The notes below the pieces were generated by a model. That model searched no databases. It was not told the DNA's origin and saw nothing but the letters and a program-made list of their open reading frames with translations. Below are positions 1-64,000 of a DNA stretch of 64,000 bases, piece after piece. Both the position numbers and the translations under genes were made by a program. This DNA is from Methyloceanibacter methanicus (lineage in GTDB: Bacteria > Pseudomonadota > Alphaproteobacteria > Rhizobiales > Methyloligellaceae), in NCBI RefSeq assembly GCF_001723285.1, contig NZ_LPWG01000010.1, positions 1 to 64,000 on the forward strand. Reading direction: 5' to 3'. Positions within the stretch are counted from its first letter, which is position 1. Every line of letters starts with the position of its first letter.

Positions 1-287
1 GACCACGACGGTCCCGGTAGCCAGTCCGAGGCGGCGGCACCGCGAGACGCCGGGGCGCGGGCGCGGACCGCCGCGGCGTCGGCCGGGCCGGCGGCAGCAC
101 GGTCGGATCGCCGCGGCCGCGCGCTGGCGCGCGACATCGGGCGCGAAGCGCCGCGCAAGCGAGGACGCGCTTTGATCGGTGTTTGCCGCGGCGAGCCGGC
201 TTCCAAGCGGCGAAGCTCATTGAGCTGCTCCGCGAGCCGCAAGATCTCGTCCGGAAAGCCGTCTTGTTTCAACGCTGACTGTACCAC
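1..287 (-). CDS. hypothetical protein, partial (runs off left edge)
   Basis: An open minus-strand frame begins at a GTG (complement of 285-287) and runs to the window edge, giving about 95 residues. A strong Shine-Dalgarno, AAGGGAGG, lies at 293-300, five bases before the GTG, and is the main reason to believe the gene. The first 35 residues look helical and hydrophilic (motif LRLAEQLNELRRLE). The rest is Arg/Ala/Pro-rich and low in complexity. It lies 58 bp downstream of the TAXI binding-protein gene on the same strand, so it may be cotranscribed with it. I do not recognise a family; with only the N-terminus visible no function can be given. Confidence 0.5.
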   Translation of the reverse strand, partial: MVQSALKQDGFPDEILRLAEQLNELRRLEAGSPRQTPIKARPRLRGASRPMSRASARPRRSDRAAAGPADAAAVRARAPASRGAAASDWLPGPSW

Positions 288-345
288 GATGACCTCCCTT
301 GAAAGATGCCGGTCGCGCGCGGCGATCGGGCGTGTGCCGATTGGG

Positions 346-1461
346 TCAATTCGAGCGTGGCCTCGCTCCAGCCTTGAAGGCACGGAACAACTTTTCCTGG
401 TCCGCCTCCGAAACCGCGTCGGGGCTGACGACATCCCCCGCCTGGGTCAGGAAGGCCTTGAAGCTCGCCTGCTCGCGCGCCTCGGCGACCGCCTTGCTCC
501 TTGCGGTGTCGAGCCAGGCCTGCGCTTGCGGCGCGCGGCGCCAGTCTTCGAGCGTCGCGGCGAAATTCACTTCGCGCCATTTGGGATGGTGCGGCTGTTG
601 CTGGAGCGCGTCGAAGGTCGAGAAGAACTGCCCCACGAAGCGCTCGATCTTGGCCTGGTGGGCAGCATCCGCCTGATCGTTCAGCGCCACGAGTACGGTG
701 CAGATGGAAACGGTGTCGATGCGCTCCCCGTGCTCGATCAAGCCCGGGTAGTCGTCATGCGCTAGGGCCGATGGATAGGTGTCATCCTCGAGACCCTTGG
801 CGTAGGGGATCGGCAGGAGCGCCAGACCCGAATCCGGCCCGAGCCGCGTCAGGCCGGTGATCGGCGTCGTCCCGATCACGATCGTGGCGGCGATCTCGCC
901 CGACTTGAGTGCCACGATGGCGTCGGCCGTATCGAGATGGGCCTCCTCAACGTGTAGACCGAGAGCCTCGAACACGATCCGTGCGGCGATCTCCGTCCCG
1001 CTTCCGGCCGGCCCCACATTCACGGTCTTGCCGCTCAAGGACTGGACGCTCGCGTTGTCCGCGCGCGCCAAAAGGTGGAGGTCTTCATTGAAGAGCTTGG
1101 CCACATAGACGAGCCGGTCGCGGATGGGGCCGAGTTCTCCCGTCTCGGCGAAGTGGTTGAGCACCGTCGAATGGGTGATGCCCATGTCGACGCCGTCGAG
1201 GAACAGGACGTCTTTCAGCGTTTGGGCCGGGCCCCGGCCGATCATCGGCACCACGCGCAAAGAGGGACTGTCGTCCAGCACGGCCGCCATGTCGCGAACG
1301 ATGACCGCGTGGCCGTCGAACGGGCTTCCGGACATGACGGTCACGGTGGTTTCGGTCAGCGCATCGGATTCTTGCGTTGCGTCGCCGGCGCGACTGCTTG
1401 CGATCCCCGGCGGGGAGAGCAGGCACAATCCGGCCAGTCCAAGGACCATTGCGATCCGCAT
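346..1461 (-). CDS. TAXI family TRAP transporter solute-binding protein
   Basis: 371 residues. The preferred start is the ATG at 1461, preceded by GAGGGG; an upstream in-frame start at 1545 would add a non-signal-like leader. Residues 1-25 form a Sec signal peptide ending near SSRA. The mature protein has the NMT1/TAXI periplasmic-binding pattern: a ligand-loop region GRGPAQTLKDVLFLDGVDMG, a stretch on the lifetime of the bound state around VNVGPAGSGTEIAA, and a hinge near ATIVIGTTP. Family members bind a carboxylate or amino-acid-like ligand in the periplasm and deliver it to a TRAP membrane subunit. No DctQM/TAXI permease gene is visible here, so the partner is elsewhere or beyond the left edge. 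The substrate cannot be read from sequence. Confidence 0.8.
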   Translation of the reverse strand: MRIAMVLGLAGLCLLSPPGIASSRAGDATQESDALTETTVTVMSGSPFDGHAVIVRDMAAVLDDSPSLRVVPMIGRGPAQTLKDVLFLDGVDMGITHSTVLNHFAETGELGPIRDRLVYVAKLFNEDLHLLARADNASVQSLSGKTVNVGPAGSGTEIAARIVFEALGLHVEEAHLDTADAIVALKSGEIAATIVIGTTPITGLTRLGPDSGLALLPIPYAKGLEDDTYPSALAHDDYPGLIEHGERIDTVSICTVLVALNDQADAAHQAKIERFVGQFFSTFDALQQQPHHPKWREVNFAATLEDWRRAPQAQAWLDTARSKAVAEAREQASFKAFLTQAGDVVSPDAVSEADQEKLFRAFKAGARPRSN

Positions 1462-1770
1462 GACATACCCCTCATAGACACGTCCCCCGGACCGAATGGA
1501 AAGTGATGGATTCGCACCTGTCAAGTAAATAAAGTAAAATAACAAGTTAAAATCACCAAAGTGCCCGATATGTGGCGGGCTTCGGCAAACTTAGTCAGCA
1601 ATGAGGCGGAATAGTTCAAGTATAGACCAACGTATACAGACACAGAACTTAGAAATTCTGCGTTGCCAGCTTGGCCATCCGTGTAAGGCACGCGAAATCG
1701 CGCCCGCGGCGCGGGGTGCCGCATCCATAACGCGGGGGGCGGCGATTTGGTTTCGTCCGAAAGAGCGCGC
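1462..1770. other. intergenic region between lepA and the TAXI gene
   Basis: 309 bp without a credible gene. It is the leader of the minus-strand TAXI gene and the trailer of lepA. Positions about 1515-1660 are clearly AT-richer than the surroundings, as expected for a promoter region. I see no convincing hairpin terminator or known RNA. Confidence 0.5.
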
Positions 1771-3582
1771 CTAATCCGCGTCCATCTTGAGGGCAGCGAT
1801 GAAGGCTTCCTGGGGGATGTCGACCTTGCCGAAGCTGCGCATCTTCTTCTTACCCGCCTTCTGCTTCTCGAGCAGCTTGCGCTTGCGGGTGATGTCGCCG
1901 CCATAGCATTTGGCGGTCACGTCCTTGCGCAGGGCACTGATGGTCTCGCGCGCGATGACCTTGCCGCCTATCGCCGCCTGGATCGGGATCTTGAACATGT
2001 GCCGCGGGATCAGGTCCTTCAGCTTCTCGACCATGGCACGCCCGCGCGCCTCGGCGCGGGCTCGGTGCACGATGACAGACAGCGCGTCGACGGGCTCCGC
2101 GTTCACCAGCATCGACATCTTCACGAGGTCGCCGGGCTCGTAGTCGGTGATGTGATAGTCGAAGGAGGCATAGCCGCGCGTGACCGATTTCAGCCGGTCG
2201 TAGAAATCGAACACCACCTCGTTGAGCGGCAGGTCGTAGACGATCATCGCGCGGGAGCCCGCATAGGTGAGGGTCTTCTGCCGCCCGCGTCGGTCTTCGC
2301 AGAGCTTCAGCACCGCGCCGAGATGCTCGTCCGGCACGAGGATGTTTGCCTCGATCCAGGGTTCCTCGATGCGCTCGATCTTCTGGGGCTCGGGCATGTC
2401 GGCCGGATTGTGCAGCTCGACCATCGTGCCGTCGGTCAGGTACACCTGGTAGACGACCGACGGCGCCGTGGCGATGAGATCGATATTGAATTCGCGCTCG
2501 AGCCGTTCACGGATGATCTCCAGATGTAAGAGGCCGAGAAAGCCGCAACGGAAGCCGAAGCCGAGCGCGGCGGAGGTCTCCATCTCGTACTCGAAGCTCG
2601 CATCGTTCAGCCGCAGCTTGCCGACCGCTTCGCGCAAATCCTCGAAGTCGCCGGAGTCCACGGGAAACAACCCGCAGAACACGACCGGCTGGGCCGGCTG
2701 GAACCCGGGAAGCGGTTCCGTGGCCGGCCGCTTCTCGTCCGTCACGGTGTCGCCCACGCGCGTATCGGCCACCTCCTTGATGGCGGCGGTGAAGAAGCCG
2801 ATCTCGCCGGGGCCGAGCGCGTCGCGCATCTCCTGTTTCGGGCGGAAGATGCCGCAGCGGTCGACCTGATAGCCTGCGCCCGTCGACATCAGCCGGATGC
2901 GTTGGCCCTTGCGCAGCGTCCCGTCGATAATGCGGACGAGAACGACCACGCCGAGATAGGCGTCGTACCAGCTGTCCACGAGCATGGCCTTGAGCGGCGC
3001 GTCCGGGTTGCCTTGCGGCGGCGGCAGGCGGGTCACGATCGCCTCCAGGACGTCCTCCACGCCGAGGCCGGTCTTGGCGGAAATCTCGACCGCGTCGGAT
3101 GCGTCGAGACCGATCACGTCCTCGATCTGTTCCCGCACGCGCTCGGGCTCCGCCGCCGGCAAATCGATCTTGTTCAGCACCGGGACGACCTCGTGATCGT
3201 TCTCCAGGGCCTGGTACACGTTGGCGAGCGTTTGCGCCTCCACGCCCTGGGTCGCGTCGACGACGAGGAGCGAGCCCTCGCACGCGGCAAGCGACCGGTT
3301 CACCTCGTAGGCGAAGTCCACATGCCCCGGCGTGTCGATCAGGTTCAGCTCGTAAAGCTGGCCGTCCTTCGCCCGGTAGTCGAGGCGCACGGTCTGGGCC
3401 TTGATGGTGATGCCGCGCTCGCGCTCGATGTCCATGGAATCGAGCACCTGCTCTTTCATCTCCCGTTCCGTCAGCCCGCCGCAGAGCTGAATCAGCCGGT
3501 CGGCCAGGGTCGACTTGCCATGGTCGATATGGGCGATGATCGAGAAGTTGCGGATGTGGGAAAGCGGTGTCGCCGAACTCAT
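1771..3582 (-). CDS. lepA: elongation factor 4 (LepA)
   Basis: 603 residues, the normal LepA length. A translational GTPase that acts on ribosomes and can promote back-translocation. Visible motifs: P-loop AHIDHGKST (residues 17-25), switch I region [11 protein letters not shown]3 DTPGHVDF, G4 NKIDLP, G5 SAKTG, then domain II, and the LepA-specific C-terminal domain ending in [17 protein letters not shown]. The start [16 protein letters not shown] matches homologues. Longer antisense open frames over this gene are shadows. It is separated from the divergent small-protein gene at 3829 by about 245 bp that must hold both promoters. Confidence 0.98.
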
Positions 3583-3828
3583 GGGCGGCTAGGTAGGGGT
3601 GCAAACCGCCAAAGGTCAAGCTGGGAGTGCGGCCCTGTCCCGCAAGGGAAAACTTTGGCCAAATCGTGCCCCCGGCTGCCGCAATTTCGCAGTTGTCAGC
3701 GACTATAAAACGCCCGATAGGAAGTGCTCTTCCGATCGTAGAGGATTCGGCCGATTCGCGGATGCACCGAAGCCTCGCGTCCAACCCTTGGTCTCGGATC
3801 TCGAGACTCCCTCTAAGGATCAAAATCG

Positions 3829-4056
3829 ATGAAAAAGAACGTGGTTCTCGCAGCCGCTGCTGCTGCTCTGATCGCCGGTGCCACCCTTGCGTCCCCGGTT
3901 CAGGCTGCCAGCACGTGCGCTGAAATGGCCAAGGCCAAGGCCAGCAACATCAAGGAGCGCGTTCAGATGAAGCGCGAATGCAAGAAGTCGATGAAGTCGG
4001 CCAAGGCCGAGGGCGGCAAGCTCTCCAAGCTCAACTTCTTGAAGGACCGCTCGTAA
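3829..4056 (+). CDS. small exported Lys-rich protein, unknown function
   Basis: 75 residues starting at ATG 3829 with AAGGA ten bases upstream. Residues 1-26 are a clear Sec signal peptide (Ala-rich core, cleavage after VQA). The mature part of about 49 residues has two cysteines (STCAEM and RECKKS) and is strongly basic. It is followed at once by an intrinsic terminator (4100-4130), so it is a monocistronic, probably well expressed gene. I do not recognise a family. The next gene, at 4187, has the same design (signal peptide, two Cys, basic mature part), and the two may be distant relatives. Confidence 0.75.
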   Translation: MKKNVVLAAAAAALIAGATLASPVQAASTCAEMAKAKASNIKERVQMKRECKKSMKSAKAEGGKLSKLNFLKDRS

Positions 4057-4099
4057 GCGCGCAACGCGACTTCACGTCATCCGACAACCGAAATGCACG

Positions 4100-4130
4100 A
4101 AAGGGGCTCATTGGGGCCCCTTTCTTTTGC
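4100..4130 (+). terminator. intrinsic terminator after small exported gene
   Basis: AAAGGGGC at 4100-4107 pairs with GCCCCTTT at 4116-4123 (8 bp, 8-nt loop) and is followed by a T-rich tract (TTTCTTTT). It lies 44 bp past the stop of the gene at 3829-4056. Confidence 0.85.
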
Positions 4131-4186
4131 CATCTAGGCCGGGACCGAGGTGCCGGGTCCGAAACCCACGAAGGAGGAGAAATACG

Positions 4187-4432
4187 ATGAAGAAACTCGT
4201 TCTGTTCTCGATGGCCGCCGCGATGATCGCGGGCGCCGCAACGCTCGTCACGGCGCCGGCCCCGGCAAGTGCCCGCCCCAGCTGCGGCGACCGCGCGGAC
4301 TGGCTGTACCCCTACGACAAGCGTGCGCGCAAGGCCTACAAGCGGGCCTGCAAGGACCGGCGCGAGGCTTGGGAGGACAACCGCAAGGCGTGGAAGAAGG
4401 CCCGCAAGCGCCGCATCTGGCTCGACTACTAG
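4187..4432 (+). CDS. small exported highly charged protein, unknown function
   Basis: 81 residues. The start at ATG 4187 is fixed by a full AAGGAGGA at 4171-4178. Residues 1-29 are a Sec signal peptide (MKKLVLFSMAAAMIAG; cleavage after ASA). The mature part has two Cys and a long run of Arg, Lys, Trp and Glu, including KAYKRACKDRREAWED and KAWKKARKRR, which would form an amphipathic basic helix. It sits between two intrinsic terminators (4100-4130 and 4457-4490), so it has its own promoter in the short gap at 4131-4170. No family recognised; the gene architecture is like the preceding one. Confidence 0.8.
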   Translation: MKKLVLFSMAAAMIAGAATLVTAPAPASARPSCGDRADWLYPYDKRARKAYKRACKDRREAWEDNRKAWKKARKRRIWLDY

Positions 4433-4456
4433 CCGTGAGGCCGTAGCGGTTTGAAA

Positions 4457-4490
4457 AAGGGGCGTCGTGCCATGCGCGAGCGCCCCTTCT
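4457..4490. terminator. bidirectional intrinsic terminator
   Basis: AAGGGGCG at 4457-4464 pairs with CGCCCCTT at 4481-4488. The plus strand continues TTCTT and the minus strand continues TTTTT, so it can serve both the 4187 gene and the convergent msrA, whose stop is at 4496. Confidence 0.8.
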
Positions 4491-4495
4491 TCGTG

Positions 4496-5107
4496 TCAGC
4501 TGGACTTGTCGCCCCAGATTTCCGACAGGCGCTGGGCGCGGCCGCAATTCCATTTGTAGTACTTGTAGCTCACCGGATTCTTGGTGTGGTAGTCCTGGTG
4601 GTACTCCTCGGCGGCGGTGAACGTGCTGGTGGGACGGATGTCGGTCGCGACGTCCTTGCTGAAGCGCTTCGCGATGTCCTGCTTCGTCTGCTCGGCGAGC
4701 GCCTTTTCCGTATCGTCCGAAACGAACACAACCGTCCGGTAGGCGGGCCCCTTGTCGCAGAACTGCCCGGTCGCATCGAACGGGTCGATATTGTGCCAGA
4801 AATTGTCCAGCAGCTCCGCGTAGCTCACCTTTGATGGATCGTAGGTGACCTTGAGCGCTTCCACATGTCCTTCGTGGTTGCCATAGGTCGGGTTGGGTAA
4901 GTCGCCGCCCGCATAGCCCGAGACCGTTTCGGTCACGCCCTCGACCTTGTCGAACGCATCTTCCACGCACCAGAAACAGCCTCCGGCGAAGATGGCCGTC
5001 TTGGTCGCGGCCGCGTCTTCTGCCTCGGCGGTTTGGCAGTTCATGGCGAACACGCACAGTGCCAGAAAGGCGCCGGTCAGCGTGGCGCAAATCCATCGCG
5101 CGATCAT
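4496..5107 (-). CDS. msrA: peptide-methionine (S)-S-oxide reductase, exported
   Basis: 203 residues from the ATG at 5107, chosen because GGAGA lies six bases upstream; an ATG five codons earlier lacks this. MsrA reduces methionine-S-sulfoxide in oxidised proteins. The catalytic motif GGCFWCVE (nucleophilic Cys about residue 44) and the downstream HTKNPVSYKYYKWNCGR region are present. Residues 1-30 are hydrophobic and Ala-ended (CQTAEAED), a Sec signal peptide, so the enzyme should work in the periplasm rather than the cytoplasm. There is a Cys near the cleavage zone (AMNCQ), but it does not make a good lipobox. It converges with the 4187 gene on a shared terminator. Confidence 0.95.
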   Translation of the reverse strand: MIARWICATLTGAFLALCVFAMNCQTAEAEDAAATKTAIFAGGCFWCVEDAFDKVEGVTETVSGYAGGDLPNPTYGNHEGHVEALKVTYDPSKVSYAELLDNFWHNIDPFDATGQFCDKGPAYRTVVFVSDDTEKALAEQTKQDIAKRFSKDVATDIRPTSTFTAAEEYHQDYHTKNPVSYKYYKWNCGRAQRLSEIWGDKSS

Positions 5108-5261
5108 GGAACGTCTCCACATTGTTGTCTGTCTCAGACGATAAGGAGTCGGCCCCCATGGCGATAGAGGCTCTCGCGGTTGTGTGATTGGAAGTGATGC
5201 GGCCGCGCCTCGTCGCGCATAACGTATTGGAACTCCTGTTTGAACCGGGGTATTGAGAGGC

Positions 5262-6926
5262 ATGCAGCAGCCTGAGATGTTGTCCCTTGCGCGCGCGGCC
5301 ATGCGTCCCGCCTACGATGTCGTTGTGGTCGGGTCCGGCTATGGCGGCGGCATCGCCGCCTCCCGGCTCTCTCGCGCGGGCCAACGGGTCTGCGTACTGG
5401 AGCGCGGCCGCGAGGTGCCGGTCGGCGCGTTTCCGTCGCGCATGCCGGAGCTGCGCCGCGAGCTCCAGGTCCACAGTGGCAAGAAGCGCTCAGGCCCCGG
5501 CACGGGGCTTTACGACGTACGCCTTGGATCGGACATCAACGTGGTTGTCGGTTGCGGCCTCGGCGGCGGCTCGCTGATCAACGCGGGCGTCGCCTTGCGT
5601 CCCGACGCGCGGGTGTTTGCCCATGCGGCCTGGCCCGATGCCATCCGAACGGACGGGCTCCTGGATCTCGGCTTCGAGCGGGCCGCTGCGATGCTGCGCC
5701 CGACGCGCCATGCGGACGCGCCCGCGCTTACCAAGTACCGCGCGTTGGAAGCGGCGAGCGGCGTCTTCGGCAAGGCGCCGGTCACGGCCCCCGTCACGGT
5801 CAGTTTCGACGCAGTGGTGAACCCCGCCGGGATCGCCCAAGCGGCCTGCACGCTGTGCGGCGATTGCTGCTCGGGCTGCAATGTCGGGGCCAAGAACTCC
5901 ATCGCGGTCACCTATCTCGCCGATGCCAAGCGCCATGGCGCGGAGATATTCACCGAGCTTGCCGTCAGCCATGTGGAGAGACTGAGCGGGGGCTGGCGGG
6001 TGCATTTCGCAGCCACGGCCGATGCGTCCGAGACGGCGTCCGTGGACGCCAAGACCGTGTTCCTCGGCGCGGGCACGCTGGGCTCCACCGAGATCCTCCT
6101 GCGCTCGCGCGAGCGCGGCCTCAAGGCTTCGGACCGGCTGGGGCACGGCTTCTCCGCCAATGGCGACATCATCGCCTTTGCACTCGGGGGTAGGAACCGC
6201 GCCAATGCGGTCGGCGTCGGCGAGCCGCCGAAGTTCACGGACGATCCTGTCGGCGCCTGCGTGGCGGGCCAGATCGAATTGCCGGACGCGGACGATCTCA
6301 ATGCCAGCATGATCATTCAGGAAGGCACAATGCCGTCCTCGGTCGCCCCGCTCCTGCCGGTGTTCTTCATCGCCGGCGGACGGCTCCTGGGCGCGGCCCA
6401 GAGCCTGATCAAGGGTGTCTACAAGGGACCGCTCGCGCATCTGCAGAGCTTCTTCGTCGTATCGCATGACGAGGCGCTCGGCCGCCTCGTGCTGCGCGAC
6501 GATGCCGTGGCGGTCGACTGGCCGGACGTCGCCCGACAGGAGGTGTACGCCCGCGTCGACGATGCCTTGACCAGGGCCGCGGAAGCCGTCGGCGGGCGCT
6601 ACATCAAGAACCCGCTGGCCGCGACCAATATGGGCGCGCGGCCGGCGACGGCGCATCCGCTCGGTGGCTGCGGTATGGGCGAGACGGCCGAGACCGGCAC
6701 GGTCGATCACAAGTGCCAGGTCTTTGCCGGACCCACCGGCGCGGAGACCCATGCGGGGCTCTATGTCTGCGATGGGTCCGTCATGCCGCGGTCGCTGGGC
6801 TGCAACCCACTTCTGACCATCAGTGCCCTGGCCGAACGGGCAATGGTTCACTTTGCCCGCGATCATCATCTAGGATTCGATACCGAACCGATTCGGACGG
6901 ACGCCGAACTCGAACCCACCGCTTGA
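5262..6926 (+). CDS. GMC-type FAD oxidoreductase, cholesterol-oxidase-like group
   Basis: About 554 residues. The ATG at 5262 is preferred; an in-frame TTG at 5253 is possible. An FAD-binding Rossmann motif GSGYGGG occupies residues 24-30, with the family signatures VVGCGLGGGSLINAG, HPLGGCGMG and CNPLLTISALAERA. The middle contains a Cys-rich insert, CTLCGDCCSGCNVGAKNS, found in the subset of GMC proteins related to mycobacterial ChoD. The family oxidises alcohols with FAD as cofactor; the substrate here is unknown, and a sterol is not implied by sequence alone. A capA-like gene follows 27 bp later on the same strand. Confidence 0.88.
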   Translation: MQQPEMLSLARAAMRPAYDVVVVGSGYGGGIAASRLSRAGQRVCVLERGREVPVGAFPSRMPELRRELQVHSGKKRSGPGTGLYDVRLGSDINVVVGCGLGGGSLINAGVALRPDARVFAHAAWPDAIRTDGLLDLGFERAAAMLRPTRHADAPALTKYRALEAASGVFGKAPVTAPVTVSFDAVVNPAGIAQAACTLCGDCCSGCNVGAKNSIAVTYLADAKRHGAEIFTELAVSHVERLSGGWRVHFAATADASETASVDAKTVFLGAGTLGSTEILLRSRERGLKASDRLGHGFSANGDIIAFALGGRNRANAVGVGEPPKFTDDPVGACVAGQIELPDADDLNASMIIQEGTMPSSVAPLLPVFFIAGGRLLGAAQSLIKGVYKGPLAHLQSFFVVSHDEALGRLVLRDDAVAVDWPDVARQEVYARVDDALTRAAEAVGGRYIKNPLAATNMGARPATAHPLGGCGMGETAETGTVDHKCQVFAGPTGAETHAGLYVCDGSVMPRSLGCNPLLTISALAERAMVHFARDHHLGFDTEPIRTDAELEPTA

Positions 6927-6953
6927 AGGCCCCGCTCTAGGGTCAAGAGGCTC

Positions 6954-8392
6954 ATGCGCTTAGCGAGACTTGTTTGCGCCACAGCCGTGTTCCTGGCAGC
7001 GCCCGGACCCGCGGATCGCGCGCAAGCCGGGATGCGGATCGTCCCTTGCGGGAACGCCGAGTACACGGCGGCGATCGGCGGCGCGCCGCCCCTGGCCCGG
7101 GGGTCCGGAGCCGAGGGGCCGTCGCAGCTGACGCTCGTGCTGGCGGGCGACACGGGCTTCAACCCGAAAGGCGCGCCCGTCGATGCGCGCGGCTTCACGA
7201 GAACCGCCAGTCGCTCACCTTCGCGGAGAGCTTGAGCGGCGTCGCGGACGAATTGGACGGCGATCTTGCCTTTCTCAATCTCGAAACGGTCGTGACCGAC
7301 CGCAACGATCTGCCGCCGGACATGAAAGGGCAGACCTCGCCCTATAATTTTCGCAGTCACCCCGCCGGACTCGACGCGCTTGTCGGCGCGGGCTTCAACC
7401 TGTTCTCCCTCGCCAACAACCATTCCATGGATTACGGCCCGAAGGGCGCCGAGGAAACGCTGTACCACATGGCCGTGGCGGGGGCCGCGCGCCCGGATGG
7501 CAAGGCGATCGCCTATGCGGGACTGGGGGCCGACTTCGAGGAAGCCACGCGGCCCGGCTGCCTGGAACTGGGCGGCATGAAACTCGGCTTCGCGGCGACG
7601 GGGATCGTGACGGGCCAGCGGGACGAGCACCGGGCGGGGAATAACAAGCCAGGCCAGGCGGCCTATCGCCGGCGCGGGGACTTCGAAATCGTGGTCAACC
7701 GTCTACGCGAGGTCCCGGCCGACTATCGCATCCTGTCCATTCACTACGGGCTCGAGGGGCGCGTCGTTCCCGACAAGCGCCAGCTCGACGATTGGCGCGC
7801 CTTCGCCGCGCGCGAGAAGGGCATCGATCTCATCGTCGGCCACCATCCGCACGTGGCGCAGGGGGTCGAGCGGGTCGGCAGCTCGCTCATCTTCTACGGC
7901 CTCGGCAATTTCCTGCATCCGGGCACCGCCGAGATGAAACGCTTCGGGATGTGCCGCGACTATGGGCTCATGGCGAAGGTCCATCTGACCAAGGTGCATC
8001 TCGCCAAGGCCGGCCCGAAATGGACCGTCGGCGCGATCGAAGCGATCCCGATCACCAACACCCATGTCCGCCCCCAACGGTTCTCGCCCCAAGACGGCGC
8101 GCGGCGCATCTTCGCCTTGAATTATCTGGGCGCGCGGCTCGGAGATAGTCCGGGTGCGGAAGGCCTTCGCTTCACGCCGCGCGGCGACGGCACCGGGCTC
8201 TACTGCGCACCTGGCGCGGAGTCGCTTGGCGGCAGGATCGGGGCGCTGTGCCGGGCATGGACTCCCGCACCGCCGGTTCCAGCACAGCTGTCCGCGCAAC
8301 TCGCCAGCGCCTGCGCCGACAAGCCCTTCTACGGCGCAGGCCGCAAGAAGAAGCGCAACACCAATTCGATTTTCGGGTTCGGGCAGTTCTAG
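6954..8392 (+). CDS. CapA/PGA-synthesis-type metallophosphoesterase, frameshifted
   Basis: The ATG at 6954 starts a signal peptide and then the first metal-binding segment LVLAGDTGFN. The frame breaks near 7196-7201, and the rest (FLNLETVVT, FSLANNHSMDYG, VGHHPHVAQGVE, IFYGLGNFL) continues in another frame to 8392. The span is 1439 nt, one short of a multiple of three, as expected for a single missing base. The motifs GDTGF, NLE, NNH and GHHPH are those of the CapA family of calcineurin-like hydrolases linked to poly-gamma-glutamate or capsule metabolism. A C-terminal Cys-containing extension of about 80 residues is unusual. It could be a true pseudogene, but many essential genes here have the same kind of slip. 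Confidence 0.8.
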
Positions 8393-8429
8393 GGCCAACG
8401 CGCCTCTATTGCCGACGCGGTTTGGCGGG

Positions 8430-8457
8430 AAAACGAGGGCCACGAGCGTGGCCCTCG
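8430..8457 (-). terminator. intrinsic terminator for small basic gene
   Basis: A perfect 11-bp inverted repeat, CGAGGGCCACG (8434-8444) and CGTGGCCCTCG (8447-8457), is followed on the minus strand by TTTT. It lies 25 bp beyond the stop of the gene at 8482-8640. Confidence 0.8.
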
Positions 8458-8481
8458 AGAGAGATCAAATGAGAGTTGGGA

Positions 8482-8640
8482 CTATTTTTTCCGCGCACGG
8501 CCGGCCTTGGCGGGGCCTTGTCCGGCTTTGGCCATGCTTCCCACCGTGGGAGTGCTGGAACGGCTCTTGGTCTTTTTGACTGGGGTGACACGGCCGGTTT
8601 TGGCACCGCCGCCAGCTGCACTTGCTTTGCCCTTTGGCAT
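8482..8640 (-). CDS. small Lys/Ala-rich basic protein, unknown function
   Basis: 52 residues from the ATG at 8640, with GGAG nine bases upstream. The protein starts MPKGKASAAGGG and ends KAGRARKK, is composed mostly of Lys, Ala, Gly, Ser, Thr and Pro, and has no hydrophobic core. It resembles short disordered nucleic-acid-binding or histone-H1-like tails, but that is only a composition argument. The dedicated terminator at 8430-8457 and the ribosome site support a real gene. No family recognised. Confidence 0.65.
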   Translation of the reverse strand: MPKGKASAAGGGAKTGRVTPVKKTKSRSSTPTVGSMAKAGQGPAKAGRARKK

Positions 8641-8783
8641 TTGAGTTTCTCCATGAGAGATGCACCACGATCGGTGCATCGACTCGAAAAATTGATCCGA
8701 ATCCGCGGGGAACGCAAGGGGAACATGCGGGGCGGAAACCACTGCAACTTCAATTGGTTGGCGAGTGGCTGCCGGAAAAGGGC

Positions 8784-11194
8784 CTAGCGCAGCGTGCCGC
8801 CGGTGGCCTTGTTGCGCCCGCGACGACCTTCTCGGCCACCGCGTCGATCTCTTCGTCGGTCAGCGTCTTGTCGCGGGGCTGAAGCGTCACCTCGATGGCG
8901 AGCGATTTCTTGCCCTCCGGCACGCCTTGTCCGGTGAACTCGTCGAATACGCTGACATCGGAGATAAGCACGCGATCCGCGCCCGACGCCGCCCGGATGA
9001 GGGCGCCGGCGTCCGTGTCTGCATCCACGAGGAAAGCGAAATCGCGGCGCACCGCTTGGAGATCGGAGGCGTCCGAGGGCCGGCTTGGCCGTGCCTTTGG
9101 CTTTCGTGGGCGGCAAATTGCCGAGATAGATCTCGACGCGGCCATGGGCCCGTCCGCATCGAGCTTCGCGAGCGTATCGGGATGAAGCTCGCCGAAGACG
9201 CCGAGCGTCGTCTTGGGGCCGAGCTTGATCGCGCCCGAACGGCCCGGGTGGAACCAATCCGGCGCCTCGCGGGTGATCTGCACCTTGCCTTGACCGAGGC
9301 CGAGCGCTTCGAGCGCGGCCATGGCGTCGGCCTTGACCGCCGCCCAACCGGCTTCGGGCGCCGCGCCGGACCAATGCCGGCCCGCGCCCGCAAGGGAGGA
9401 CTGCCCGAAGCGGACGCCGCTCGCGGCTGCGGATTGATCCTGCGCCTCAAGACCGCGATAGGCGTTGCCGAGTTCGAACAGTCCGCCGTCCGCAAAGCCC
9501 CGGTCCCGGTTGCGCTTGGCCGCGCTGATGAGTCCGGGCAGGAGGCTCGGACGCATGTGGGACATCTCGGTCGAGATAGGGTTGTCGAGTGCCAGCGCCG
9601 CGTCCCCTCCGCCGAACAGGGCGGCCTCGCTTTCCGGAATAAAGGACCAGGTGACGGCCTCGACCAGGCCACGGGCGGCCAGCAGACGGCGCACGGTGCG
9701 GGCCCGTTTCTGCGCGGGCGTCAAGACCGGTTTGGCGACCCCCGACAGGTGCGACAGCGGCGTCGCCGGAATGCGGTCGACGCCCGTCAGGCGCACGATT
9801 TCTTCCACGAGATCGGCGGGGATCGAAAGGTCGGGCCTCCAGGAGGGCGGGGCGGCTTTGCGCACATGGCCGTCGCCCTCCAGCGCGATCCCGAGAGCCT
9901 TGAGCTTACGCAGGATGTCGCGGTGAAGCAGGGAGAGGCCACTCAGGCGGCCGATCAGCCGCAAGTCGAACCGGAAGGGCGGGTTGGACTTCGGTGCGCG
10001 CCCGGCCACGGTCACGTCGCTGGCTTCGCCGCCACACAGGTCGAGCACCATTGCGGTCGCCAGCTCGATGCCGGGCTCGGCCGATTGCGGATCGATGCCG
10101 CGCTCGAACCTGAACCGCGCATCCGAGACGATGTTCAAGGTCCGGCCCGTGCGCGCCGTGCGCTTGGGATCGAAATAGGCCGACTCGATGAAGACGTTGA
10201 CCGTCTCCTCGGTGCAGCCGGTCTCCTCGCCGCCCATCACGCCCCCGAGGCCGAGCACGACCTGGTCGTCGGCGATGACGCACATCTCCGCGTCGACCTT
10301 GTAGGTCTTCCCGTCGAGCGCTTCGAAGCTCTCGCCTGTTCTGCCGAGCCGCGCATGGACCGCGCCGGTCAGCTTGTCCGCGTCGTAGACGTGCAAGGGG
10401 CGGGCGCGGTCGTAGGAGATATAGTTCGTGATATCGACCAGGGCGTTGATGGGACGAAGCCCGATTGCCTTCAGCCGCGCTTGCAGCCAGGCCGGGCTCG
10501 GCCCGTTCCTGATCCCGCGCACCAGGCGCCCTGCAAAGACAGGGCAGGCGTCCTTCGTCTCCTTGTCGAAATCCAGTCTGACCGGGATCGGATTGTCGAA
10601 CGCGCCTTTGACCGGCTTGACCGGATCCTTTTTGAGCTTGCCGAGGCCCGCCGCCGCAAGATCGCGGGCGACGCCCCGCACGCCGAGGCAGTCGGGCCGG
10701 TTGGGCGTGATGGCGACGTCGAACACGACGTCGTCGAGGCCAAGCGCCTTCGCGGCCGAACTGCCGACACGCGACTTCGCAGGCAGTTCGATGATGCCCG
10801 TGTGTTCGTCGGAGAGTTCCAACTCTCGCTCCGAGGCCATCATGCCGTTCGATTCGACGCCGCGGATGTTGGCCTTGGTCAGGGTGAGGTCGATGCCGGG
10901 CACATAGGCGCCGACCGGGGCGAACACGCCCTTCATACCCGCGCGCGCATTGGGCGCCCCGCACACGACCTGCAGCGTCTCCTTGCCGGTATTGACCTGC
11001 AGCACTTGCAGCTTGTCGGCGTCCGGATGCTTCTCCGCCGTCACCACTTCGGCCACGCGGAACTCGCCAAGCGCCTTTGCCGGGTCGAGCACCTCTTCGA
11101 TCTCGAGCCCGATCAGGGTAAGCGTGTCGGCGATCTCCTCGACGGATGCCTCCGTGTCGAGATGCTCCTTCAGCCAGGACAGGGTGAACTTCAT
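8784..11194 (-). CDS. pheT: phenylalanyl-tRNA synthetase beta chain, with frame slips
   Basis: About 803 residues. The beta chain forms the alpha2-beta2 enzyme that charges tRNA-Phe. The N-terminal EMAP/OB tRNA-binding domain (FRVAEVVTAEKHPDADKLQ), the B3/B4 editing region and the C-terminal anticodon-binding FDX-ACB domain are all seen. Three slips are visible near the 3' end. A T is missing near 9136 and a G is extra near 9073; between them the conserved text EIYLGNLPPTKAKGT appears only in another frame. A third slip near 8815-8822 hides the true end KATGGTLR at 8784. The 2411-nt span is one base short of a codon multiple. Since pheT is essential, these are probably data errors. pheS ends 3 bp upstream. 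Confidence 0.95.
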
Positions 11195-11197
11195 GGG

Positions 11198-12283
11198 CTA
11201 ACTCAGCCCCCCGGCAAGGGTCGGCACGGAGAGCGGCGGAAAGCCGTAATGCTTGAGCCAGCGCAGGTCGCCCGAAAAGAAGGCGCGCAGATCCGGCATG
11301 CCGTATTTCAGCATGGTCAGGCGGTCGATGCCGACGCCGAAGGCGAAGCCCTGATATTTCTTGGGATCGAGATCGACGGCCTTGAGCACGTTCGGGTGAA
11401 CCATGCCGCAGCCCAAGATTTCCAGCCACTGGTCGCCTTCACCGATGCGGATCTCGTCTCCCGCCTTGGCGTAGCCGATATCGACCTCCATCGACGGCTC
11501 GGTGAAGGGGAAATGGCTCGCGCGGAAGCGCATCTTCACTTCCGGCACTTCGAAGAAGGCCTTGCAAAATTCCTCGAGCACCCATTTGAGGTGGCCGAGA
11601 TGGGTCTCCTCGTCGATCACGAGCCCCTCCACCTGATGGAACATGGGCGTATGGGTCTGATCGCTATCGCAGCGATAAACGCGCCCCGGTGCGATGATGC
11701 GCAACGGCGGCTTGTTCGCCAGCATCGTACGAATCTGCACGGGGCTGGTATGGGTGCGCAGCACGGGGCCTCGTCCCGTCTGGGCCTCGGCGAAGTAGAA
11801 CGTGTCGTGATCCTGCCGCGCGGGGTGCTCTGGCGGGATATTGAGCGCGGTGAAGTTGTTGAAGTCCGTCTCGATGTCCGGCCCTTCGGCGATCGAGAAG
11901 CCCATGTCGGCGAAGATCTCGGTGATCTCGTCGGTGACCTGGCTGACCGGGTGCACGCGCCCTTCGGCCAGGGGCCCTTCGCGCACCGGCAGCGTTACGT
12001 CGGCGCGCTCGGCAGCAAGTCTCGCCGCCGTCGCTTCGCGGGCCAGCGTTTCGCGCTTCGCGTCCAGTGCGTCGGACACGGCAACCTTCACGGCGTTGAC
12101 GGCCTGGCCGAAATCCCGGCGTTCTTCGGGCGGCATCGCGCCAAGCCGCTGCATCAGCGCCGACACGCGGCCCTTCTTGCCGAGCGCGCCCACGCGCACC
12201 TCTTCGAGGCGCGCCAAATCGGACGCGGACGCGACCTCCTCAAGCAGCTCTGCCTTGAGGGTGTCGAGTTCGGACGCAGCCAT
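11198..12283 (-). CDS. pheS: phenylalanyl-tRNA synthetase alpha chain
   Basis: 361 residues, normal for the family, starting [17 protein letters not shown]. The N-terminal coiled-coil arm is followed by the class II catalytic core. Motif 2 lies around [25 protein letters not shown], and motif 3 is [14 protein letters not shown] near the C-terminus. It carries the active site of the PheST tetramer and forms an operon with pheT (3 bp apart), rplT and rpmI upstream, the standard translation gene order. No frame problem is seen in this gene. Confidence 0.98.
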
Positions 12284-12313
12284 CGGTCTCGCTCCTTGCC
12301 GCTTGGTTAGGCG

Positions 12314-12670
12314 TTACGCCCGGGCGGCAGTGGCGGCTTCGACCAACCCTTGAAAGGTTTGCGGCTCGCGCACGGCGATATCGGCCAGGACCTTGCGGTC
12401 CAGCTCGATACCGGCCTTTTTCAGGCCGTCGATGAGCTGACCATAGGTCACCCCATGGAGGCGCGCGGCGGCGTTGATGCGCTGGATCCACAGTGAGCGG
12501 AACGTACGCTTCCTCACCTTGCGGTCGCGATAGGCGTACTGACCGGCCTTCTCCACGGCCTGCTTGGCGACGCGGATGGTGTTCTTACGGCGTCCGTAAT
12601 AGCCCTTGGCCTGTTTCAGGACCTTGCTGTGACGGGCATGGGCGGTGACGCCACGTTTTACACGGGACAT
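12314..12670 (-). CDS. rplT: 50S ribosomal protein L20
   Basis: 118 residues, full length, starting [17 protein letters not shown] with the long basic N-terminal extension, then [17 protein letters not shown] and [11 protein letters not shown] typical of L20. It binds 23S rRNA early in assembly and in some bacteria represses its own operon. It lies between rpmI (34 bp) and pheS (30 bp) in the infC-rpmI-rplT-pheST cluster. Confidence 0.98.
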
Positions 12671-12704
12671 TTATCGGTGCTCCTTAAGCGTTTGCTCGCC
12701 AGCC

Positions 12705-12908
12705 CTAGCGGGCGTAGGGGAGAAAATTCTTCTTCACGATCTTTGCGTCTTCGTCGGAGAGAACCATCGTTCCCCGGGCATTCCGGATGAACTTGTTGGT
12801 CCGCTTGATCATGCCGTGACGCTTGCCGGCGGCGAGGCATTTCACCTTGCCGTTGGCCGTGACCTTGAATCGCTTCTTGGCACCGCTCTTCGTCTTGAGC
12901 TTGGGCAT
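12705..12908 (-). CDS. rpmI: 50S ribosomal protein L35
   Basis: 67 residues from the ATG at 12908 ([17 protein letters not shown] to NFLPYAR), the full length of L35. A GAAGGAAG ribosome site lies just upstream. The 184-bp gap to infC contains a possible promoter (minus-strand TTGCGC, 18 bp, TATAAA at 13036-13065) and a strong hairpin at 12992-13023, so rpmI-rplT may be transcribed or controlled separately from infC. Confidence 0.97.
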
Positions 12909-12991
12909 TTGGCTTCCTTCTTTGGCTGGCTCCGGCATTGGCCGGGCCCGCGTTCTTGAACAATATCCGAACAAAATGCTGGAAAGCATGC

Positions 12992-13023
12992 GAGCCGCCA
13001 CGGCATGCCCTGCCGGGCGGCTC
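12992..13023 (-). promoter_or_regulatory. hairpin in the rpmI leader
   Basis: GAGCCGCC (12992-12999) pairs with GGCGGCTC (13016-13023), with a further partial stem inside the 16-nt loop. It lies between infC and rpmI without a T-tract, so it is not a plain terminator. A leader structure for L20/L35 control or an RNA processing site are the likely roles; both are inference. Confidence 0.4.
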
Positions 13024-13092
13024 CTTGAACGGCGGTTTATAAAGGGAATTGCGCCCCCAGCGCAAGCGCCGTACGTGCGATCGGAGCGCGCC

Positions 13093-13629
13093 CTAGCGCG
13101 GCGCGAGCACCATAACCATCTGGCGCCCTTCCAGCCGGGGCTCGGACTCTACCTTCGCGATGTCGGTGGTGTCGTCCTTGACCTTGTTGAGCAACTGGAT
13201 TCCCAGATCCTGGTGGGCCATTTCACGGCCGCGGAAGCGCAATGTCACCTTGACCTTGTCGCCTTCCTCGAAGAACCGGTTCATGGACCGCATCTTCACG
13301 TCATAGTCGTGCGTGTCGATGTTGGGCCGCATCTTGATCTCTTTGATCTCGACGGTGCGCTGCTTCTTGCGCGCCTCGGCGGCCTTTTTCTGAGCCTGAT
13401 ATTTGTACTTGCCGTAATCCAGAATCTTGCAGACTGGCGGGTCGGTGTTGGGCGAAATCTCGACGAGATCGAGCCCAGCCTCGCTAGCGCGCGCGAGCGC
13501 GTCTTCGATATTCACGACGCCGACATTCTCGCCGGTCGCGTCAATGAGCTGGATTTCGGGAGTATCGATGCCCTCGTTCGTGCGGGGGCCGCCCCGGTTG
13601 GGGGCCATCTTCATGGGCCGTCTTGCGAT
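13093..13629 (-). CDS. infC: translation initiation factor IF-3, AUC start codon
   Basis: 178 residues if started at the ATC at 13627-13629. Reasons for this start: AAAGGAG sits eight bases upstream of ATC, and the decoded N-terminus (I/M)[10 protein letters not shown] matches the usual IF-3 start. The ATG at 13614, five codons later, has no ribosome site and would remove conserved residues. IF-3 keeps the subunits apart and rejects non-canonical start codons, so its own use of AUU/AUC is a known autoregulatory device in other bacteria. The N-domain ([18 protein letters not shown]) and C-domain ([12 protein letters not shown]) are complete. First gene of the infC-rpmI-rplT-pheST cluster. Confidence 0.96.
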
Positions 13630-13765
13630 GTCTTAGTCTCCTTTGGTGTTGGTGCGCCCTCGCCGCGGCGAGGCACGGGGCGCGACAGTAAAACAAAGTT
13701 AGAAGCGGAAAGTTCTACAAGAAGGCGGCAACACCTGACAAGTCGTGCTGGAATTGGCTTTCGGA

Positions 13766-15089
13766 TCAAGGTGCAGCCGGTGCCGCTTCGGAGTGCTTCG
13801 CGCGATAGACGTTCACGGCGAGCGCGAGGTAGAGCGCCGCGAGACCGGTCAACGCCATCAGCCATCCCTGCCACATGCCCCAGGCGAAAGCGATGATCGC
13901 GAAGAAGGCCGCGACCTGGGCCAGCGCAAACGGCTGGGTCTTTAGCGGGAGGCGCCCCAGGGATAGCAGGAGGGCGGAGCCTGTCACCACGAAGAGGATG
14001 ACACCGACGGCCCCGAGCTCATACCAGGTCTGCAAGAAGGCGTTATGCGCATGGGCGCCCGCGCGCGCGCCAGCCGAAGCCTTCCGTCCTCAGCCTCTTC
14101 TTCCACTGCATTTTCCGATTGTCCAGAGACTGATCGATCTTGCGGGTCGAAGAGGCTCCGATGCCGAGAAACGGCGCCTTGGGAATCTGCTCGGCCGTGT
14201 AGGCCCAAAGGGTCACGCGGGCCTGGGCCGAGGGGGGAAGCCTGTCGGACTGGTGGAGGTCGGCTTTGTAGGCGGCCGCGGCCAGCGGGACGACGAATGC
14301 GAAAGCAAGGCACCAGACGAGCCAGAGGGCATAGCGCGTCACGTTGGGCCAGTAGATGGCGCACGCGAAGACGACCAGGCTCGCGACCAGCCCGACTTTC
14401 GATGAGTCGTGATTCGACAGGAAGATGGTGGCGGCAGCCGCGGCCAAGAGCCCCCCGGCAAAGAGATAGCCTTTCCGGCAGCCAAGCCGTGCCACCATGC
14501 AGAGCAGCGCCGGCCAGAGCGCCATGAGCATGACAGCGACCATGGCGTTCAACTCGCTCGGCGCGATCCGCATGATCTCCCCGTCGCGGACGCTAAATCC
14601 TTTGAGACTGTCGGGCTGGGTGACGGGAAGGAGGTGATAGAGCGCCAGCGTGGCAATCCGGCCCGTGGCGGCTTCGAACAAGATGAATGCGGTGCCGACG
14701 CCGATGCCGGCAAGGAACGCGGTGGCCGCCATGCACAGCGACCGTTTCGGCCAATGGGCCAGCGCGCGCGCGGCGCCATGGGCCATGAGAACGATCAGGA
14801 CGAACCAAGCCGCCGTGGTGAAGGCGCGTTCCGGGTCGAGAGACCAGGTCGCGTTGAGGAAGAGATAGGCCGCGGTTACGCCGAACAGAGCCAGGGGCAC
14901 GTCGATCCGAAGCAGGGCTCTCGGATCGACGCCGCGCGCGAGCGCGAGGATCGCGCAGACGATGAAGAGCGCGATGAGAACCGCAACCGTTGTTTTCGGG
15001 ACCAGAAGCGCTACGAGAGGCCCAAGGAAGAACAGCGTACGGATGATCGCGGGCTCTCGCCGGAGCGCGAGTTTGGCAAGTTTCCGCAT
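13766..15089 (-). CDS. O-antigen ligase-family membrane protein, frameshifted
   Basis: About 441 residues with 10 or more predicted membrane segments. From 15089 the frame runs through MRKLAKLALRRE and a long loop to GIGASSTRKIDQ. It then slips in a GCGCGCGC run at 14058-14071, and the expected continuation HAHNAFLQTWYELGAVG occurs in the next frame to 13766. The motif H-x-H-N-x-F/L followed by LG-x-x-G is the WzyC/O-antigen ligase signature. The 1324-nt span is one base over a codon multiple. Such enzymes join or polymerise glycans at the outer face of the inner membrane. It lies last in a minus-strand set with a sulfotransferase and a glycosyltransferase, consistent with a surface polysaccharide role. 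Confidence 0.78.
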
Positions 15090-15266
15090 GGAGATTCCGG
15101 TGTGGTGTCTCGGGCCCAGGCCCTAAAGTGCTGTAGGATCAACTGACTCAGTCCGTATGCCATAGCACCTCACAGACCGGCCCGGAAGCACCTGTCATGC
15201 CGTGCGGCATGGCACCGGCCACGTCATCTGTTTGGGGGTCGGGACCGTACGCGGCTTGGACCGGTG

Positions 15267-16202
15267 CTAAGCGAGCGTGACCCGGTCTTCCTGCGGCACA
15301 GGCAGTCCAGCGTCGAAGAGGCCCCAGCGCCGCTGCAGCCGGCGGACGATCTGGTGCACGAAGCGGATCGCCTCGTTGCTGATGAAGCTGGACCTGCCGT
15401 TGTCGAGCGCGACCGGGCGCACGGCGCCGGTTTCGTGACGGGCCTCGCGCCAGGTCTCCCACAATCTCTGGTCGACGTTGTTCTCCGCCTCGATGTTCGC
15501 GACCATTGTGCGGGGCAACAGATCCAGCGTCAGCGGCGTCCATCCTGCACCGCGGGCCAAGTCCGCAAGCGTGTTGCGGGGCCGTGCATTGGCAGGGATG
15601 CCGAGCCGGTCGCCAAGCGCGGAGAGCAGGCCGTCGCACAGCGTGTAGTCGCCGACGAACCAGAACATGGACAAGAAAGCATTGGCCAAATCGTACTTGT
15701 CCTGATCGGAGAGACTGGCGATCTGTACCCAGCTCAACTCGAGAAAATTGTTGAGGATGTAGTGGGTGATGAAATTGCGCCGCATCGCCCCGTAGGCGAC
15801 GTCGACGCCATAGGGTTGCAGACCCTCGCTGATGTAGCGGGTCATGCGGTAGTTGTAATAGGACACGAAGTGGCTCGCCGGATCGCGCAACAACATGCTG
15901 CGCTTGATCAGCCGATCCTGAAACAGCGAATCGAGCGAGATTCCCAGGTGGTGACCGCTCACCACGCGCGTGGCGTTGGAGACGGGGAGCCGCGATGAAT
16001 CGTACCGGGTTACGAAGCGGCCCATGCCCCGGCGCTTGCGCAACCGATAATAGGCCGACGCAGGCAACGTGCTCGCCAAGTGCCGATCAATCGTGCGGCC
16101 AGCGCATTTGGGCACGTGGTAGATGAAATGCAGCGGCGGCGTATTCGCGCCGTGCCCCAAATCAGCTCGTGCCTGCATTTCTATCGAAACAGTTGGAAAC
16201 AT
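15267..16202 (-). CDS. sulfotransferase family protein
   Basis: 311 residues starting MFPTVSIEMQARADL. The 5'-phosphosulfate loop is HVPKCAGRTIDRH (about residues 29-41), and the 3'-phosphate site LLRDPASHFVSYYNYR fits the usual RxPxxxxxSxY pattern. These features mark PAPS-dependent sulfotransferases of the type that modify carbohydrates. With a glycosyltransferase upstream and an O-antigen ligase downstream it may sulfate a surface glycan (inference). The acceptor is unknown. No signal peptide; cytoplasmic. Confidence 0.8.
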   Translation of the reverse strand: MFPTVSIEMQARADLGHGANTPPLHFIYHVPKCAGRTIDRHLASTLPASAYYRLRKRRGMGRFVTRYDSSRLPVSNATRVVSGHHLGISLDSLFQDRLIKRSMLLRDPASHFVSYYNYRMTRYISEGLQPYGVDVAYGAMRRNFITHYILNNFLELSWVQIASLSDQDKYDLANAFLSMFWFVGDYTLCDGLLSALGDRLGIPANARPRNTLADLARGAGWTPLTLDLLPRTMVANIEAENNVDQRLWETWREARHETGAVRPVALDNGRSSFISNEAIRFVHQIVRRLQRRWGLFDAGLPVPQEDRVTLA

Positions 16203-16330
16203 GGTTAGTAGACTGGCACCACCATACTTAACATTCTCTTTAGGGCCTTGGTTCCCTACGAGAATGCCCGATTGGCGCCAGCGAGAACCGATCTCTTATT
16301 GAATACAGAATGACGCGGCGGAAGCTAGGC

Positions 16331-16351
16331 AAAAAAGGGGCAAAGTTGCCC
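16331..16351 (-). terminator. intrinsic terminator after glycosyltransferase gene
   Basis: On the minus strand GGGCA and TGCCC form a 5-bp stem with a 4-nt loop, followed by CTTTTTT (plus-strand A-run at 16331-16336). It lies 28 bp past the stop at 16379, so the glycosyltransferase and sulfotransferase are likely separate units. Confidence 0.6.
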
Positions 16352-16378
16352 TGGGGCGCCACACGAAAATTTGAACGA

Positions 16379-17575
16379 TTAGAATGAATTAAATGAGGCG
16401 AACCTGCGGGCCAGTTCCGTACCTAAGAGTTCGTCGTACACGGCAAGCGTAGCCCGTTGCATCTCGCGCAAGGCGAAGTGGTCTTGCGCATGCGACCGTG
16501 CCCGCCGTGCAATTTCCGCAAGCCTCTGAGGCGACAGGGTTAACGCATTGGCCAGGCAGTCGGCCAGCGCGAGCGAGTCGGCGGCCGGGACAACCCAACC
16601 GGTCCTGCCGTCGCCAGCGTCTTCGGCGACCACGTTCTCGCTTGCCGCCCCCACGTCGGTGACAACGACCGGGCAGCCGGCCGCTTGGGACTCGATGCTG
16701 GTGCGTCCAAATGTCTCCGCCCGTGTTGACGCGACCACGGCGATGTCGGCCAAGGTGAAGGCCGCCGGAATGTCGTCGCAATGGCCAACGAGCCGCACGA
16801 TGCCGGCGAGGCCCGCTTCGGCGATCTCCGACTCGAGTTCGCCGCGATACTCGTCGCGCCCTTGGCTGTCGCCCGCGAAAACGAAGACCGCATCGCCGAG
16901 GCGCCCATCCGCCTTCAGCAGGCGTGCGGCCTCGATCGTATGGGCGTGCCCTTTCCAGCGCGTCAGCCGGGCGGCCTGCAGGACCACCCGCTGGCCCGGC
17001 GCGATACCCCAGGCGCGGCGCAGCCGTTCGATGCGGTCCGGCGCAATTCTGTCCGGATCGAAGGCCGACACGTCGAAGCCGCGATGGATCACGTGCAGAT
17101 GCTCCGGCGGCACCGGGTAGCGGCTACTGACCAGGCCGGCCGTGAAGCGCGAGTTCGCGATGACCCGGTCCCCGCGGGCCATGACGCTGTTGTACAGCGT
17201 CTTCAGCCGGCTCCGTCCGCTATAGGCCCCGTGATAGGTCGTCACGAACGGCCGGTTCGTGTGGCGGGCGGCAAGATACGCGCTCCAAGCCGGGGCGCGG
17301 CTGCGCGCGTGCAGCAGCGTGACGTTCCGCTCTTCGACAAGCCGCGTCAGGCGCCTTGCATTAGCGAGGACCGTCACGGGGTTCTTGCTGGCCACCGGGA
17401 GTTCGATGATCTCGCCGCCGGCCTCCTCAAGGGCGGTTGCCAACCGGCCCCCTTCGGTGGCAACGAGAGCCCTCGCCCCGGCTTGGGTGAGCGCCTCGGC
17501 AATTTCGACGGTCGATTGCTCGCTGCCTCCGGTTTCAAGCCGCGGCACAACCTGCAATATGGTCACGTCCGACAT
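16379..17575 (-). CDS. glycosyltransferase family 4 protein
   Basis: 398 residues with a two-Rossmann GT-B layout. The N-terminus LQVVPRLETGGSEQSTVEIA is the acceptor-side GGxE loop. The C-terminal half has the donor-site segments QAARLTRWKGH, FAGDSQGRDEYR and VVASTRAETFGRTSIESQAAGCPVV, with the E-x7-E motif of GT4 enzymes. It transfers a sugar from a nucleotide donor to a lipid-linked or cell-envelope acceptor in the cytoplasm; the donor sugar cannot be told. Divergent from the hydrolase gene at 17622, with only 46 bp between. Confidence 0.92.
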   Translation of the reverse strand: MSDVTILQVVPRLETGGSEQSTVEIAEALTQAGARALVATEGGRLATALEEAGGEIIELPVASKNPVTVLANARRLTRLVEERNVTLLHARSRAPAWSAYLAARHTNRPFVTTYHGAYSGRSRLKTLYNSVMARGDRVIANSRFTAGLVSSRYPVPPEHLHVIHRGFDVSAFDPDRIAPDRIERLRRAWGIAPGQRVVLQAARLTRWKGHAHTIEAARLLKADGRLGDAVFVFAGDSQGRDEYRGELESEIAEAGLAGIVRLVGHCDDIPAAFTLADIAVVASTRAETFGRTSIESQAAGCPVVVTDVGAASENVVAEDAGDGRTGWVVPAADSLALADCLANALTLSPQRLAEIARRARSHAQDHFALREMQRATLAVYDELLGTELARRFASFNSF

Positions 17576-17621
17576 TGCCTCGTTTCACCCTCATCTAGCC
17601 AAAGCGCGGGCACCTCATTCG

Positions 17622-18437
17622 ATGGATCAGCAAGAACCACATTTTCTGGAGATTGGCCAAGTTCTGGAGACTGGCCAAGGCGATCGTCGCCGCCGCATCG
17701 CCTACCGTTTCGACCCGGGCGCGGCGGATGCGAGCCCGGCCATCGTTTGGCTGTCGGGCTTCCTGTCCGACATGGCCAGCACAAAGGTCGTCTATTTGAG
17801 CAATTGGGCGGCGGCCAGCGGCTACGCCATGCTCCGGTTCGACTATTCGGGCCACGGGCTCTCCGGCGGCGATATCGAGCGGGCCTCCGTCAGCGACTGG
17901 CTGGAAGAAGCGCAGGCGATGATGGCGCTCGCCGGTCGGCGCCCCATCGTGCTCGTTGGCTCGTCGCTCGGCGGCTGGATTTCGCTCCTCCTGGCCCGTG
18001 CGATGGCCCGAAGCGGCGACGCCCGTCTCAAGGGCCTGGTCCTCATTGCCCCGGCCTGGGACATGACCGAGAAGCTGATGTGGGAGAAGATGTCGGAGAA
18101 GTCACGGAACGCGGTCCTCACCGAGGGCGTGTTCTACGCCCCGTCCAACTATGACGATCCCTATCCCATCACGAAGATCCTCATCGAAGACGGGCGAAAC
18201 CATCTTCTGGCGGAGGGCGGCATTCCGGTGAAGGCGCCGGTGCGCATTCTGCAGGGCATGCGTGACGAAGACGTGCCCTGGGAGCACAGCCGGGCGCTGG
18301 TCGACCTCCTGGCCACGGACGATGTGGATCTCACGCTGGTCAAGTCGGCCGGACATCGCCTGTCGGAACCGGCAGACCTCGCGCGGCTGTCGCGCACGAT
18401 CGAAGCGCTGATCGATCCCGCATCGCCGCCCGCCTAG
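17622..18437 (+). CDS. alpha/beta hydrolase
   Basis: 271 residues from the ATG at 17622 (MDQQEPHFLEIG). The fold landmarks are the oxyanion region WLSGFLSDM, the FDYSGHGLSGG strand, the nucleophile elbow GSSLGG (Ser about 115) and the C-terminal catalytic His in SAGHRLSEP; the acid is probably in MRDEDVPW. It resembles the ABHD10-like or BAAT-type small esterase/thioesterase group. No signal peptide. Substrate unknown. It faces away from the glycosyltransferase and meets the epimerase-like gene tail to tail 3 bp away. Confidence 0.88.
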   Translation: MDQQEPHFLEIGQVLETGQGDRRRRIAYRFDPGAADASPAIVWLSGFLSDMASTKVVYLSNWAAASGYAMLRFDYSGHGLSGGDIERASVSDWLEEAQAMMALAGRRPIVLVGSSLGGWISLLLARAMARSGDARLKGLVLIAPAWDMTEKLMWEKMSEKSRNAVLTEGVFYAPSNYDDPYPITKILIEDGRNHLLAEGGIPVKAPVRILQGMRDEDVPWEHSRALVDLLATDDVDLTLVKSAGHRLSEPADLARLSRTIEALIDPASPPA

Positions 18438-18440
18438 GTC

Positions 18441-19328
18441 CTAGGGTTTGAGCGCCGCCAACCCATCGCGGAAGGTCGGATAGGCCAGGCGCACGCCGAG
18501 GTCCGACTTGATGCGCGCATTGCCGATCTTGCGGCTGCCCTCGTAGAAGCTGCGCACCATGGGCGGCAGGTCCGCCTCGTCGAAGTCGATCTCCGGCGGC
18601 GGTTCGGCCCCGATCATTCGGGCGGCGTGAGCCACCACATCCCCAGGGGCGGCCGGCTCGTCGTCGGCGACATTGTAGATCGCGCCCGCGCTCGGTTTGG
18701 CGATGGAAGCCTCTAGCACGGTGGCGATGTCGTCCACGTGAATGCGGCTGAAGACCTGGCCGTGCTTGTTGATGCGCCGCGCCGTGCCGGCCGCGAGCTT
18801 GTCGAACACGCTGCGTCCGGGACCGTAGATTCCGGCGAGGCGAAAGATGTGGACCGGCACGCCGGTTTCCGCACCGAAATCGAGCCAGGCCTGTTCGGCC
18901 GCGACACGCGCTTCCGTGCGCGCGCTGTTGGGCTTGGGCTGCGTGCCCTCGTCGACCCAACGGCCTTGCTGGTCGCCGTAGACGCCGACGGTCGACAAAT
19001 AGCCAACCCATTCCAAGCTGCCGAGCTTCGCCAGCGCCTCGCGATAGTGGGTGAGCACGTGATCCCCATGACCGTCGCTTCCATGGCCTTCGTCATGACT
19101 GTCCGGCGGGATCGAGTGCAGCAAATGTGTCGTGCCCGGCAGCAACCGGTCGATATCCGCGTGAGGGGCCTCGCCGGAAAACGGCGCTGCCTCGTATCCG
19201 CGCGCGCGGAAGGCTTCGCGCTTGGCCTCGTCCCGCGCGGTGCCTGCGACCGTCCAGCCGCGCGCGGTCAGGCGCGGGGCGAGCGCTTGGGCGCAATAGC
19301 CAAATCCAAAGGCGAAGAGCCGGCTCAT
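18441..19328 (-). CDS. NAD(P)-binding SDR/epimerase-like protein (YeeZ type)
   Basis: 295 residues from the ATG at 19328, which overlaps the queG stop as ATGA. The dinucleotide motif is FGFGYCAQAL near residue 5, with a later TVGVYGDQQGRWVDE and an extended-SDR-like FRLAGIYGPGR. The group is annotated as atypical extended SDRs whose substrates are unknown. A His/Gly/Asp-rich insert (DEGHGSDGHGDHVL) could bind metal or be a flexible loop. Translationally coupled to queG. Confidence 0.82.
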   Translation of the reverse strand: MSRLFAFGFGYCAQALAPRLTARGWTVAGTARDEAKREAFRARGYEAAPFSGEAPHADIDRLLPGTTHLLHSIPPDSHDEGHGSDGHGDHVLTHYREALAKLGSLEWVGYLSTVGVYGDQQGRWVDEGTQPKPNSARTEARVAAEQAWLDFGAETGVPVHIFRLAGIYGPGRSVFDKLAAGTARRINKHGQVFSRIHVDDIATVLEASIAKPSAGAIYNVADDEPAAPGDVVAHAARMIGAEPPPEIDFDEADLPPMVRSFYEGSRKIGNARIKSDLGVRLAYPTFRDGLAALKP

Positions 19329-20455
19329 GACGCGCCCTTGCCGGCACCTGCCTGCCATTCCGCGCGCACGTGAGGGTCCGTCTCGGTCGAAAGCCGCGCC
19401 GAGACCAGGGCCGCGGACCGGTCGGGGTCGAGGCGCTGCAGCGCCCACACCGCCATGGCGCGCACCAGCGGCGACGCATCGTCGAGCAACGTCTCCACGG
19501 GACAGGTCAGCGAGGCGTCGGCGGCGTTGCCGGCAGCGATCAGCGCGTTGCGCACGAAGCGATCGCGACCCGTGCGCTTGATCGGCGTGCCGCGAAAGCG
19601 GTCGCGAAAGCCCGCATCGTCCAGCGCGAGAATTTCGGCGAGCGGCGGATCGTCAGCCTGCGGACGGATCGCCAGCTTCGCGTCGTGACCGGTCTTGGCG
19701 AACTTGTTCCAGGGGCACACGGCGAGGCAGTCGTCGCAGCCATAGATGCGGTTTCCCATCGCCTCCCGGAACTCGGGCGCGATGTGTCCCTTGTGCTCGA
19801 TGGTGAGGTAGGAGATGCAGCGGCGGGCGTCGATCTCGTACGGCGCGGTGAACGCGTCCGTGGGGCAAGCATCGAGACAGCGGCGGCAGGCGCCGCAATG
19901 GTCGATCTCGGGGACATCGGGCTCAAGCCCTGCCGTGGTGAAGATCGAGCCCAGGAACAGCCAGGAGCCGAACGCGCGCGAGACGAGATTGGTGTGTTTG
20001 CCCTGCCAGCCGAGGCCGGCCTTGGCCGCCAGCGGCTTCTCCATGACAGGCGCGGTGTCCACGAACACCTTCACGTCTCCGCCCGCGAGCGCCTGGACGT
20101 GTCCGGCCAGTTGTTTGAGCTTGCCTTTGATCACGTCGTGATAGTCGGCCCGCTTGGCGTAGATCGAGACGGCCCCGTGCGAGGCGTTCCGAAGGGCCGC
20201 GAACGGGCCGGCGGGCCCCCCATAGTTCAGCCCGAGCAGGATGATGCTCCGCGCGTCCGGCCACAGGGCGCGCGGGCTCTTGCGCCGCTCGGCCGTGTCC
20301 TTGAGCCAGCCCATGTCGCCCTCGCGGCCCTGCGCCAGAAATGCATCGAGCGCCGTGCCCATCGCATCGGGACTGTCTGCGGTGGTGATCCGCATGGCGT
20401 CGAAGCCAAGGGCCTCGGCCCGCTCGGCGATCCTCGCTTTCAGGGATTGCACCAT
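19325..20455 (-). CDS. queG: epoxyqueuosine reductase
   Basis: 376 residues from the ATG at 20455; a longer start at 20533 would overlap the upstream gene. QueG makes the last step of queuosine synthesis in tRNA with cobalamin and two 4Fe-4S clusters. The cluster motifs CGACRRCLDACPTDA and CDDCLAVCPWNKFA are present, together with the N-terminal cobalamin-binding domain and a C-terminal HEAT-like repeat (ALQRLDPDRSAALV). All cluster cysteines are intact. Coupled to the downstream SDR gene by a 4-bp overlap. Confidence 0.95.
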   Translation of the reverse strand: MVQSLKARIAERAEALGFDAMRITTADSPDAMGTALDAFLAQGREGDMGWLKDTAERRKSPRALWPDARSIILLGLNYGGPAGPFAALRNASHGAVSIYAKRADYHDVIKGKLKQLAGHVQALAGGDVKVFVDTAPVMEKPLAAKAGLGWQGKHTNLVSRAFGSWLFLGSIFTTAGLEPDVPEIDHCGACRRCLDACPTDAFTAPYEIDARRCISYLTIEHKGHIAPEFREAMGNRIYGCDDCLAVCPWNKFAKTGHDAKLAIRPQADDPPLAEILALDDAGFRDRFRGTPIKRTGRDRFVRNALIAAGNAADASLTCPVETLLDDASPLVRAMAVWALQRLDPDRSAALVSARLSTETDPHVRAEWQAGAGKGAS

Positions 20456-20513
20456 CACGGAAGACGGTCCGCCGATGGCGTGCCGCGCGGTCGGACGGGC
20501 GTTCGGACGGGAC

Positions 20514-21200
20514 TCAGAAATCGAGATCGGCATACGTGCCCGCCGGGATAAACCCGGCGACCCGATCCTGCAGGAGGGAACGGAACGACGGCCGTGACTT
20601 CACCAGCGCATACCAGTTCTTGGCAGGTTCGAACTCTTCCCACGGCACCTCGCCGAGATAGTCCAGCGCCGACAGGTGGGCCGCCGCGGCCAAGTCGGCA
20701 AAGCTCAATGTGTCCCCTGCGAGCCAGCTGCGCGTCTCCGTCAAATGGCCGATATAGGTCATATGATAGCGCAAATTGTCGTGCCCCGCCCGCATCGCCT
20801 CCATGTCGGGAGACGTGCTCTGCGGTCCGAATCGCCGGAACACCTTCTCGACGACGAGGTAATCCGTGACCTCGGCGTGGAACTTGTCGTGGAACCACGC
20901 GACCAGCCGCCGCGCCTCGGCACGGGCAGCCGCATCGCCCGGAAAGGGCTGGAAGCCCCGTAGGGCCCGTTCGTCCAACGTATCGGACAGCCATTCCGAG
21001 ATGGCGTAGGCCCCCACGATCGGCCCCTCGTCATCGGGAAGGAGGACCGGCAGCGTCCCGGCCGGATTGAGGGCCAGGAATTCGGGCCGCCACTCCCAGG
21101 GCTTTTCCTCGTTCAACTCCACCTCGACCCCGCATTCGGCGAGGGCGAGACGAATTGACCTGGAGTAGGCGCATAGCGGATGGTGGAGGAGATTCGCCAT
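20514..21200 (-). CDS. glutathione S-transferase family protein
   Basis: 228 residues starting MANLLHHPLCAYSRSIRLAL. The N-terminal thioredoxin-like domain has a Cys/Ser pair (CAYS) at the active-site position and the cis-Pro segment GTLPVLLPD; an all-helical C-terminal domain follows (LAGDTLSFADLAAAAHLSAL). The Cys makes a thiol-transferase-like activity possible. Substrate unknown. It precedes queG on the same strand with a 58-bp gap. Confidence 0.88.
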   Translation of the reverse strand: MANLLHHPLCAYSRSIRLALAECGVEVELNEEKPWEWRPEFLALNPAGTLPVLLPDDEGPIVGAYAISEWLSDTLDERALRGFQPFPGDAAARAEARRLVAWFHDKFHAEVTDYLVVEKVFRRFGPQSTSPDMEAMRAGHDNLRYHMTYIGHLTETRSWLAGDTLSFADLAAAAHLSALDYLGEVPWEEFEPAKNWYALVKSRPSFRSLLQDRVAGFIPAGTYADLDF

Positions 21201-21347
21201 TATGGGCTTCGATGGCTATTCGTTCGGAAAATGGGCTCGTTGGAAAGCAGACCCGGCGGAAAATGAATCGCGCCAAGCGCGTGGGCCTCGTATAGAACCT
21301 GCGGTCTAGGCGAACAAGCGGCTCGGCCGCGCGGGGGATTTGGGACC

Positions 21348-22145
21348 ATGACCATAGAGCAGATCATCGTTATCGCGGTGGTTCAGGGAATCACGGAATT
21401 CCTGCCGATATCGTCGTCGGGTCACCTGGTCCTGGTTCCCTATCTGTTTCACTGGCCCGATCAGGGGCAGTTCGTCGACGTCATGGTGCATGTGGGCACC
21501 TTGTTCGCGATCCTGATCTACTTCTGGCGCGACGTCTGGAAGCTCCTTGTCGGGACGCTGGAGCTTTTCAAGGGCAAGGTGACCCATGACGGCAAGCTCG
21601 CCATGTACATCATGCTGGCCACGATACCCGCGGTCGCGTTCGGGCTCTTCCTCAAGAAGTTCGGCTTCGGCGATCTGGAGCGCAGCGTCACGGTCGTCGC
21701 CTGGAACACCGTGATCTACGGCATTCTCATGCTGGTCGCCGATATGATGGGCCGGCAGGAGAAGACCATCGAGAACATGACCCTGAAGAACGCGCTGATC
21801 ATCGGCGTGGCCCAGGCCCTGGCGCTCATTCCGGGCACCAGCCGCTCCGGCGTGACCATGACCGCCGCGCGGTTTCTCAACTATACGCGCCCCGATGCGG
21901 CCCGCTTCTCGTTCCTGCTGGGAATTCCGGCAATCGCGGGCGCGGGCGTGCTGACCGTGGGCGAAGCACTGGCCGCGGGCGATACGATCACAATGGATGC
22001 GGTCTATTGCGCGATCCTGACCTTCTTCGCAGGCCTTGCCGCCATCGCGTTCCTCATGGCTCTGGTCCGGCGCATCAGCTTCCTGCCCTTCGTGCTCTAC
22101 CGCATGGTCCTGGGTGGATTCCTGCTGTTCATGATCTACGGCTAG
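21348..22145 (+). CDS. uppP: undecaprenyl-diphosphatase
   Basis: 265 residues, full length. It recycles the lipid carrier for peptidoglycan and O-antigen by dephosphorylating undecaprenyl pyrophosphate at the inner membrane. Both family signatures are present: the EFLPISSSGH motif near residue 18 and PGTSRSGVTMTAA near residue 160. Seven or eight hydrophobic helices. Single gene, tail to tail with the NDUFA9-like gene. Confidence 0.97.
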   Translation: MTIEQIIVIAVVQGITEFLPISSSGHLVLVPYLFHWPDQGQFVDVMVHVGTLFAILIYFWRDVWKLLVGTLELFKGKVTHDGKLAMYIMLATIPAVAFGLFLKKFGFGDLERSVTVVAWNTVIYGILMLVADMMGRQEKTIENMTLKNALIIGVAQALALIPGTSRSGVTMTAARFLNYTRPDAARFSFLLGIPAIAGAGVLTVGEALAAGDTITMDAVYCAILTFFAGLAAIAFLMALVRRISFLPFVLYRMVLGGFLLFMIYG

Positions 22146-22161
22146 GAGCGCGGCCCGGGCT

Positions 22162-23136
22162 CTACGCCTTGTAGACCGAGAACTGTCCGCGCGGCCGAAA
22201 CTGCTCCAGATAGTCCGGCACCACGCTGGCGACGGGCACGGGCTCGATGCCGAGCCCTTGCAGCGTGCGCTCGTCCTCGATCGCCGCCTCGCTCACCACG
22301 TTGTCGCTCTCGAGAAGGCGCACCTGGTCCACCGTGAGCGGGGGATTGGGCAACCACTGCAGCATGGCGCCCTGGAGCTTGGCCAGCCAGAAGGGCAGCG
22401 GGATCAGCGGGCGCGACCGCATCGTGTAGGCCAGCACGCGCTCCATCACGTCTCGCATGGAGAGGACCCTCGGGACCGCCCAACTCGTAGGGCGCGCCGT
22501 TCTCGTGCGCCCCTCGATCGCCGCGACGAGAGCCTGCGCCACGTCGCCGACAAAGACGGGCTGAAACCTCGTGTGCCCGCCGCCGATCAGAGGCAGGGCC
22601 GGAAACAGCCGGGCCATAGCCCCGAACCGGTTGAAGAACTGGTCCTCGGGACCGAACACGACCGAGGGCCGGACGATCGTGGCGTCCGGGTAGACGGCCC
22701 TGACACCCGCTTCGCCGGCTGCCTTGCTCTGGGCGTAGATCGCCGCCGATGAGGCGTCGGCGCCGATGGCCGAGACGTGGACGAACGTGCCGACGCCGGC
22801 GGCCTTCGCGGCCTCGGCGACATTGCGCGCGCCTTCGTCCTGCACCGTCTTGAAGGTCTGCTTGCCGGAGGCAAACAGGATTCCGACGAGGTTTACGACC
22901 GCGTCCGCATCCTCGGCCGCCGTCATAAGCGAGTCGGGGTAGCGCACATTGGCCTGGACCGGGACGATCTGGCCGACGCCCCCGAGCGGCTGGAGATGGC
23001 CGGCGAGATCGGGACGGCGGCAGGCGACCCGGATGCGCGCGCGCGTGCGCGCGATGGCCCGGACCAGGTGGCGTCCAAGGAATCCGGAGCCGCCATAAAC
23101 GGTTACGAGTGCTCGATTGTTCAGTGTCACGCCCAC
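22162..23136 (-). CDS. complex I NDUFA9-family NAD-dependent epimerase/dehydratase, double frame slip
   Basis: 324 residues with the NAD-binding motif YGGSGFLGRHLV near residue 14. The region VSAIGADASS, YAQSKAAGE, and IVRPSVVFGPEDQFFNRF is typical of the atypical SDRs called NDUFA9-like. Two compensating slips lie near 22468 (an extra base in a C run) and 22504-22508 (one missing); between them the conserved text ENGAPYELGG appears only in another frame. The overall length stays a codon multiple. In alphaproteobacteria this protein is a supernumerary complex I subunit or a quinone-linked reductase; the exact role is not settled by sequence. Confidence 0.85.
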   Translation of the reverse strand: MGVTLNNRALVTVYGGSGFLGRHLVRAIARTRARIRVACRRPDLAGHLQPLGGVGQIVPVQANVRYPDSLMTAAEDADAVVNLVGILFASGKQTFKTVQDEGARNVAEAAKAAGVGTFVHVSAIGADASSAAIYAQSKAAGEAGVRAVYPDATIVRPSVVFGPEDQFFNRFGAMARLFPALPLIGGGHTRFQPVFVGDVAQALVAAIEGRTRTARPTSWAVPRVLSMRDVMERVLAYTMRSRPLIPLPFWLAKLQGAMLQWLPNPPLTVDQVRLLESDNVVSEAAIEDERTLQGLGIEPVPVASVVPDYLEQFRPRGQFSVYKA

Positions 23137-23282
23137 GTCGATGCCTCACCTCTAGCCGCGCCTGGTTTCGCAGATGCAACATGCCACGAAGACGGGGCGC
23201 CTTGAAGGCGGTTCTTCGTCCCAAGTCCCGTTGCCGAAAGAATTGACATTACGCAGCGCCAATCGTACCTGAACCCGTTCAA

Positions 23283-23369
23283 GCCCAGGTGGCGGAATTG
23301 GTAGACGCGCTAGCTTCAGGTGCTAGTGCCCGTATGGGCGTGGAAGTTCGAGTCTTCTCCTGGGCACCA
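23283..23369 (+). tRNA. tRNA-Leu (CAG anticodon)
   Basis: GCCCAGG at 23283-23289 pairs with CCTGGGC before the discriminator A, and CCA is encoded. The anticodon stem CTAGC/GCTAG encloses the loop TTCAGGT, giving anticodon CAG (reads CUG). It has a normal long variable arm (CCCGTATGGG) and T-arm GTTCGAGTC. This is the ordinary bacterial Leu pattern, with D-arm GGCGGAATTGGTAGACGC. Confidence 0.97.
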
Positions 23370-23449
23370 TCGTTCGTCTCGCCGCATTCGGAGCGGCGAG
23401 CGCAATTGTCGGCAAAGGGGCGGGACCGCACCCTTCCGGAAAGACGCAA

Positions 23450-24070
23450 TTGAGCCAGTCCTCGACCGTCGAACTCTACAAGGGCGATCTGCCTCCGGGC
23501 CGCTTTTCGGCCAAGGCGATCGCGGTCGACACCGAGACGCTGGGTCTCAATCCACAGCGCGACCGGCTTTGCCTCGTACAGCTGTCCGACGGCGACGGGA
23601 CGGCCGCCCTGGTTCAGATTACGCCGGGCGCCGATGCCCCCGAGCTCAAGCGGCTTCTCGCCGACGAGAGCGTGGTCAAAATTTTCCACTATGCGCGTTT
23701 CGACGTGGCCGTGCTCAAACACTATCTCGGTGTCGACACCGCGCCGATCTACTGCACCAAGATCGCCTCGAAGCTGGCCCGCACCTATACGGACCGTCAT
23801 GGTCTGAAGGATATCTGCCGGGAACTGCTGGGCATCGAGCTGTCGAAGCAGCAGCAATCCTCCGATTGGGGCGCCGACATGTTGAGCCCCGACCAGCTCA
23901 ACTACGCGGCGAGCGACGTGCTATATTTACACGCGCTGAAGGAGCGGCTGGACAAGATGCTCGAGCGGGAGGGGCGCCAGCACTTTGCGCGCGCCTGTTT
24001 CGCGTTTCTGCCCGTCCGCGCCGAGCTGGACCTTAAAGGCTGGTCCGAGATCGATATTTTCGCCCATTGA
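23450..24070 (+). CDS. ribonuclease D-like 3'-5' exonuclease
   Basis: 206 residues from a TTG at 23450, with GGAAAG a short distance upstream. The DEDD exonuclease motifs are visible: AVDTETLGL (Asp/Glu of Exo I), FHYARFDVAVL (Exo II) and YAASDVLYLHALKERL (Exo III). It is shorter than E. coli RNase D because the HRDC domains are absent, as in many alphaproteobacterial copies. It processes tRNA or structured RNA 3' ends, and it follows the tRNA-Leu gene by 80 bp. Confidence 0.9.
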   Translation: MSQSSTVELYKGDLPPGRFSAKAIAVDTETLGLNPQRDRLCLVQLSDGDGTAALVQITPGADAPELKRLLADESVVKIFHYARFDVAVLKHYLGVDTAPIYCTKIASKLARTYTDRHGLKDICRELLGIELSKQQQSSDWGADMLSPDQLNYAASDVLYLHALKERLDKMLEREGRQHFARACFAFLPVRAELDLKGWSEIDIFAH

Positions 24071-24198
24071 GGCGCCCGAAAAGCCTCAGGAAATCAAGGG
24101 CCACGGTCGCAATCTGATCAAAGTCCTGCGGCTAGGTAGATTGGGCCATGAGGGGCCCCGAATGCGCGGAGCCAGATCCGTGAAAATTGGCGAACGCA

Positions 24199-24954
24199 AT
24201 GGCATATGAGGCGAATCTCGCACGCGCGCACGCGCGCCACCGGGTCCGGACGGCCGGAGAGCGCGCCCGCGCGATGCGGAGCGCCAAACGCCATAGCGTG
24301 CTCGTCCGCCTTTTGCGCCGGGTCTTGCCTGTTCTGGCTGTGCTGGTGCTTGGCGCCTATTTCTTCTCCACCCGTATGAACGTGCATGTTGGCGGGATCA
24401 TCGCGAGCATTGACGGCATGGAAGTGACCGACGGCGCCTTGCGGATGCTCAATCCGACCATGAGGGGCACCGACAAGAAGAACGGCGACTACGTCATCAG
24501 GGCCGATTACGCGGATCAGGACGTGGCGAACCCGAACCTCGTTGCGCTCAACACGATCAAGGCCGACGTGACCAATACGACCACCGGCGGCTGGTCGCGC
24601 ATGCGCGCCGTGCGGGGCAAGTTCGATTCGAAGAAGGAGCGGCTCATTCTGAAGGATCGGATCACGCTCGCCACGAGCACGGGTGTGACCGGCGAGCTCT
24701 CCTACGCCACGATCGACATGAAGAACTCGATCCTGCGGTCTCACAATCCGGTCGCGCTCGACATGCCCAACGGGACGGTCCGGGCCAACGGGATGACGCT
24801 CTATTCGGGTGAAAACACGATCGTTTTCCGGGGGAACGTGGCGGTCCATATCGATCCCCCGAAGAAAGAGGCCGCGGCGCCGGGCGAAACGCCCGCAGCA
24901 GCCGCCGGCGGGCCCGTCGCGACGGACGCCGCGCCGGCAGAAACGGTGCAATGA
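24199..24954 (+). CDS. lptC: LPS export ABC transporter periplasmic protein LptC
   Basis: 251 residues from the ATG at 24199; an in-frame TTG at 24187 is possible. The N-terminus is basic (about residues 1-38). One membrane anchor (VLPVLAVLVLGAYFF) then precedes a periplasmic beta-jellyroll of the LptC/OstA-like type. It passes LPS from LptBFG to LptA. The C-terminal tail is Ala/Pro-rich. The stop overlaps the lptA start (ATGA at 24951-24954), so the two are translationally coupled. Confidence 0.88.
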   Translation: MAYEANLARAHARHRVRTAGERARAMRSAKRHSVLVRLLRRVLPVLAVLVLGAYFFSTRMNVHVGGIIASIDGMEVTDGALRMLNPTMRGTDKKNGDYVIRADYADQDVANPNLVALNTIKADVTNTTTGGWSRMRAVRGKFDSKKERLILKDRITLATSTGVTGELSYATIDMKNSILRSHNPVALDMPNGTVRANGMTLYSGENTIVFRGNVAVHIDPPKKEAAAPGETPAAAAGGPVATDAAPAETVQ

Positions 24955-25889
24955 TGGACCCGCGCGGGGCGCTGGTCGTCATCGCTGTCTTGGCCGCGCT
25001 TGGGGGCGCGTTCGCTCCCCCGGCCCGGGCCGAGGAGGTCAAGAGCGCCTTCAAGGGGCTGTCCAAGAACTCGGACAAGCCCATCGATATCTTTTCCAAG
25101 ACGCTCACCGTTTACGACGACAAGAAGCTCGCCGTGTTCAAGGGCAATGTGCGCGCGAACCAGGGCACGTCCACATTACGGGCCGCGCAACTCGACGTTC
25201 ACTACATTGGCGGCGCCAACACGTTGACGGGGCAGCCCGCGCCAGCGCCGGAGAGCATGCAGGGGCCGTCCCAAGACGGCGCGGACGCCGACGCCAAATC
25301 ACGGATCAAGAAGATCGAGGCGCACGGCAACGTGGTGATCAATAGCGAGGATAATCAAACCACGACCTGCGACTGGCTTCTCTACGACGTGCCTGCCCAG
25401 AAGGTCACCGTGCGCGGCAACGTGGTCATCACCAGCGAGGAAGACCAAACGACGACCAGCGACTGGGCGATCTACGACGTGGCCGCGCAGAAGGCCGTGG
25501 TGGGCGGCAATGTGGTGTTATCCCAGGGACAGAACGTGCTAAAGGGAGACCGGCTCAATATCGACCTAGCGACAGGCGAGAGCCGGTTCGAGAACACGGG
25601 CACGACGGCCGATGGAAGCCGCCGGATTCGTGCGTTGCTTCTTCCGAAGGACGAAAAGAAGAAACCCGGCAAGGAGAAAGAGACGCCGGGCGAGGCCGGG
25701 GCGTCCCGCCGGGCCAAGTTCGGTAGCCGGCGTTTCAACGCGGGCAACGGTTCTATTGTTGGCAAGCGTGCCCGCAAGACAGTTGTGCCGGTGCAATCGG
25801 AGCGGATCGCACGTGCTGCGCGCGTCCGTGTGTCGCGCCGGACCTTGGCCATGAATGTCGCAGAATTGGTCCGTCACCGATTTCTATAG
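24951..25889 (+). CDS. lptA: LPS transport periplasmic protein LptA (OstA-like)
   Basis: 312 residues as read, with a signal peptide (cleavage after ARA, about residue 27) and OstA repeats. Two near-identical 30-residue units follow each other (GNVVINSEDNQTTTCDW... and GNVVITSEEDQTTTSDW...), then GNVVLSQGQNVLKGDRL, so the jellyroll seems to have been extended by duplication. LptA bridges the periplasm and carries LPS to the outer membrane. The last 65 or so residues are Arg-rich and unlike LptA; one missing base around the GGGG at 25699-25701 would give a stop at 25724-25726 instead, so the true end is uncertain. Confidence 0.88.
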   Translation: MMDPRGALVVIAVLAALGGAFAPPARAEEVKSAFKGLSKNSDKPIDIFSKTLTVYDDKKLAVFKGNVRANQGTSTLRAAQLDVHYIGGANTLTGQPAPAPESMQGPSQDGADADAKSRIKKIEAHGNVVINSEDNQTTTCDWLLYDVPAQKVTVRGNVVITSEEDQTTTSDWAIYDVAAQKAVVGGNVVLSQGQNVLKGDRLNIDLATGESRFENTGTTADGSRRIRALLLPKDEKKKPGKEKETPGEAGASRRAKFGSRRFNAGNGSIVGKRARKTVVPVQSERIARAARVRVSRRTLAMNVAELVRHRFL

Positions 25890-25941
25890 GATTCAGCAAG
25901 CGCTTTAGCCGATATTAATCGGCGGACGCTTTAACCGAAGG

Positions 25942-27131
25942 GTGAGAGGGGCAGTGGGCAAGGTGTTCTCGATTCCGGGACAAGGGGCAGTCGCAGCTCC
26001 TCAGGGTGCCCCTGCCGGGCACCAGCCTAGGCGCACGCCCGGCGAAGACACGGGACACCCGGATCGGCCCGCATATCCAGGCCATCCCACGCAACAGGCC
26101 CATCCCGCGCAATCGGCCCACCCCGCGCAACAAGCCCAGCCCGCCCAACAACGCCAGCCCGCGCAGCCAAGTTATCCCGCGCAGCCAAGTCATCCCGCGC
26201 AGCCAAGTCATCCCGCGCAGCCAAGGCAGCCCGTGCCGCAAGGCCGGCCCGTTCCGCAGCGGCAGCCGGCCTCGCACCCCGCGCCGCAGCAACGTGCACC
26301 GCAAGGTCAGCCCGTGCCGCCGCCACTGCCATCGACGCCGCCGCCCGTGCCACAGTCGCGCGCCGAACATCCCGCCGAGCGGGTGCCCCACGAATTGCAC
26401 GAGCCGGGCGAGGGCTGGCTGACCGTCCGGTCGATCGTCAAGAGCTTCAAGAAGCGCACCGTCGTTCGGGGCGTAGCATCGACGTGCGGCGCGGCGAGGC
26501 GGTCGGCCTCCTGGGCCCAAACGGCGCCGGCAAGACGACGACCTTCTACATGATCACCGGACTCATTCCGGCCGACGAGGGCTCGATCAAGATCGACGGG
26601 CAGGACGTCACCCGCCTGCCGATGTATCGCCGCGCCCGGCTGGGGATCGGTTATTTGCCGCAGGAAGCATCCATCTTTCGGGGCCTGACCGTCGAGGAGA
26701 ACATTCTGGCGGTTCTGGAAACGGTGGAGCCCAACCGGAAAGCGCGCCACGAACAGCTTGACGGCTTGCTTGAGGAATTCCGCATCACGCGGCTGAGAAA
26801 GTCGCCGTCCATGCGCCTGTCGGGCGGTGAGCGCCGGCGCGTCGAAATCGCCCGCGCCCTGGCAACCCGGCCGTCCTACATGCTGCTCGACGAACCTTTC
26901 GCTGGCATCGATCCGATCGCCGTGAATGACATTCGCGCGCTGGTCCGGCATCTGACCCAGCGCGGAATTGGTGTGCTGATCACAGATCACAATGTTCGCG
27001 AAACCCTCGACCTCGTTGGCCGGGCCTATATTATTCATGACGGGTCTGTTCTGACCCATGGGACGACCCACGAGATCGTCAATAATGAAGACGTGCGGCG
27101 CGTTTATCTGGGCGACGAGTTCAAGATATGA
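25942..27131 (+). CDS. lptB: LPS export ABC transporter ATP-binding protein LptB with Pro/Gln-rich extension, frameshifted
   Basis: ATPase that powers LPS extraction with LptFG. Walker A GPNGAGKTT, Q-loop LPQEASIF, signature LSGGERRRVEIARAL, Walker B YMLLDEPFAGIDP and H-loop ITDHN are intact in the last 216 residues. The frame slips at about 26474, where TVVRGV should run into SIDVRRGEAVGLLG, and the 1190-nt span is one base short. Before the ATPase lies a Pro/Gln-rich, repeat-bearing segment of about 150 residues (see 26170-26223), in frame with the ATPase up to the slip. Start uncertain: GTG at 25942 or at 25954. Rhizobiales LptB often has a shorter N-terminal extension; this one is unusually long. 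Confidence 0.88.
26170..26223 (+). repeat. three 18-bp tandem repeats inside lptB
   Basis: Three head-to-tail copies (26170-26187, 26188-26205, 26206-26223) encode Ser-(Tyr/His)-Pro-Ala-Gln-Pro. The first differs from the others at one base. Less regular copies of the His-Pro-Ala-Gln theme extend over about 26080-26300. Such codon-in-phase repeats vary easily by slippage, so copy number may differ between strains. Confidence 0.85.
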
Positions 27132-27157
27132 GTTCCTGATCGCAGATGAGTTCGTAG

Positions 27158-28699
27158 ATGGCGATCAACGCAAAGCTGGAAATGCGCCAGACGCAGAGTC
27201 TGGTCATGACGCCTCAGCTGCAGCAGGCAATCAAATTGCTGCAACTGTCGAACGTCGAGTTGAGCACGTTCGTGGAGGGCGAACTCGAGCGCAATCCCTT
27301 GCTCGAGCGCGCCGAAGGCGACGGACCGGTTAATCCTTCCGCGGACGATCAGGATGCGGAGGGGGCCGACGCGAAAGGCGAGGGCGCCGCCGAGTCGCGT
27401 GAGGCCGACAACTGGGTCGATCTCGAATCGGGCGGCGACAACACCCGCACCGAAGATCTCGATGCAGATCCCAAGGACATGTTTCCGGACTCCGAGGATT
27501 TTGTTCCCGGAGCCGTGACGGACAGCGGCTGGACCGGTCTGGCCCAGTCCGGGCCGAGCGTGTCGGAAGACGGCACGGACCTCGAAGCCTATGTGGCCGA
27601 GGAAAAGACCTTGCGGGCCCACCTGTCCGAGCAGCTCTCACTCGCGTTCTCCGACCCCGCGCAGCGCATGATCGGCGGCCACATCATCGATCTGACCGAC
27701 GAAGCCGGTTATCTTCGTGGCGATTTGGCCAGTCTTGCAGCGCAACTCGGCGCGCCGCTCTCGCTCGTCGAGGAGACGCTTCGCGAGATGCAGACATTCG
27801 ATCCGTGCGGTGTCTTCGCGCGCGATTTGCGCGAGTGCCTCACGCTTCAGCTCAAAGAGCAGGACCGCTGCGACCCCGCCATGGCCGCGTTGATCGACAA
27901 CCTGCATCTGCTCGCGACCCACGATTTCGTGGCGTTGAAGCGCGCCACGGGCGTCACCGACGAGGACTTGGTCGACATGGTTGCCGAGGTGAAGCGGCTC
28001 AATCCCAAGCCGGGTCTGGAGTTTGGCGCGACGCCCGCGCAGCCTATCGTGCCGGACGTTCTGTTGCGCGCCCTTCCCGACGGCAGCTATCACGTCGAGC
28101 TGAATTCCGACACGCTGCCGCGCGTGCTCGTCAACCAGACCTACTATGCGAAGGTCACCAAGTCGCCGCTCGCCAAGGACGACAAGAGCTATCTCGTCGA
28201 CTGCCTGCAGACCGCGAACTGGCTTGTGAAGAGTCTCGATCAGCGGGCGCGCACCATCCTCAAGGTCTCACAGGAAATCGTGCGGCAGCAGGATGCGTTC
28301 TTCACATACGGTGTCCGGCACTTGCGCCCGCTCAATTTGAAGACCGTCGCCGACGCGATCTCCATGCACGAATCCACCGTGAGTCGCGTGACGGCCAACA
28401 AATACATGGCCACCAATCGGGGCCTGTTCGAGCTGAAATACTTCTTCACCTCCGCGATCGCGGCCACGGGCGAAGGCGATTTCCATTCCTCCGAAGCCGT
28501 GCGTCACAGGATTCGCGAGATGATCGATGCGGAGCCTGCGGAGGACGTCCTGTCCGACGACAAGATCGTCGAGCGGCTGAAGACGGATGGCATCGATATT
28601 GCGCGCCGCACAGTCGCCAAATATCGCGAAGCTCTGGGCATTCCTTCGTCGGTGCAACGCCGGCGGCAAAAGCGTATCGCGATGGCGGCGAGTGCATAG
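27158..28699 (+). CDS. rpoN: RNA polymerase sigma-54 factor
   Basis: 513 residues from the ATG at 27158. Region I is Gln/Leu-rich (MRQTQSLVMTPQLQQA), region II acidic (about residues 55-150), and the core-binding domain and helix-turn-helix follow. The RpoN box is RRTVAKYREALG near the C-terminus, ending QRRRQKR. It directs transcription of nitrogen, carbon and envelope genes with enhancer-binding partners. It starts 26 bp after lptB, as in most alphaproteobacteria, and is followed by ptsN but without hpf between. Confidence 0.98.
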   Translation: MAINAKLEMRQTQSLVMTPQLQQAIKLLQLSNVELSTFVEGELERNPLLERAEGDGPVNPSADDQDAEGADAKGEGAAESREADNWVDLESGGDNTRTEDLDADPKDMFPDSEDFVPGAVTDSGWTGLAQSGPSVSEDGTDLEAYVAEEKTLRAHLSEQLSLAFSDPAQRMIGGHIIDLTDEAGYLRGDLASLAAQLGAPLSLVEETLREMQTFDPCGVFARDLRECLTLQLKEQDRCDPAMAALIDNLHLLATHDFVALKRATGVTDEDLVDMVAEVKRLNPKPGLEFGATPAQPIVPDVLLRALPDGSYHVELNSDTLPRVLVNQTYYAKVTKSPLAKDDKSYLVDCLQTANWLVKSLDQRARTILKVSQEIVRQQDAFFTYGVRHLRPLNLKTVADAISMHESTVSRVTANKYMATNRGLFELKYFFTSAIAATGEGDFHSSEAVRHRIREMIDAEPAEDVLSDDKIVERLKTDGIDIARRTVAKYREALGIPSSVQRRRQKRIAMAASA

Positions 28700-29115
28700 C
28701 AGCACGTTTTTTGCACGATTTGCGGAGGATTGGATTTGACACCCTCCAAGCGCAGAGCTAGCTTCCGGCCTCCGCGATCGAGGCCATAATCGTTTGGGCC
28801 GGGACGTTAGTATGTCCCGATGCTGACCTCGTCTCTTGTGGATGCGCACCAGGAAGCGCGTTGTCGCAGGAGGTTGGCGGATCGCCTACGGGAAATAACG
28901 ACACGGCAAAATACCGGACAGACTTCGTCAAAAACGTTCCGCGTTTTCGTCCAGATTTGCGTTGTATGGCGTCAGCGAGAGATCTCGGGCGCTGTGCCTA
29001 GTATGCAGGAAAGAAACGTTCGGCTCGCGCGTGCCGATTGGAACAGACGCGCAGCGGAAATCGTTTTGTTGGTCCGAGTTGACTGCGCCCCACGAGAGGC
29101 ACACGGGTAATCGAA
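28700..29115 (+). other. gap between rpoN and ptsN lacking hpf
   Basis: 416 bp in which related bacteria usually carry hpf (about 190 residues). The space is too short for that gene and no frame resembles it. It holds a possible promoter at 28736-28764 and possibly a leader of about 340 nt. A short open frame at 28820-29110 has no ribosome site or protein-like pattern, and I do not call it. Confidence 0.6.
28736..28764 (+). promoter_or_regulatory. possible sigma-70 promoter for ptsN
   Basis: A perfect -35 TTGACA at 28736-28741 is followed after 17 bp by TAGCTT at 28759-28764, a weaker -10. If used, it gives ptsN a long leader. Confidence 0.4.
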
Positions 29116-29583
29116 ATGACTTTAGCGGATCTGATCGCGCCCGAAGCGGTGCTGCCCTCGCTCAACGCGAAGGACAAGAAACAGCTGTTGGCGGAGCTCG
29201 CCGTCCGCGCTTCGGAGATCTCCGGTCTCCAGCAACGGGACATCTTCGACGTCCTGTTGCAGCGGGAACGCCTTGGGTCGACGGGGCTCGGGCAGGGCGT
29301 CGCGATTCCGCATGGCAAGATGCCCGGTTTGAACCGGATTGTCGGCCTATTTGCACGGCTCGCCGAGCCCATCGATTTCGATGCGGCCGACGCGGAGCCC
29401 GTGACGATTGTCGTTCTTCTCCTGGCGCCGGAAGGCGCGGGCGCGGATCATCTGAAGGCGCTTGCGCGCATCTCGCGTCTGCTCCGTGATCGTCCGTCGG
29501 TGCAGAAACTGAAGTCGTCGAGGGATGCGGAGGCGCTCTATGCCGTCCTCACGCAGGACGATACGGCCTCCCACGCGGCCTAG
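29116..29583 (+). CDS. ptsN: PTS IIA-like nitrogen regulatory protein
   Basis: 155 residues with the IIA-Ntr fold. The phosphorylated histidine is in GQGVAIPHGK (about residue 66), preceded by LLQRERLGSTGLG. EIIA-Ntr is the end point of the nitrogen PTS chain (PtsP-PtsO) and regulates potassium and other systems by protein contact. It is the usual partner of rpoN. A second conserved stretch, LLAPEGAGADHLKALARIS, is intact. Confidence 0.95.
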   Translation: MTLADLIAPEAVLPSLNAKDKKQLLAELAVRASEISGLQQRDIFDVLLQRERLGSTGLGQGVAIPHGKMPGLNRIVGLFARLAEPIDFDAADAEPVTIVVLLLAPEGAGADHLKALARISRLLRDRPSVQKLKSSRDAEALYAVLTQDDTASHAA

Positions 29584-29659
29584 CACAAACGCCATCGAAG
29601 GCGCGTTCGACCGAGGCGCACGCACGCGACGCATGCGTGCGGCAAATGCGTCGGCGGGA

Positions 29660-29926
29660 CTAGTGGACGCTTAAGGGAACGAGGTCGTTCTCGATCGCAT
29701 TCGCGATGGCCGCGTTGCGGCTGTCCGTCAGCGCGATCGGCGTGCCGTCGGCACCCAATACGGCAAACAGATCGATACCCTCCGGCGTTTCGTCCAGCGC
29801 CGGAAACAGCCGCTCGGCATCGTCGAAGTCGACCTGCTTGATATATGCGACTTCGCCTTCCCCGAGCAGCGCAAGCTCCTTGGGGCTCATCGAGGTCTGG
29901 CGGTCGTCGTCTTGTCGTTCATTCAT
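29660..29926 (-). CDS. DUF1150 family protein
   Basis: 88 residues from the ATG at 29926; an upstream in-frame TTG at 29941 is less likely. It is an acidic small protein with the DUF1150 pattern YIKQVDFDDAERLFPAL and a second segment VLGADGTPIALTDSRNAAIANA. Function unknown. In Hyphomicrobiales it commonly follows an Hsp20 gene, as here (20 bp downstream), so it is probably expressed from the same heat-shock promoter. Confidence 0.88.
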   Translation of the reverse strand: MNERQDDDRQTSMSPKELALLGEGEVAYIKQVDFDDAERLFPALDETPEGIDLFAVLGADGTPIALTDSRNAAIANAIENDLVPLSVH

Positions 29927-29946
29927 TGAAGTGGTTTCCAAACATC

Positions 29947-30360
29947 TCAGCTTGCGGACGTGATCCCGACCTTGAGAACGCGTTTCTCCTGGTTCGGCCT
30001 CTCGAGCTCGATCGCAAGGAGGCCGTTATGTAACTCGGCTTTGCGCACTTCGACGCCGTTGACAAGAGCAAATGTCCTCTTGAAGCGGCGACTGGCGAGG
30101 CCCCGGTGGAGGTAGTCCTTGGGCTCCTCGTCCGGCTTTTCGCCCCGGATCTGAAGGGCGCCGCCCGTGATGCTCACGTCCAGTTCGTCGCGGGCGAAAC
30201 CGGCGACCGCCAGTGTAATCCGCAATCTTTCGGGACAGTGAGCGTCGGCAGGCAGGATTTCCACGTTGTAGGGCGGATACCCGCCCTCTGCCAACTTGGC
30301 CGCGGACCCTTTTCGGGCAGCTTCAAAGATGATCCAAAGACGGCCGTCGAGACGTGTCAT
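29947..30360 (-). CDS. Hsp20/alpha-crystallin family small heat shock protein
   Basis: 137 residues from the ATG at 30360 (MTRLDGRLWIIFEAARK). A GTG 14 codons upstream is open but gives a non-family N-terminus. The alpha-crystallin domain runs from PPYNVEILPADAH to the C-terminal ELERP, with the core motif VAGFARDELDVSI and the A-x-x-x-N-G-L signature as AELHNGLLAIEL. It is the IbpA-type holdase that binds unfolding proteins. An RpoH-like promoter lies 73-100 bp upstream. Confidence 0.92.
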   Translation of the reverse strand: MTRLDGRLWIIFEAARKGSAAKLAEGGYPPYNVEILPADAHCPERLRITLAVAGFARDELDVSITGGALQIRGEKPDEEPKDYLHRGLASRRFKRTFALVNGVEVRKAELHNGLLAIELERPNQEKRVLKVGITSAS

Positions 30361-30432
30361 GTACTGCCCAGCGAAGGATCTTCTGTTTTCCGCTCGCGGC
30401 ACAGCGTGGAAAACGTCAGGAAATCAACACCG

Positions 30433-30460
30433 ATATGGGTGCCCGGCGACCGAAATCAAG
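30433..30460 (-). promoter_or_regulatory. RpoH (sigma-32) promoter for hsp20
   Basis: On the minus strand CTTGATT (complement of 30454-30460) is followed after 14 bp by CCCATAT (complement of 30433-30439). This matches the heat-shock consensus CTTGAAA-N11-15-CCCATNT closely. A start about 8 bp downstream would give a leader of roughly 65 nt before the hsp20 ATG. I looked for a ROSE-type thermometer there, and the evidence is too thin to call. Confidence 0.7.
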
Positions 30461-30583
30461 CTTAGACGCCGCGAGGCGCATGGCCAGCACACGAGAGCAT
30501 CTCGCGCAAACACCCCGGCACAGCCCCTCGCGCGCCACGACAACTTGACGCACCTACCTAGTAATAGGTAGGATGAGTGACAG

Positions 30584-31591
30584 ATGTCGAACCACGCTCA
30601 TCAGTCCCCAGCGCCCCACCAAGGCCATCGAAGCTGCCGCTGCGGCGTCCACGCCCTGTCGCGCCGGAACGTCGTACTGGCCGCGCTGGCCATCGCCTCC
30701 GCCCCCTTGCTGCGCTATCGGCCGGCCCATGCGGCGGCCGCCGATGTGAGCGAGGTCGCGCCCGGCGTCTTCGTGCATCAGGGCCGCTACGAGGTGCAGT
30801 CCGCCGCGAATGGCGGCGACATCGCCAATGCGAGCTTTGTCGTCGGCTCCGACAGCGTGGCCGTGATCGATACCTCGGGCAGTGCGAAGCTCGGCGCCGA
30901 GTTGCGGGACGCCATCCGGGCCGTCACCGACAAGCCCATCAAATACGTGATCAACACGCATATGCATCCCGATCATGTGTTCGGGAACGCGGCGTTCGAA
31001 CAGGACAAGCCGGACTTCGTGGGGCACTACAAGCTCGCGCGCGCCCTCGGCACGCGCAAGGACGGCTATCTCGCCGCCAACGAGCAAATGATCGGCGCGG
31101 ACGGTTTCGCCGGGAGCAAGATCGTTCTTCCGACGGTTGGCATCAAAGAGGCGACGAAGCTCGATCTGGGCGGCCGGGAGCTGTTGCTGGAGCCCCAGCC
31201 GACGGCCCATACGGACAACGATCTGATCGTCACGGACCTGAAGACGGGGACGCTCTTTCTGGGCGATCTTCTGTTCTCGGTGCACGTGCCGACCATCGAC
31301 GGCTCGATCAAGGGCTGGCTGGAGGTCCTCGACGCGATGGGGCAGCGAAAAGCGGCCCGCGTCGTGCCCGGCCACGGTCCGAAAACCATGGAGTTGCCCG
31401 AGGCGCTTGAGCCGGAACAACGCTATCTGTCGGCCATTGCCGACGACGTCCAGCAGCAAATCGCTGCCGGTAAGACGCTGGAACAGGCCACGGCATCGGC
31501 CGGTTTTTCGGAGAAGGATGCCTGGAAGCTGTTCGACCAGTATCATGTGCGCAACGTCACCGCGGCTTTCGCGGAACTTGAATGGGAATGA
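30584..31591 (+). CDS. quinoprotein relay system zinc metallohydrolase
   Basis: 335 residues with a metallo-beta-lactamase fold. The zinc motif HMHPDH lies near residue 126, further ligand segments are TAHTDNDL and VPGHGPKTM, and GDLLFSVHVP is in between. The N-terminus carries a Cys/His-rich stretch and then SRRNVVLAALAIASA, a Tat-like signal, so it is exported. It matches the group named quinoprotein relay system zinc metallohydrolase, found next to PQQ dehydrogenase loci in methylotrophs. Its biochemical role is unproven. The next gene, 34 bp on, is the matching SoxYZ-like carrier, so the pair forms a unit. Confidence 0.85.
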   Translation: MSNHAHQSPAPHQGHRSCRCGVHALSRRNVVLAALAIASAPLLRYRPAHAAAADVSEVAPGVFVHQGRYEVQSAANGGDIANASFVVGSDSVAVIDTSGSAKLGAELRDAIRAVTDKPIKYVINTHMHPDHVFGNAAFEQDKPDFVGHYKLARALGTRKDGYLAANEQMIGADGFAGSKIVLPTVGIKEATKLDLGGRELLLEPQPTAHTDNDLIVTDLKTGTLFLGDLLFSVHVPTIDGSIKGWLEVLDAMGQRKAARVVPGHGPKTMELPEALEPEQRYLSAIADDVQQQIAAGKTLEQATASAGFSEKDAWKLFDQYHVRNVTAAFAELEWE

Positions 31592-31625
31592 TCCCGATCG
31601 AAGTGATGAGAGGAAGTTCAAGGCC

Positions 31626-32455
31626 ATGACCTACGCTTTCAACACGCTCAGCCGAATGCTCTGCGGCGCCGTGCTCGCAGCCTGTGTCGGCGTTCTTGCG
31701 GCGACCCCGGTCCACGCCAAGGAGGACCTCTGGCCCATTCTGCGGGAGCAGGCCTTCGGCGATCGTCCGATTGCGGAGGAGGATGGCGCCGTCGTCCTCG
31801 AAACGCCGCAGAAGGTGGAAGACGCAGCGCTCGTACCGATCACCGTGCGCGTGCCGCCCCACGTGAAGGACAAGCTCAAATCCTTGTCGATCTTCATCGA
31901 CAACAATCCCGATCCCAAGGTGGCGACGCTGAACTTCGGTCCGGCTGCGGGGGCAGGCGGCGAGCGCAGTTTCGCAACGCGCGTCCGGGTGGACAATTTT
32001 TCCCATGCCCGGGCGGTGCTCGAACTCGAGGACGGGAGCCTGCACATGGCCTCGAAGTTTCTGGCCGCGGCGGGGGGATGTGCCGCCATGCAGGCCAAAG
32101 ACCCGGAAGCGACATGACCGGCCTTGGAAAGACGATCGTCCGCACCTTCGAGCCTGCGTTGAGCAGCAACCCGATCTGGTCGGCTCAAGTGATGATCAAG
32201 CACCCCAACCACAACGGCATGCAGCTCGATATCAACACGGCCAAGTTCATTCCGGCCCGTTACATCAAGGAAGTCACGGTGAAACGGGACGGTGAGCTGG
32301 TATTTACGCTCGACGGCACCTTCTCGATTTCCACCAATCCGAACCTTCGCTTCACCTTCGCAAAGGGCGAAAACAACGTGCTCGACGTTACGGCGGTGGA
32401 CACCGACGGAGAGGCCTTCCACGGAACCACGACCCGTCGTCAGGGCGGATCCTAG
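31626..32455 (+). CDS. quinoprotein dehydrogenase-associated SoxYZ-like carrier, frameshifted
   Basis: Signal peptide MTYAFNTLSRMLCG to VHAKED, then a SoxY-like beta-sandwich ending in AAAGGCAAMQAKDPEA, then a SoxZ-like domain beginning MTGLGKTIVRTFEP and ending GTTTRRQGGS. The two halves are in different frames, with the slip at about 32110 where one base is missing (the 830-nt span is one short). Other members of this family are single fused SoxYZ proteins, so this is one gene. The swinging-arm Cys is in GGCA rather than the sulfur-oxidising GGCGG tail. A role in handling an intermediate for a PQQ enzyme is inferred from the family name and context. Confidence 0.82.
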
Positions 32456-32485
32456 GCGCAAGGTCAGGGCGATCGAGAGGCGGCA

Positions 32486-33064
32486 ATGTCGATTGGAACA
32501 CGCGATCTCTTACTGAAAGAGGCGGAGACGTTGGCTCGGACGCGAGGCTATGCGGCGTTCAGCTATGCGGATCTGGCCGAACGCGTGGGCATAAGGAAGG
32601 CGAGCGTCCATCACCACTTCCCCACGAAGGAAGCCCTTGGCGTTGCGCTGGTCGATGGCTATCTCGCCAAGTTCGAGCCGGCGCTTGCTGCCGTGCGCGA
32701 GGACGAAACGTCGGCCAAGGCGCGGCTTGCCACCTATAGCGGCTTTTTCGTCGACAGCCTGAGCGACGGGTTGATGCCGCTCTGCGCGGCGCTGTCCGCC
32801 GAGGCGGCCGCATTGCCCCAGTCGATGCAACGGCAGGTGTCGACGTTCTTCGAACTTCATCTCGATTGGCTGTCCGGGGTCGTTCGGGACGGGATCGCCG
32901 ACGGGGAATTTCGTGCCGACCTCGACGTGCGGCAGACGGCGACCATGCTGCTCAGCGTCGTGGAAGGGGCCAGTCTCGTCGCCTGGGCGCTAAAGGACAG
33001 TACACGTATCGAGCCGACCTTCTTGCAGGCCGTCGCAAGCCTTGCCGAGACCGGCACGGACTGA
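32486..33064 (+). CDS. TetR/AcrR family transcriptional regulator
   Basis: 192 residues from the ATG at 32486. The N-terminal helix-turn-helix spans about residues 8-52 (ARTRGYAAFSYADLAERVGIRKASVHHHFPTK is the diagnostic region, here split into short motifs FSYADLAERVG and SVHHHFPTKEAL). The C-terminal ligand domain is of the TetR_C type with CALSAEAAALP. It begins 30 bp after the SoxYZ-like gene and is co-oriented, so it could control this quinoprotein set; no operator was recognised. Confidence 0.9.
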   Translation: MSIGTRDLLLKEAETLARTRGYAAFSYADLAERVGIRKASVHHHFPTKEALGVALVDGYLAKFEPALAAVREDETSAKARLATYSGFFVDSLSDGLMPLCAALSAEAAALPQSMQRQVSTFFELHLDWLSGVVRDGIADGEFRADLDVRQTATMLLSVVEGASLVAWALKDSTRIEPTFLQAVASLAETGTD

Positions 33065-33160
33065 GTTTGTTTAAAGCACACAGCCTGTTCGGGGTCGATT
33101 GCCCGGCAAAAGGCGCCTACGATCCAGCGCGTCGGTCTTGCGAGGAAACGGAGACAAGCA

Positions 33161-33472
33161 ATGCGCCTACTCAGATTCGTGCCGGTTTGGATGCTCCTCG
33201 TATCGGTGCAGGCGGTCGCCTATGACGGGTTCGACGCGGATTTCTCCACCTGCACCCAGGGAAACGATAGCGGTGCGGTGGTCGCGGCCTGCTCACGATT
33301 GATCGACAACGCGGCGGCCGAGAACGCGATCACCGGAATGTTCTATGGTCTCCGAGCGGCGAACGGCAGCGATGCGGCGCAGAACTGCGCCGATGCAAAG
33401 AAGTCGCTGGCGCTGGCCGACGACGCTGCCATCAAGACCTTGTCTCAGCAGCTCATCGATTCGAACTGCTGA
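33161..33472 (+). CDS. small exported Cys-containing protein, unknown function
   Basis: 103 residues, start supported by GGAGACAAG upstream of ATG 33161. A Sec signal peptide (residues 1-20, cleavage near VAYDG) precedes a mature part with four Cys spread along it (STCTQG, AACSRL, QNCADA, DSNC at the end), which could form two disulfides in the periplasm. The pattern AxxNAITGMFYGLRAANG resembles short helical repeats of the Sel1/TPR type. No family recognised with certainty. Confidence 0.7.
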   Translation: MRLLRFVPVWMLLVSVQAVAYDGFDADFSTCTQGNDSGAVVAACSRLIDNAAAENAITGMFYGLRAANGSDAAQNCADAKKSLALADDAAIKTLSQQLIDSNC

Positions 33473-33572
33473 GGCGCCCCACGGTGCGCGAATCCGCAAC
33501 GCGCCGCCGTTGACGCGTCATAAGCAAGCGCAGGTCACACGCCTCGGCGGTGAACGGTCGTCTTATCGGGGA

Positions 33573-33649
33573 TTGGTGGAGCCAGGCGGGATCGAACCGC
33601 CGACCTCGTGAATGCCATTCACGCGCTCTCCCAACTGAGCTATGGCCCC
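33573..33649 (-). tRNA. tRNA-Ala (GGC anticodon)
   Basis: The minus strand reads GGGGCCA for the acceptor arm, the D-arm TAGCTCAGTTGGGAGAGC, an anticodon stem CGTGA/TCACG around ATGGCAT (anticodon GGC), T-arm GGTTCGATCCC, and the 3' strand TGGCTCC-A with encoded CCA. It reads GCC alanine codons, the most used in this GC-rich genome. The G3-U70 identity pair is present. Confidence 0.97.
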
Positions 33650-33808
33650 TTGAGGAAATATCCGGAATCCGAGTGCGCGGCGCGCTCCGTCGAATTCAGA
33701 CCGCATCGTTTATGCCCAGCGGCCCGTTCGTTCAAGCGAAATGCGACTCGGAGCCGAAGATCGGCGGGAATTGAAGCCGGCCGGCAGTGCTAGACCGCCG
33801 TCGCGTGC

Positions 33809-34207
33809 TCAGCCTTCGTCTTCCCGCTCGCTCTTGACGATGTCGGTGACGTCGTCGTCTTCGTCTTCGTCGTCCTCGAGAAACGCATCTTCATCGTCGC
33901 TATCGGGGATGTCCTCATCGTCATCTCCGATGTCAGCGATCTCTTCGTCCTCGACCCCGGCCTCCTCGGCCTCCTCCGCCTCATCGAGGCTGATGACCTC
34001 GGCGCCACCCATGACCGGTGTATCGTCTTCGGCCTCGGGCTCCGCTGCTGGCTTCGCCACTGGTGCGGCCGCGCTACGCCGGGACGGCGTTGCGACGTGG
34101 TAAACGGCTTGGCAAACGGGACAGGTAATCGGCGAACGACCCAGATCGTAAAACCGCGCGTCACAGCTCGCGCACACGCGCTTGGTTCCCCGTGCGGGTT
34201 TCGACAT
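33809..34207 (-). CDS. FYDLN-acid family protein (TIGR02300)
   Basis: 132 residues from the ATG at 34207. The N-terminal zinc-ribbon has CASC and CPVC pairs around the family motif ARFYDLGRSP. The C-terminal two thirds is highly acidic (long Asp/Glu runs, for example DDEDIPDSDDEDAF) and presumably disordered. Function unknown. The family is nearly confined to alphaproteobacteria and lies divergently beside aroA in Hyphomicrobiales, as here with 99 bp between. Confidence 0.9.
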   Translation of the reverse strand: MSKPARGTKRVCASCDARFYDLGRSPITCPVCQAVYHVATPSRRSAAAPVAKPAAEPEAEDDTPVMGGAEVISLDEAEEAEEAGVEDEEIADIGDDDEDIPDSDDEDAFLEDDEDEDDDVTDIVKSEREDEG

Positions 34208-34306
34208 GACTCTCCTCAAACGTAGTCTAAGCGTGACTCCCCATTGCCACGCCTCATGCGTAGTGTCAAAAGCTATCAAGCATCCTCAAACAGCAATCTC
34301 ACCTCC

Positions 34307-35620
34307 ATGCCGCAGCCCCTGACAGCTCGCCGATCCGCGCCGATTTCCGGCCGTGTCAAAGTCCCCGGCGACAAGTCGATTTCCCACCGCGCTTTGATCC
34401 TGGCAGGTCTGGCGACCGGGCGCACGCGCATCGAAGGCCTGCTCGAGGCCGACGATGTGATGGCGACCGCACGTGCCATGGAGGCGCTGGGCGCCACGGT
34501 CTCGCGCAGCGGCGCCGCGTTCGAGGTGTTGGGGCAGGGGGTCGGCGGCCTCACGGCCCCCGACGGCGTTCTCGATTTCGGCAACTCCGGGACGGCAAGC
34601 CGGCTCATGCTCGGCGTTCTTGCGGGATATCCGATGCGCGTTGCGATGACTGGCGATGCCTCGTTGTGCCGGCGGCCCATGAGCCGCGTGCTGGCGCCGC
34701 TGTCCGAGATGGGACTAACGGTGGAGGGCGACAAGGACACCCTGCCGTTCACCGTGGAGGGGACGGCGGATCTGTTGCCGATCGTATACGAACTGCCCGT
34801 GCCGTCGGCCCAGGTGAAGTCGGCGGTCCTGCTGGCGGGGCTCCATGCCCCTGGACGGACCACCGTGATCGAGCCTCTGCCGACCCGGGACCACACCGAG
34901 CGCATGTTGAGATTTTTCGGTGCCGAGATCGACGTGAAGACGCGCGACGACGGCGGCCGGGCCGTGACGGTCGGGGGCGACGCGGAACTGACCGGTGCCC
35001 ACGTGATCGTGCCGGGCGACCCGAGTTCGGCGGCGTTCCTCGTTGCCGCTGCGCTCATCTGCCCCGGCTCGGACCTCGTGATCGAGAACGTCCTTCTCAA
35101 TCCCACGCGCACGGGATTTTTCGAGACGCTGCGGGAGATGGGGGCCGATATCGAAATCCTCGGCGAGCACGACGAGGCCGGCGAGCCCGTGGGCGATCTG
35201 CATGTCCGGTCGAGCAAGCTCAAAGGGATGCGTGTGCCGCCCGAGCGGGCGCCTTCGATGATCGACGAATACCCGATCCTCGCGGTCTTGGCCGCCTTCG
35301 CGCAAGGCGAAACCCGGATGGAAGGCTCGGCCGAACTGAAGGTGAAGGAGAGCGATCGCCTGGCCGCCACCGCGGCGGGGCTTGCCGCCTGCGGCGTCGA
35401 GGCCCGCATCGAGGGCGATGATCTCATTGTCTCCGGACGGGGCGCCGTGCCGGGCGGCGGGGTGGTCGAGACCCACATGGACCATCGGATCGCCATGGCC
35501 TTCCTGACGCTCGGATTGGGTTCGGAGGCACCTGTGACCGTCGACGACATCGGCATGATCGCCACGAGCTTTCCGGATTTCGTGCCCCTGATGCGCGGTC
35601 TGGGAGCGCAACTTCCATGA
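34307..35620 (+). CDS. aroA: 3-phosphoshikimate 1-carboxyvinyltransferase, class II
   Basis: 437 residues from the ATG at 34307 ([15 protein letters not shown]). It joins shikimate-3-phosphate and phosphoenolpyruvate in aromatic amino acid synthesis. The order of motifs ([71 protein letters not shown], THLDHRIAMx-like [11 protein letters not shown]) is that of the class II group that includes CP4. At the residue that is Ala in CP4 (its position 100) this protein has Gly (GNSGTASRL). The stop overlaps cmk by ATGA, so the two are coupled. Confidence 0.97.
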
Positions 35621-36258
35621 TTGTCGCGATCGACGGACCGGCCGCCTCCGGCAAAGGGACCCTGGGCAAGCGCGTTGCCGCGCATTACGGCCTGCCACAC
35701 CTGGACACGGGGCTCCTGTATCGCGCGGTCGCGCGAGACGCCCTGACCCAAGGCGTCGACCTGGACGATGCCGAGGCCGCGGCCAAGGTGGCCTCGGCGC
35801 TCGACGTGGCGACGCTCGGCGATCCGGCCCTTCGGACGGTGGGGGCGGGCGAGTCCGCTTCCCGGGTTGCCCGCCATCCGGCGGTCCGGACCGTGCTCCT
35901 CGCCTATCAGCGGAGTTTCGCCTACGGCCCGGAGGGAGCGGTTCTGGACGGCCGGGATATCGGCACGGTGATTTGCCCCGATGCCGACGTGAAGCTCTTC
36001 GTCAGCGCCTCCCCGGAAGTGCGGGCCCTGCGCCGTTTCTTGGAGCTAACGGGCCGTGGGGTCGCGGTCTCCGAGGCCTCCGTGCTGGCCGATATCCGGG
36101 CCCGGGACGAGCGGGACTCGACCAGAGGCGCCGCACCGCTGGTCCGGGCGCCAGACGCGGCCTTGCTCGACACCACAAATTTGGATATAGACGCGGCGTT
36201 CAGGGCAGCTATCGATTTGATCGAGGCTGCGATGAGCCGCGCAGGGCGGGCCGGTTGA
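35617..36258 (+). CDS. cmk: cytidylate kinase
   Basis: 213 residues. It phosphorylates CMP and dCMP. P-loop [13 protein letters not shown] near residue 7, the CMP-binding [11 protein letters not shown], and the NMP-site motifs [18 protein letters not shown] and RDERDSTR are complete. It overlaps aroA by 4 bp and precedes rpsA by about 194 bp, the conserved aroA-cmk-rpsA order. Confidence 0.97.
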
Positions 36259-36452
36259 GGCCATGCCCATTTGGCGTTGGCCCATCGTCTTTGGACAAGC
36301 TTGAAAGACTTTTCGCGCGGTGAAGCGAAGCGGGCCCGGCCTCCGGAGAGGGCGGCAGTCCGAGGCGCTTTCGTCGCATTGAATTAACATCAAACCTCGG
36401 GTTCCGCCGTACCAGGCAACGAGCCACCGACGAACGCCGAGTAGGAGTTCAA

Positions 36453-38281
36453 ATGACCGAGCCGCAGACCAGCATCAGCCAGCCTAGCCGCGACGAGTTC
36501 GCAGCGCTTCTCGAGGAATCTCTCACCGGCGCAGCGCTAGTGGAAGGCAGTGTGGTCAAAGGAACCGTCGTCAGCATCGAAAAGGATGTGGCGATCATCG
36601 ATGTGGGCCTGAAGACCGAAGGCCGCGTCCCCCTCAAAGAATTCGGCGTCCCGGGCGCCCCCTCCACGCTGGCCGAAGGCGACACCGTTGACGTCTATCT
36701 GGAGCGTGTCGAGAACGCAGCCGGCGAAGCGGTCTTGTCCCGCGAGAAGGCCCGCCGCGAAGAAAGCTGGGTCCGCCTCGAAGAGAAGTACAAGGCCAAT
36801 GAGAAGGTCGAAGGCGTGATCTTCAATCGCGTCAAGGGCGGCTTCACCGTCGACCTGGACGGCGCCGTAGCCTTCCTTCCGGGCAGCCAGGTGGATATCC
36901 GTCCGATCCGTGACGTCGGTCCGCTCATGAACAGCCCGCAGCCCTTCCAGATTCTCAAGATGGACCGCCGCCGCGGCAACATCGTCGTGTCGCGCCGCTC
37001 GGTTCTGGAAGAGACCCGGGCCGAGAAGCGTGGTGAGATCGTCTCGCGGCTGAAGGAAGGCCAAGTTGTTGACGGCGTGGTCAAGAACATCACCGATTAC
37101 GGTGCGTTCATCGACCTTGGCGGTATCGACGGCCTGCTTCACGTCACCGACATGGCCTGGCGCCGCGTCAATCACCCGAGCGAGATCGTCAATGTCGGCG
37201 ATACCGTGAAGGTGCAGATCATCCGCATCAATCCCGATACCCAGCGTATCAGCCTTGGCATCAAGCAGCTCGAGGCCGATCCGTGGGAAGGCATCGCCGC
37301 GAAATACCCGGTCGATGCCCGCTTCAAGGGCACGGTGACCAACATCACCGATTACGGTGCCTTCGTGGAGCTGGAGCCCGGCGTCGAGGGCCTGATCCAT
37401 GTCTCCGAGATGAGCTGGACGAAGAAGAACATTCACCCCGGCAAAATCATTTCGACGAGCCAGGAGGTCGAGGTCCAGGTTCTGGAAGTCGATCCGGACA
37501 AGCGGCGCATTTCGCTCGGCCTCAAGCAGACCCAGGAGACCCGTGGGTCGCCTTTGCCGCGGCGTATCAGCCCGGTACGGAGATCGAGGGTCAGATCCGC
37601 AACATCACCGAGTTCGGCCTGTTCGTCGGTCTCGACGGCGGCATCGACGGCATGGTCCATCTGTCCGACTTGGACTGGTCCAAGTCCGGGGAGGAAGCCC
37701 TCAAGGAGTACAAGAAGGGCGATACGGTGAAGGCCGTTGTCCTGGAAGCGGACTCCGAGAAGGAACGCATCAGCCTCGGCATCAAGCAGCTTGCCGCCGA
37801 CCCGTTTGCGGGCAGCGCCTCGTCCGAGAAGCTCGCGAAGGGCGCGCGCGTGACCTGCGAGGTGACGGCCGTCAAGGACAATGGCATCGAGGCCAAGTTG
37901 CTCGACCATGACCTTACGACCTTCATTCGCCGCTCCGATCTGTCCCGTGACCGCTCCGAACAGCGTCCCGATCGCTTCGGCGTCGGCGAGAAGTTCGATG
38001 CCGTCGTGACCCAGGTGGACCAGAAGACGCGGAAAATCTCCGCTTCGATCAAGGCCCTTGAGATTGCCGAAGAGAAGGAAGCGGTGGCCCAGTACGGCTC
38101 GACCGATTCCGGCGCTTCGCTCGGCGATATCCTCGGTGCGGCTCTGAACAAGGTCAAAGGCGGCGACGACGAGGGCGCAGCGGAAGTTGAGCCCGAAGCG
38201 GCGGCCAAGCCGAAGACCAAGCGCGCCGCGAAAGCCGCCGCCGATGGCGAGGGTGCCGGCGAGGCCTCCGCGGAGGAATAG
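36453..38281 (+). CDS. rpsA: 30S ribosomal protein S1, frameshifted
   Basis: About 609 residues in six S1 RNA-binding repeats: EGSVVKGTVVSIEKDVAIID, then GFTVDLDGAVAFLPGSQ, VKNITDYGAFIDLGGIDGLLHVTDM, VTNITDYGAFVELEPGVEGLIHVSEM, IRNITEFGLFVGLDGGIDGMVHLSDL, and a last more divergent one. It recruits mRNA to the ribosome and is essential. One base is missing near 37538, where KQTQE should continue as DPWVAFAAAYQPG; the 1829-nt span is one short. The cell could not live with this, so a data error is likely. A terminator follows at 38321. Confidence 0.96.
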
Positions 38282-38320
38282 TCCGGCACGCCTCAAGGCT
38301 GCCTGAATTTCACTGTTTCA

Positions 38321-38357
38321 CGGGCCGTGGTCTATAATGGACCCACGGCCCGTTTTT
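38321..38357 (+). terminator. intrinsic terminator after rpsA
   Basis: A perfect 10-bp stem, CGGGCCGTGG (38321-38330) and CCACGGCCCG (38343-38352), with a 12-nt loop and TTTTT at 38353-38357. It lies 40 bp after the rpsA stop and 25 bp before sppA. Confidence 0.92.
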
Positions 38358-38381
38358 CTGCCTGATCCGGAGCCACGATCC

Positions 38382-39344
38382 ATGAGCCTAGACGCGGAAC
38401 GCGTAGTCGAACGGCGCCGCCTCAAGCGGCGCGTTTCCATTTGGCGGATCGCCGCCGTCCTTCTCGCCGTGCTTTTTGTCGGCGTGTTGCTCATGGGCGA
38501 CCAGCAGGCGGGCCGCTCGGGCGGGATCCTACCCCACGTGGCGCGCATCACCATCGACGGTGTGATCACGAACGACCGCAAGGTCATCAACCTCCTGAAC
38601 AAGGTCGGCAAGGCCGACCAGGTCAAGGCGGTGATCCTCGAGGTCAACAGTCCCGGCGGCACCACGACCGGGGGCGAGGCCCTGTACGATGCGATCCGCC
38701 GGGTCGCGAAAAAGAAGCCCGTGGTCGCGACGTGCGGGACCCTGGCCACGTCCGCAGCTTATATCGTCGCCCTCGCAACCGACCGGATCTTCGTCTACGG
38801 CAACACCATCACCGGTTCCGTCGGCGTCATCTTCCAATGGGCCAATGTGACCGAACTGATGAAGACCCTCGGCATTCAGTTTGAGGACGTGAAGAGCGGG
38901 TCGCTGAAAGCGGTGCCGAGCCCCTTCGAGCCGACCACCGAGGAGGCGCGGGCCGTGACCGAAGAGATGGTCGAGGACGCCATGGCGTGGTTCGTTGGCC
39001 TCGTGAAGACGCGGCGCGAAATCGACCCCGCCGACATTCCGGGCCTGACCGAGGGACGCATCTATTCGGGCCGTCAGGCCGTCGAGTACAAGCTTGCCGA
39101 CCAGATCGGCGATGAGCTTGCCGCCCGCAACTGGCTCGTGAAGGAGCGCGGCGTTCAGGAGGGCCTGCGGATCAGGCAGTGGAAGCCGCGCAAAGAGGAA
39201 GAGGGTTTTTTCGGTCTTGTCATGGACTCCGTGGCCTCGGCCTTCGGTGTTTCCGGGAGCAAGGTCGCCGCGCTGCTGGACCAGGCCGCCGCGGTGCTTG
39301 AGCTTGACGGTCTGGTTTCGGTTTGGCACCCTGCGTCTCATTAG
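38382..39344 (+). CDS. sppA: signal peptide peptidase SppA
   Basis: 320 residues from the ATG at 38382; an in-frame start upstream at 38337 lies inside the terminator. One N-terminal membrane anchor (IWRIAAVLLAVLFVGVLL). The serine protease region has VILEVNSPGGTTTGGEAL, the nucleophile Ser in TLATSAAY and the catalytic Lys in SGSLKAVPSPF, the short-form SppA arrangement. It degrades leftover signal peptides in the inner membrane from the periplasmic side. It precedes ihfB by 51 bp, as in many alphaproteobacteria. Confidence 0.93.
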   Translation: MSLDAERVVERRRLKRRVSIWRIAAVLLAVLFVGVLLMGDQQAGRSGGILPHVARITIDGVITNDRKVINLLNKVGKADQVKAVILEVNSPGGTTTGGEALYDAIRRVAKKKPVVATCGTLATSAAYIVALATDRIFVYGNTITGSVGVIFQWANVTELMKTLGIQFEDVKSGSLKAVPSPFEPTTEEARAVTEEMVEDAMAWFVGLVKTRREIDPADIPGLTEGRIYSGRQAVEYKLADQIGDELAARNWLVKERGVQEGLRIRQWKPRKEEEGFFGLVMDSVASAFGVSGSKVAALLDQAAAVLELDGLVSVWHPASH

Positions 39345-39395
39345 TGGGGCTTGGAGCGCAGCGGGATTTGGCTGTGGTCCTTTTGGGGCGTGCCA

Positions 39396-39695
39396 ATGAT
39401 AAAATCCGAGCTGATCCAGCGGGTGGCCGCCGCCAATCCGCATTTGTTCCATCGGGATGTTGAGCGCATCATCAATATTATCCTCGACGAGATCACCGGC
39501 GCTCTTGCACGCGGGGATCGTGTCGAGTTGCGCGGCTTCGGGGCCTTTACGGTCAAGCACCGCGCCGCACGCCAGGGACGTAATCCGCGGACGGGTGACA
39601 CGGTCTTCGTCGAGGACAAATACGTGCCCTTCTTCAAGACCGGCAAGGAATTGCGCGAGCGCCTCAACCCCGACGACAGCCAGGGCAGCGCATAG
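39396..39695 (+). CDS. ihfB: integration host factor subunit beta
   Basis: 99 residues from the ATG at 39396 ([17 protein letters not shown]). The dimerisation helices are followed by the DNA-binding beta-arm with [23 protein letters not shown], the proline tip that bends DNA. It pairs with IhfA to shape replication, recombination and sigma-54 promoters, so it is relevant to rpoN in this window. Full length. Confidence 0.95.
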
Positions 39696-39740
39696 CGCGG
39701 ACGGCGTTTGGCCCGTGCCGGGCCGCTTGAGGAGCAAGAC

Positions 39741-40085
39741 GTGACGCGGAAGCTCGTGCTGGGACTTGTGATCATCCCGCTTGGGTTGGCGCTGATCGCG
39801 CTTGCCGTGGTCAATCGCGGGCCCGCGGAACTCATCCTGAATCCCTTTGGCGGCGAACACGGCTATATGGTCGAGGCGCCGCTGTTCCTGTTTCTGCTCT
39901 GTGCCTTCGCGCTCGGCCTGTTGATCGGCGGGTTTGCGTCCTGGCTCAACCAGGGCAAGTGGCGCCGGACGGCCAAGGCGGAGGCCCGGGACGCGCGGGA
40001 CTGGCGCCGCCAGGCGGACCGCTTGGAGCGGGAGCTGGAATCCGTCCACGCCTCCCAGCAGCGGCCGCAGCTCCCCGCCCAGTAG
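39741..40085 (+). CDS. lapA: LapA-domain (DUF1049) membrane protein
   Basis: 114 residues from the GTG at 39741, chosen because GAGGAG lies seven bases upstream. Two membrane helices (LGLVIIPLGLALIALAVV and FLFLLCAFALGLLIGGFASWL) flank a short periplasmic loop, and a basic coiled-coil tail (RRQADRLERELESVHA) faces the cytoplasm. The LapA family takes part in LPS assembly control in E. coli; that role here is by family only. It follows ihfB, the usual position. Confidence 0.85.
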   Translation: MTRKLVLGLVIIPLGLALIALAVVNRGPAELILNPFGGEHGYMVEAPLFLFLLCAFALGLLIGGFASWLNQGKWRRTAKAEARDARDWRRQADRLERELESVHASQQRPQLPAQ

Positions 40086-40095
40086 GCGCTTCTCC

Positions 40096-40314
40096 ATGGA
40101 CCCGTTGACCGTTTTCGGTCTGATCGCGGTGGCCGCCATGCTGGTCACTTACGCGCTTGAGGAACGCAGTCCCTGGTTCATTCTGGCCTTTGCCTTTGCC
40201 TGCCTCCTCGGGTCGGCCTATGGCTTTCTCCAGGGGGCCTGGCCTTTCGGCGTCCTTGAGGCCATATGGGCCGGGGTGGCCGCGGACCGCTGGCGCCGCC
40301 GGGTTGTTCGGTAA
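40096..40314 (+). CDS. small two-helix membrane protein, unknown
   Basis: 72 residues from the ATG at 40096, 10 bp after lapA. Two hydrophobic segments (LTVFGLIAVAAMLVTYAL and WFILAFAFACLLGSAYGFL), then a short C-terminal WRRRVVR. It resembles small YrdC-neighbour or DUF-type inner-membrane proteins seen beside lapA-trpF, but I do not recognise the family. The ribosome site is weak, and coupling to lapA is plausible. Confidence 0.65.
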   Translation: MDPLTVFGLIAVAAMLVTYALEERSPWFILAFAFACLLGSAYGFLQGAWPFGVLEAIWAGVAADRWRRRVVR

Positions 40315-40423
40315 CGTCGATATTGCAGTGCGATGGACTTAAGGGCTTGGATTTCATAGGGTGAGCCCCGCTCGCGGCCTGCGACCCGGCGACTGCGAGT
40401 CTCAACCATTTTTAAGAGTTCCC

Positions 40424-41082
40424 GTGACGGTCGAAGTTAAAATCTGTGGCGTGCGGACGCCTGCCATCCTCGACGCGGCGATCACTGCCGGGGCGGGTTT
40501 CGTCGGCCTTGTGTTCTTCCAAAAGAGCCCGCGCAATCTGACGCTCGAGAATGCGCAAGCCCTCGCGGCTGCCGCGCGCGGACGCGCGAAGACAGTCGCC
40601 GTGACGGTCGATCCAGACGATGCGCTGATTGACGCGGTCGTGGCCGAGGTCCGGCCTGACGTGCTGCAACTGCACGGGTCCGAGACCCCGAAGCGCGTGG
40701 CCGCCATCAAGGTTCGCACCGGCTTGCCGGTGTTCAAGGCCGTCCCCGTTGCCGAGGTTGCCGATCTGGCGGTCGCGGCCCGCTATACGGATGTCGCCGA
40801 CACGATCCTGTTCGACGCCAAGGCGCCGCCCGGAGCGGATTTGCCAGGCGGTAACGGAATGCGTTTCGACTGGAAACTCCTGCACGGAGTCACGGCGCCG
40901 TTCGCGCTGTCGGGCGGCCTCGATGCCGGCAATGTCGCCGAGGCGATCCGGCTGTCCGGCGCCGGCCTCGTCGACGTGTCTTCGGGGGTCGAGACGCGCC
41001 CGGCGAGAAAGACGCCGCGCTGATCGAGCACTTCGTACGAGCGGTGCGGGACGCCGCGCCACAGCATAAGAAAGCCTCATGA
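40424..41082 (+). CDS. trpF: phosphoribosylanthranilate isomerase, frameshifted
   Basis: About 219 residues from a GTG at 40424 with AAGAG upstream. It isomerises PRA in tryptophan synthesis. [34 protein letters not shown] and [15 protein letters not shown] are all in place. One base is missing in a C run at about 41000; the conserved end [17 protein letters not shown] and the real stop at 41080-41082 lie in the next frame. With that base restored trpF overlaps trpB by ATGA, the usual coupling. The 659-nt span is one short. Confidence 0.93.
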
Positions 41083-42305
41083 CGACGATGACCGATGCCT
41101 TGAATACCTATCGCGGCGGTCCCGACGAGCACGGCCATTTCGGCCTGTTTGGCGGGCGCTATGTGGCCGAGACGCTCATGCCGCTGATCCTGGATCTGGA
41201 GCGGGCCTATAACGAGGCGAAGGCCGATCCCGAATTCCAAGCGGAACTCGATTCGCTGAATGCCCATTACTCGGGCCGTCCGAGCCCGCTCTATTTCGCC
41301 GAACGGCTCACCGAGCATCTCGGCGGCGCCAAGATCTACTTCAAGCGTGACGAGCTCAATCACACCGGCTCTCACAAGATCAACAATTGCCTCGGGCAGA
41401 TCCAGCTCGCCCGGCGCATGGGCAAGACCCGCATCATCGCGGAGACCGGCGCCGGCCAGCATGGCGTGGCGGTCGCGACCGTGGCCGCGCGGTTCGGGCT
41501 GCCTTGCGAGATCTACATGGGCGCGACCGACATCGAGCGTCAGAAGCCGAACGTGTTTCGCATGAAGCTGCTGGGCGCCAAGGTCAATCCGGTCACCTCG
41601 GGCTCCGGTACGCTGAAGGACGCCATGAACGATGCCTTGCGCGACTGGGTCGCGAACGTGCACGACACGTTCTACATCATCGGGACCGTCGCCGGTCCTC
41701 ACCCTTACCCGGCCATGGTGCGCGACTTTCAGTCTGTCATCGGCAAGGAGACGCGCGCGCAGATGATGGAGCGCGAAGGACGTCTGCCGGACACGCTCGT
41801 GGCCTGCATCGGCGGCGGCTCGAACGCGATGGGGCTGTTTCATCCGTTCCTCGACGACCGCGCGGTCTCGATCTACGGCGTGGAAGCGGGCGGATATGGC
41901 ATCGACGTTCCGAACGGGCATGCCGCGTCCATGACGGGTGGGGAGCCGGGCGTGCTGCACGGCAACCGCACCTATTTGCTCCAGAACGACGACGGCCAGA
42001 TTCTGGAGGGCCACTCCATCTCAGCGGGGCTCGACTATCCCGGGGTCGGTCCGGAGCATTCCTGGCTCAAGGATACCGGCCGGGTCACCTATGTCGCCGT
42101 GACCGACAAGGAGGCCCTCGAAGCCTTTCAGCTCTGTACCCGGCTCGAAGGCATCATCCCCGCGCTCGAACCCTCCCACGCGCTGGCGTATGTGCGCAAA
42201 CTCGCACCCGAGCTGCCGAGCGACAATCTGTTGGTCATGAACATGTGCGGCCGCGGCGATAAGGACATCTTTGCCGTCGCCGAACACCTCTCGATGGAGA
42301 TGTAG
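41079..42305 (+). CDS. trpB: tryptophan synthase beta chain
   Basis: 408 residues, full length. It condenses indole with serine using PLP. The PLP lysine is in [11 protein letters not shown] (Lys about residue 97), the phosphate loop is GGGSNAMG, and the Glu/Ser catalytic region [10 protein letters not shown] is intact. Coupled to trpF (ATGA at 41079-41082) and followed by trpA 2 bp later. Confidence 0.98.
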
Positions 42306-42307
42306 GC

Positions 42308-43159
42308 ATGACCAGGATCGATCAGACATTCGCCAGGTTGAAAGCCGAAGGGCGTGGGGGCCTCGTCACGTTCATCACGGCGGGCGATCCCGACTACGAA
42401 ACGTCCCTGTCGATGCTGAAAGGCCTTCCCGCCGCCGGTGCCGACATTGTCGAGCTGGGCATGCCGTTTTCGGATCCCATGGCGGACGGCCCGGCGATCC
42501 AGGCGTCCTCGCTGCGCGCCCTGAAGGCCGGACAGAACATGAAAAAGACCCTGTCCATGGTTAGGGAGTTCCGGAAGGAAAACCAGGCAACCCCGATCGT
42601 GCTGATGGGCTATTACAACCCGATCTATGTCTACGGCGTCGACCGCTTCGTGACCGATGCGAGCGAGGCCGGCGCCGACGGGCTCATCATCGTCGACATG
42701 CCACCGGAAGAGGACGAGGAACTGCGTCCCGCTGCGGCTGGAAAAGGCTTGAACTTCATACGGTTGGCGACGCCAACCACCGACGCGAGGAGGCTCCCGG
42801 CCGTGCTCGCGAACACGTCGGGTTTTGTCTATTATGTCTCGATCGCCGGAATAACCGGGACCGCGGCCCCGGACATCTCGTCCGTCGGGGCGCATGTGGC
42901 GCGCATCAAGGCCCATACCGACCTTCCGATCGCGATCGGCTTCGGCGTCAAGACGCCCGAGCAGGTTCGGGAGCTTGCGGCGCTGGCGGAGGGCGTCGTG
43001 GTCGGGTCGGCCCTGGTTGCCTCGATCGCCGAGACGCTCGACGAGAACGGCCAGGCGACCGCGGAGACCAAGCCGAAGCTTCTGGGGCTGGTGGAGTATC
43101 TTTCCGAGGCCTTGCATCAGCTGGCCGAGCCTCGGCGATCTAGAGCGGCAGCAGCGTAG
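42308..43159 (+). CDS. trpA: tryptophan synthase alpha chain
   Basis: 283 residues. It cleaves indole-3-glycerol phosphate and channels indole to TrpB. The catalytic Glu is in [16 protein letters not shown] (Glu about residue 50), the catalytic Asp in [10 protein letters not shown], and the phosphate loop is [11 protein letters not shown]. trpA, trpB and trpF form one transcript with accD and folC behind, the standard Hyphomicrobiales order. Confidence 0.98.
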
Positions 43160-43171
43160 AGAGTTGGACCA

Positions 43172-44188
43172 GTGAACTGGATCAATAGCGTCGTCAGACC
43201 AAAAATCCGCAGCTTCCTTCGCAAGAAGGAGATGCCGGACAATCTCTGGGTCAAATGCCCGGAGACAGGCCAGATGATCTACTACAAGGATCTGGAGGCC
43301 AATCAGTTCGTCGTCCCCGGCTCCAACTTTCATATGCGGATGACCGGCCCCGCGCGACTCAAGGCGCTGTTCGACGACGGCAAATACGCGGCGCTGCATC
43401 TGCCGGACGTGCCTCAGGACCCGCTTAAATTCCGCGACGAGCGGCGCTATTCGGAACGCCTCAAGGACGCCCGCAGCAAGACCGGGCTCAACGACGCGAT
43501 CCATTCGGGCATCGGCAAGTTGCACGGCGACACGGTCGTCGCCGCGGTTCAGGACTTCGACTTCATGGGCGGCTCGCTCGGCACGGCGGCCGGAGAGGCC
43601 GTGATCTCCTCCATGCGGGCGGCGCTCGTGCGCAATGCCCCGTTCATCCTGTTTGCGGCCTCCGCGGGCGCGCGCATGCAGGAAGGCATTCTGTCCCTCA
43701 TGCAGATGCCACGGACCACGGTGGCCGTGGAGGAACTGCGCGAGGCCAATCTTCCCTATATCGTCGTGCTCACCAACCCGACCACCGGCGGTGTCACCGC
43801 CTCCTACGCGATGCTGGGCGACATCCATATCGCCGAGCCGGGCGCGCTGATCGGCTTCGCCGGCCCGCGCGTGATCGAGCAGACTATCCGCGAGCAACTG
43901 CCGGCGGGCTTCCAGCGGTCCGAATATCTTCTGGACCACGGCATGGTGGACATGGTGGTCCATCGCCACGACCTCCGCGCGACGCTAGCGCGCGTGTGCA
44001 ATCTCCTCCTCCATCGGCGCCTCGACGCCAATGCTGAAGACGCCGTGAAGGCGCTGGCGCATCTGCCTGCGGACGCGCCTCCGCCGCGGACCAGCCGCCC
44101 GCGGAGGCACGAGACGGGGCCGCAAAGCACAGCGGAAACGGGCTCGCCGTCCGCGACGACGGTGAACCCGAGACGGACGAGGTCTTGA
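43172..44188 (+). CDS. accD: acetyl-CoA carboxylase carboxyltransferase beta subunit
   Basis: 338 residues from the GTG at 43172. It forms the carboxyltransferase with AccA in the first step of fatty acid synthesis. The crotonase-type core ([43 protein letters not shown]) is intact. In the N-terminal zinc-ribbon region only one Cys of the four usual ones remains ([18 protein letters not shown]), so no zinc site is possible; other Hyphomicrobiales AccD proteins show the same loss. The Pro/Arg-rich C-terminal tail of about 45 residues is probably disordered. Confidence 0.96.
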
Positions 44189-44375
44189 CGAGCGCACCAA
44201 GCAATGGCGCTAATCAACAGACGTCTCAGAATGCGTGAGTTGCATTGGGCCGGTTCCTTTGACGAGGGCCGCCCAAGCCAGGCACCCGGAGCAAGGGTCC
44301 TTCGATAAGGCCGATTGAGGATTGACCACTCTTCCCGATAGCGCTGGTGGTGCATCGCTCGACCCGTCCGAGGTC

Positions 44376-45674
44376 ATGAGCTCGACGCTTCTTGAGCGGC
44401 TGAAGTCTCTTCACCCCCAATCCATCGACCTATCGCTCGGGCGCATCGAGGCGCTTCTCGCCCATCTCGGAAACCCGCAAGACAAGCTCCCGCCCGTGGT
44501 GCATATCGCCGGCACCAACGGCAAGGGCTCGACGCTCGCCTTTGTGCGGGCGATCGCGGAAGCCCTCGGCAAAGGGGTGCATGTCTATACCTCGCCCCAT
44601 CTGGTCGACTTTCACGAGCGGATCGTGTTGGCGGGGCCGCACGGCGCCGCGCCGATCAGCGAGGACCATTTGGTCGATTGCCTGGAACGTACCGAAGCCG
44701 CCAATGCCGGTGCACTGATCACCCTGTTCGAGATCACGACGGCTGCGGGCTTCCTCGCATTCGCCGAAGCGCCTGCCGATCTCTTGCTGCTCGAGACCGG
44801 TCTCGGCGGCCGGCTCGATGCGACGAACATGGTCAAGAAGCCGGCGCTCACGATCATCACGCCCGTCTCCATCGACCATGTCTCGTTTCTCGGCGAAACG
44901 CTGAGCGAGATCGCGGCCGAAAAGGCCGGGATCCTGAAACCGGGCGTGCCCTGCATCGTCGCGCGGCAGGAGGCCGAGGCGCTCGCTGTCATCGAGGCCC
45001 GTGCGGATGAGGTCGGTGCGCCGCTGCATGTGGCGGGCCGGGACTTCGATGCCTACGAGCAACAGGGCCGGCTTGTCTTCCAGACGACATCGCGCCTGCT
45101 CGATTTGCCGCTCCCGCGCCTGGCCGGCCGCCATCAGATCGACAATGCGGGCGTGGCGATCGCCGCCGCCAGCGTCATTTTCGGCGACGCGCTCACCCAG
45201 AGCGCGCTCGAAAGCGGCATTGCGAGCGCGCACTGGCCGGCCCGTCTCGAGCGCCTGCCGATCGGCGCGCTCCATGCCTATGCCAGCGAGGGCACGGAAA
45301 TCTGGCTCGACGGCGGCCACAACGAAGCGGGCGGCCAGGCCGTCGCCAACGCGCTCGCAGAACTCGACGAGCGCGTTCCTGGTCCCGTGCATGTCATCTG
45401 GGGCATGATGGAGACCAAGGACGCAACGCGCTTCATCGCGCCCTTCAAGGGTCTTGTGGAGCGGATCTACACGGTCCCGATCCCAGGCGAGCCGAACGCC
45501 TTCGACCCCGCGCCGCTGGCCGATGCGGCCCGGTCGGAGGGGTTCGACGCCGTTCCCGTGACCAGCGTGCAAGAGGCGCTACTGCGCTCCGCCACGAGCG
45601 GGGATGCCGCGCGCATCCTGATCTGCGGCTCGCTCTACCTGGCGGGCCACGTCCTCAAGCTGCATAAAGGCTGA
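44376..45674 (+). CDS. folC: bifunctional folylpolyglutamate/dihydrofolate synthase
   Basis: 432 residues from the ATG at 44376; a TTG at 44322 would add 18 residues, and neither has a strong ribosome site. It joins pteroate to glutamate and extends the glutamate chain. The ATP loop is HIAGTNGKGST (about residue 44), and the Mur-ligase motifs HLVDFHERI, LETGLGGRLDATN, LAGRHQIDNAGVA and LDGGHNEAGGQ are present. It is the last gene of the trp-accD-folC run and converges with trxA 23 bp later. Confidence 0.95.
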   Translation: MSSTLLERLKSLHPQSIDLSLGRIEALLAHLGNPQDKLPPVVHIAGTNGKGSTLAFVRAIAEALGKGVHVYTSPHLVDFHERIVLAGPHGAAPISEDHLVDCLERTEAANAGALITLFEITTAAGFLAFAEAPADLLLLETGLGGRLDATNMVKKPALTIITPVSIDHVSFLGETLSEIAAEKAGILKPGVPCIVARQEAEALAVIEARADEVGAPLHVAGRDFDAYEQQGRLVFQTTSRLLDLPLPRLAGRHQIDNAGVAIAAASVIFGDALTQSALESGIASAHWPARLERLPIGALHAYASEGTEIWLDGGHNEAGGQAVANALAELDERVPGPVHVIWGMMETKDATRFIAPFKGLVERIYTVPIPGEPNAFDPAPLADAARSEGFDAVPVTSVQEALLRSATSGDAARILICGSLYLAGHVLKLHKG

Positions 45675-45697
45675 AGCTGAAGAAGCGCGGGTGCGCT

Positions 45698-46030
45698 CTA
45701 CGCGACGCCGTCGACGGCGCCCCCAATCCAGGCTGCCAGCTGGTTCTTCGGATAGGCGCCACGAAGCGTGTCCACGACCTCGCCGTTCTTGAACAGGATG
45801 AGCGTGGGAATCGCCCGGACGTTGTACTTGGCCGGGGCGTTCGGATTCTCGTCGATGTTCAGCTTGGTGATCTTGACCTTGCCGCCGAGGTCCTTGGCGA
45901 TCTCCTCGAGCGCGGGAGCGATCTGGCGGCAGGGACCGCACCATTCGGCCCAAAAGTCCACCACGACAGGTGTCTCGGATTTCAGAACTTCTGCTTCGAA
46001 TGTGTCGTCTGAAACCTTGTTGGTCGCCAT
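45698..46030 (-). CDS. trxA: thioredoxin
   Basis: 110 residues. The redox site WCGPC lies near residue 30, and the cis-proline is in [10 protein letters not shown] cytoplasmic disulfide reductant for ribonucleotide reductase and others; no signal peptide. It lies 62 bp downstream of addA on the same strand, the usual alphaproteobacterial arrangement, and is probably also expressed from its own promoter. Confidence 0.97.
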
Positions 46031-46092
46031 TGATCGTCTCTCCTCGTCGCCGGTCAGGGTCCCTGGCCGGATTGGTCTGTTGCCTCCGGAAC

Positions 46093-49000
46093 CTAGGTGC
46101 GCCCCTCATGTGCGTCAAGGGCACCACCAGCCCGCAAGATGTCGCGTTCGGCGCTCTCAAGCAAAGCTGAAGAGATCTCCATGAGATGCGGACCGTCGGT
46201 CCAGAGCAGGGCCGCGCGGACCGGCTTTTCGGGGAACATCGTCCGCAGGGCCAGCCGATAGGCCGCGAGCTGGCCGATATAGGCCGGGGCCACGTCCGTT
46301 TCGCTCGTGGGCGGCGGACGGTTGGTCTTGTAGTCCAGGATCAGCAGCCCGTCCTCCAAGATCGCCAGACGGTCGATCTGTCCTTCCAAGTCGATCGCGG
46401 TGCCCCCCTCGCCGATCCGCGCCACCACGGGCACTTCGGCGAGGCTGGAAGGGGCGAACAGAGGGGCAAAGCGCGGATCGCCGACAATGGCGAGGGACTC
46501 CGCGACGATCTGCTGCCGCGCCGCCGGCGCCAGCATTTCGCCGCGGGCCGTCACGAACGCGTCCGCCGCGCGCGGCCGGTCCTCGGGGGGAACCTGCGGC
46601 AGGTGCTGCAGCAGCGCATGGATCAGCCTCCCCCGCACGAAACGCATGTCTTCGGCGAGGGCGCCCGGGCCCAACGGCGCTTGTTCGGCTCCGAACGGGC
46701 TCTCCCCGGTCGCGTTCTGGGCAAGCCGCGACGGGGACAGCCGTGTACCCACCCGTTCCTGCGGGGCGGGCTTTCGTGCCCAGTCCGGCAGCGGTGCGGC
46801 TGTCCTCATCGCAGGCGCATCCTTGTCCTTCTGCGCCGGTGCCTCCTGTGGAGACGACATGCGGAACACGGCGCGGCCTTGCGCGTCCTTCATCGGCACC
46901 AGATGCGGGCGCAGGCCCTGTTCGATCAGATCGTACCAGCACGCATCGTTGCGCTTCTGCACGCCCTGCCAGCCGCATACATAGAGGCGGTCCTCGGCGC
47001 GCGTCATGGCCACATAGAGCAGGCGGCGGTATTCCTCCTGCTCGGCGCGCGCGACGGCGGACTTGGCGTCGCTGAGGCCCGGGACGCCCGAATGGCCCGC
47101 CGGCGGCCAGAACAGATGATGGGCGTCGTCCGCGACGCTATCGGCGCGGGGCGCGCGGTAGATCTGCGGTCCCTGGCCGCGGGGCACCGAACACGTGTCG
47201 GGCATGATCACGATCGGCGCTTGCAGGCCCTTCGCGCCATGCACCGTCATGATCCGCACCTCGTCGCGGTCTTGGTCCATGTCGCGTTTGACGTCGATGC
47301 TCCCCTCGCGCAAAGCGGCGATGAAGCCTTGCAGCGAGGGCGCCGCCTCGCGCTCGTACGACAACGCGGCATCCAGAAATTCGTCGATCGCCTCGGCCGC
47401 TTCCGGTCCGAGCCGCGACAGCATGCGCTTGCGCATACGCATGTTTCGCTCGCCCAAGAGCGCGGCGAAGAACTCGTAAGGCGGCAACATGTCGGCCCGC
47501 CCCAACAGTGCGCGCAAGTCTGTCGCCGCTTCGGCGTATCGGGAATCGCTTCGCGCCTTTGCTTGCAGGGCGCTCCAAAGCGAGCCGTCGCGTTCATGGG
47601 CCAGATCGAACAACGCCGTCTCGTCGAGGCCGAATAGGGGGCTCTTGAGGACGACGGCCAGGGCCAAATCATCCTCTGGCATCAGCAGCACGTCGGCGAG
47701 GGCCATCAGGTCCTGCACGGCGAGCTGCTCAAGCAGGCGCATGCGATCGGCCCCGGCGACGGGAATGCCTGCGCGTTTCAGGGCACGGATCATCGGTGCG
47801 GTGAAGGGCGCGCGCCGGCGCACGAGAATGAGGATGTCTCCGGCCCGGATGGGACGATCCCGGGACTCCAAGACCTCGCGCGTGTCGAGCCAATGGCGGA
47901 TCTGCGCGGAGAGGCGTCCGCACAGCGCTTCGAGTGCGTCGGCGCCGCTCTCGTCTTCGTTCCAGGGCTCGAACGGCGCGCTGTCCGCAGGCCGGTCGGT
48001 CTCCTCCACCTCCCAAAGTTCCACGAGCCCGGCCTGACCCTGCCGGGCGGCATAGTGTTGGATGGCGGTGCCTTCCAGAAAGGTCAGACCGCGTGCCGCG
48101 TCGTCCTGCGCGAACACGCGGTCCACGGCCTCCAGAACGGGGACGGTCGAACGGAAGGAGACGTTGAGCGGCACGTCGTGCCAGGCCGTTTCCGCGGCAC
48201 GCGCGGCCGCCCGGAATCGGCGCCCCGTCTCGCCGAAGCGCACAGGGTTGGCGCCCTGGAAGCTGTAGATCGATTGCTTCTCGTCGCCCACGGCGAACAG
48301 CGTGCGCGGTTGCGCCCGCGCGCCGGCACCGGCGAAGAACTCCTCCGCCAGGGCCTCGACGATGGACCATTGCTCGGGATTCGTGTCCTGGGCTTCGTCG
48401 ATGAGGATGTGGTCCACGCCCCCGTCGATTTTGTAGAGCACCCAGGCGGCGGCATTGCTGCGCGACAGCAGATCCAGCGTCTTGACGATCAGGTCGTCGT
48501 AATCGAGCGCGGCCTCGCGCCGCTTCTGTGCGTCGTAGGCGGTCTGGACCGCATCGGCGAAGGTGAGGACCGCCCCCGTCGCCTCCACGACCCGCAAATG
48601 CGCGAGGTCCGTTTCGATGCGGGCGAACGAGATCTTCGCGGCGTCGAGCATGACGGCAATCTCGGGTGCGGCATCGGCGATGCCCTTCGTCACGAGCCGC
48701 GCGCGCGGTTCACCCTTCTGCGTTAGGAAGAGCGTCTTGAACAGGCCGGTGCGGCCGTGTCCGGCGAGGCGCCGCGCGCGGCGCAAGGTCTCCTCCACGC
48801 CCTTGTCCGTTTTCGTGGTCGCGAATTCGGAAAGCGCGGCGAGCGCCGCATCGATCTGCGCGTCCGAAAGGACCGAGGCTTGTTCGGCGACGAGCGTCGC
48901 CTCGTTTTTTTCGGCGACACCGAAGAAGGTCTTCAGCGCTTCGGCCTCGGCGCGCGGCCAGTCCGTCGGCTGACCAAGTTCCGCGTGGCGCCGGACGATC

Positions 49001-49632
49001 CGCGCAAGCTCGGCCCGCTTGGCAAGGATCTCTCCCACCACTTGGCGGAACTGCTCTTCGCTGGTCAGCGCAACCGCCTTGGAAAGCGCGTGCCCCAGCG
49101 GGCTGTCCGGCGTGGCCACCGCCTCCACGGCGACCGCGTCGAAGGCATCGTTCCGCGCGGCGTCGGCGCTTGGCTCATCGAACACGCTGAAGTTCGGTGT
49201 TACAGCGGCCTCCAAGGGAAAACGCTGCAGCAGCCTCTCGCAGAAGCCATGGATGGTGTGGATTTTCAGTCCGCCCCGCGCTTCGAGCACGCGCGCGAAG
49301 AGCCGCCGCGCGGTCTGCCTGTCCTTTTCGCGCACGGTGTCTTGGAGGAGCGGAGCAAGTCTCTCTTCCAGTTCGGCCTCGGGCATCAAGGCCCAGCCCG
49401 AAAGCGTCTTGAGCAGGCGGTTCTGCATCTCCGCCGCCGCGGTTTTCGTGTAGGTGAGGCACAGAATGCTCTCAGGGTCGGCGCCAGCCATCAAGAGCCG
49501 CAAGATGCGCTTCACCAGAACGGCGGTCTTGCCGGTCCCGGCATTGGCCGACACCCAGACGGAGGCCTGCGGTTCGGCGGCGCGTGTTTGGTTGGCGTCG
49601 GCCGTCTGAACGAGTTCTGCGGGTGCGGTCAT
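46093..49632 (-). CDS. addA: double-strand break repair helicase AddA
   Basis: 1179 residues from the ATG at 49632, which overlaps the addB stop (ATGA at 49629-49632). A UvrD-type helicase with a C-terminal nuclease: Walker [16 protein letters not shown] (about residue 29), motif [15 protein letters not shown], motif [15 protein letters not shown], and the RecB-like nuclease LILDYKTN near the end. Together with AddB it resects broken DNA for RecA, doing the job of RecBCD. One open frame joins addB and addA, but this is caused by a slip near the end of addB, not a fusion. Confidence 0.95.
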
Positions 49633-52600
49633 GACCGCTCTCCTTCGGTCAGCCATTCGGGCACGCGGGCCAGGTGCGCGTAGTCGTCGAACCGGTACGC
49701 GGACGTAAAGGCCGCGTTCGCCCGGCGCTTGACCTCGTAGGGCGTGTCGGGCTTGTCGAAATGAGCGATCAGCGCCTCGAGCTTTTCGACCGCGCGCGCG
49801 CGAGCGCGTCGGCCGGTCCTTGCTCGCGTCCTGCTGTTCGCCGCCGTCGCCCCGTCCCGAGGCGTGGATGTAGACGAGGCCACTCACGCTGCGGGGGCCG
49901 AGCGCCTCGAAGCCGCCCTCTTGGGCGATCAGCGCTTCGAGCGGCATCTGCGGCTTGTAGAGGTCCGTCACATGGCTCGCGCTCGGCGGCGCGCCGGTCT
50001 TGTAGTCGTAAATCACGAGGCTCCCGTCGGCCGCCTCGTCGATGCGATCGGCGCGCGCCGTAAGCCGAAAGCCCGACGGCAAGGTCAGCGCGCCCGGGAC
50101 CTCCGGCAAGGACCGCACGATATTCGCGCGCCGCCCCGGTTCGGTCGCGGCGAACCATTCGGCGAAGCGTTCGAAACTCGGCCGCCAGAAGGCCAGCAGG
50201 CTCGGATCGTCGCCGAGCGTATCGAACAGTGCCTCACCCATCTCCTTGAGAACCGCCTCGACGTCGTCTGGCAGGGAGTCCGGGTAGGCCTTGGTGAACC
50301 GGTTCAGGATCCGGTGAAAGGCCGAGCCACGCATGGCGGCGTCCGGGGCCGTGCCCAGCGGCGTCAAGGGCACGAGCTTGAGGATATGCCTCGCGTAGAT
50401 CTCGTAAGGGTTCGCGATCCAGCGCTCGATCTGTGTGACGCTCAAGCCCCGCGGCCGTGCCGTCACGGGCGGGCAGGGCCGTGGCGGCTTCGCCGGCGCG
50501 AATGCTTCGATCGTATCCCGGTCCCTGGCCCAGGCGACCCAGTCCTCGCTTGCCTCGAGCCCGTCGTCCGGCCCGGCAGCATCGACCAGTGTCTGCAGCC
50601 GCTGAAGCCAGCGCGAGGGCACGGTCGGCACGCCTTCCACCTTCAGCGCGCGGCTCAAGACCACGGACTTGGCGCCGAGCGCTTGGGCGAAGTCGTGGGC
50701 GGCGAGGCCAATACGACGCTCAGGCGGCGACAGGCCGAGCTTCTCGCGCATGGCACGGTTGAGCCAGGGACCCGAGTCTTGCGGTTTCGGCCAGGAGCCT
50801 TCGTTGAGGCCGCCGAGCACCATAAGATCGGGCTGCTGCAGGCGTGCTTCCAGTTGGCCCCAAATGGACAGGCGGGGATGGGCGGGCCGTCTCGGCCGGA
50901 CCGCCTGCCCCGCCAGGAGCGTGCGGTAGACGGCGGGATAGCTCCGCGCGGACAGTTGCAGCCCGCCGCCTTCCTCGATGAGCCGCGAGAGCAGCACCGA
51001 CAGGGCCTCGCCCGCATCGCCGCCCCAGAGCGGCACGGCGCCTGTCTCGTCGCGCGCCAAGGCTTCAGCGGCGGCCGCATGGGCCTGAACCAGCGCTGCG
51101 GCCCCGTGGCCCGCGTCATCGCCGAACACGGCCACGAGGGGCGCGAACGCGCTCTGAAGCGCCGCGACGAGCCATGCGATGTCCGCCCGCTCGGCCGGTG
51201 TTGCGGGCGTTTTCGGGCTCAGCGCCTGAAGCGCCTCCGCGGCGCCCGAAAGCCCCCCGCCGAGATAGTCCTCCCGGAACAGGGCGCGCTCCAGCACGCG
51301 CGCGATGCGGCGGATCTCGCCCGCGGGCCGGGCGAGGCGTGTCAACGGGTGCTTGAGCAGGGCCATCAGGTCGGGCGGCGCGAAATCGCTTTCGACGGCG
51401 GAGAGGACCAGGTCGAGAAACGCGCCGGGCAGGGTGCGCCGAATGGGCGTGCCGGCAGAGTCGTCGATGGCGAGCCCATAGTCGTTCAGGCGCGCGGCCA
51501 CGCGCCGTGCGAGCTCCCGGTCCGGGGTCACGAGCGCGGCCGTCTTCCCCGGATGCTCGATACAGTCCCGCAGGATGAGCGCGATGACTTCGGCTTCGTC
51601 ATGGGCCGTCGGGGCCTCGACGAGGCTGAGCCCCTCGAGCGCGACCGCGAGCTCGGCTGCGGGCCGCTCCGGTGCGCCGTCGAAGGCCTGCCGCCAACGA
51701 TCGGTGGTCTCGGCGGGCCGCAAGGTCTCGCTCACGAGGCGCAGCCGGGCCCGTTCCGGGTCGCCGGGAGCGCTCCCAGGCACGAGCGCGACGTCCTCGC
51801 GCGTCGCGCCGAGCTTCTTCAGGAGTTCGGCCATGCCGGCTTGCGGGTGTTCCGGATGATGGCGAAGCGTCTCCCAGCTCTCCGCGTCGAGTGCCAGGTC
51901 GAGGCCCGGCAGGACCACGGCCCCGTTTGGCAGATGCGCGATGGTCTGCAGCAGTCGCGCGGTGGCCGGCACGGTGCCCGTGGACCCGGCGGCGATCACG
52001 GAATGCGGGGAGCCCCCGGCCAAGCGCTCGGTCTCCTGCGCCATCAGGGCATTGCGGCGCCCGACAGGCGAAACGAGACCGGCCTCGCGGAGAAAGGCCG
52101 GCCATTGCTCGGTGAGGATGGTGAGAAAGGCCACCGTCTCGGCCCAGTGGGCGGCGAGGTCGTCTGGCACCAGCGTCTCGAGGGCGCCGAGATCGGCTTC
52201 TTCCGACTCGGCCATATCCATGAGGTTGGCCAAGTCCGCCGCGAGGGCGGCCGCCTGTGCCGCGGTCATGGGGAGCGGGCCTTGAAGTCCAGCCGGCCCC
52301 GCCCTCCCGGCCCCTTTCGCCCAGGCGAGGATCATGCGCATCAGCGCCATCAGGCGGGCCGTGGGCTCGATGGCCGGCCTGCCGAGGCTTGTGTCGGCGT
52401 CTTCGAAACGGTCAGCGTCCAGGATCAGCGCTTCGTCTTCATCCGCGTGCCCCAGCGCCAGGATGCGGGGCAGCAGCATGGCCTCGCCGCCGGACTCTTC
52501 GAGGAAGGCTTCGCGCAAGGTGCGCGCCGCGCGCCGTGTAGGCAGATAGATCGTGGTCTGCGGCAAGGTAAGACGGTCGGGCTTCGCGCCGTGCGCGCCG

Positions 52601-52698
52601 GGCAAATCGCCGGCCAGGATGGCCCTCGCTAAGGTCGTCAGGAACGGCGCCGAAGGCGGGATTGTATAAAGCTGCGGCTGTGCGCGAGGCTCAGACAC
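49629..52698 (-). CDS. addB: double-strand break repair protein AddB, frameshifted near the 3' end
   Basis: About 1023 residues from a GTG at 52698. It is the inactive-helicase, Chi-recognising partner of AddA with its own C-terminal nuclease (SLVIYDYKTGAPPS). The alphaproteobacterial N-terminal motif TTIYLPTRRAARTLREAF is present. Near 49791-49806 the frame slips in a CGCGCGCG run; the true C-terminus (VEKLEALIAHFDKPDTPY to EWLTEGERS) lies in another frame and ends at 49629. The 3070-nt span is one base over a codon multiple. Preceded 9 bp away by the murU-like gene. Confidence 0.94.
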
Positions 52699-52707
52699 GC
52701 GTCACGC

Positions 52708-53432
52708 TCATGCGCCTTCGTGCTCGAACGAGGCCTCCGCCTCGGTGAGAGCTTCCGGCGTGCCCACGTGCATCCAGCGGCCGTCGAGGCGCACGCCGTA
52801 GAGGCGGTCCTTGGCCAGGGCCCGGTCCCAGAGCAGATTCAGGGAGAAGGGCCCTTCGGGCACATCTTCGAAGAACGCCGCCGTGCACAGAGAAACGCCG
52901 GCAAAGGCGAAAGGCACGACCTGCCGTTCGCCGCGCCGCGAGATCTGCCCGTCCGGCGCCATGTCGAAATCGCCGCGACCGCTATAGCCGATGCTGGTGG
53001 ACAGCGGCGCGAGCAGCAACAGGCAGTCCATCAGCGCCGGATTCCAATGACGCTGCATATGGGGCAGGGCCGGCGTCACGCCCTCGCTCCAGACCGAATC
53101 CGAATTGTGGATGAAGAACGGTCCCTCGCCGAGTAGCGACAAGGCCTTTGCGGTGCCGCCGCCGGTGTCGAGCAATTGGTCGCGCTCGTCCGAGATGATC
53201 GTTTTCGGCCCCCGGTCGGCGCGGGTGGTCATATGCGCCTCGATCTGCTCTGGCAGGTAATGCACATTCACCACCGCCGTCTCGACCCCTGCGGCATGGA
53301 GGCGGTCCAGCACATGATCGATGAGGGTCCGGCCCATCAGCGGCACGAGGGGTTTGGGCATGGTTTCGGTGAGGGGGCGCATGCGCTCGCCGAAACCGGC
53401 GGCGAGCACCATGCTCTGCGAACAGAAGTCAT
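52708..53432 (-). CDS. nucleotidyltransferase, MurU-like (N-acetylmuramate-1-phosphate uridylyltransferase type)
   Basis: Pattern VLAAGFGERMRPLTETMPKPLVPLMG is the NTP-transferase activation loop, and LDTGGGTAKAL and NSDSVW are the sugar-phosphate and metal sites. An unbroken frame starts at the ATG at 53412, but an ATG at 53432 with GAAGGG before it gives MTSVRRA-MVLAAG if one base is restored near 53413, so the start is probably 53432 with a slip (the 725-nt span is one short). Next to an AmgK-like kinase it fits the MurNAc recycling route that feeds UDP-MurNAc and bypasses MurA. The substrate is by family and context. Confidence 0.8.
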
Positions 53433-53444
53433 AGCGGTGCCCTT

Positions 53445-54971
53445 CTAGAGCGATTTCGGCGGGAGATCGTCGGCGCCCGGGAAGGCCCGGGCATAGAAGT
53501 CGCGAAGATCGGCCAACGCCGGATGAGCGAGGTCACGTTCCAAATAGCGGGCCACCCGCGGCATGTGGCCGAGATAGGCCCGCTTTCCGTCACGTTGCGC
53601 CAATCGGGCAAAGATGCCGAGGATCTTGGAGTTCCGTTGGGCGCCGAGCGTGGCATAGAGCGTTCGAAAATCATCGCTTGAGAAAGTCCCACCCCGCGCC
53701 GTACGGGCGGCACAGTACCGGTCGAGTTCGGCCCGTTCAAGCGCTTCGGGCACGTCGAGGCGCGCGTCCTGGAGTAGGGAGACAAGGTCGTAGGCCAAGG
53801 GGCCGTAAAGCGCGTCCTGGAAGTCCAGAAGGCCGATTATTCCGGATGCGTCGCGCTCCGGCAAGAACATCAGGTTGGGCGAATGGAAGTCGCGCAGAAC
53901 CCATCCGGGATCGGCTTGCGCGGCCGCCTCCAGATGCGGCCGCCACAGGGATTCGAACGCGGCCCGGACCTCTTGCGGAAGGTCTTGGCCGTGTACCGCC
54001 GGCCAAAGCCACTCCACGATCAGCGAGGCTTCGATCAGCATGGCCTCGGCGTCGAAGCTGGGAAGCGTGTAAGGGCTGTGGCCGTCCACCGGTAGCGTTC
54101 GGTCGGGCGGTGCCTCGGCGAGTGCGAGCAGGACGTCGACGGCCCGTCCCCACAATTCCGGCTTGGTTGACGCCGCGCGCCAGCGCCGTCTTGAAGACTG
54201 CGTCGCCGAAGTCCTCAAGGACGATGAATCCCTTGTCGAGGTCGAAGGCCAGAATCTCGGGTGCGAGAAGCTGCGGGCCCGCAAGGCCTCGGCAACGGCG
54301 ACGAACGGCTTGACGTCTTCGGCCAGGTGCACGAGCGCGCTATAGGGCTTGCCGTCGCGGAGGGGCGGCCCGTCGGGCTGCCGGGGCGCGTTCATGAGCA
54401 CGGCCTGCCGGTCCGGCAACACGAGGCGCGCATAGCCGCGCGCGGAGGCATCGCCTTGCAGATAACAGCGCGTCGCTTCGGCGAACGCCGTGCCTTCCAG
54501 AAAGCCGGCCATCGCTTGAAGCCGGTGCAGCCTCTCGGCCCAGTTGCCACGGCCCGTCAGCACGAGCGTGCGTGTGTCGGGCTCCCCCGCTTCATCGAAG
54601 ACGATGTCGAGCCGGTCCTGCGGCAGCCAGCCGGCGGCCCGTTCCGGCCACTCGATCAGCAAAGCCCCATCGGCCAAGGCATCGTCGAGGCCCAACTCAT
54701 CCAGTTCGCCGGCATCCAGACGGTAGAAGTCGCAATGGCTGAGGGCGAGGCGCGGCGTTTCGTAGCGCTGAACAAGCGCGAAGGTCGGGCTCGGCACCTC
54801 GCTGTCCTGGTCGAAATGACCCACCAGCGTGCGCGCCAAAGTCGTCTTTCCGGCGCCCAGCGGACCCGACAGCGTCACCACGTCGCCGCTCTTGAGATTG
54901 AGTGCGATCCGGTTGGCAAGGCGGTCCAGACGGTCCAGATCGACGCCGTCAAGCCGCCAGATTTCGGTCAT
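53445..54971 (-). CDS. TsaE fused to AmgK-like phosphotransferase, double frame slip
   Basis: 508 residues. Residues 1-150 are TsaE, the ATPase of tRNA threonylcarbamoyladenosine synthesis, with P-loop SGPLGAGKTT at 35-44. Residues from about 160 are an aminoglycoside-phosphotransferase-fold kinase with catalytic HSPNLMFLPE and LDFQDALYGPLAYD, as in AmgK, which phosphorylates MurNAc/GlcNAc at C1. Two compensating slips lie near 54265 (missing base) and 54165 (extra base); between them APEILAFDLDKGFIV and DFGDAVFKTAL appear only in another frame. The fusion itself is known in Hyphomicrobiales. It overlaps divL (ATGA) and is 12 bp from the murU-like start. Confidence 0.9.
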   Translation of the reverse strand: MTEIWRLDGVDLDRLDRLANRIALNLKSGDVVTLSGPLGAGKTTLARTLVGHFDQDSEVPSPTFALVQRYETPRLALSHCDFYRLDAGELDELGLDDALADGALLIEWPERAAGWLPQDRLDIVFDEAGEPDTRTLVLTGRGNWAERLHRLQAMAGFLEGTAFAEATRCYLQGDASARGYARLVLPDRQAVLMNAPRQPDGPPLRDGKPYSALVHLAEDVKPFVAVAEALRARSFSHPRFWPSTSTRDSSSLRTSATQSSRRRWRAASTKPELWGRAVDVLLALAEAPPDRTLPVDGHSPYTLPSFDAEAMLIEASLIVEWLWPAVHGQDLPQEVRAAFESLWRPHLEAAAQADPGWVLRDFHSPNLMFLPERDASGIIGLLDFQDALYGPLAYDLVSLLQDARLDVPEALERAELDRYCAARTARGGTFSSDDFRTLYATLGAQRNSKILGIFARLAQRDGKRAYLGHMPRVARYLERDLAHPALADLRDFYARAFPGADDLPPKSL

Positions 54972-57207
54972 CCCGCTTGTTTGGCCCGCATTGGGTCCGT
55001 CTCTGTCTCAGGCGCTTCCATGTCCTGCTTGAGCGGCAGCCGCACCGTGAAGCGCGACCCCTGGCCGGGCGCGCTTTCGACCGTGACCGTGCCGCCGTGA
55101 AGCTCCGCGAGGCTCTTCACGATGGACAGCCCGAGCCCGGCGCCACGATGACGCGAGCCTTGCGTGCGGCTTTCGAAGCGGTCGAACACGGTGTCTTGGA
55201 AGTCCTCTGGTATCCCTGGGCCTTCGTCCGCCACGGAGAAGGCGATCATCGCGCCATCGCGCCGGCATGTCAGCCGCGCCACGGAGTTCGGCTCGGAGAA
55301 GCCGATGGCGTTGGAGAGCAGATTATAGAGGATCTGCGTGACACGGCTAGCATCCGCGACCACCTCGTCGACCCCATCCTCGATCTCGATGTCGAGCCTG
55401 ACGTCGTTCTGCTTGAGCCGTTCCTCGACGCCCTGTTTGGCCGCCTCGATGATGGACGAGACATGGACCGGCGCGAGCTGCAGCCGCAGGGAGCCGGCGT
55501 CGATCGTGGCCAGATCCAGAATGTCGTCGACGATGGCGCGCAGCGTATTGCCCGAGGACAGGATGTCGTCCACGTATTCGCGCTGCTTGTCGTTCAAGGT
55601 TCCGAACGCGGGCTCGGCGAGCATCTGCGCAAAGCCCAGCATGCTGTTCAGCGGGGTCCGCAGCTCGTACGACACATGCGAAACGAAGTCGCTCTTGAGG
55701 CGGTCCGTCGTTTCCAAGGCCTCGTTCTTCTCGATCAGCGCGCGTTCGGCGCGCTTTGAATCGGTGATGTCCGAAAAGGTCAGCAGCGTACCGCCATCGG
55801 GCAGCGGCAGGGCGGCGCAGGCGAGGACCGTGCCGTCCGGGCGGTCGAACTGGCTGTCATAGGAGCGCCGTTCGGCGACGATGGACGTCACGATCGCCCG
55901 GGTCCGTTCCCACTCCTCGGGCGCATCGTATAGAAGGCTGCACCAAGCCGTGACTTCGTCGACGTGCGGTTCGGCATCCAGGAGCTTCGGCGTCAGGCAC
56001 CAGATGGCCGCGAACGCGCTGTTGTAGAGCCGCAAGCGTCCGTCGGAACCGAACACGGCGACGCCTTCACGCAACGTGTCGAGGGTCTCGCGCTGCACTT
56101 GGCTGAGGGCGTGTAGCGGCTCTCCAAGGCGATGTGCTCGGTGACGTTCTCGTAAAGATACGTGATGCCTCCGTCGGCGTTGGAGTCCGCCACCACGTGA
56201 AGCATGCTGCCGTCCGGCAGGTGCCAGCGCGCTTCGACCTGCTTGCCGGTGCCGTAGACGGACAACCAGTCCTGCTTCCAGGCCCGGAATTCGGCGCGCT
56301 CCTCGAGACGGCGTGCTTGGCGCAGCCGGTCGAGGATTTCGCCGTCGCGCGGACGCGTCTCCAGCCAGCCCGGGTCGAGGTGCCAGAGGTCCACATAGGC
56401 TTGATTGTAGTGGGCCAGCCGCTGCGTGGAGTCGAACACGGCGAAGGCGGTGGCGAGACGGTCGAAGCTGCGGAAGTGCGTGTCCAGCAGAGCGCGCGCC
56501 TCGGCGTTGTCGCGCTCGTTGCGCTTGGACTCGTCGAGCAGGGACCGCAGGGCCGCGACCTGCTTCTCGAGTTCCTTGTGCTTCGCCGAAAGCTCGGCCA
56601 GTTCGAGCCGCTGGCCGGCGATGTCGCGGACCTTGAGAACGAGCGTGTGGCCGGCGGTGCGTCCGTCCGCTTCCACGTAGCGCTCGCGTTTCGTGCGCAG
56701 CATCAAATTGAACGGCTCGCCATGTTCGGCGAGCGCCTTCATGGCCGTTTCGAGGTCCGCCGCGGAGGCGGCATCGAGCCATTGCTCGAAGGCAAGGAGC
56801 CGCATGGCATCGCGCGGCACCCCGAATGCGCCGGGCAGGTTGGAGACGAGCAGGTCGGGCTTTGCCGTTTCGCCGAGCGTGAGAAGCGCTTGCGGTTCGG
56901 CGGCGAGAACGGTCTCGAGCGTGTTCTCGCTCAGCGCGAGGCGCTCGGCCTCCGCGGCCGCACTGGCTTCGCGCGCCCGGGCCCGTTTGATCGCGCGGAG
57001 GCAGGCGATGACCATGCCCACTGAAAAGGCGATGATGCCCAGGTCGATACCGAGCTTGAGGAGCGTGACGGGGTGCAGGAAGCCGCCGTCTTCAGCGTGG
57101 GCGCCAGGGACGGACAGGAGCCACGCCGGGACGGAATAAGCAAGAACGCGGGACAGCGTCGTAGGCCACCTTGATTCAGGCGTTGCCCCCTCTGTGCTGG
57201 TCCGCAT
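54968..57207 (-). CDS. divL: DivL-like PAS sensor pseudo-histidine kinase, frameshifted
   Basis: About 746 residues from the ATG at 57207 (GAGGGGG upstream). One N-terminal membrane segment (LLKLGIDLGIIAFSVGMVIAC), a coiled coil, at least two PAS domains, then dimerisation and ATPase domains. The phosphorylation box reads HVSYELRTPLN: the usual His is a Tyr (codon at 55667-55669). The ATPase has ILYNLLSNAIGF, ADEGPGIP and GAGLGLSIVKSLAELHGG. In Caulobacter, DivL has the same Tyr and activates CckA. One base is missing near 56112, where ALESRY should continue as NALSQVQRETLDTL; the 2240-nt span is one short. First gene of the minus-strand operon to addA. Confidence 0.88.
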
Positions 57208-57572
57208 GGTCCCCCTCGCTCCACGCCGCCGCGATGCCGAACGTCCGGCGGCAGTGCTCTTCCGCGCCGCGTCTGACGTTGCCCTTGCGGTTCTGAAACT
57301 CACGCGTCTGAAGACTTGCCGCAGATTGGACGCGAAACCGGGCTGACGGACGTCAGCCGCAAGGACGAATCACTTTTAGACTAACCGCTTCGCGCCACCT
57401 TGCCCACAGCCCGCAAGCCGATCGGCGGTGATGTCTCGGCCCGAAATCTGGCACCAAATGGCAAGGGTGCGGCCGAGGGCGAATGTTAGAAGCGCGAAGT
57501 GGTTTCGACATATTCCGATTTGCCGCGCGGCGTCTGGACGCCGGCATCGATCCAGCGAGCATGGAGCACGCC
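57208..57572. other. divergent intergenic region between divL and arylsulfatase
   Basis: 365 bp that must hold both promoters. I found no clear -35/-10 pair, hairpin or known RNA. Antisense open frames here have no ribosome sites. Confidence 0.5.
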
Positions 57573-60131
57573 ATGAACCGTATTCTTCTCCGCTTTGTCA
57601 CGGGCTTCGTCTTCGCGACGGGAGCGCCCTTCGCAGCTCTCGCCCAGGACACGATGGATGGCCATCTCGCCACGCACGTCAAATCCGATCTCTACGCCCA
57701 GACAACCGGGACACCGGGCGCGCCGAGTTCCACGACCACGATCGACGGCAACTACATTCCCAATCCGCAAGAGCCGTTCGGCGGCACGATCGAGCTCAAC
57801 AACGACAAGTCGAGGCCCTTCTGGCCGGCCCGCGTCGTCCCGCCAAAGGGCGCGCCGAACATCCTCCTGGTGATGACCGACGATACCGGATACGGCGCGG
57901 CCTCCACCTTTGGCGGCGTGATCCCGACGCCGACGCTCGACCGGCTCGCCGAGCGCGGGCTTCGCTACACGAACTTTCATTCGACAGCGCTGTGTTCGCC
58001 CTCTCGCGCGGCGCTGCTGACGGGGCGCAACCACCACAATGTCGGGTTCGGCAATATCGCCGAGGCCTCGACCGGCTTCCCGGGCTATGACGCCTTCATG
58101 GGCCGCGACGCCGTCTCGATCGGCGGCATTCTCCGGGCGAACGGCTACAACACGTCGTGGTTCGGCAAGAACCACAACACGCCGCCCTGGCAGGAAAGCC
58201 AGATCGGTCCCTTCGATCAATGGCCGACCGGACAGCTTTTCGGCTTCGATTATTTCTACGGCTTCATGGGCGGCGACGCGAACCAATGGCAGCCGAACCT
58301 GTTCCGCAACACGACGGCGATCTATCCATTCCGCGACAATCCCGGCTGGAACCTGATCACGGCCGAGGCGGACGATGCGATCCGCCAGATCAACATGGTC
58401 AAGTCCATCGATCCCGAGCAGCCGTTCTTCGTCTACCTCGCACCGGGCGCGACCCATGCGCCGCATCATCCGACCAAGGAATGGATCGAGAAGATCAGCG
58501 ACATGCACTTGTTCGACGAAGGCTGGAACAAGCTGCGCGAAACGATCTACGCCAATCAGAAGCGGCTCGGCGTGATCCCGGAGGACGCCAAGCTCACGCC
58601 CTGGCCCGACGGCCTCAAGAAATGGGATGAGCTGACGGACGACGAGAAGAAGCTGTTCATCCGTCAGGTCGACGTCTATGCGGCCTATCTCGCCTATTGC
58701 GACCACGAGACCGGCCGCGTGATCAAGGCGATCGAGGATCTCGGCCAGCTCGAAAACACGCTCGTCATCTACATCGTGGGCGACAACGGCTCGAGCGCGG
58801 AAGGCTCGCCCATCGGCACGCCCAACGAAGTGGCGCAGTTCAACGGCGTGACGCCGCCGGTCGATGTCCAGCTGCGCGACTTCTACGACCTGTGGGGCTC
58901 GGACCAGACCTATCCGCATATGGCGGTCGCGTGGACCTGGGCCTTCGACACGCCGTTCAAATGGACCAAGCAGATCGCGTCCCATTTCGGCGGCATCAAG
59001 CAGGGCATGGTCATGTCCTGGCCGGCGCGCATCAAGAACGTGGGCGGCGTGCGCAACCAGTTCCACCATTTCATCGACATCGTGCCGACACTGCTGGAGG
59101 CATCCGACATTCCCGCGCCGCGCTTCGCCTACGGCATCGAGCAGAAGCCGATGGACGGCATCAGCATGGCCTACACCTGGGACGACGGGCCCGACGATCC
59201 CTCGCAGCGGACCGTCCAGTATTTCGAGATGTTCGGCAACCGCGCCATCTATGCGGACGGCTGGTTCGCCAACACCCATCCGATCGTCGATCCCTGGGCG
59301 CTGTTCTCGGTGCCCCCGACGGACGTGATGAACAGCTACAAATGGGAGCTGTACGACCTGAAGAACGACTGGACCCAATACACCGACCTTGCCGAGAAGA
59401 TGCCGGACAAGCTTCGCGAGATGCAGGAGCTCTGGATCGTCGAGGCGTCGAAATATCACGTCTTCCCGCTCAACAACGCCGTCGCCACGCGTTTGGTGAC
59501 GCCGCGGCCGAGCGTGACGGCGGGCCATTCGCGGTTCGTGTACACGAAACCGATCACCGGCATTCCGAACGGCGTGGAGCCGCTGCTGCTGGCGACGTCC
59601 TACAAGATCACGGCGGAGATCGACGTGCCCGAAGGCGGCGGGAACGGCATGCTGTTCACCCAAGGCGGCAAGTTCGGCGGCCACGGCTTCTACCTCTTGA
59701 AAGGCAAGCCGGTCTACACCTGGGACCTTCTGGACCTCGACCGCGTCCGCTGGGAATCGTCCGAGACGTTGACACCCGGCAAGCATACGGTCGAGTTCGA
59801 GTTCACCTATGACGGGCTCGGTATGGGAACCTTCGCCTATAACAATCTCTCCGGCGTCGGGAAACCCGGCGAAGGCGTGATCCGCATCGACGGCAAGGAA
59901 GTCGCGCGGAAGAAGATGGAGAAGACCATCCCCATCACGCTCGCCTGGGACGAGGCGCAGGATATCGGCTCCGACACGCTCACGGGCGTCAACGATGCGG
60001 ACTATCAGGTGCCGTTCACCTTCGACGGGACGATCGAGAAGATCACCCTCGACATTGAGCGCCCGACGCTGAGCAAGGAAGACATCCGCAAGCTCGAAGA
60101 GGCGAAGGCCTCCCAGGGCGACAAAGGCTGA
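57573..60131 (+). CDS. arylsulfatase (type I, formylglycine-dependent), exported
   Basis: 852 residues from the ATG at 57573, with GGAG nine bases upstream; earlier in-frame starts do not make a signal peptide. Cleavage is expected after ALA (about residue 24). The active-site signature CSPSRAALLTGR contains the Cys that is converted to formylglycine. N-terminal metal site LLVMTDDTGYG, and later TWAFDTPFKWTKQIASHFGG. A long C-terminal beta-sandwich of about 250 residues follows the sulfatase core. It cleaves sulfate esters in the periplasm; a formylglycine-generating enzyme must be encoded elsewhere. A matching role with the sulfotransferase at 15.3 kb is only speculation. Confidence 0.93.
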   Translation: MNRILLRFVTGFVFATGAPFAALAQDTMDGHLATHVKSDLYAQTTGTPGAPSSTTTIDGNYIPNPQEPFGGTIELNNDKSRPFWPARVVPPKGAPNILLVMTDDTGYGAASTFGGVIPTPTLDRLAERGLRYTNFHSTALCSPSRAALLTGRNHHNVGFGNIAEASTGFPGYDAFMGRDAVSIGGILRANGYNTSWFGKNHNTPPWQESQIGPFDQWPTGQLFGFDYFYGFMGGDANQWQPNLFRNTTAIYPFRDNPGWNLITAEADDAIRQINMVKSIDPEQPFFVYLAPGATHAPHHPTKEWIEKISDMHLFDEGWNKLRETIYANQKRLGVIPEDAKLTPWPDGLKKWDELTDDEKKLFIRQVDVYAAYLAYCDHETGRVIKAIEDLGQLENTLVIYIVGDNGSSAEGSPIGTPNEVAQFNGVTPPVDVQLRDFYDLWGSDQTYPHMAVAWTWAFDTPFKWTKQIASHFGGIKQGMVMSWPARIKNVGGVRNQFHHFIDIVPTLLEASDIPAPRFAYGIEQKPMDGISMAYTWDDGPDDPSQRTVQYFEMFGNRAIYADGWFANTHPIVDPWALFSVPPTDVMNSYKWELYDLKNDWTQYTDLAEKMPDKLREMQELWIVEASKYHVFPLNNAVATRLVTPRPSVTAGHSRFVYTKPITGIPNGVEPLLLATSYKITAEIDVPEGGGNGMLFTQGGKFGGHGFYLLKGKPVYTWDLLDLDRVRWESSETLTPGKHTVEFEFTYDGLGMGTFAYNNLSGVGKPGEGVIRIDGKEVARKKMEKTIPITLAWDEAQDIGSDTLTGVNDADYQVPFTFDGTIEKITLDIERPTLSKEDIRKLEEAKASQGDKG

Positions 60132-60154
60132 TCGCGGCCGGGGGGGTCCTTTTT

Positions 60155-60262
60155 GCCCTACCGCCTGGCGGCTGCTTGAGGGCGTGTTTATTCGCCCTAC
60201 CGCGCTTCGCGCTACTTGAGGGCTTGTTTATTCGCCCTATCGCCTAACGGCTACTTGAGGGC
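60155..60262 (+). repeat. array of three palindromic repeats (array 1)
   Basis: Three units at 60155-60183, 60194-60223 and 60234-60262, with 10-nt T-rich spacers (GTGTTTATTC, TTGTTTATTC). Each begins GCCCTA(C/T)CGC and ends CTTGAGGGC. The outer arms GCCCT/AGGGC pair, and inside is a second stem (CCGCC/GGCGG, GCGC/GCGC, or CCG/CGG). Array 2 (62485-62629) has the same unit with the outer arms changed on both sides to GCGCT/AGCGC, a compensating change. The array starts 23 bp after the arylsulfatase stop, so it may also stop transcription. Confidence 0.85.
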
Positions 60263-60271
60263 GGGTCTCTC

Positions 60272-60403
60272 ATTCGTCGTCATGCCCGGACTTGATCCGG
60301 GCATCCACGCAGAGCGGCGTTCCCTTCAAGGCGTGGATGGCCGCCCCGGGTCCGGCTTTGCCGGCCCGGGTGCAGGCTCAAGTCACGCCCGGCCATGACG
60401 AAT
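60272..60403. repeat. dispersed Hyphomicrobiales-type palindromic repeat
   Basis: The stretch opens ATTCGTCGTCATGCCCGG and closes GCCCGGCCATGACGAAT, which are inverted copies of each other. Inside are further pairs (GATCCGGGCATCCACGC and GGCGTGGATGGCC; CCGGGTCCGG and CCGGCCCGG). Elements with the theme CATGCCCGG...CCGGGCATCCACG are common between genes in this order. No coding function. Confidence 0.75.
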
Positions 60404-60540
60404 CGGAGAACAAACGGGTACGCCAAATGCGCCACGTCGCGTGAATGCACCTGGACTCCGGGCCGGTCGCGTATCCGCGTGCGTTGTGTCAAAGTCCCTC
60501 GCTGGCAAGGGCCAAAACAGCAGTCCAGGGAGAAAACGCG

Positions 60541-61119
60541 ATGACCAAGGTGCACGACGAAGTGCTGAAGGCGAATGAAGCCTACGCGAAGAGCTTCGGA
60601 GACAAGGCAGACTTGCCGATGCCGCCGGCGCGCCGCTTCGCCATTCTGACCTGCATGGACGCGCGGCTCGACCCGGCGAAGTTCGCAGGACTCGCCGAGG
60701 GCGATGCGCATGTGATCCGCAACGCCGGCGGACGCGCCAGCGACGACGCCATCCGTTCGCTCGTCATCTCGCATAAGCTGCTCGGCACCAAAGAATGGTT
60801 CGTCGTCCACCATACCGATTGCGGGATGGAGACCTTCACCAACGAGATCATGCGCGACCTCCTCCGCCAGAGCCTCGATACGGCCGAGATCGGGCCGGAC
60901 GGCTGGAAGGACGTCGGCCAGGGGCCCGGCTCGACGGCGGGCGAGGCGATCGACTGGCTCACCATCTCCGATCAGGCCAAGGGCGTCGCCGAAGACGTGG
61001 CCCGCATCCGCGCGCACCCGCTGGTGCCCGGCGGCGTGCCCATCTACGGCTATATCTACGACGTGCGATCCGGGACGCTGATCGAAGTGCCCGAGGCGAC
61101 GGCCGCGGGCAAAGCCTGA
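60541..61119 (+). CDS. beta-class carbonic anhydrase
   Basis: 192 residues from the ATG at 60541, chosen because GGGAG lies ten bases upstream; a longer frame from 60445 has no ribosome site. It interconverts CO2 and bicarbonate. Zinc ligands are seen in TCMDARLDP (Cys and the Asp that can gate the zinc) and in HHTDCGM (His and Cys). The fold landmark [16 protein letters not shown] lies between. No signal peptide; cytoplasmic. It is of the short type related to mycobacterial Rv1284. It lies between repeat array 1 and the ligand-gated channel gene, 137 bp before the channel. Confidence 0.92.
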
Positions 61120-61256
61120 CGGGTTCGCGCCATGCGACCGTGGACCGCCGGGAGCGGCTGCAGGATTTTGGGTATTGAAACAGGTCTCGGGGTTCGGCCA
61201 TAGCTGGGCTTCGCCAAGTCTGATTTGATTCAACCCAGGAGCCATCGGGTCTCGAT

Positions 61257-62411
61257 ATGCCAATTGCCTGCTTGAGGAATGTCCGCCGCCTTGTTCGTCA
61301 ATCGAGCGGCGAGGGCGGATCCTTCGATGTTCCCCGCCGCGCAGTGCTGAGACCAGTGCTTCTCTGGCTTCTCTTGCTTCTCGCCCCCGCTCCAGCCTTC
61401 GCCATCGATGCGGGCATGCCCAATCCGCCCGCCTCTCCGACGGTCGTGAAGGTCGGAATCTTCGTGGCCGACATTATCGACTTGGACGAGATGGACGAGA
61501 CCTTTCAAACCGAGCTCATCATTCTGGCGGAATGGATGGATCCGCGTCTGGCGTTCGACGCGGAGGAATACGGCAGCGACCGCAAACTGTTTCAGGGCAG
61601 CTTCCAGTTCGACGAAGTGTTCGGCGGCTGGTGGCCGTCACTGATTTTTCTCAACGAAATCGGGTCGGGCGATCTCAACGCCATGCAGATCGAGGTGTTT
61701 TCCGACGGCCGCGTTCGCGCCAAGGAGCAACGTAATGTGACGCTTGAGACGCCCATGAAGCTGCACTCGTTTCCCTTCGATAAGCAGGTCCTGGAAGCGG
61801 ACATGATCGCGTTTGGCGACACGAGCCGGGAAGTGGTGCTCGAGGTCCACCAAGGGATGCTGGGAGCCAGCGAGGAATACGCCGAAACCAACCAGAGAGT
61901 GAACATTGCCCAGTGGCAATTGGTCGGCGTCGACATGACACCGTTCACCTCGAAGACCCGGTACTACGCCGAGAATGCTGAAGTCTCCGGCGTCAAGCTC
62001 GGCATAGCGCTGAAGCGCAACCCCATGAACATCATCTGGAAGGTGCTCGCGCCCATGGTGATCCTGGTGTCGCTCATGTGGGCCGTCTTCTGGATGGACA
62101 TCAACGATCTGTCAGACCGGTTGAATGTTTCGTTCATCGGCATCCTCACGATTGTCGCGTACCAGTTCCTGATCGACGGGACCATGCCGCGGATCTCGTA
62201 CTTCACGCTCACCGATACGGTCGTGCTGTACTCCTTCGTCGTCATGTGTCTGACGATCCTGGAGAGCCTTGTCGTGGTGTCCCTCTCCAGGGCCGATCGG
62301 GATTCGCTTGCCCGCAAGGTCGATACCACCGCCCAGTGGCTGTTCCCGGTCACGTATTTCTCCGGGCTGATTCTTATTTTTGCGATCTTCTTCTTCTTCA
62401 TCAGGGGTTGA
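61257..62411 (+). CDS. prokaryotic pentameric ligand-gated ion channel homologue
   Basis: 384 residues. A signal peptide (cleavage near residue 49, after AFA) is followed by an extracellular beta-sandwich of about 200 residues with the family starts DLDEMDETFQTELII and EWMDPRL. The Cys-loop position reads LHSFPFDKQVLEADM: the F/YPFD motif is present but both cysteines are absent, as in bacterial members such as GLIC. Four membrane helices follow: IIWKVLAPMVILVSLMW; LNVSFIGILTIVAYQFLI (pore-lining M2), with the MPRISYFTLTD linker; VVLYSFVVMCLTILESLVV; and FPVTYFSGLILIFAIFFFF. Ligand and ion selectivity cannot be read off. It uses the ATG at 61257. Confidence 0.88.
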   Translation: MPIACLRNVRRLVRQSSGEGGSFDVPRRAVLRPVLLWLLLLLAPAPAFAIDAGMPNPPASPTVVKVGIFVADIIDLDEMDETFQTELIILAEWMDPRLAFDAEEYGSDRKLFQGSFQFDEVFGGWWPSLIFLNEIGSGDLNAMQIEVFSDGRVRAKEQRNVTLETPMKLHSFPFDKQVLEADMIAFGDTSREVVLEVHQGMLGASEEYAETNQRVNIAQWQLVGVDMTPFTSKTRYYAENAEVSGVKLGIALKRNPMNIIWKVLAPMVILVSLMWAVFWMDINDLSDRLNVSFIGILTIVAYQFLIDGTMPRISYFTLTDTVVLYSFVVMCLTILESLVVVSLSRADRDSLARKVDTTAQWLFPVTYFSGLILIFAIFFFFIRG

Positions 62412-62484
62412 GACCGGCTTGGTTCCCGATTTCGCCGCGTACGCGATGTCCACGAACGCGGCTGGTACCGATCTCTCTTTGTGT

Positions 62485-62629
62485 GCGCTACCGCGCTTCG
62501 CGCTGCTTGAGCGTGTGTTTGTTTGCGCTACCGCGCTTCGCGCTACTTGAGCGCATGTTTGTTTGCGCTACCGCCTAGCGGCTGCTTGAGCGCTTCTTTG
62601 GATGCCCTACCGCTTCGCTGCTTGGGGGC
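62485..62629 (+). repeat. array of four palindromic repeats (array 2)
   Basis: Units at 62485-62514, 62525-62554, 62565-62593 and 62604-62629, same orientation and period (about 40 bp) as array 1, with T-rich spacers (GTGTTTGTTT-like). The outer arms are GCGCT/AGCGC in the first three (the first ends AGCGT, a G-U pair) and GCCCT/GGGGC in the last. The inner stems vary as GCGC/GCGC, CCGCC/GGCGG and a short CGC/GCG. The array starts 73 bp after the channel gene stop. Confidence 0.85.
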
Positions 62630-62664
62630 GCGACCGGACGATGGCGAGGGAGGAGACCGCAGAC

Positions 62665-62743
62665 ATCCTTCGAGGCGCGGCGCGTCATGCTGAGGCGCGA
62701 GCGCAGCGAGCCTCGAAGCACGCGCCGCGCACCTCAGGATGAC
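62665..62743. repeat. dispersed palindromic repeat
   Basis: Nested inverted arms: CTTCGAGGC at 62668-62676 with GCCTCGAAG at 62710-62718, and CGTCATGCTGAGG with CCTCAGGATGACG at the right end, where one base differs. This theme (CATCCTTCGAGGC...CTCAGGATGACG) is a known kind of intergenic element in Hyphomicrobiales. Non-coding. Confidence 0.7.
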
Positions 62744-63562
62744 GAGTCGGAGGCATTGCGGGCACGCCAAAGCGTCCCGCAGCCGTTTGGCACGAGGCTT
62801 CGCCACACTCTCCCGACGTCTCAAAACTCAAGCCCACGAAGTGGGGACTTGCGGGGCGCTGGTCGGCCGCCGTCCGATTGTTTTGTGTGGGCAGCCTTCC
62901 GGCGCCCCGCATGGCGTTTGGACGGTGCTTCGCAAGAGAGCGAAACACGCCTCGACGCCGCAGCGATGTTTTAGAGCCTCATGCCGCGCGCTTATCTCCG
63001 GTGGCACAGACATACGCATGGAGATCGTATGCCTCACCCGACGGCCCACGCGTTACGTCGCAGGCGGGCGGAGTAGAGACCCCCGAGGCCGGTCCGTTAG
63101 CCGCGACGCGGTGGTCCGGGCTTGATCATTCACCTCGGGCCCTTCGGTACCGCGCCACCTCGGGCGCTGCGTCCCCCGCCCCGAGAGCAGACGGTCTGCA
63201 GCTCGCGTCCTCACGAACGAGGGATGGCTACATCGTAGCTCAGGTTTGGCGGGTGGGGATAAGGTTGACGTCCAGCTTGGCTGGTCGGTTGGCCCGGCCA
63301 TGGGTAGCAAGAGCACCAAGCTATCCCGTCCGCATCGCCAAAAAATTGTGATTACACACAGCATGTTACGCAACGGCCCCAATTTCGTCACATGCCGGCC
63401 CATCGGCAGCCAGATTAGACCGTACGCTTCCTATCGTAGCGTCTGAGTCGAGATGTTGTGGTTCATGAGGGCATTAACCCCCAGAGGGGTTGTCGGATTA
63501 GCACTCGCCGCCTCATACTGCTACGAGCGATTCGCCCCGCCTTTAAGGGGCGGGGCGCATAT
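62744..63562. other. gene-poor stretch before the variant tRNA
   Basis: About 820 bp. Some open frames of 70-160 codons exist on both strands, but none has a ribosome site, family motif or normal codon pattern, so I call none. Strong hairpins occur at about 63478-63493 (AACCCCCAGAGGGGTT) and 63535-63557 (GCCCCGCC/GGCGGGGC). I checked for tmRNA, RNase P RNA and SRP RNA landmarks and found none. Confidence 0.5.
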
Positions 63563-63680
63563 GGAGACGTGACTGAGTGGCTTAAGGTGCCCGGTTTAGG
63601 TCCGGGTGAGCCGTGTTCCCGTAAGCTGTGAGAGGTGGACCGGGGTAAAGGCTCCGGGGGTTCGAATCCCTCCGTCTCCG
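63563..63680 (+). tRNA. atypical class II tRNA, UAG anticodon, serine-like body
   Basis: Acceptor GGAGACG (63563-63569) pairs with CGTCTCC (63673-63679). The D-arm contains GAGTGGCTTAAGG. The anticodon stem CCCGG/CCGGG encloses TTTAGGT, giving anticodon UAG at 63597-63599 (reads CUA, Leu). The T-arm is GGGGG TTCGAAT CCCTC, the discriminator is G at 63680, and the next bases are CAC, so CCA is not encoded. The acceptor start GGAGA, the GAGTGG D-loop and G73 are serine-tRNA traits, while the ordinary tRNA-Leu of this genome (23283) looks different. The variable region is 49 nt (63607-63655), closed by GAGCC/GGCTC, more than twice the normal length. The cloverleaf is convincing; the charged amino acid is not known. 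Confidence 0.75.
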
Positions 63681-63693
63681 CACTCAAATCCTC

Positions 63694-63727
63694 GGGGGTG
63701 GTTCCTAGTGAGCCTCCCCCTTTTTTT
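63694..63727 (+). terminator. intrinsic terminator after the variant tRNA
   Basis: GGGGGTGG (63694-63701) pairs with CCTCCCCC (63713-63720) with one mismatch and is followed by seven T (63721-63727). Its place 14 bp after the tRNA shows the tRNA is transcribed as its own unit. Confidence 0.85.
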
Positions 63728-63776
63728 ATCCAAACACCTGCATGTGGCGGAGTCTAGGCAAACTGATTCGCTAGTT

Positions 63777-63796
63777 AATGTACATTAATGTACATT
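63777..63796. promoter_or_regulatory. double palindrome, probable operator of the RHH gene
   Basis: Two adjoining perfect 10-bp palindromes AATGTACATT at 63777-63786 and 63787-63796, within an AT-rich patch, 32 bp before the ribbon-helix-helix start at 63829. Ribbon-helix-helix proteins bind tandem short palindromes as paired dimers, so autoregulation is likely (inference). Confidence 0.7.
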
Positions 63797-63828
63797 GATA
63801 CGCAACGAGTAGTGCGTTGCGGGGTGGT

Positions 63829-64000
63829 ATGGCGCGTGAATTTAAGGGGTCGAGGCACTGCCTCGGCGACGACCTTGCCGCTGAACTAAAGACCCTATGC
63901 GAGGAACGGGGAATGACCGCGAGCAAGGTCATACGGATCGCTGTCAAAGAGTTCGTGGCACGGGAGAAAGCCAAGGACGCTAAGGCAAAGTCCAAATCCT
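63829..64000 (+). CDS. ribbon-helix-helix (CopG-type) DNA-binding protein, partial at right edge
   Basis: 57 residues are visible from the ATG at 63829, and the frame is open to the edge. It begins MAREFKGSRHCL, and LAAELKTLCEERGMTASKV-IRIAVKEFVA fits the helix A-turn-helix B pattern of CopG/ParD-like proteins, with the first strand before it. A Lys/Ala-rich tail follows. The gene uses CTA twice and ATA once in 57 codons, rare in this GC-rich chromosome, which suggests transfer. Upstream are the double palindrome, a terminator and the UAG-anticodon tRNA. The function (plasmid copy, antitoxin or phage regulator) cannot be told. Confidence 0.7.
   Translation, partial: MAREFKGSRHCLGDDLAAELKTLCEERGMTASKVIRIAVKEFVAREKAKDAKAKSKS

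Follow-up and report, generated by a model that had tools for sequence, protein, structure and literature searches.

A serine-type tRNA with anticodon UAG, probably acquired, in Methyloceanibacter methanicus

A tRNA gene in which a serine-type body is joined to a leucine anticodon was identified in Methyloceanibacter methanicus (GCF_001723285.1, contig NZ_LPWG01000010.1). The stretch analysed comprises positions 1-64,000 of the forward strand and is called the window below. The genome thus encodes a leucine-type and a serine-type tRNA, both with the anticodon UAG, and the serine-type gene, tRNA(UAG), was probably acquired horizontally, judging from its sequence and distribution. The best explanation, given a probability of about 0.58, is that of an intact acquired tRNA that would be charged with serine and could put serine in place of leucine at CUA codons. 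Expression, charging, decoding and status as accessory cargo of mobile DNA are the parts of this explanation that we infer. The following features lie at the right end of the window:

62762 to 63263, + strand: repeated element of about 500 nt with the common 3' end GGATAAG or close variants, which borders the slot
63533 to 63557, + strand: G+C-rich 11-bp hairpin in the presumed leader, 5 nt 5' of tRNA(UAG) (-22.0 kcal/mol)
63563 to 63680, + strand: 118-nt tRNA of serine type with anticodon UAG, variable region of 49 nt, G73, CCA not encoded
63694 to 63727, + strand: terminator-like hairpin followed by 7 T, 3' of tRNA(UAG) (-18.6 kcal/mol)
63778 to 63795, no strand assigned: pair of ATGTACAT palindromes with 10 bp between them, a candidate operator for the RHH gene
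63829 to 64002, + strand: RHH (CopG-type) gene of 57 codons, whose stop codon (64000-64002) ends 2 bases past the window

The cloverleaf described in an earlier note on this DNA is complete, with 7/5 acceptor and T arms, and the covariance search proposed there gave a score above threshold. RF00005 covers 63563-63680 (+) from end to end of the model with 45.4 bits (gathering score 29) and E values of 5.7e-8 for the 2 kb searched and 2.1e-8 for the whole genome; this is the second-weakest of 44 Rfam tRNA matches genome-wide and is still above the cut-off. Sequence reading and a script agree on a fully paired acceptor stem (7/7 bp), anticodon stem (5/5) and T stem (5/5, one G-U), and by eye the D stem consists of 3 bp (A-U, C-G, U-G). 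U8, A14, G15-C48 and G18G19 are standard, as are the bases of the T loop. Free folding recovered the acceptor arm, the anticodon arm and the variable arm, placed the T hairpin one base off and left out the D arm. The folding energy is ordinary (z -1.4; 20 of 200 shuffles as good). ARAGORN made no call of tRNA(UAG) at 63563-63680. In its default mode it also misses two long tRNAs of similar type in other genomes (loci L144 and L163, below), which it recovers with introns allowed, that of L163 with a wrong anticodon. A separate ARAGORN call in the window, tRNA-Ala(AGC) at 17254-17345, is missing from the Rfam tRNA matches of the genome and is probably false.

The oversized variable region and the missing CCA of the earlier note were likewise confirmed. 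Positions 44-48 span 49 nt, as against 18-21 nt in host tRNA-Ser (n=4) and 13-16 nt in host tRNA-Leu (n=5), and fold into a two-part arm with a 5-bp outer stem and an inner stem. The bases 3' of G73 are CAC. The terminator-like hairpin is not in the list of the terminator scan, presumably since a mismatch interrupts its stem. No sigma-70-like promoter for tRNA(UAG) was found by scanning. A match of sX4 in the region was rejected, as it spans the T arm and scores far under its cut-off.

The accessible part of PMC9976931 lists G73, C72, G2-C71, R4-Y69, C11-G24, G30-C40 and a large variable region for bacterial tRNA-Ser identity, and A73 among others for tRNA-Leu. As the earlier note had it, serine features are mixed with a leucine-type loop: all six base-level serine positions of that list, and the large variable region, are present in tRNA(UAG), and its anticodon loop TTTAGGT, including G37, is the same as in the ordinary tRNA-Leu(UAG) of the host, a second gene that the note had suggested looking for. 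G2-C71, G15/C48 and G73 are shared by tRNA(UAG) and the 4/4 host tRNA-Ser compared, and the 5/5 host tRNA-Leu compared have C2-G71, A15/T48 and A73; A73 and a leucine-type core are thus missing from tRNA(UAG). Its anticodon is likewise outside the UCN- or AGY-reading set of tRNA-Ser. Ten host class II tRNAs were compared at 51 positions, the first 26 bases plus the last 25. The closest is tRNA-Ser(GCU) with 45/51, followed by the other tRNA-Ser (40-41/51) and tRNA-Tyr(GUA) (38/51); tRNA-Leu genes reach 26-32/51, with tRNA-Leu(UAG) at 31/51. The acceptor stem is identical to that of tRNA-Ser(GCU) and 24 of 25 bases agree from the T arm through G73, whereas the anticodon, loop and variable region differ. 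A serine-type body with a leucine anticodon is thereby supported at the level of sequence.

Horizontal acquisition, suggested earlier as a transferred element, is likely. CCA is encoded by 43 of the 44 host tRNA genes found in this 93% complete genome, tRNA(UAG) being the sole exception, and a PolyA_pol-family gene (PF01743), as in CCA-adding enzymes, is present. No canonical tRNA-Leu(UAG) family with the same body turned up in relatives: no full-length relative was found in 60 related genomes or, with a 94-nt query lacking the T arm, in 396 genomes of the order (best other match 35 nt); the two sets overlap. Among the genomes sampled, only one copy of this body is known. A long-arm pattern matched only M. 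methanicus among 385 genomes of the class. The reversed pattern, used as a control, matched 2/385, so single pattern matches need a cloverleaf check. A pattern with a shorter gap, for which tRNA(UAG) itself is one base too long, matched 0/398 genomes of the phylum. No plasmid or phage record covered 80% of tRNA(UAG), the matches being T-arm pieces or parts of tRNA-Ser, and 63270-64000 had no match in plasmids. Integration at the tRNA gene itself was considered and rejected, as no direct repeat of its 3' end lies nearby.

tRNA(UAG) and the RHH gene occupy a slot of about 0.9 kb between the repeated element and an outer-membrane-type protein gene (stop near 64186). Neither a transposase nor a nuclease gene was seen there. 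With 431 nt of the repeat as query, 4 matches were obtained in its own genome, further ones in 10/16 other genomes of the genus, and short ones in 4 genomes from a second genus of the family. More than 50 rows were obtained, from which 17 copies besides that of the window were fetched. The 15 near full-length copies share the 3' end GGATAAG or close variants and diverge afterwards. Neighbouring genes of 13/17 copies (20 proteins; L340, L348, L349 and L351 left out) were scanned with Pfam, and PADLOC was run on 10 of the 20 proteins. Defence- or conflict-type genes follow the repeat on its 3' side in 6/17 of the other copies fetched. In the same genome these are thymidylate synthase with an aGPT-PPlase/ADDT-type protein and, at another copy, an OLD-like ATPase. 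Elsewhere, one copy is followed by genes for a Beta and a 'cll' protein and another by a ResIII/DEAD helicase gene, the called ORF of which overlaps the repeat; in G014 a TIR protein stands at the same genomic site, and the last case is an HD protein together with one resembling DarG. The remaining scanned loci carry unrecognised or ordinary families, e.g., DUF1826 and subtilase. Since neighbours occur in both orientations, the repeat is not simply their leader. The defence-type neighbours are context for the slot, not proof of function. The repeat itself has sharp ends and exchangeable middle modules, is multi-copy in the genus and had no convincing Rfam match, and in several copies its 3' end is followed by varied small genes of accessory or defence type; it could mark the edge of a cargo-carrying element of a new kind.

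The product of the RHH gene matches PF01402 (RHH_1) with 24.8 bits (cut-off 20.5). The earlier observation that this gene uses the rare codon CUA twice was borne out: CUA makes up 2/4 of its Leu codons (P 0.0017 at the local rate), against 27/1,589 Leu codons, or 1.65 per 1000 codons, in a rough ORF set (at least 250 aa, GC3 at least 0.7) from the window and 60 kb rightward. Five neighbouring genes, read separately, have CUA at 0/170 Leu codons. The sole alignable homolog (L113) has V and I at the two CUA positions, so leucine-like residues fit there. The hydrophobic placement of these codons, from which serine recoding had been argued against, does fit ordinary decoding of CUA as Leu and is silent on the charging of tRNA(UAG). 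Relatives of the RHH protein were absent from plasmids at E 0.01 and, by exact peptide patterns, from viral contigs, and the 396 genomes of the order gave three weak relatives and no close one. ATGTACAT occurs 3 times in 64 kb, with 0.15 expected from shuffling. None was found 5' of tRNA(UAG), and the third lies at 21603-21610 of the window, distant from the RHH gene.

Similar tRNAs were sought in 84,980 species and 2.9 million viral contigs by exact-pattern scanning for a serine-type D loop, TTAG (U33 to anticodon) and a GTTCGAATC T arm. The scans yielded 3 viral stretches and 47 genome stretches, 8 of the 47 bacterial. The 39 genome stretches with archaeal titles were dropped; 8 of the 39 have good cloverleaves, which by eye we take to be archaeal tRNA-Leu. 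L153 (Flavobacterium) and the viral L121 were also dropped, as the script found no good cloverleaf at the match. Eight other distinct non-archaeal serine-type tRNA(UAG) genes survived the cloverleaf check. They belong to a virus (L120), Paceibacterota (L133), Eremiobacterota (L138), Rhodospirillaceae (L144), Chloroflexota (L150), Afipia (L155), Phycisphaerales (L161) and Armatimonadetes (L163), and a contig classed as viral (L122) has the same 90 bases as the Afipia locus. G2-C71 and G15/C48 are present in 8/8, G73 in 6/8 (A73 in L138 and L144) and G30-C40 in 5/8; CCA is missing in 6/8, and the variable regions span 17-42 nt. When seven arms were compared under two scorings, the variable arm of the window tRNA resembled that of L144 (10/2000 and 2/2000 shuffles as good) and, less clearly, that of L150 (109/2000 and 8/2000), these counts being uncorrected for the number of comparisons.

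A transposase profile, for which the first three transposases found served as part of the input, was searched against 100 loci and matched four distinct ones (L120, L144, L161 and L163), all within the set of eight tRNAs, at 274, 164, 186 and 110 bp from the tRNA, respectively. Pfam DDE_Tnp_IS1595 confirmed three of these transposases with 133-147 bits and the fourth, cut off by a contig end, with 142 bits. The three cellular genomes (2.9-3.8 Mb) hold 1, 1 and 2 IS1595 copies and the 21-kb virus record holds 1. With so few copies per genome, closeness by chance is very unlikely in the cellular cases. No IS1595 transposase was matched in Afipia (L155) or L138 (the L133 genome was left out), the L150 genome has one partial match on a different contig, and in L138 an IS1-type transposase lies about 1 kb from the tRNA. 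For M. methanicus tRNA(UAG), no IS1595 transposase lies within 300 bp; PF12762 matches just once in the genome, on contig C13, and the surroundings fetched there (L212) are without a tRNA.

Carriage of these tRNAs as passengers of IS1595 elements was considered and rejected. No terminal repeats with matching 8-bp flanks enclose tRNA and transposase in L120, L144, L161 or L138, and a scan without the flank condition (L120, L144, L161) gave one weak pair, 14/18 bases around L120, with unmatched flanks. Two transposase copies in G791, one of which ends at a contig end, share 524 bp of transposase and one 35-bp piece, not the tRNA, and among L144-type copies nucleotide similarity ends near the transposase end, before the tRNA. 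As no enclosing ends were established, the tRNAs are termed adjacent to IS1595, not carried by it. In the reverse view, ARAGORN found a tRNA near the transposase in 3/49 IS1595 loci (L212-L260) and the cloverleaf script in 1/89 (L212-L300). Two further observations concern these surroundings. The viral contig L224 has, at 1854-1939, a tRNA with a leucine-type body, A73, CCA and the anticodon UGU (Thr), with an IS1595 transposase about 560 bp on. Beyond the L161 transposase, at about 7910-8010 of L307, an apparent 3' end of a tmRNA gene was recognised by eye; such 3' ends are common integration sites.

In the preferred explanation, tRNA(UAG) would probably be transcribed as its own unit, the host nucleotidyltransferase would add CCA, and SerRS, which does not read the anticodon, would charge it with serine. 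The seryl-tRNA would then enter the ribosome at CUA in competition with the normal Leu-tRNA(UAG) of the host, and serine would be placed there instead of leucine. The gene would belong to the accessory cargo of mobile DNA, and a mobile or defence cargo role is the best lead. If CUG were read as well, mistranslation could be severe; since the cell seems tolerant, the tRNA may be silent or poorly charged. A possible, if doubtful, alternative is that the gene is a relic, dead or dying, which came with a phage or island and whose product still folds but is not transcribed or not charged. The missing CCA, the lack of a promoter-like site and of relatives in the genus, the average folding energy and the weak D stem would suit a relic. 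A decaying gene is, however, expected to have lost pairs, whereas all stems and the standard core and T-loop bases are intact here and a terminator-like hairpin stands directly behind the gene.

A non-decoding RNA is unlikely, whether as a decoy, charged or uncharged, that might for example lure an anticodon nuclease, or as a regulator acting via the variable arm. The two-part hairpin of that arm and the conflict-type genes behind 6/17 of the other repeat copies would fit such a role, but many such roles have no need of the full working tRNA-Leu(UAG) loop that is copied here, and the slot is without a visible nuclease gene. That the tRNA is a leucine tRNA supplying the CUA codons of the acquired RHH gene, the earlier suggestion of an element bringing its own tRNA for rare codons, is highly improbable. 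The CUA excess in that gene speaks for it; however, G2-C71 and G73 point to serine, the accessible part of PMC9976931 gives G73 of E. coli tRNA-Ser as an antideterminant for LeuRS, the host already has a tRNA-Leu(UAG), and one gene of 57 codons is hardly in need of a tRNA. CUA occurs 1, 0 and 0 times in the transposase genes next to the L120, L144 and L161 tRNAs, so the tRNA is not there for translating the transposase. In a more speculative and improbable extension of serine decoding, a small mobile module, for toxin action or defence, would have tRNA(UAG) as its effector and the RHH repressor to hold it in check; once released, the seryl-tRNA would mistranslate Leu codons proteome-wide, and similar tRNAs would have been acquired repeatedly by IS1595- or repeat-linked cargo. 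If so, with CUA at two hydrophobic core positions of the RHH protein, the repressor itself would be damaged and the switch locked on.

Three known systems resemble the reading of an acquired, serine-charged tRNA. Allo-tRNAs are serine-type tRNAs with many anticodons and 8/4 or 9/3 arms, and in E. coli two of them insert Ser at Leu codons (PMC7609411, accessible part). The window gene shares serine identity, a non-serine anticodon and a long variable arm (49 nt here) with them and differs in its 7/5 arms. The kinship proposed in the earlier note thus holds for predicted function and fails for structure: tRNA(UAG) would work like allo-tRNAs without their fold and is not an allo-tRNA by structure. 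CUG-clade and Saccharomycopsis yeasts have a serine-type tRNA-CAG, in some species alongside a leucine-type tRNA-CAG (PMC8629427, in part). It too is a serine-type tRNA for a CUN leucine codon, whereas tRNA(UAG) is bacterial, concerns CUA and not CUG and is a single acquired gene, and no reassignment is claimed. The nev-tRNAs of nematodes, eukaryotic and conserved, are charged with Leu on Gly or Ile anticodons and likewise have a class II body mismatched to the anticodon. In the part of PMC4300185 available, these misacylatable tRNAs are mature and mistranslation was not detected, which counts against mistranslation by tRNA(UAG). Disagreement between isotype and anticodon is a flag known to tRNAscan-SE (PMC8450103, in part). 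No description of a 7/5 serine-type tRNA(UAG) in bacteria was recognised in the literature searched (IS1595 tRNA passengers, chimeric or mismatched tRNAs, allo-tRNAs with transposons), most subscription papers lying outside it. If serine does go in at a leucine codon beside the normal tRNA, this would be natural ambiguous decoding on accessory DNA. The recurrence beside IS1595 in Rhodospirillaceae, Phycisphaerales and Armatimonadetes MAGs and a virus suggests spread and retention for a reason, and is relevant to the purpose of allo-tRNAs.

Further viral scans for serine-type UAG tRNAs gave 2 and 11 stretches (8 of the 11 new), with no good cloverleaf among the new ones. A viral scan for long variable arms with any anticodon gave 41 stretches with 9 good cloverleaves, none UAG; their anticodons are UGA, CUA (2), UUA (2), GAA, ACA and GCU (2). 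A scan with the variable-arm motif gave 3 matches, which neither ARAGORN nor the script rated as serine-type tRNAs. Long variable arms and G73 were observed in viral class II tRNAs with the anticodons CUA (amber; L183, L190), UUA (ochre; L187, L200) and GAA (L191). A serine-type tRNA-like gene with G73 and CCA was also observed in genome G153 (L079, 1442-1525, - strand). Its anticodon arm is a hairpin with a GAAA tetraloop, so the gene seems to be without an anticodon.
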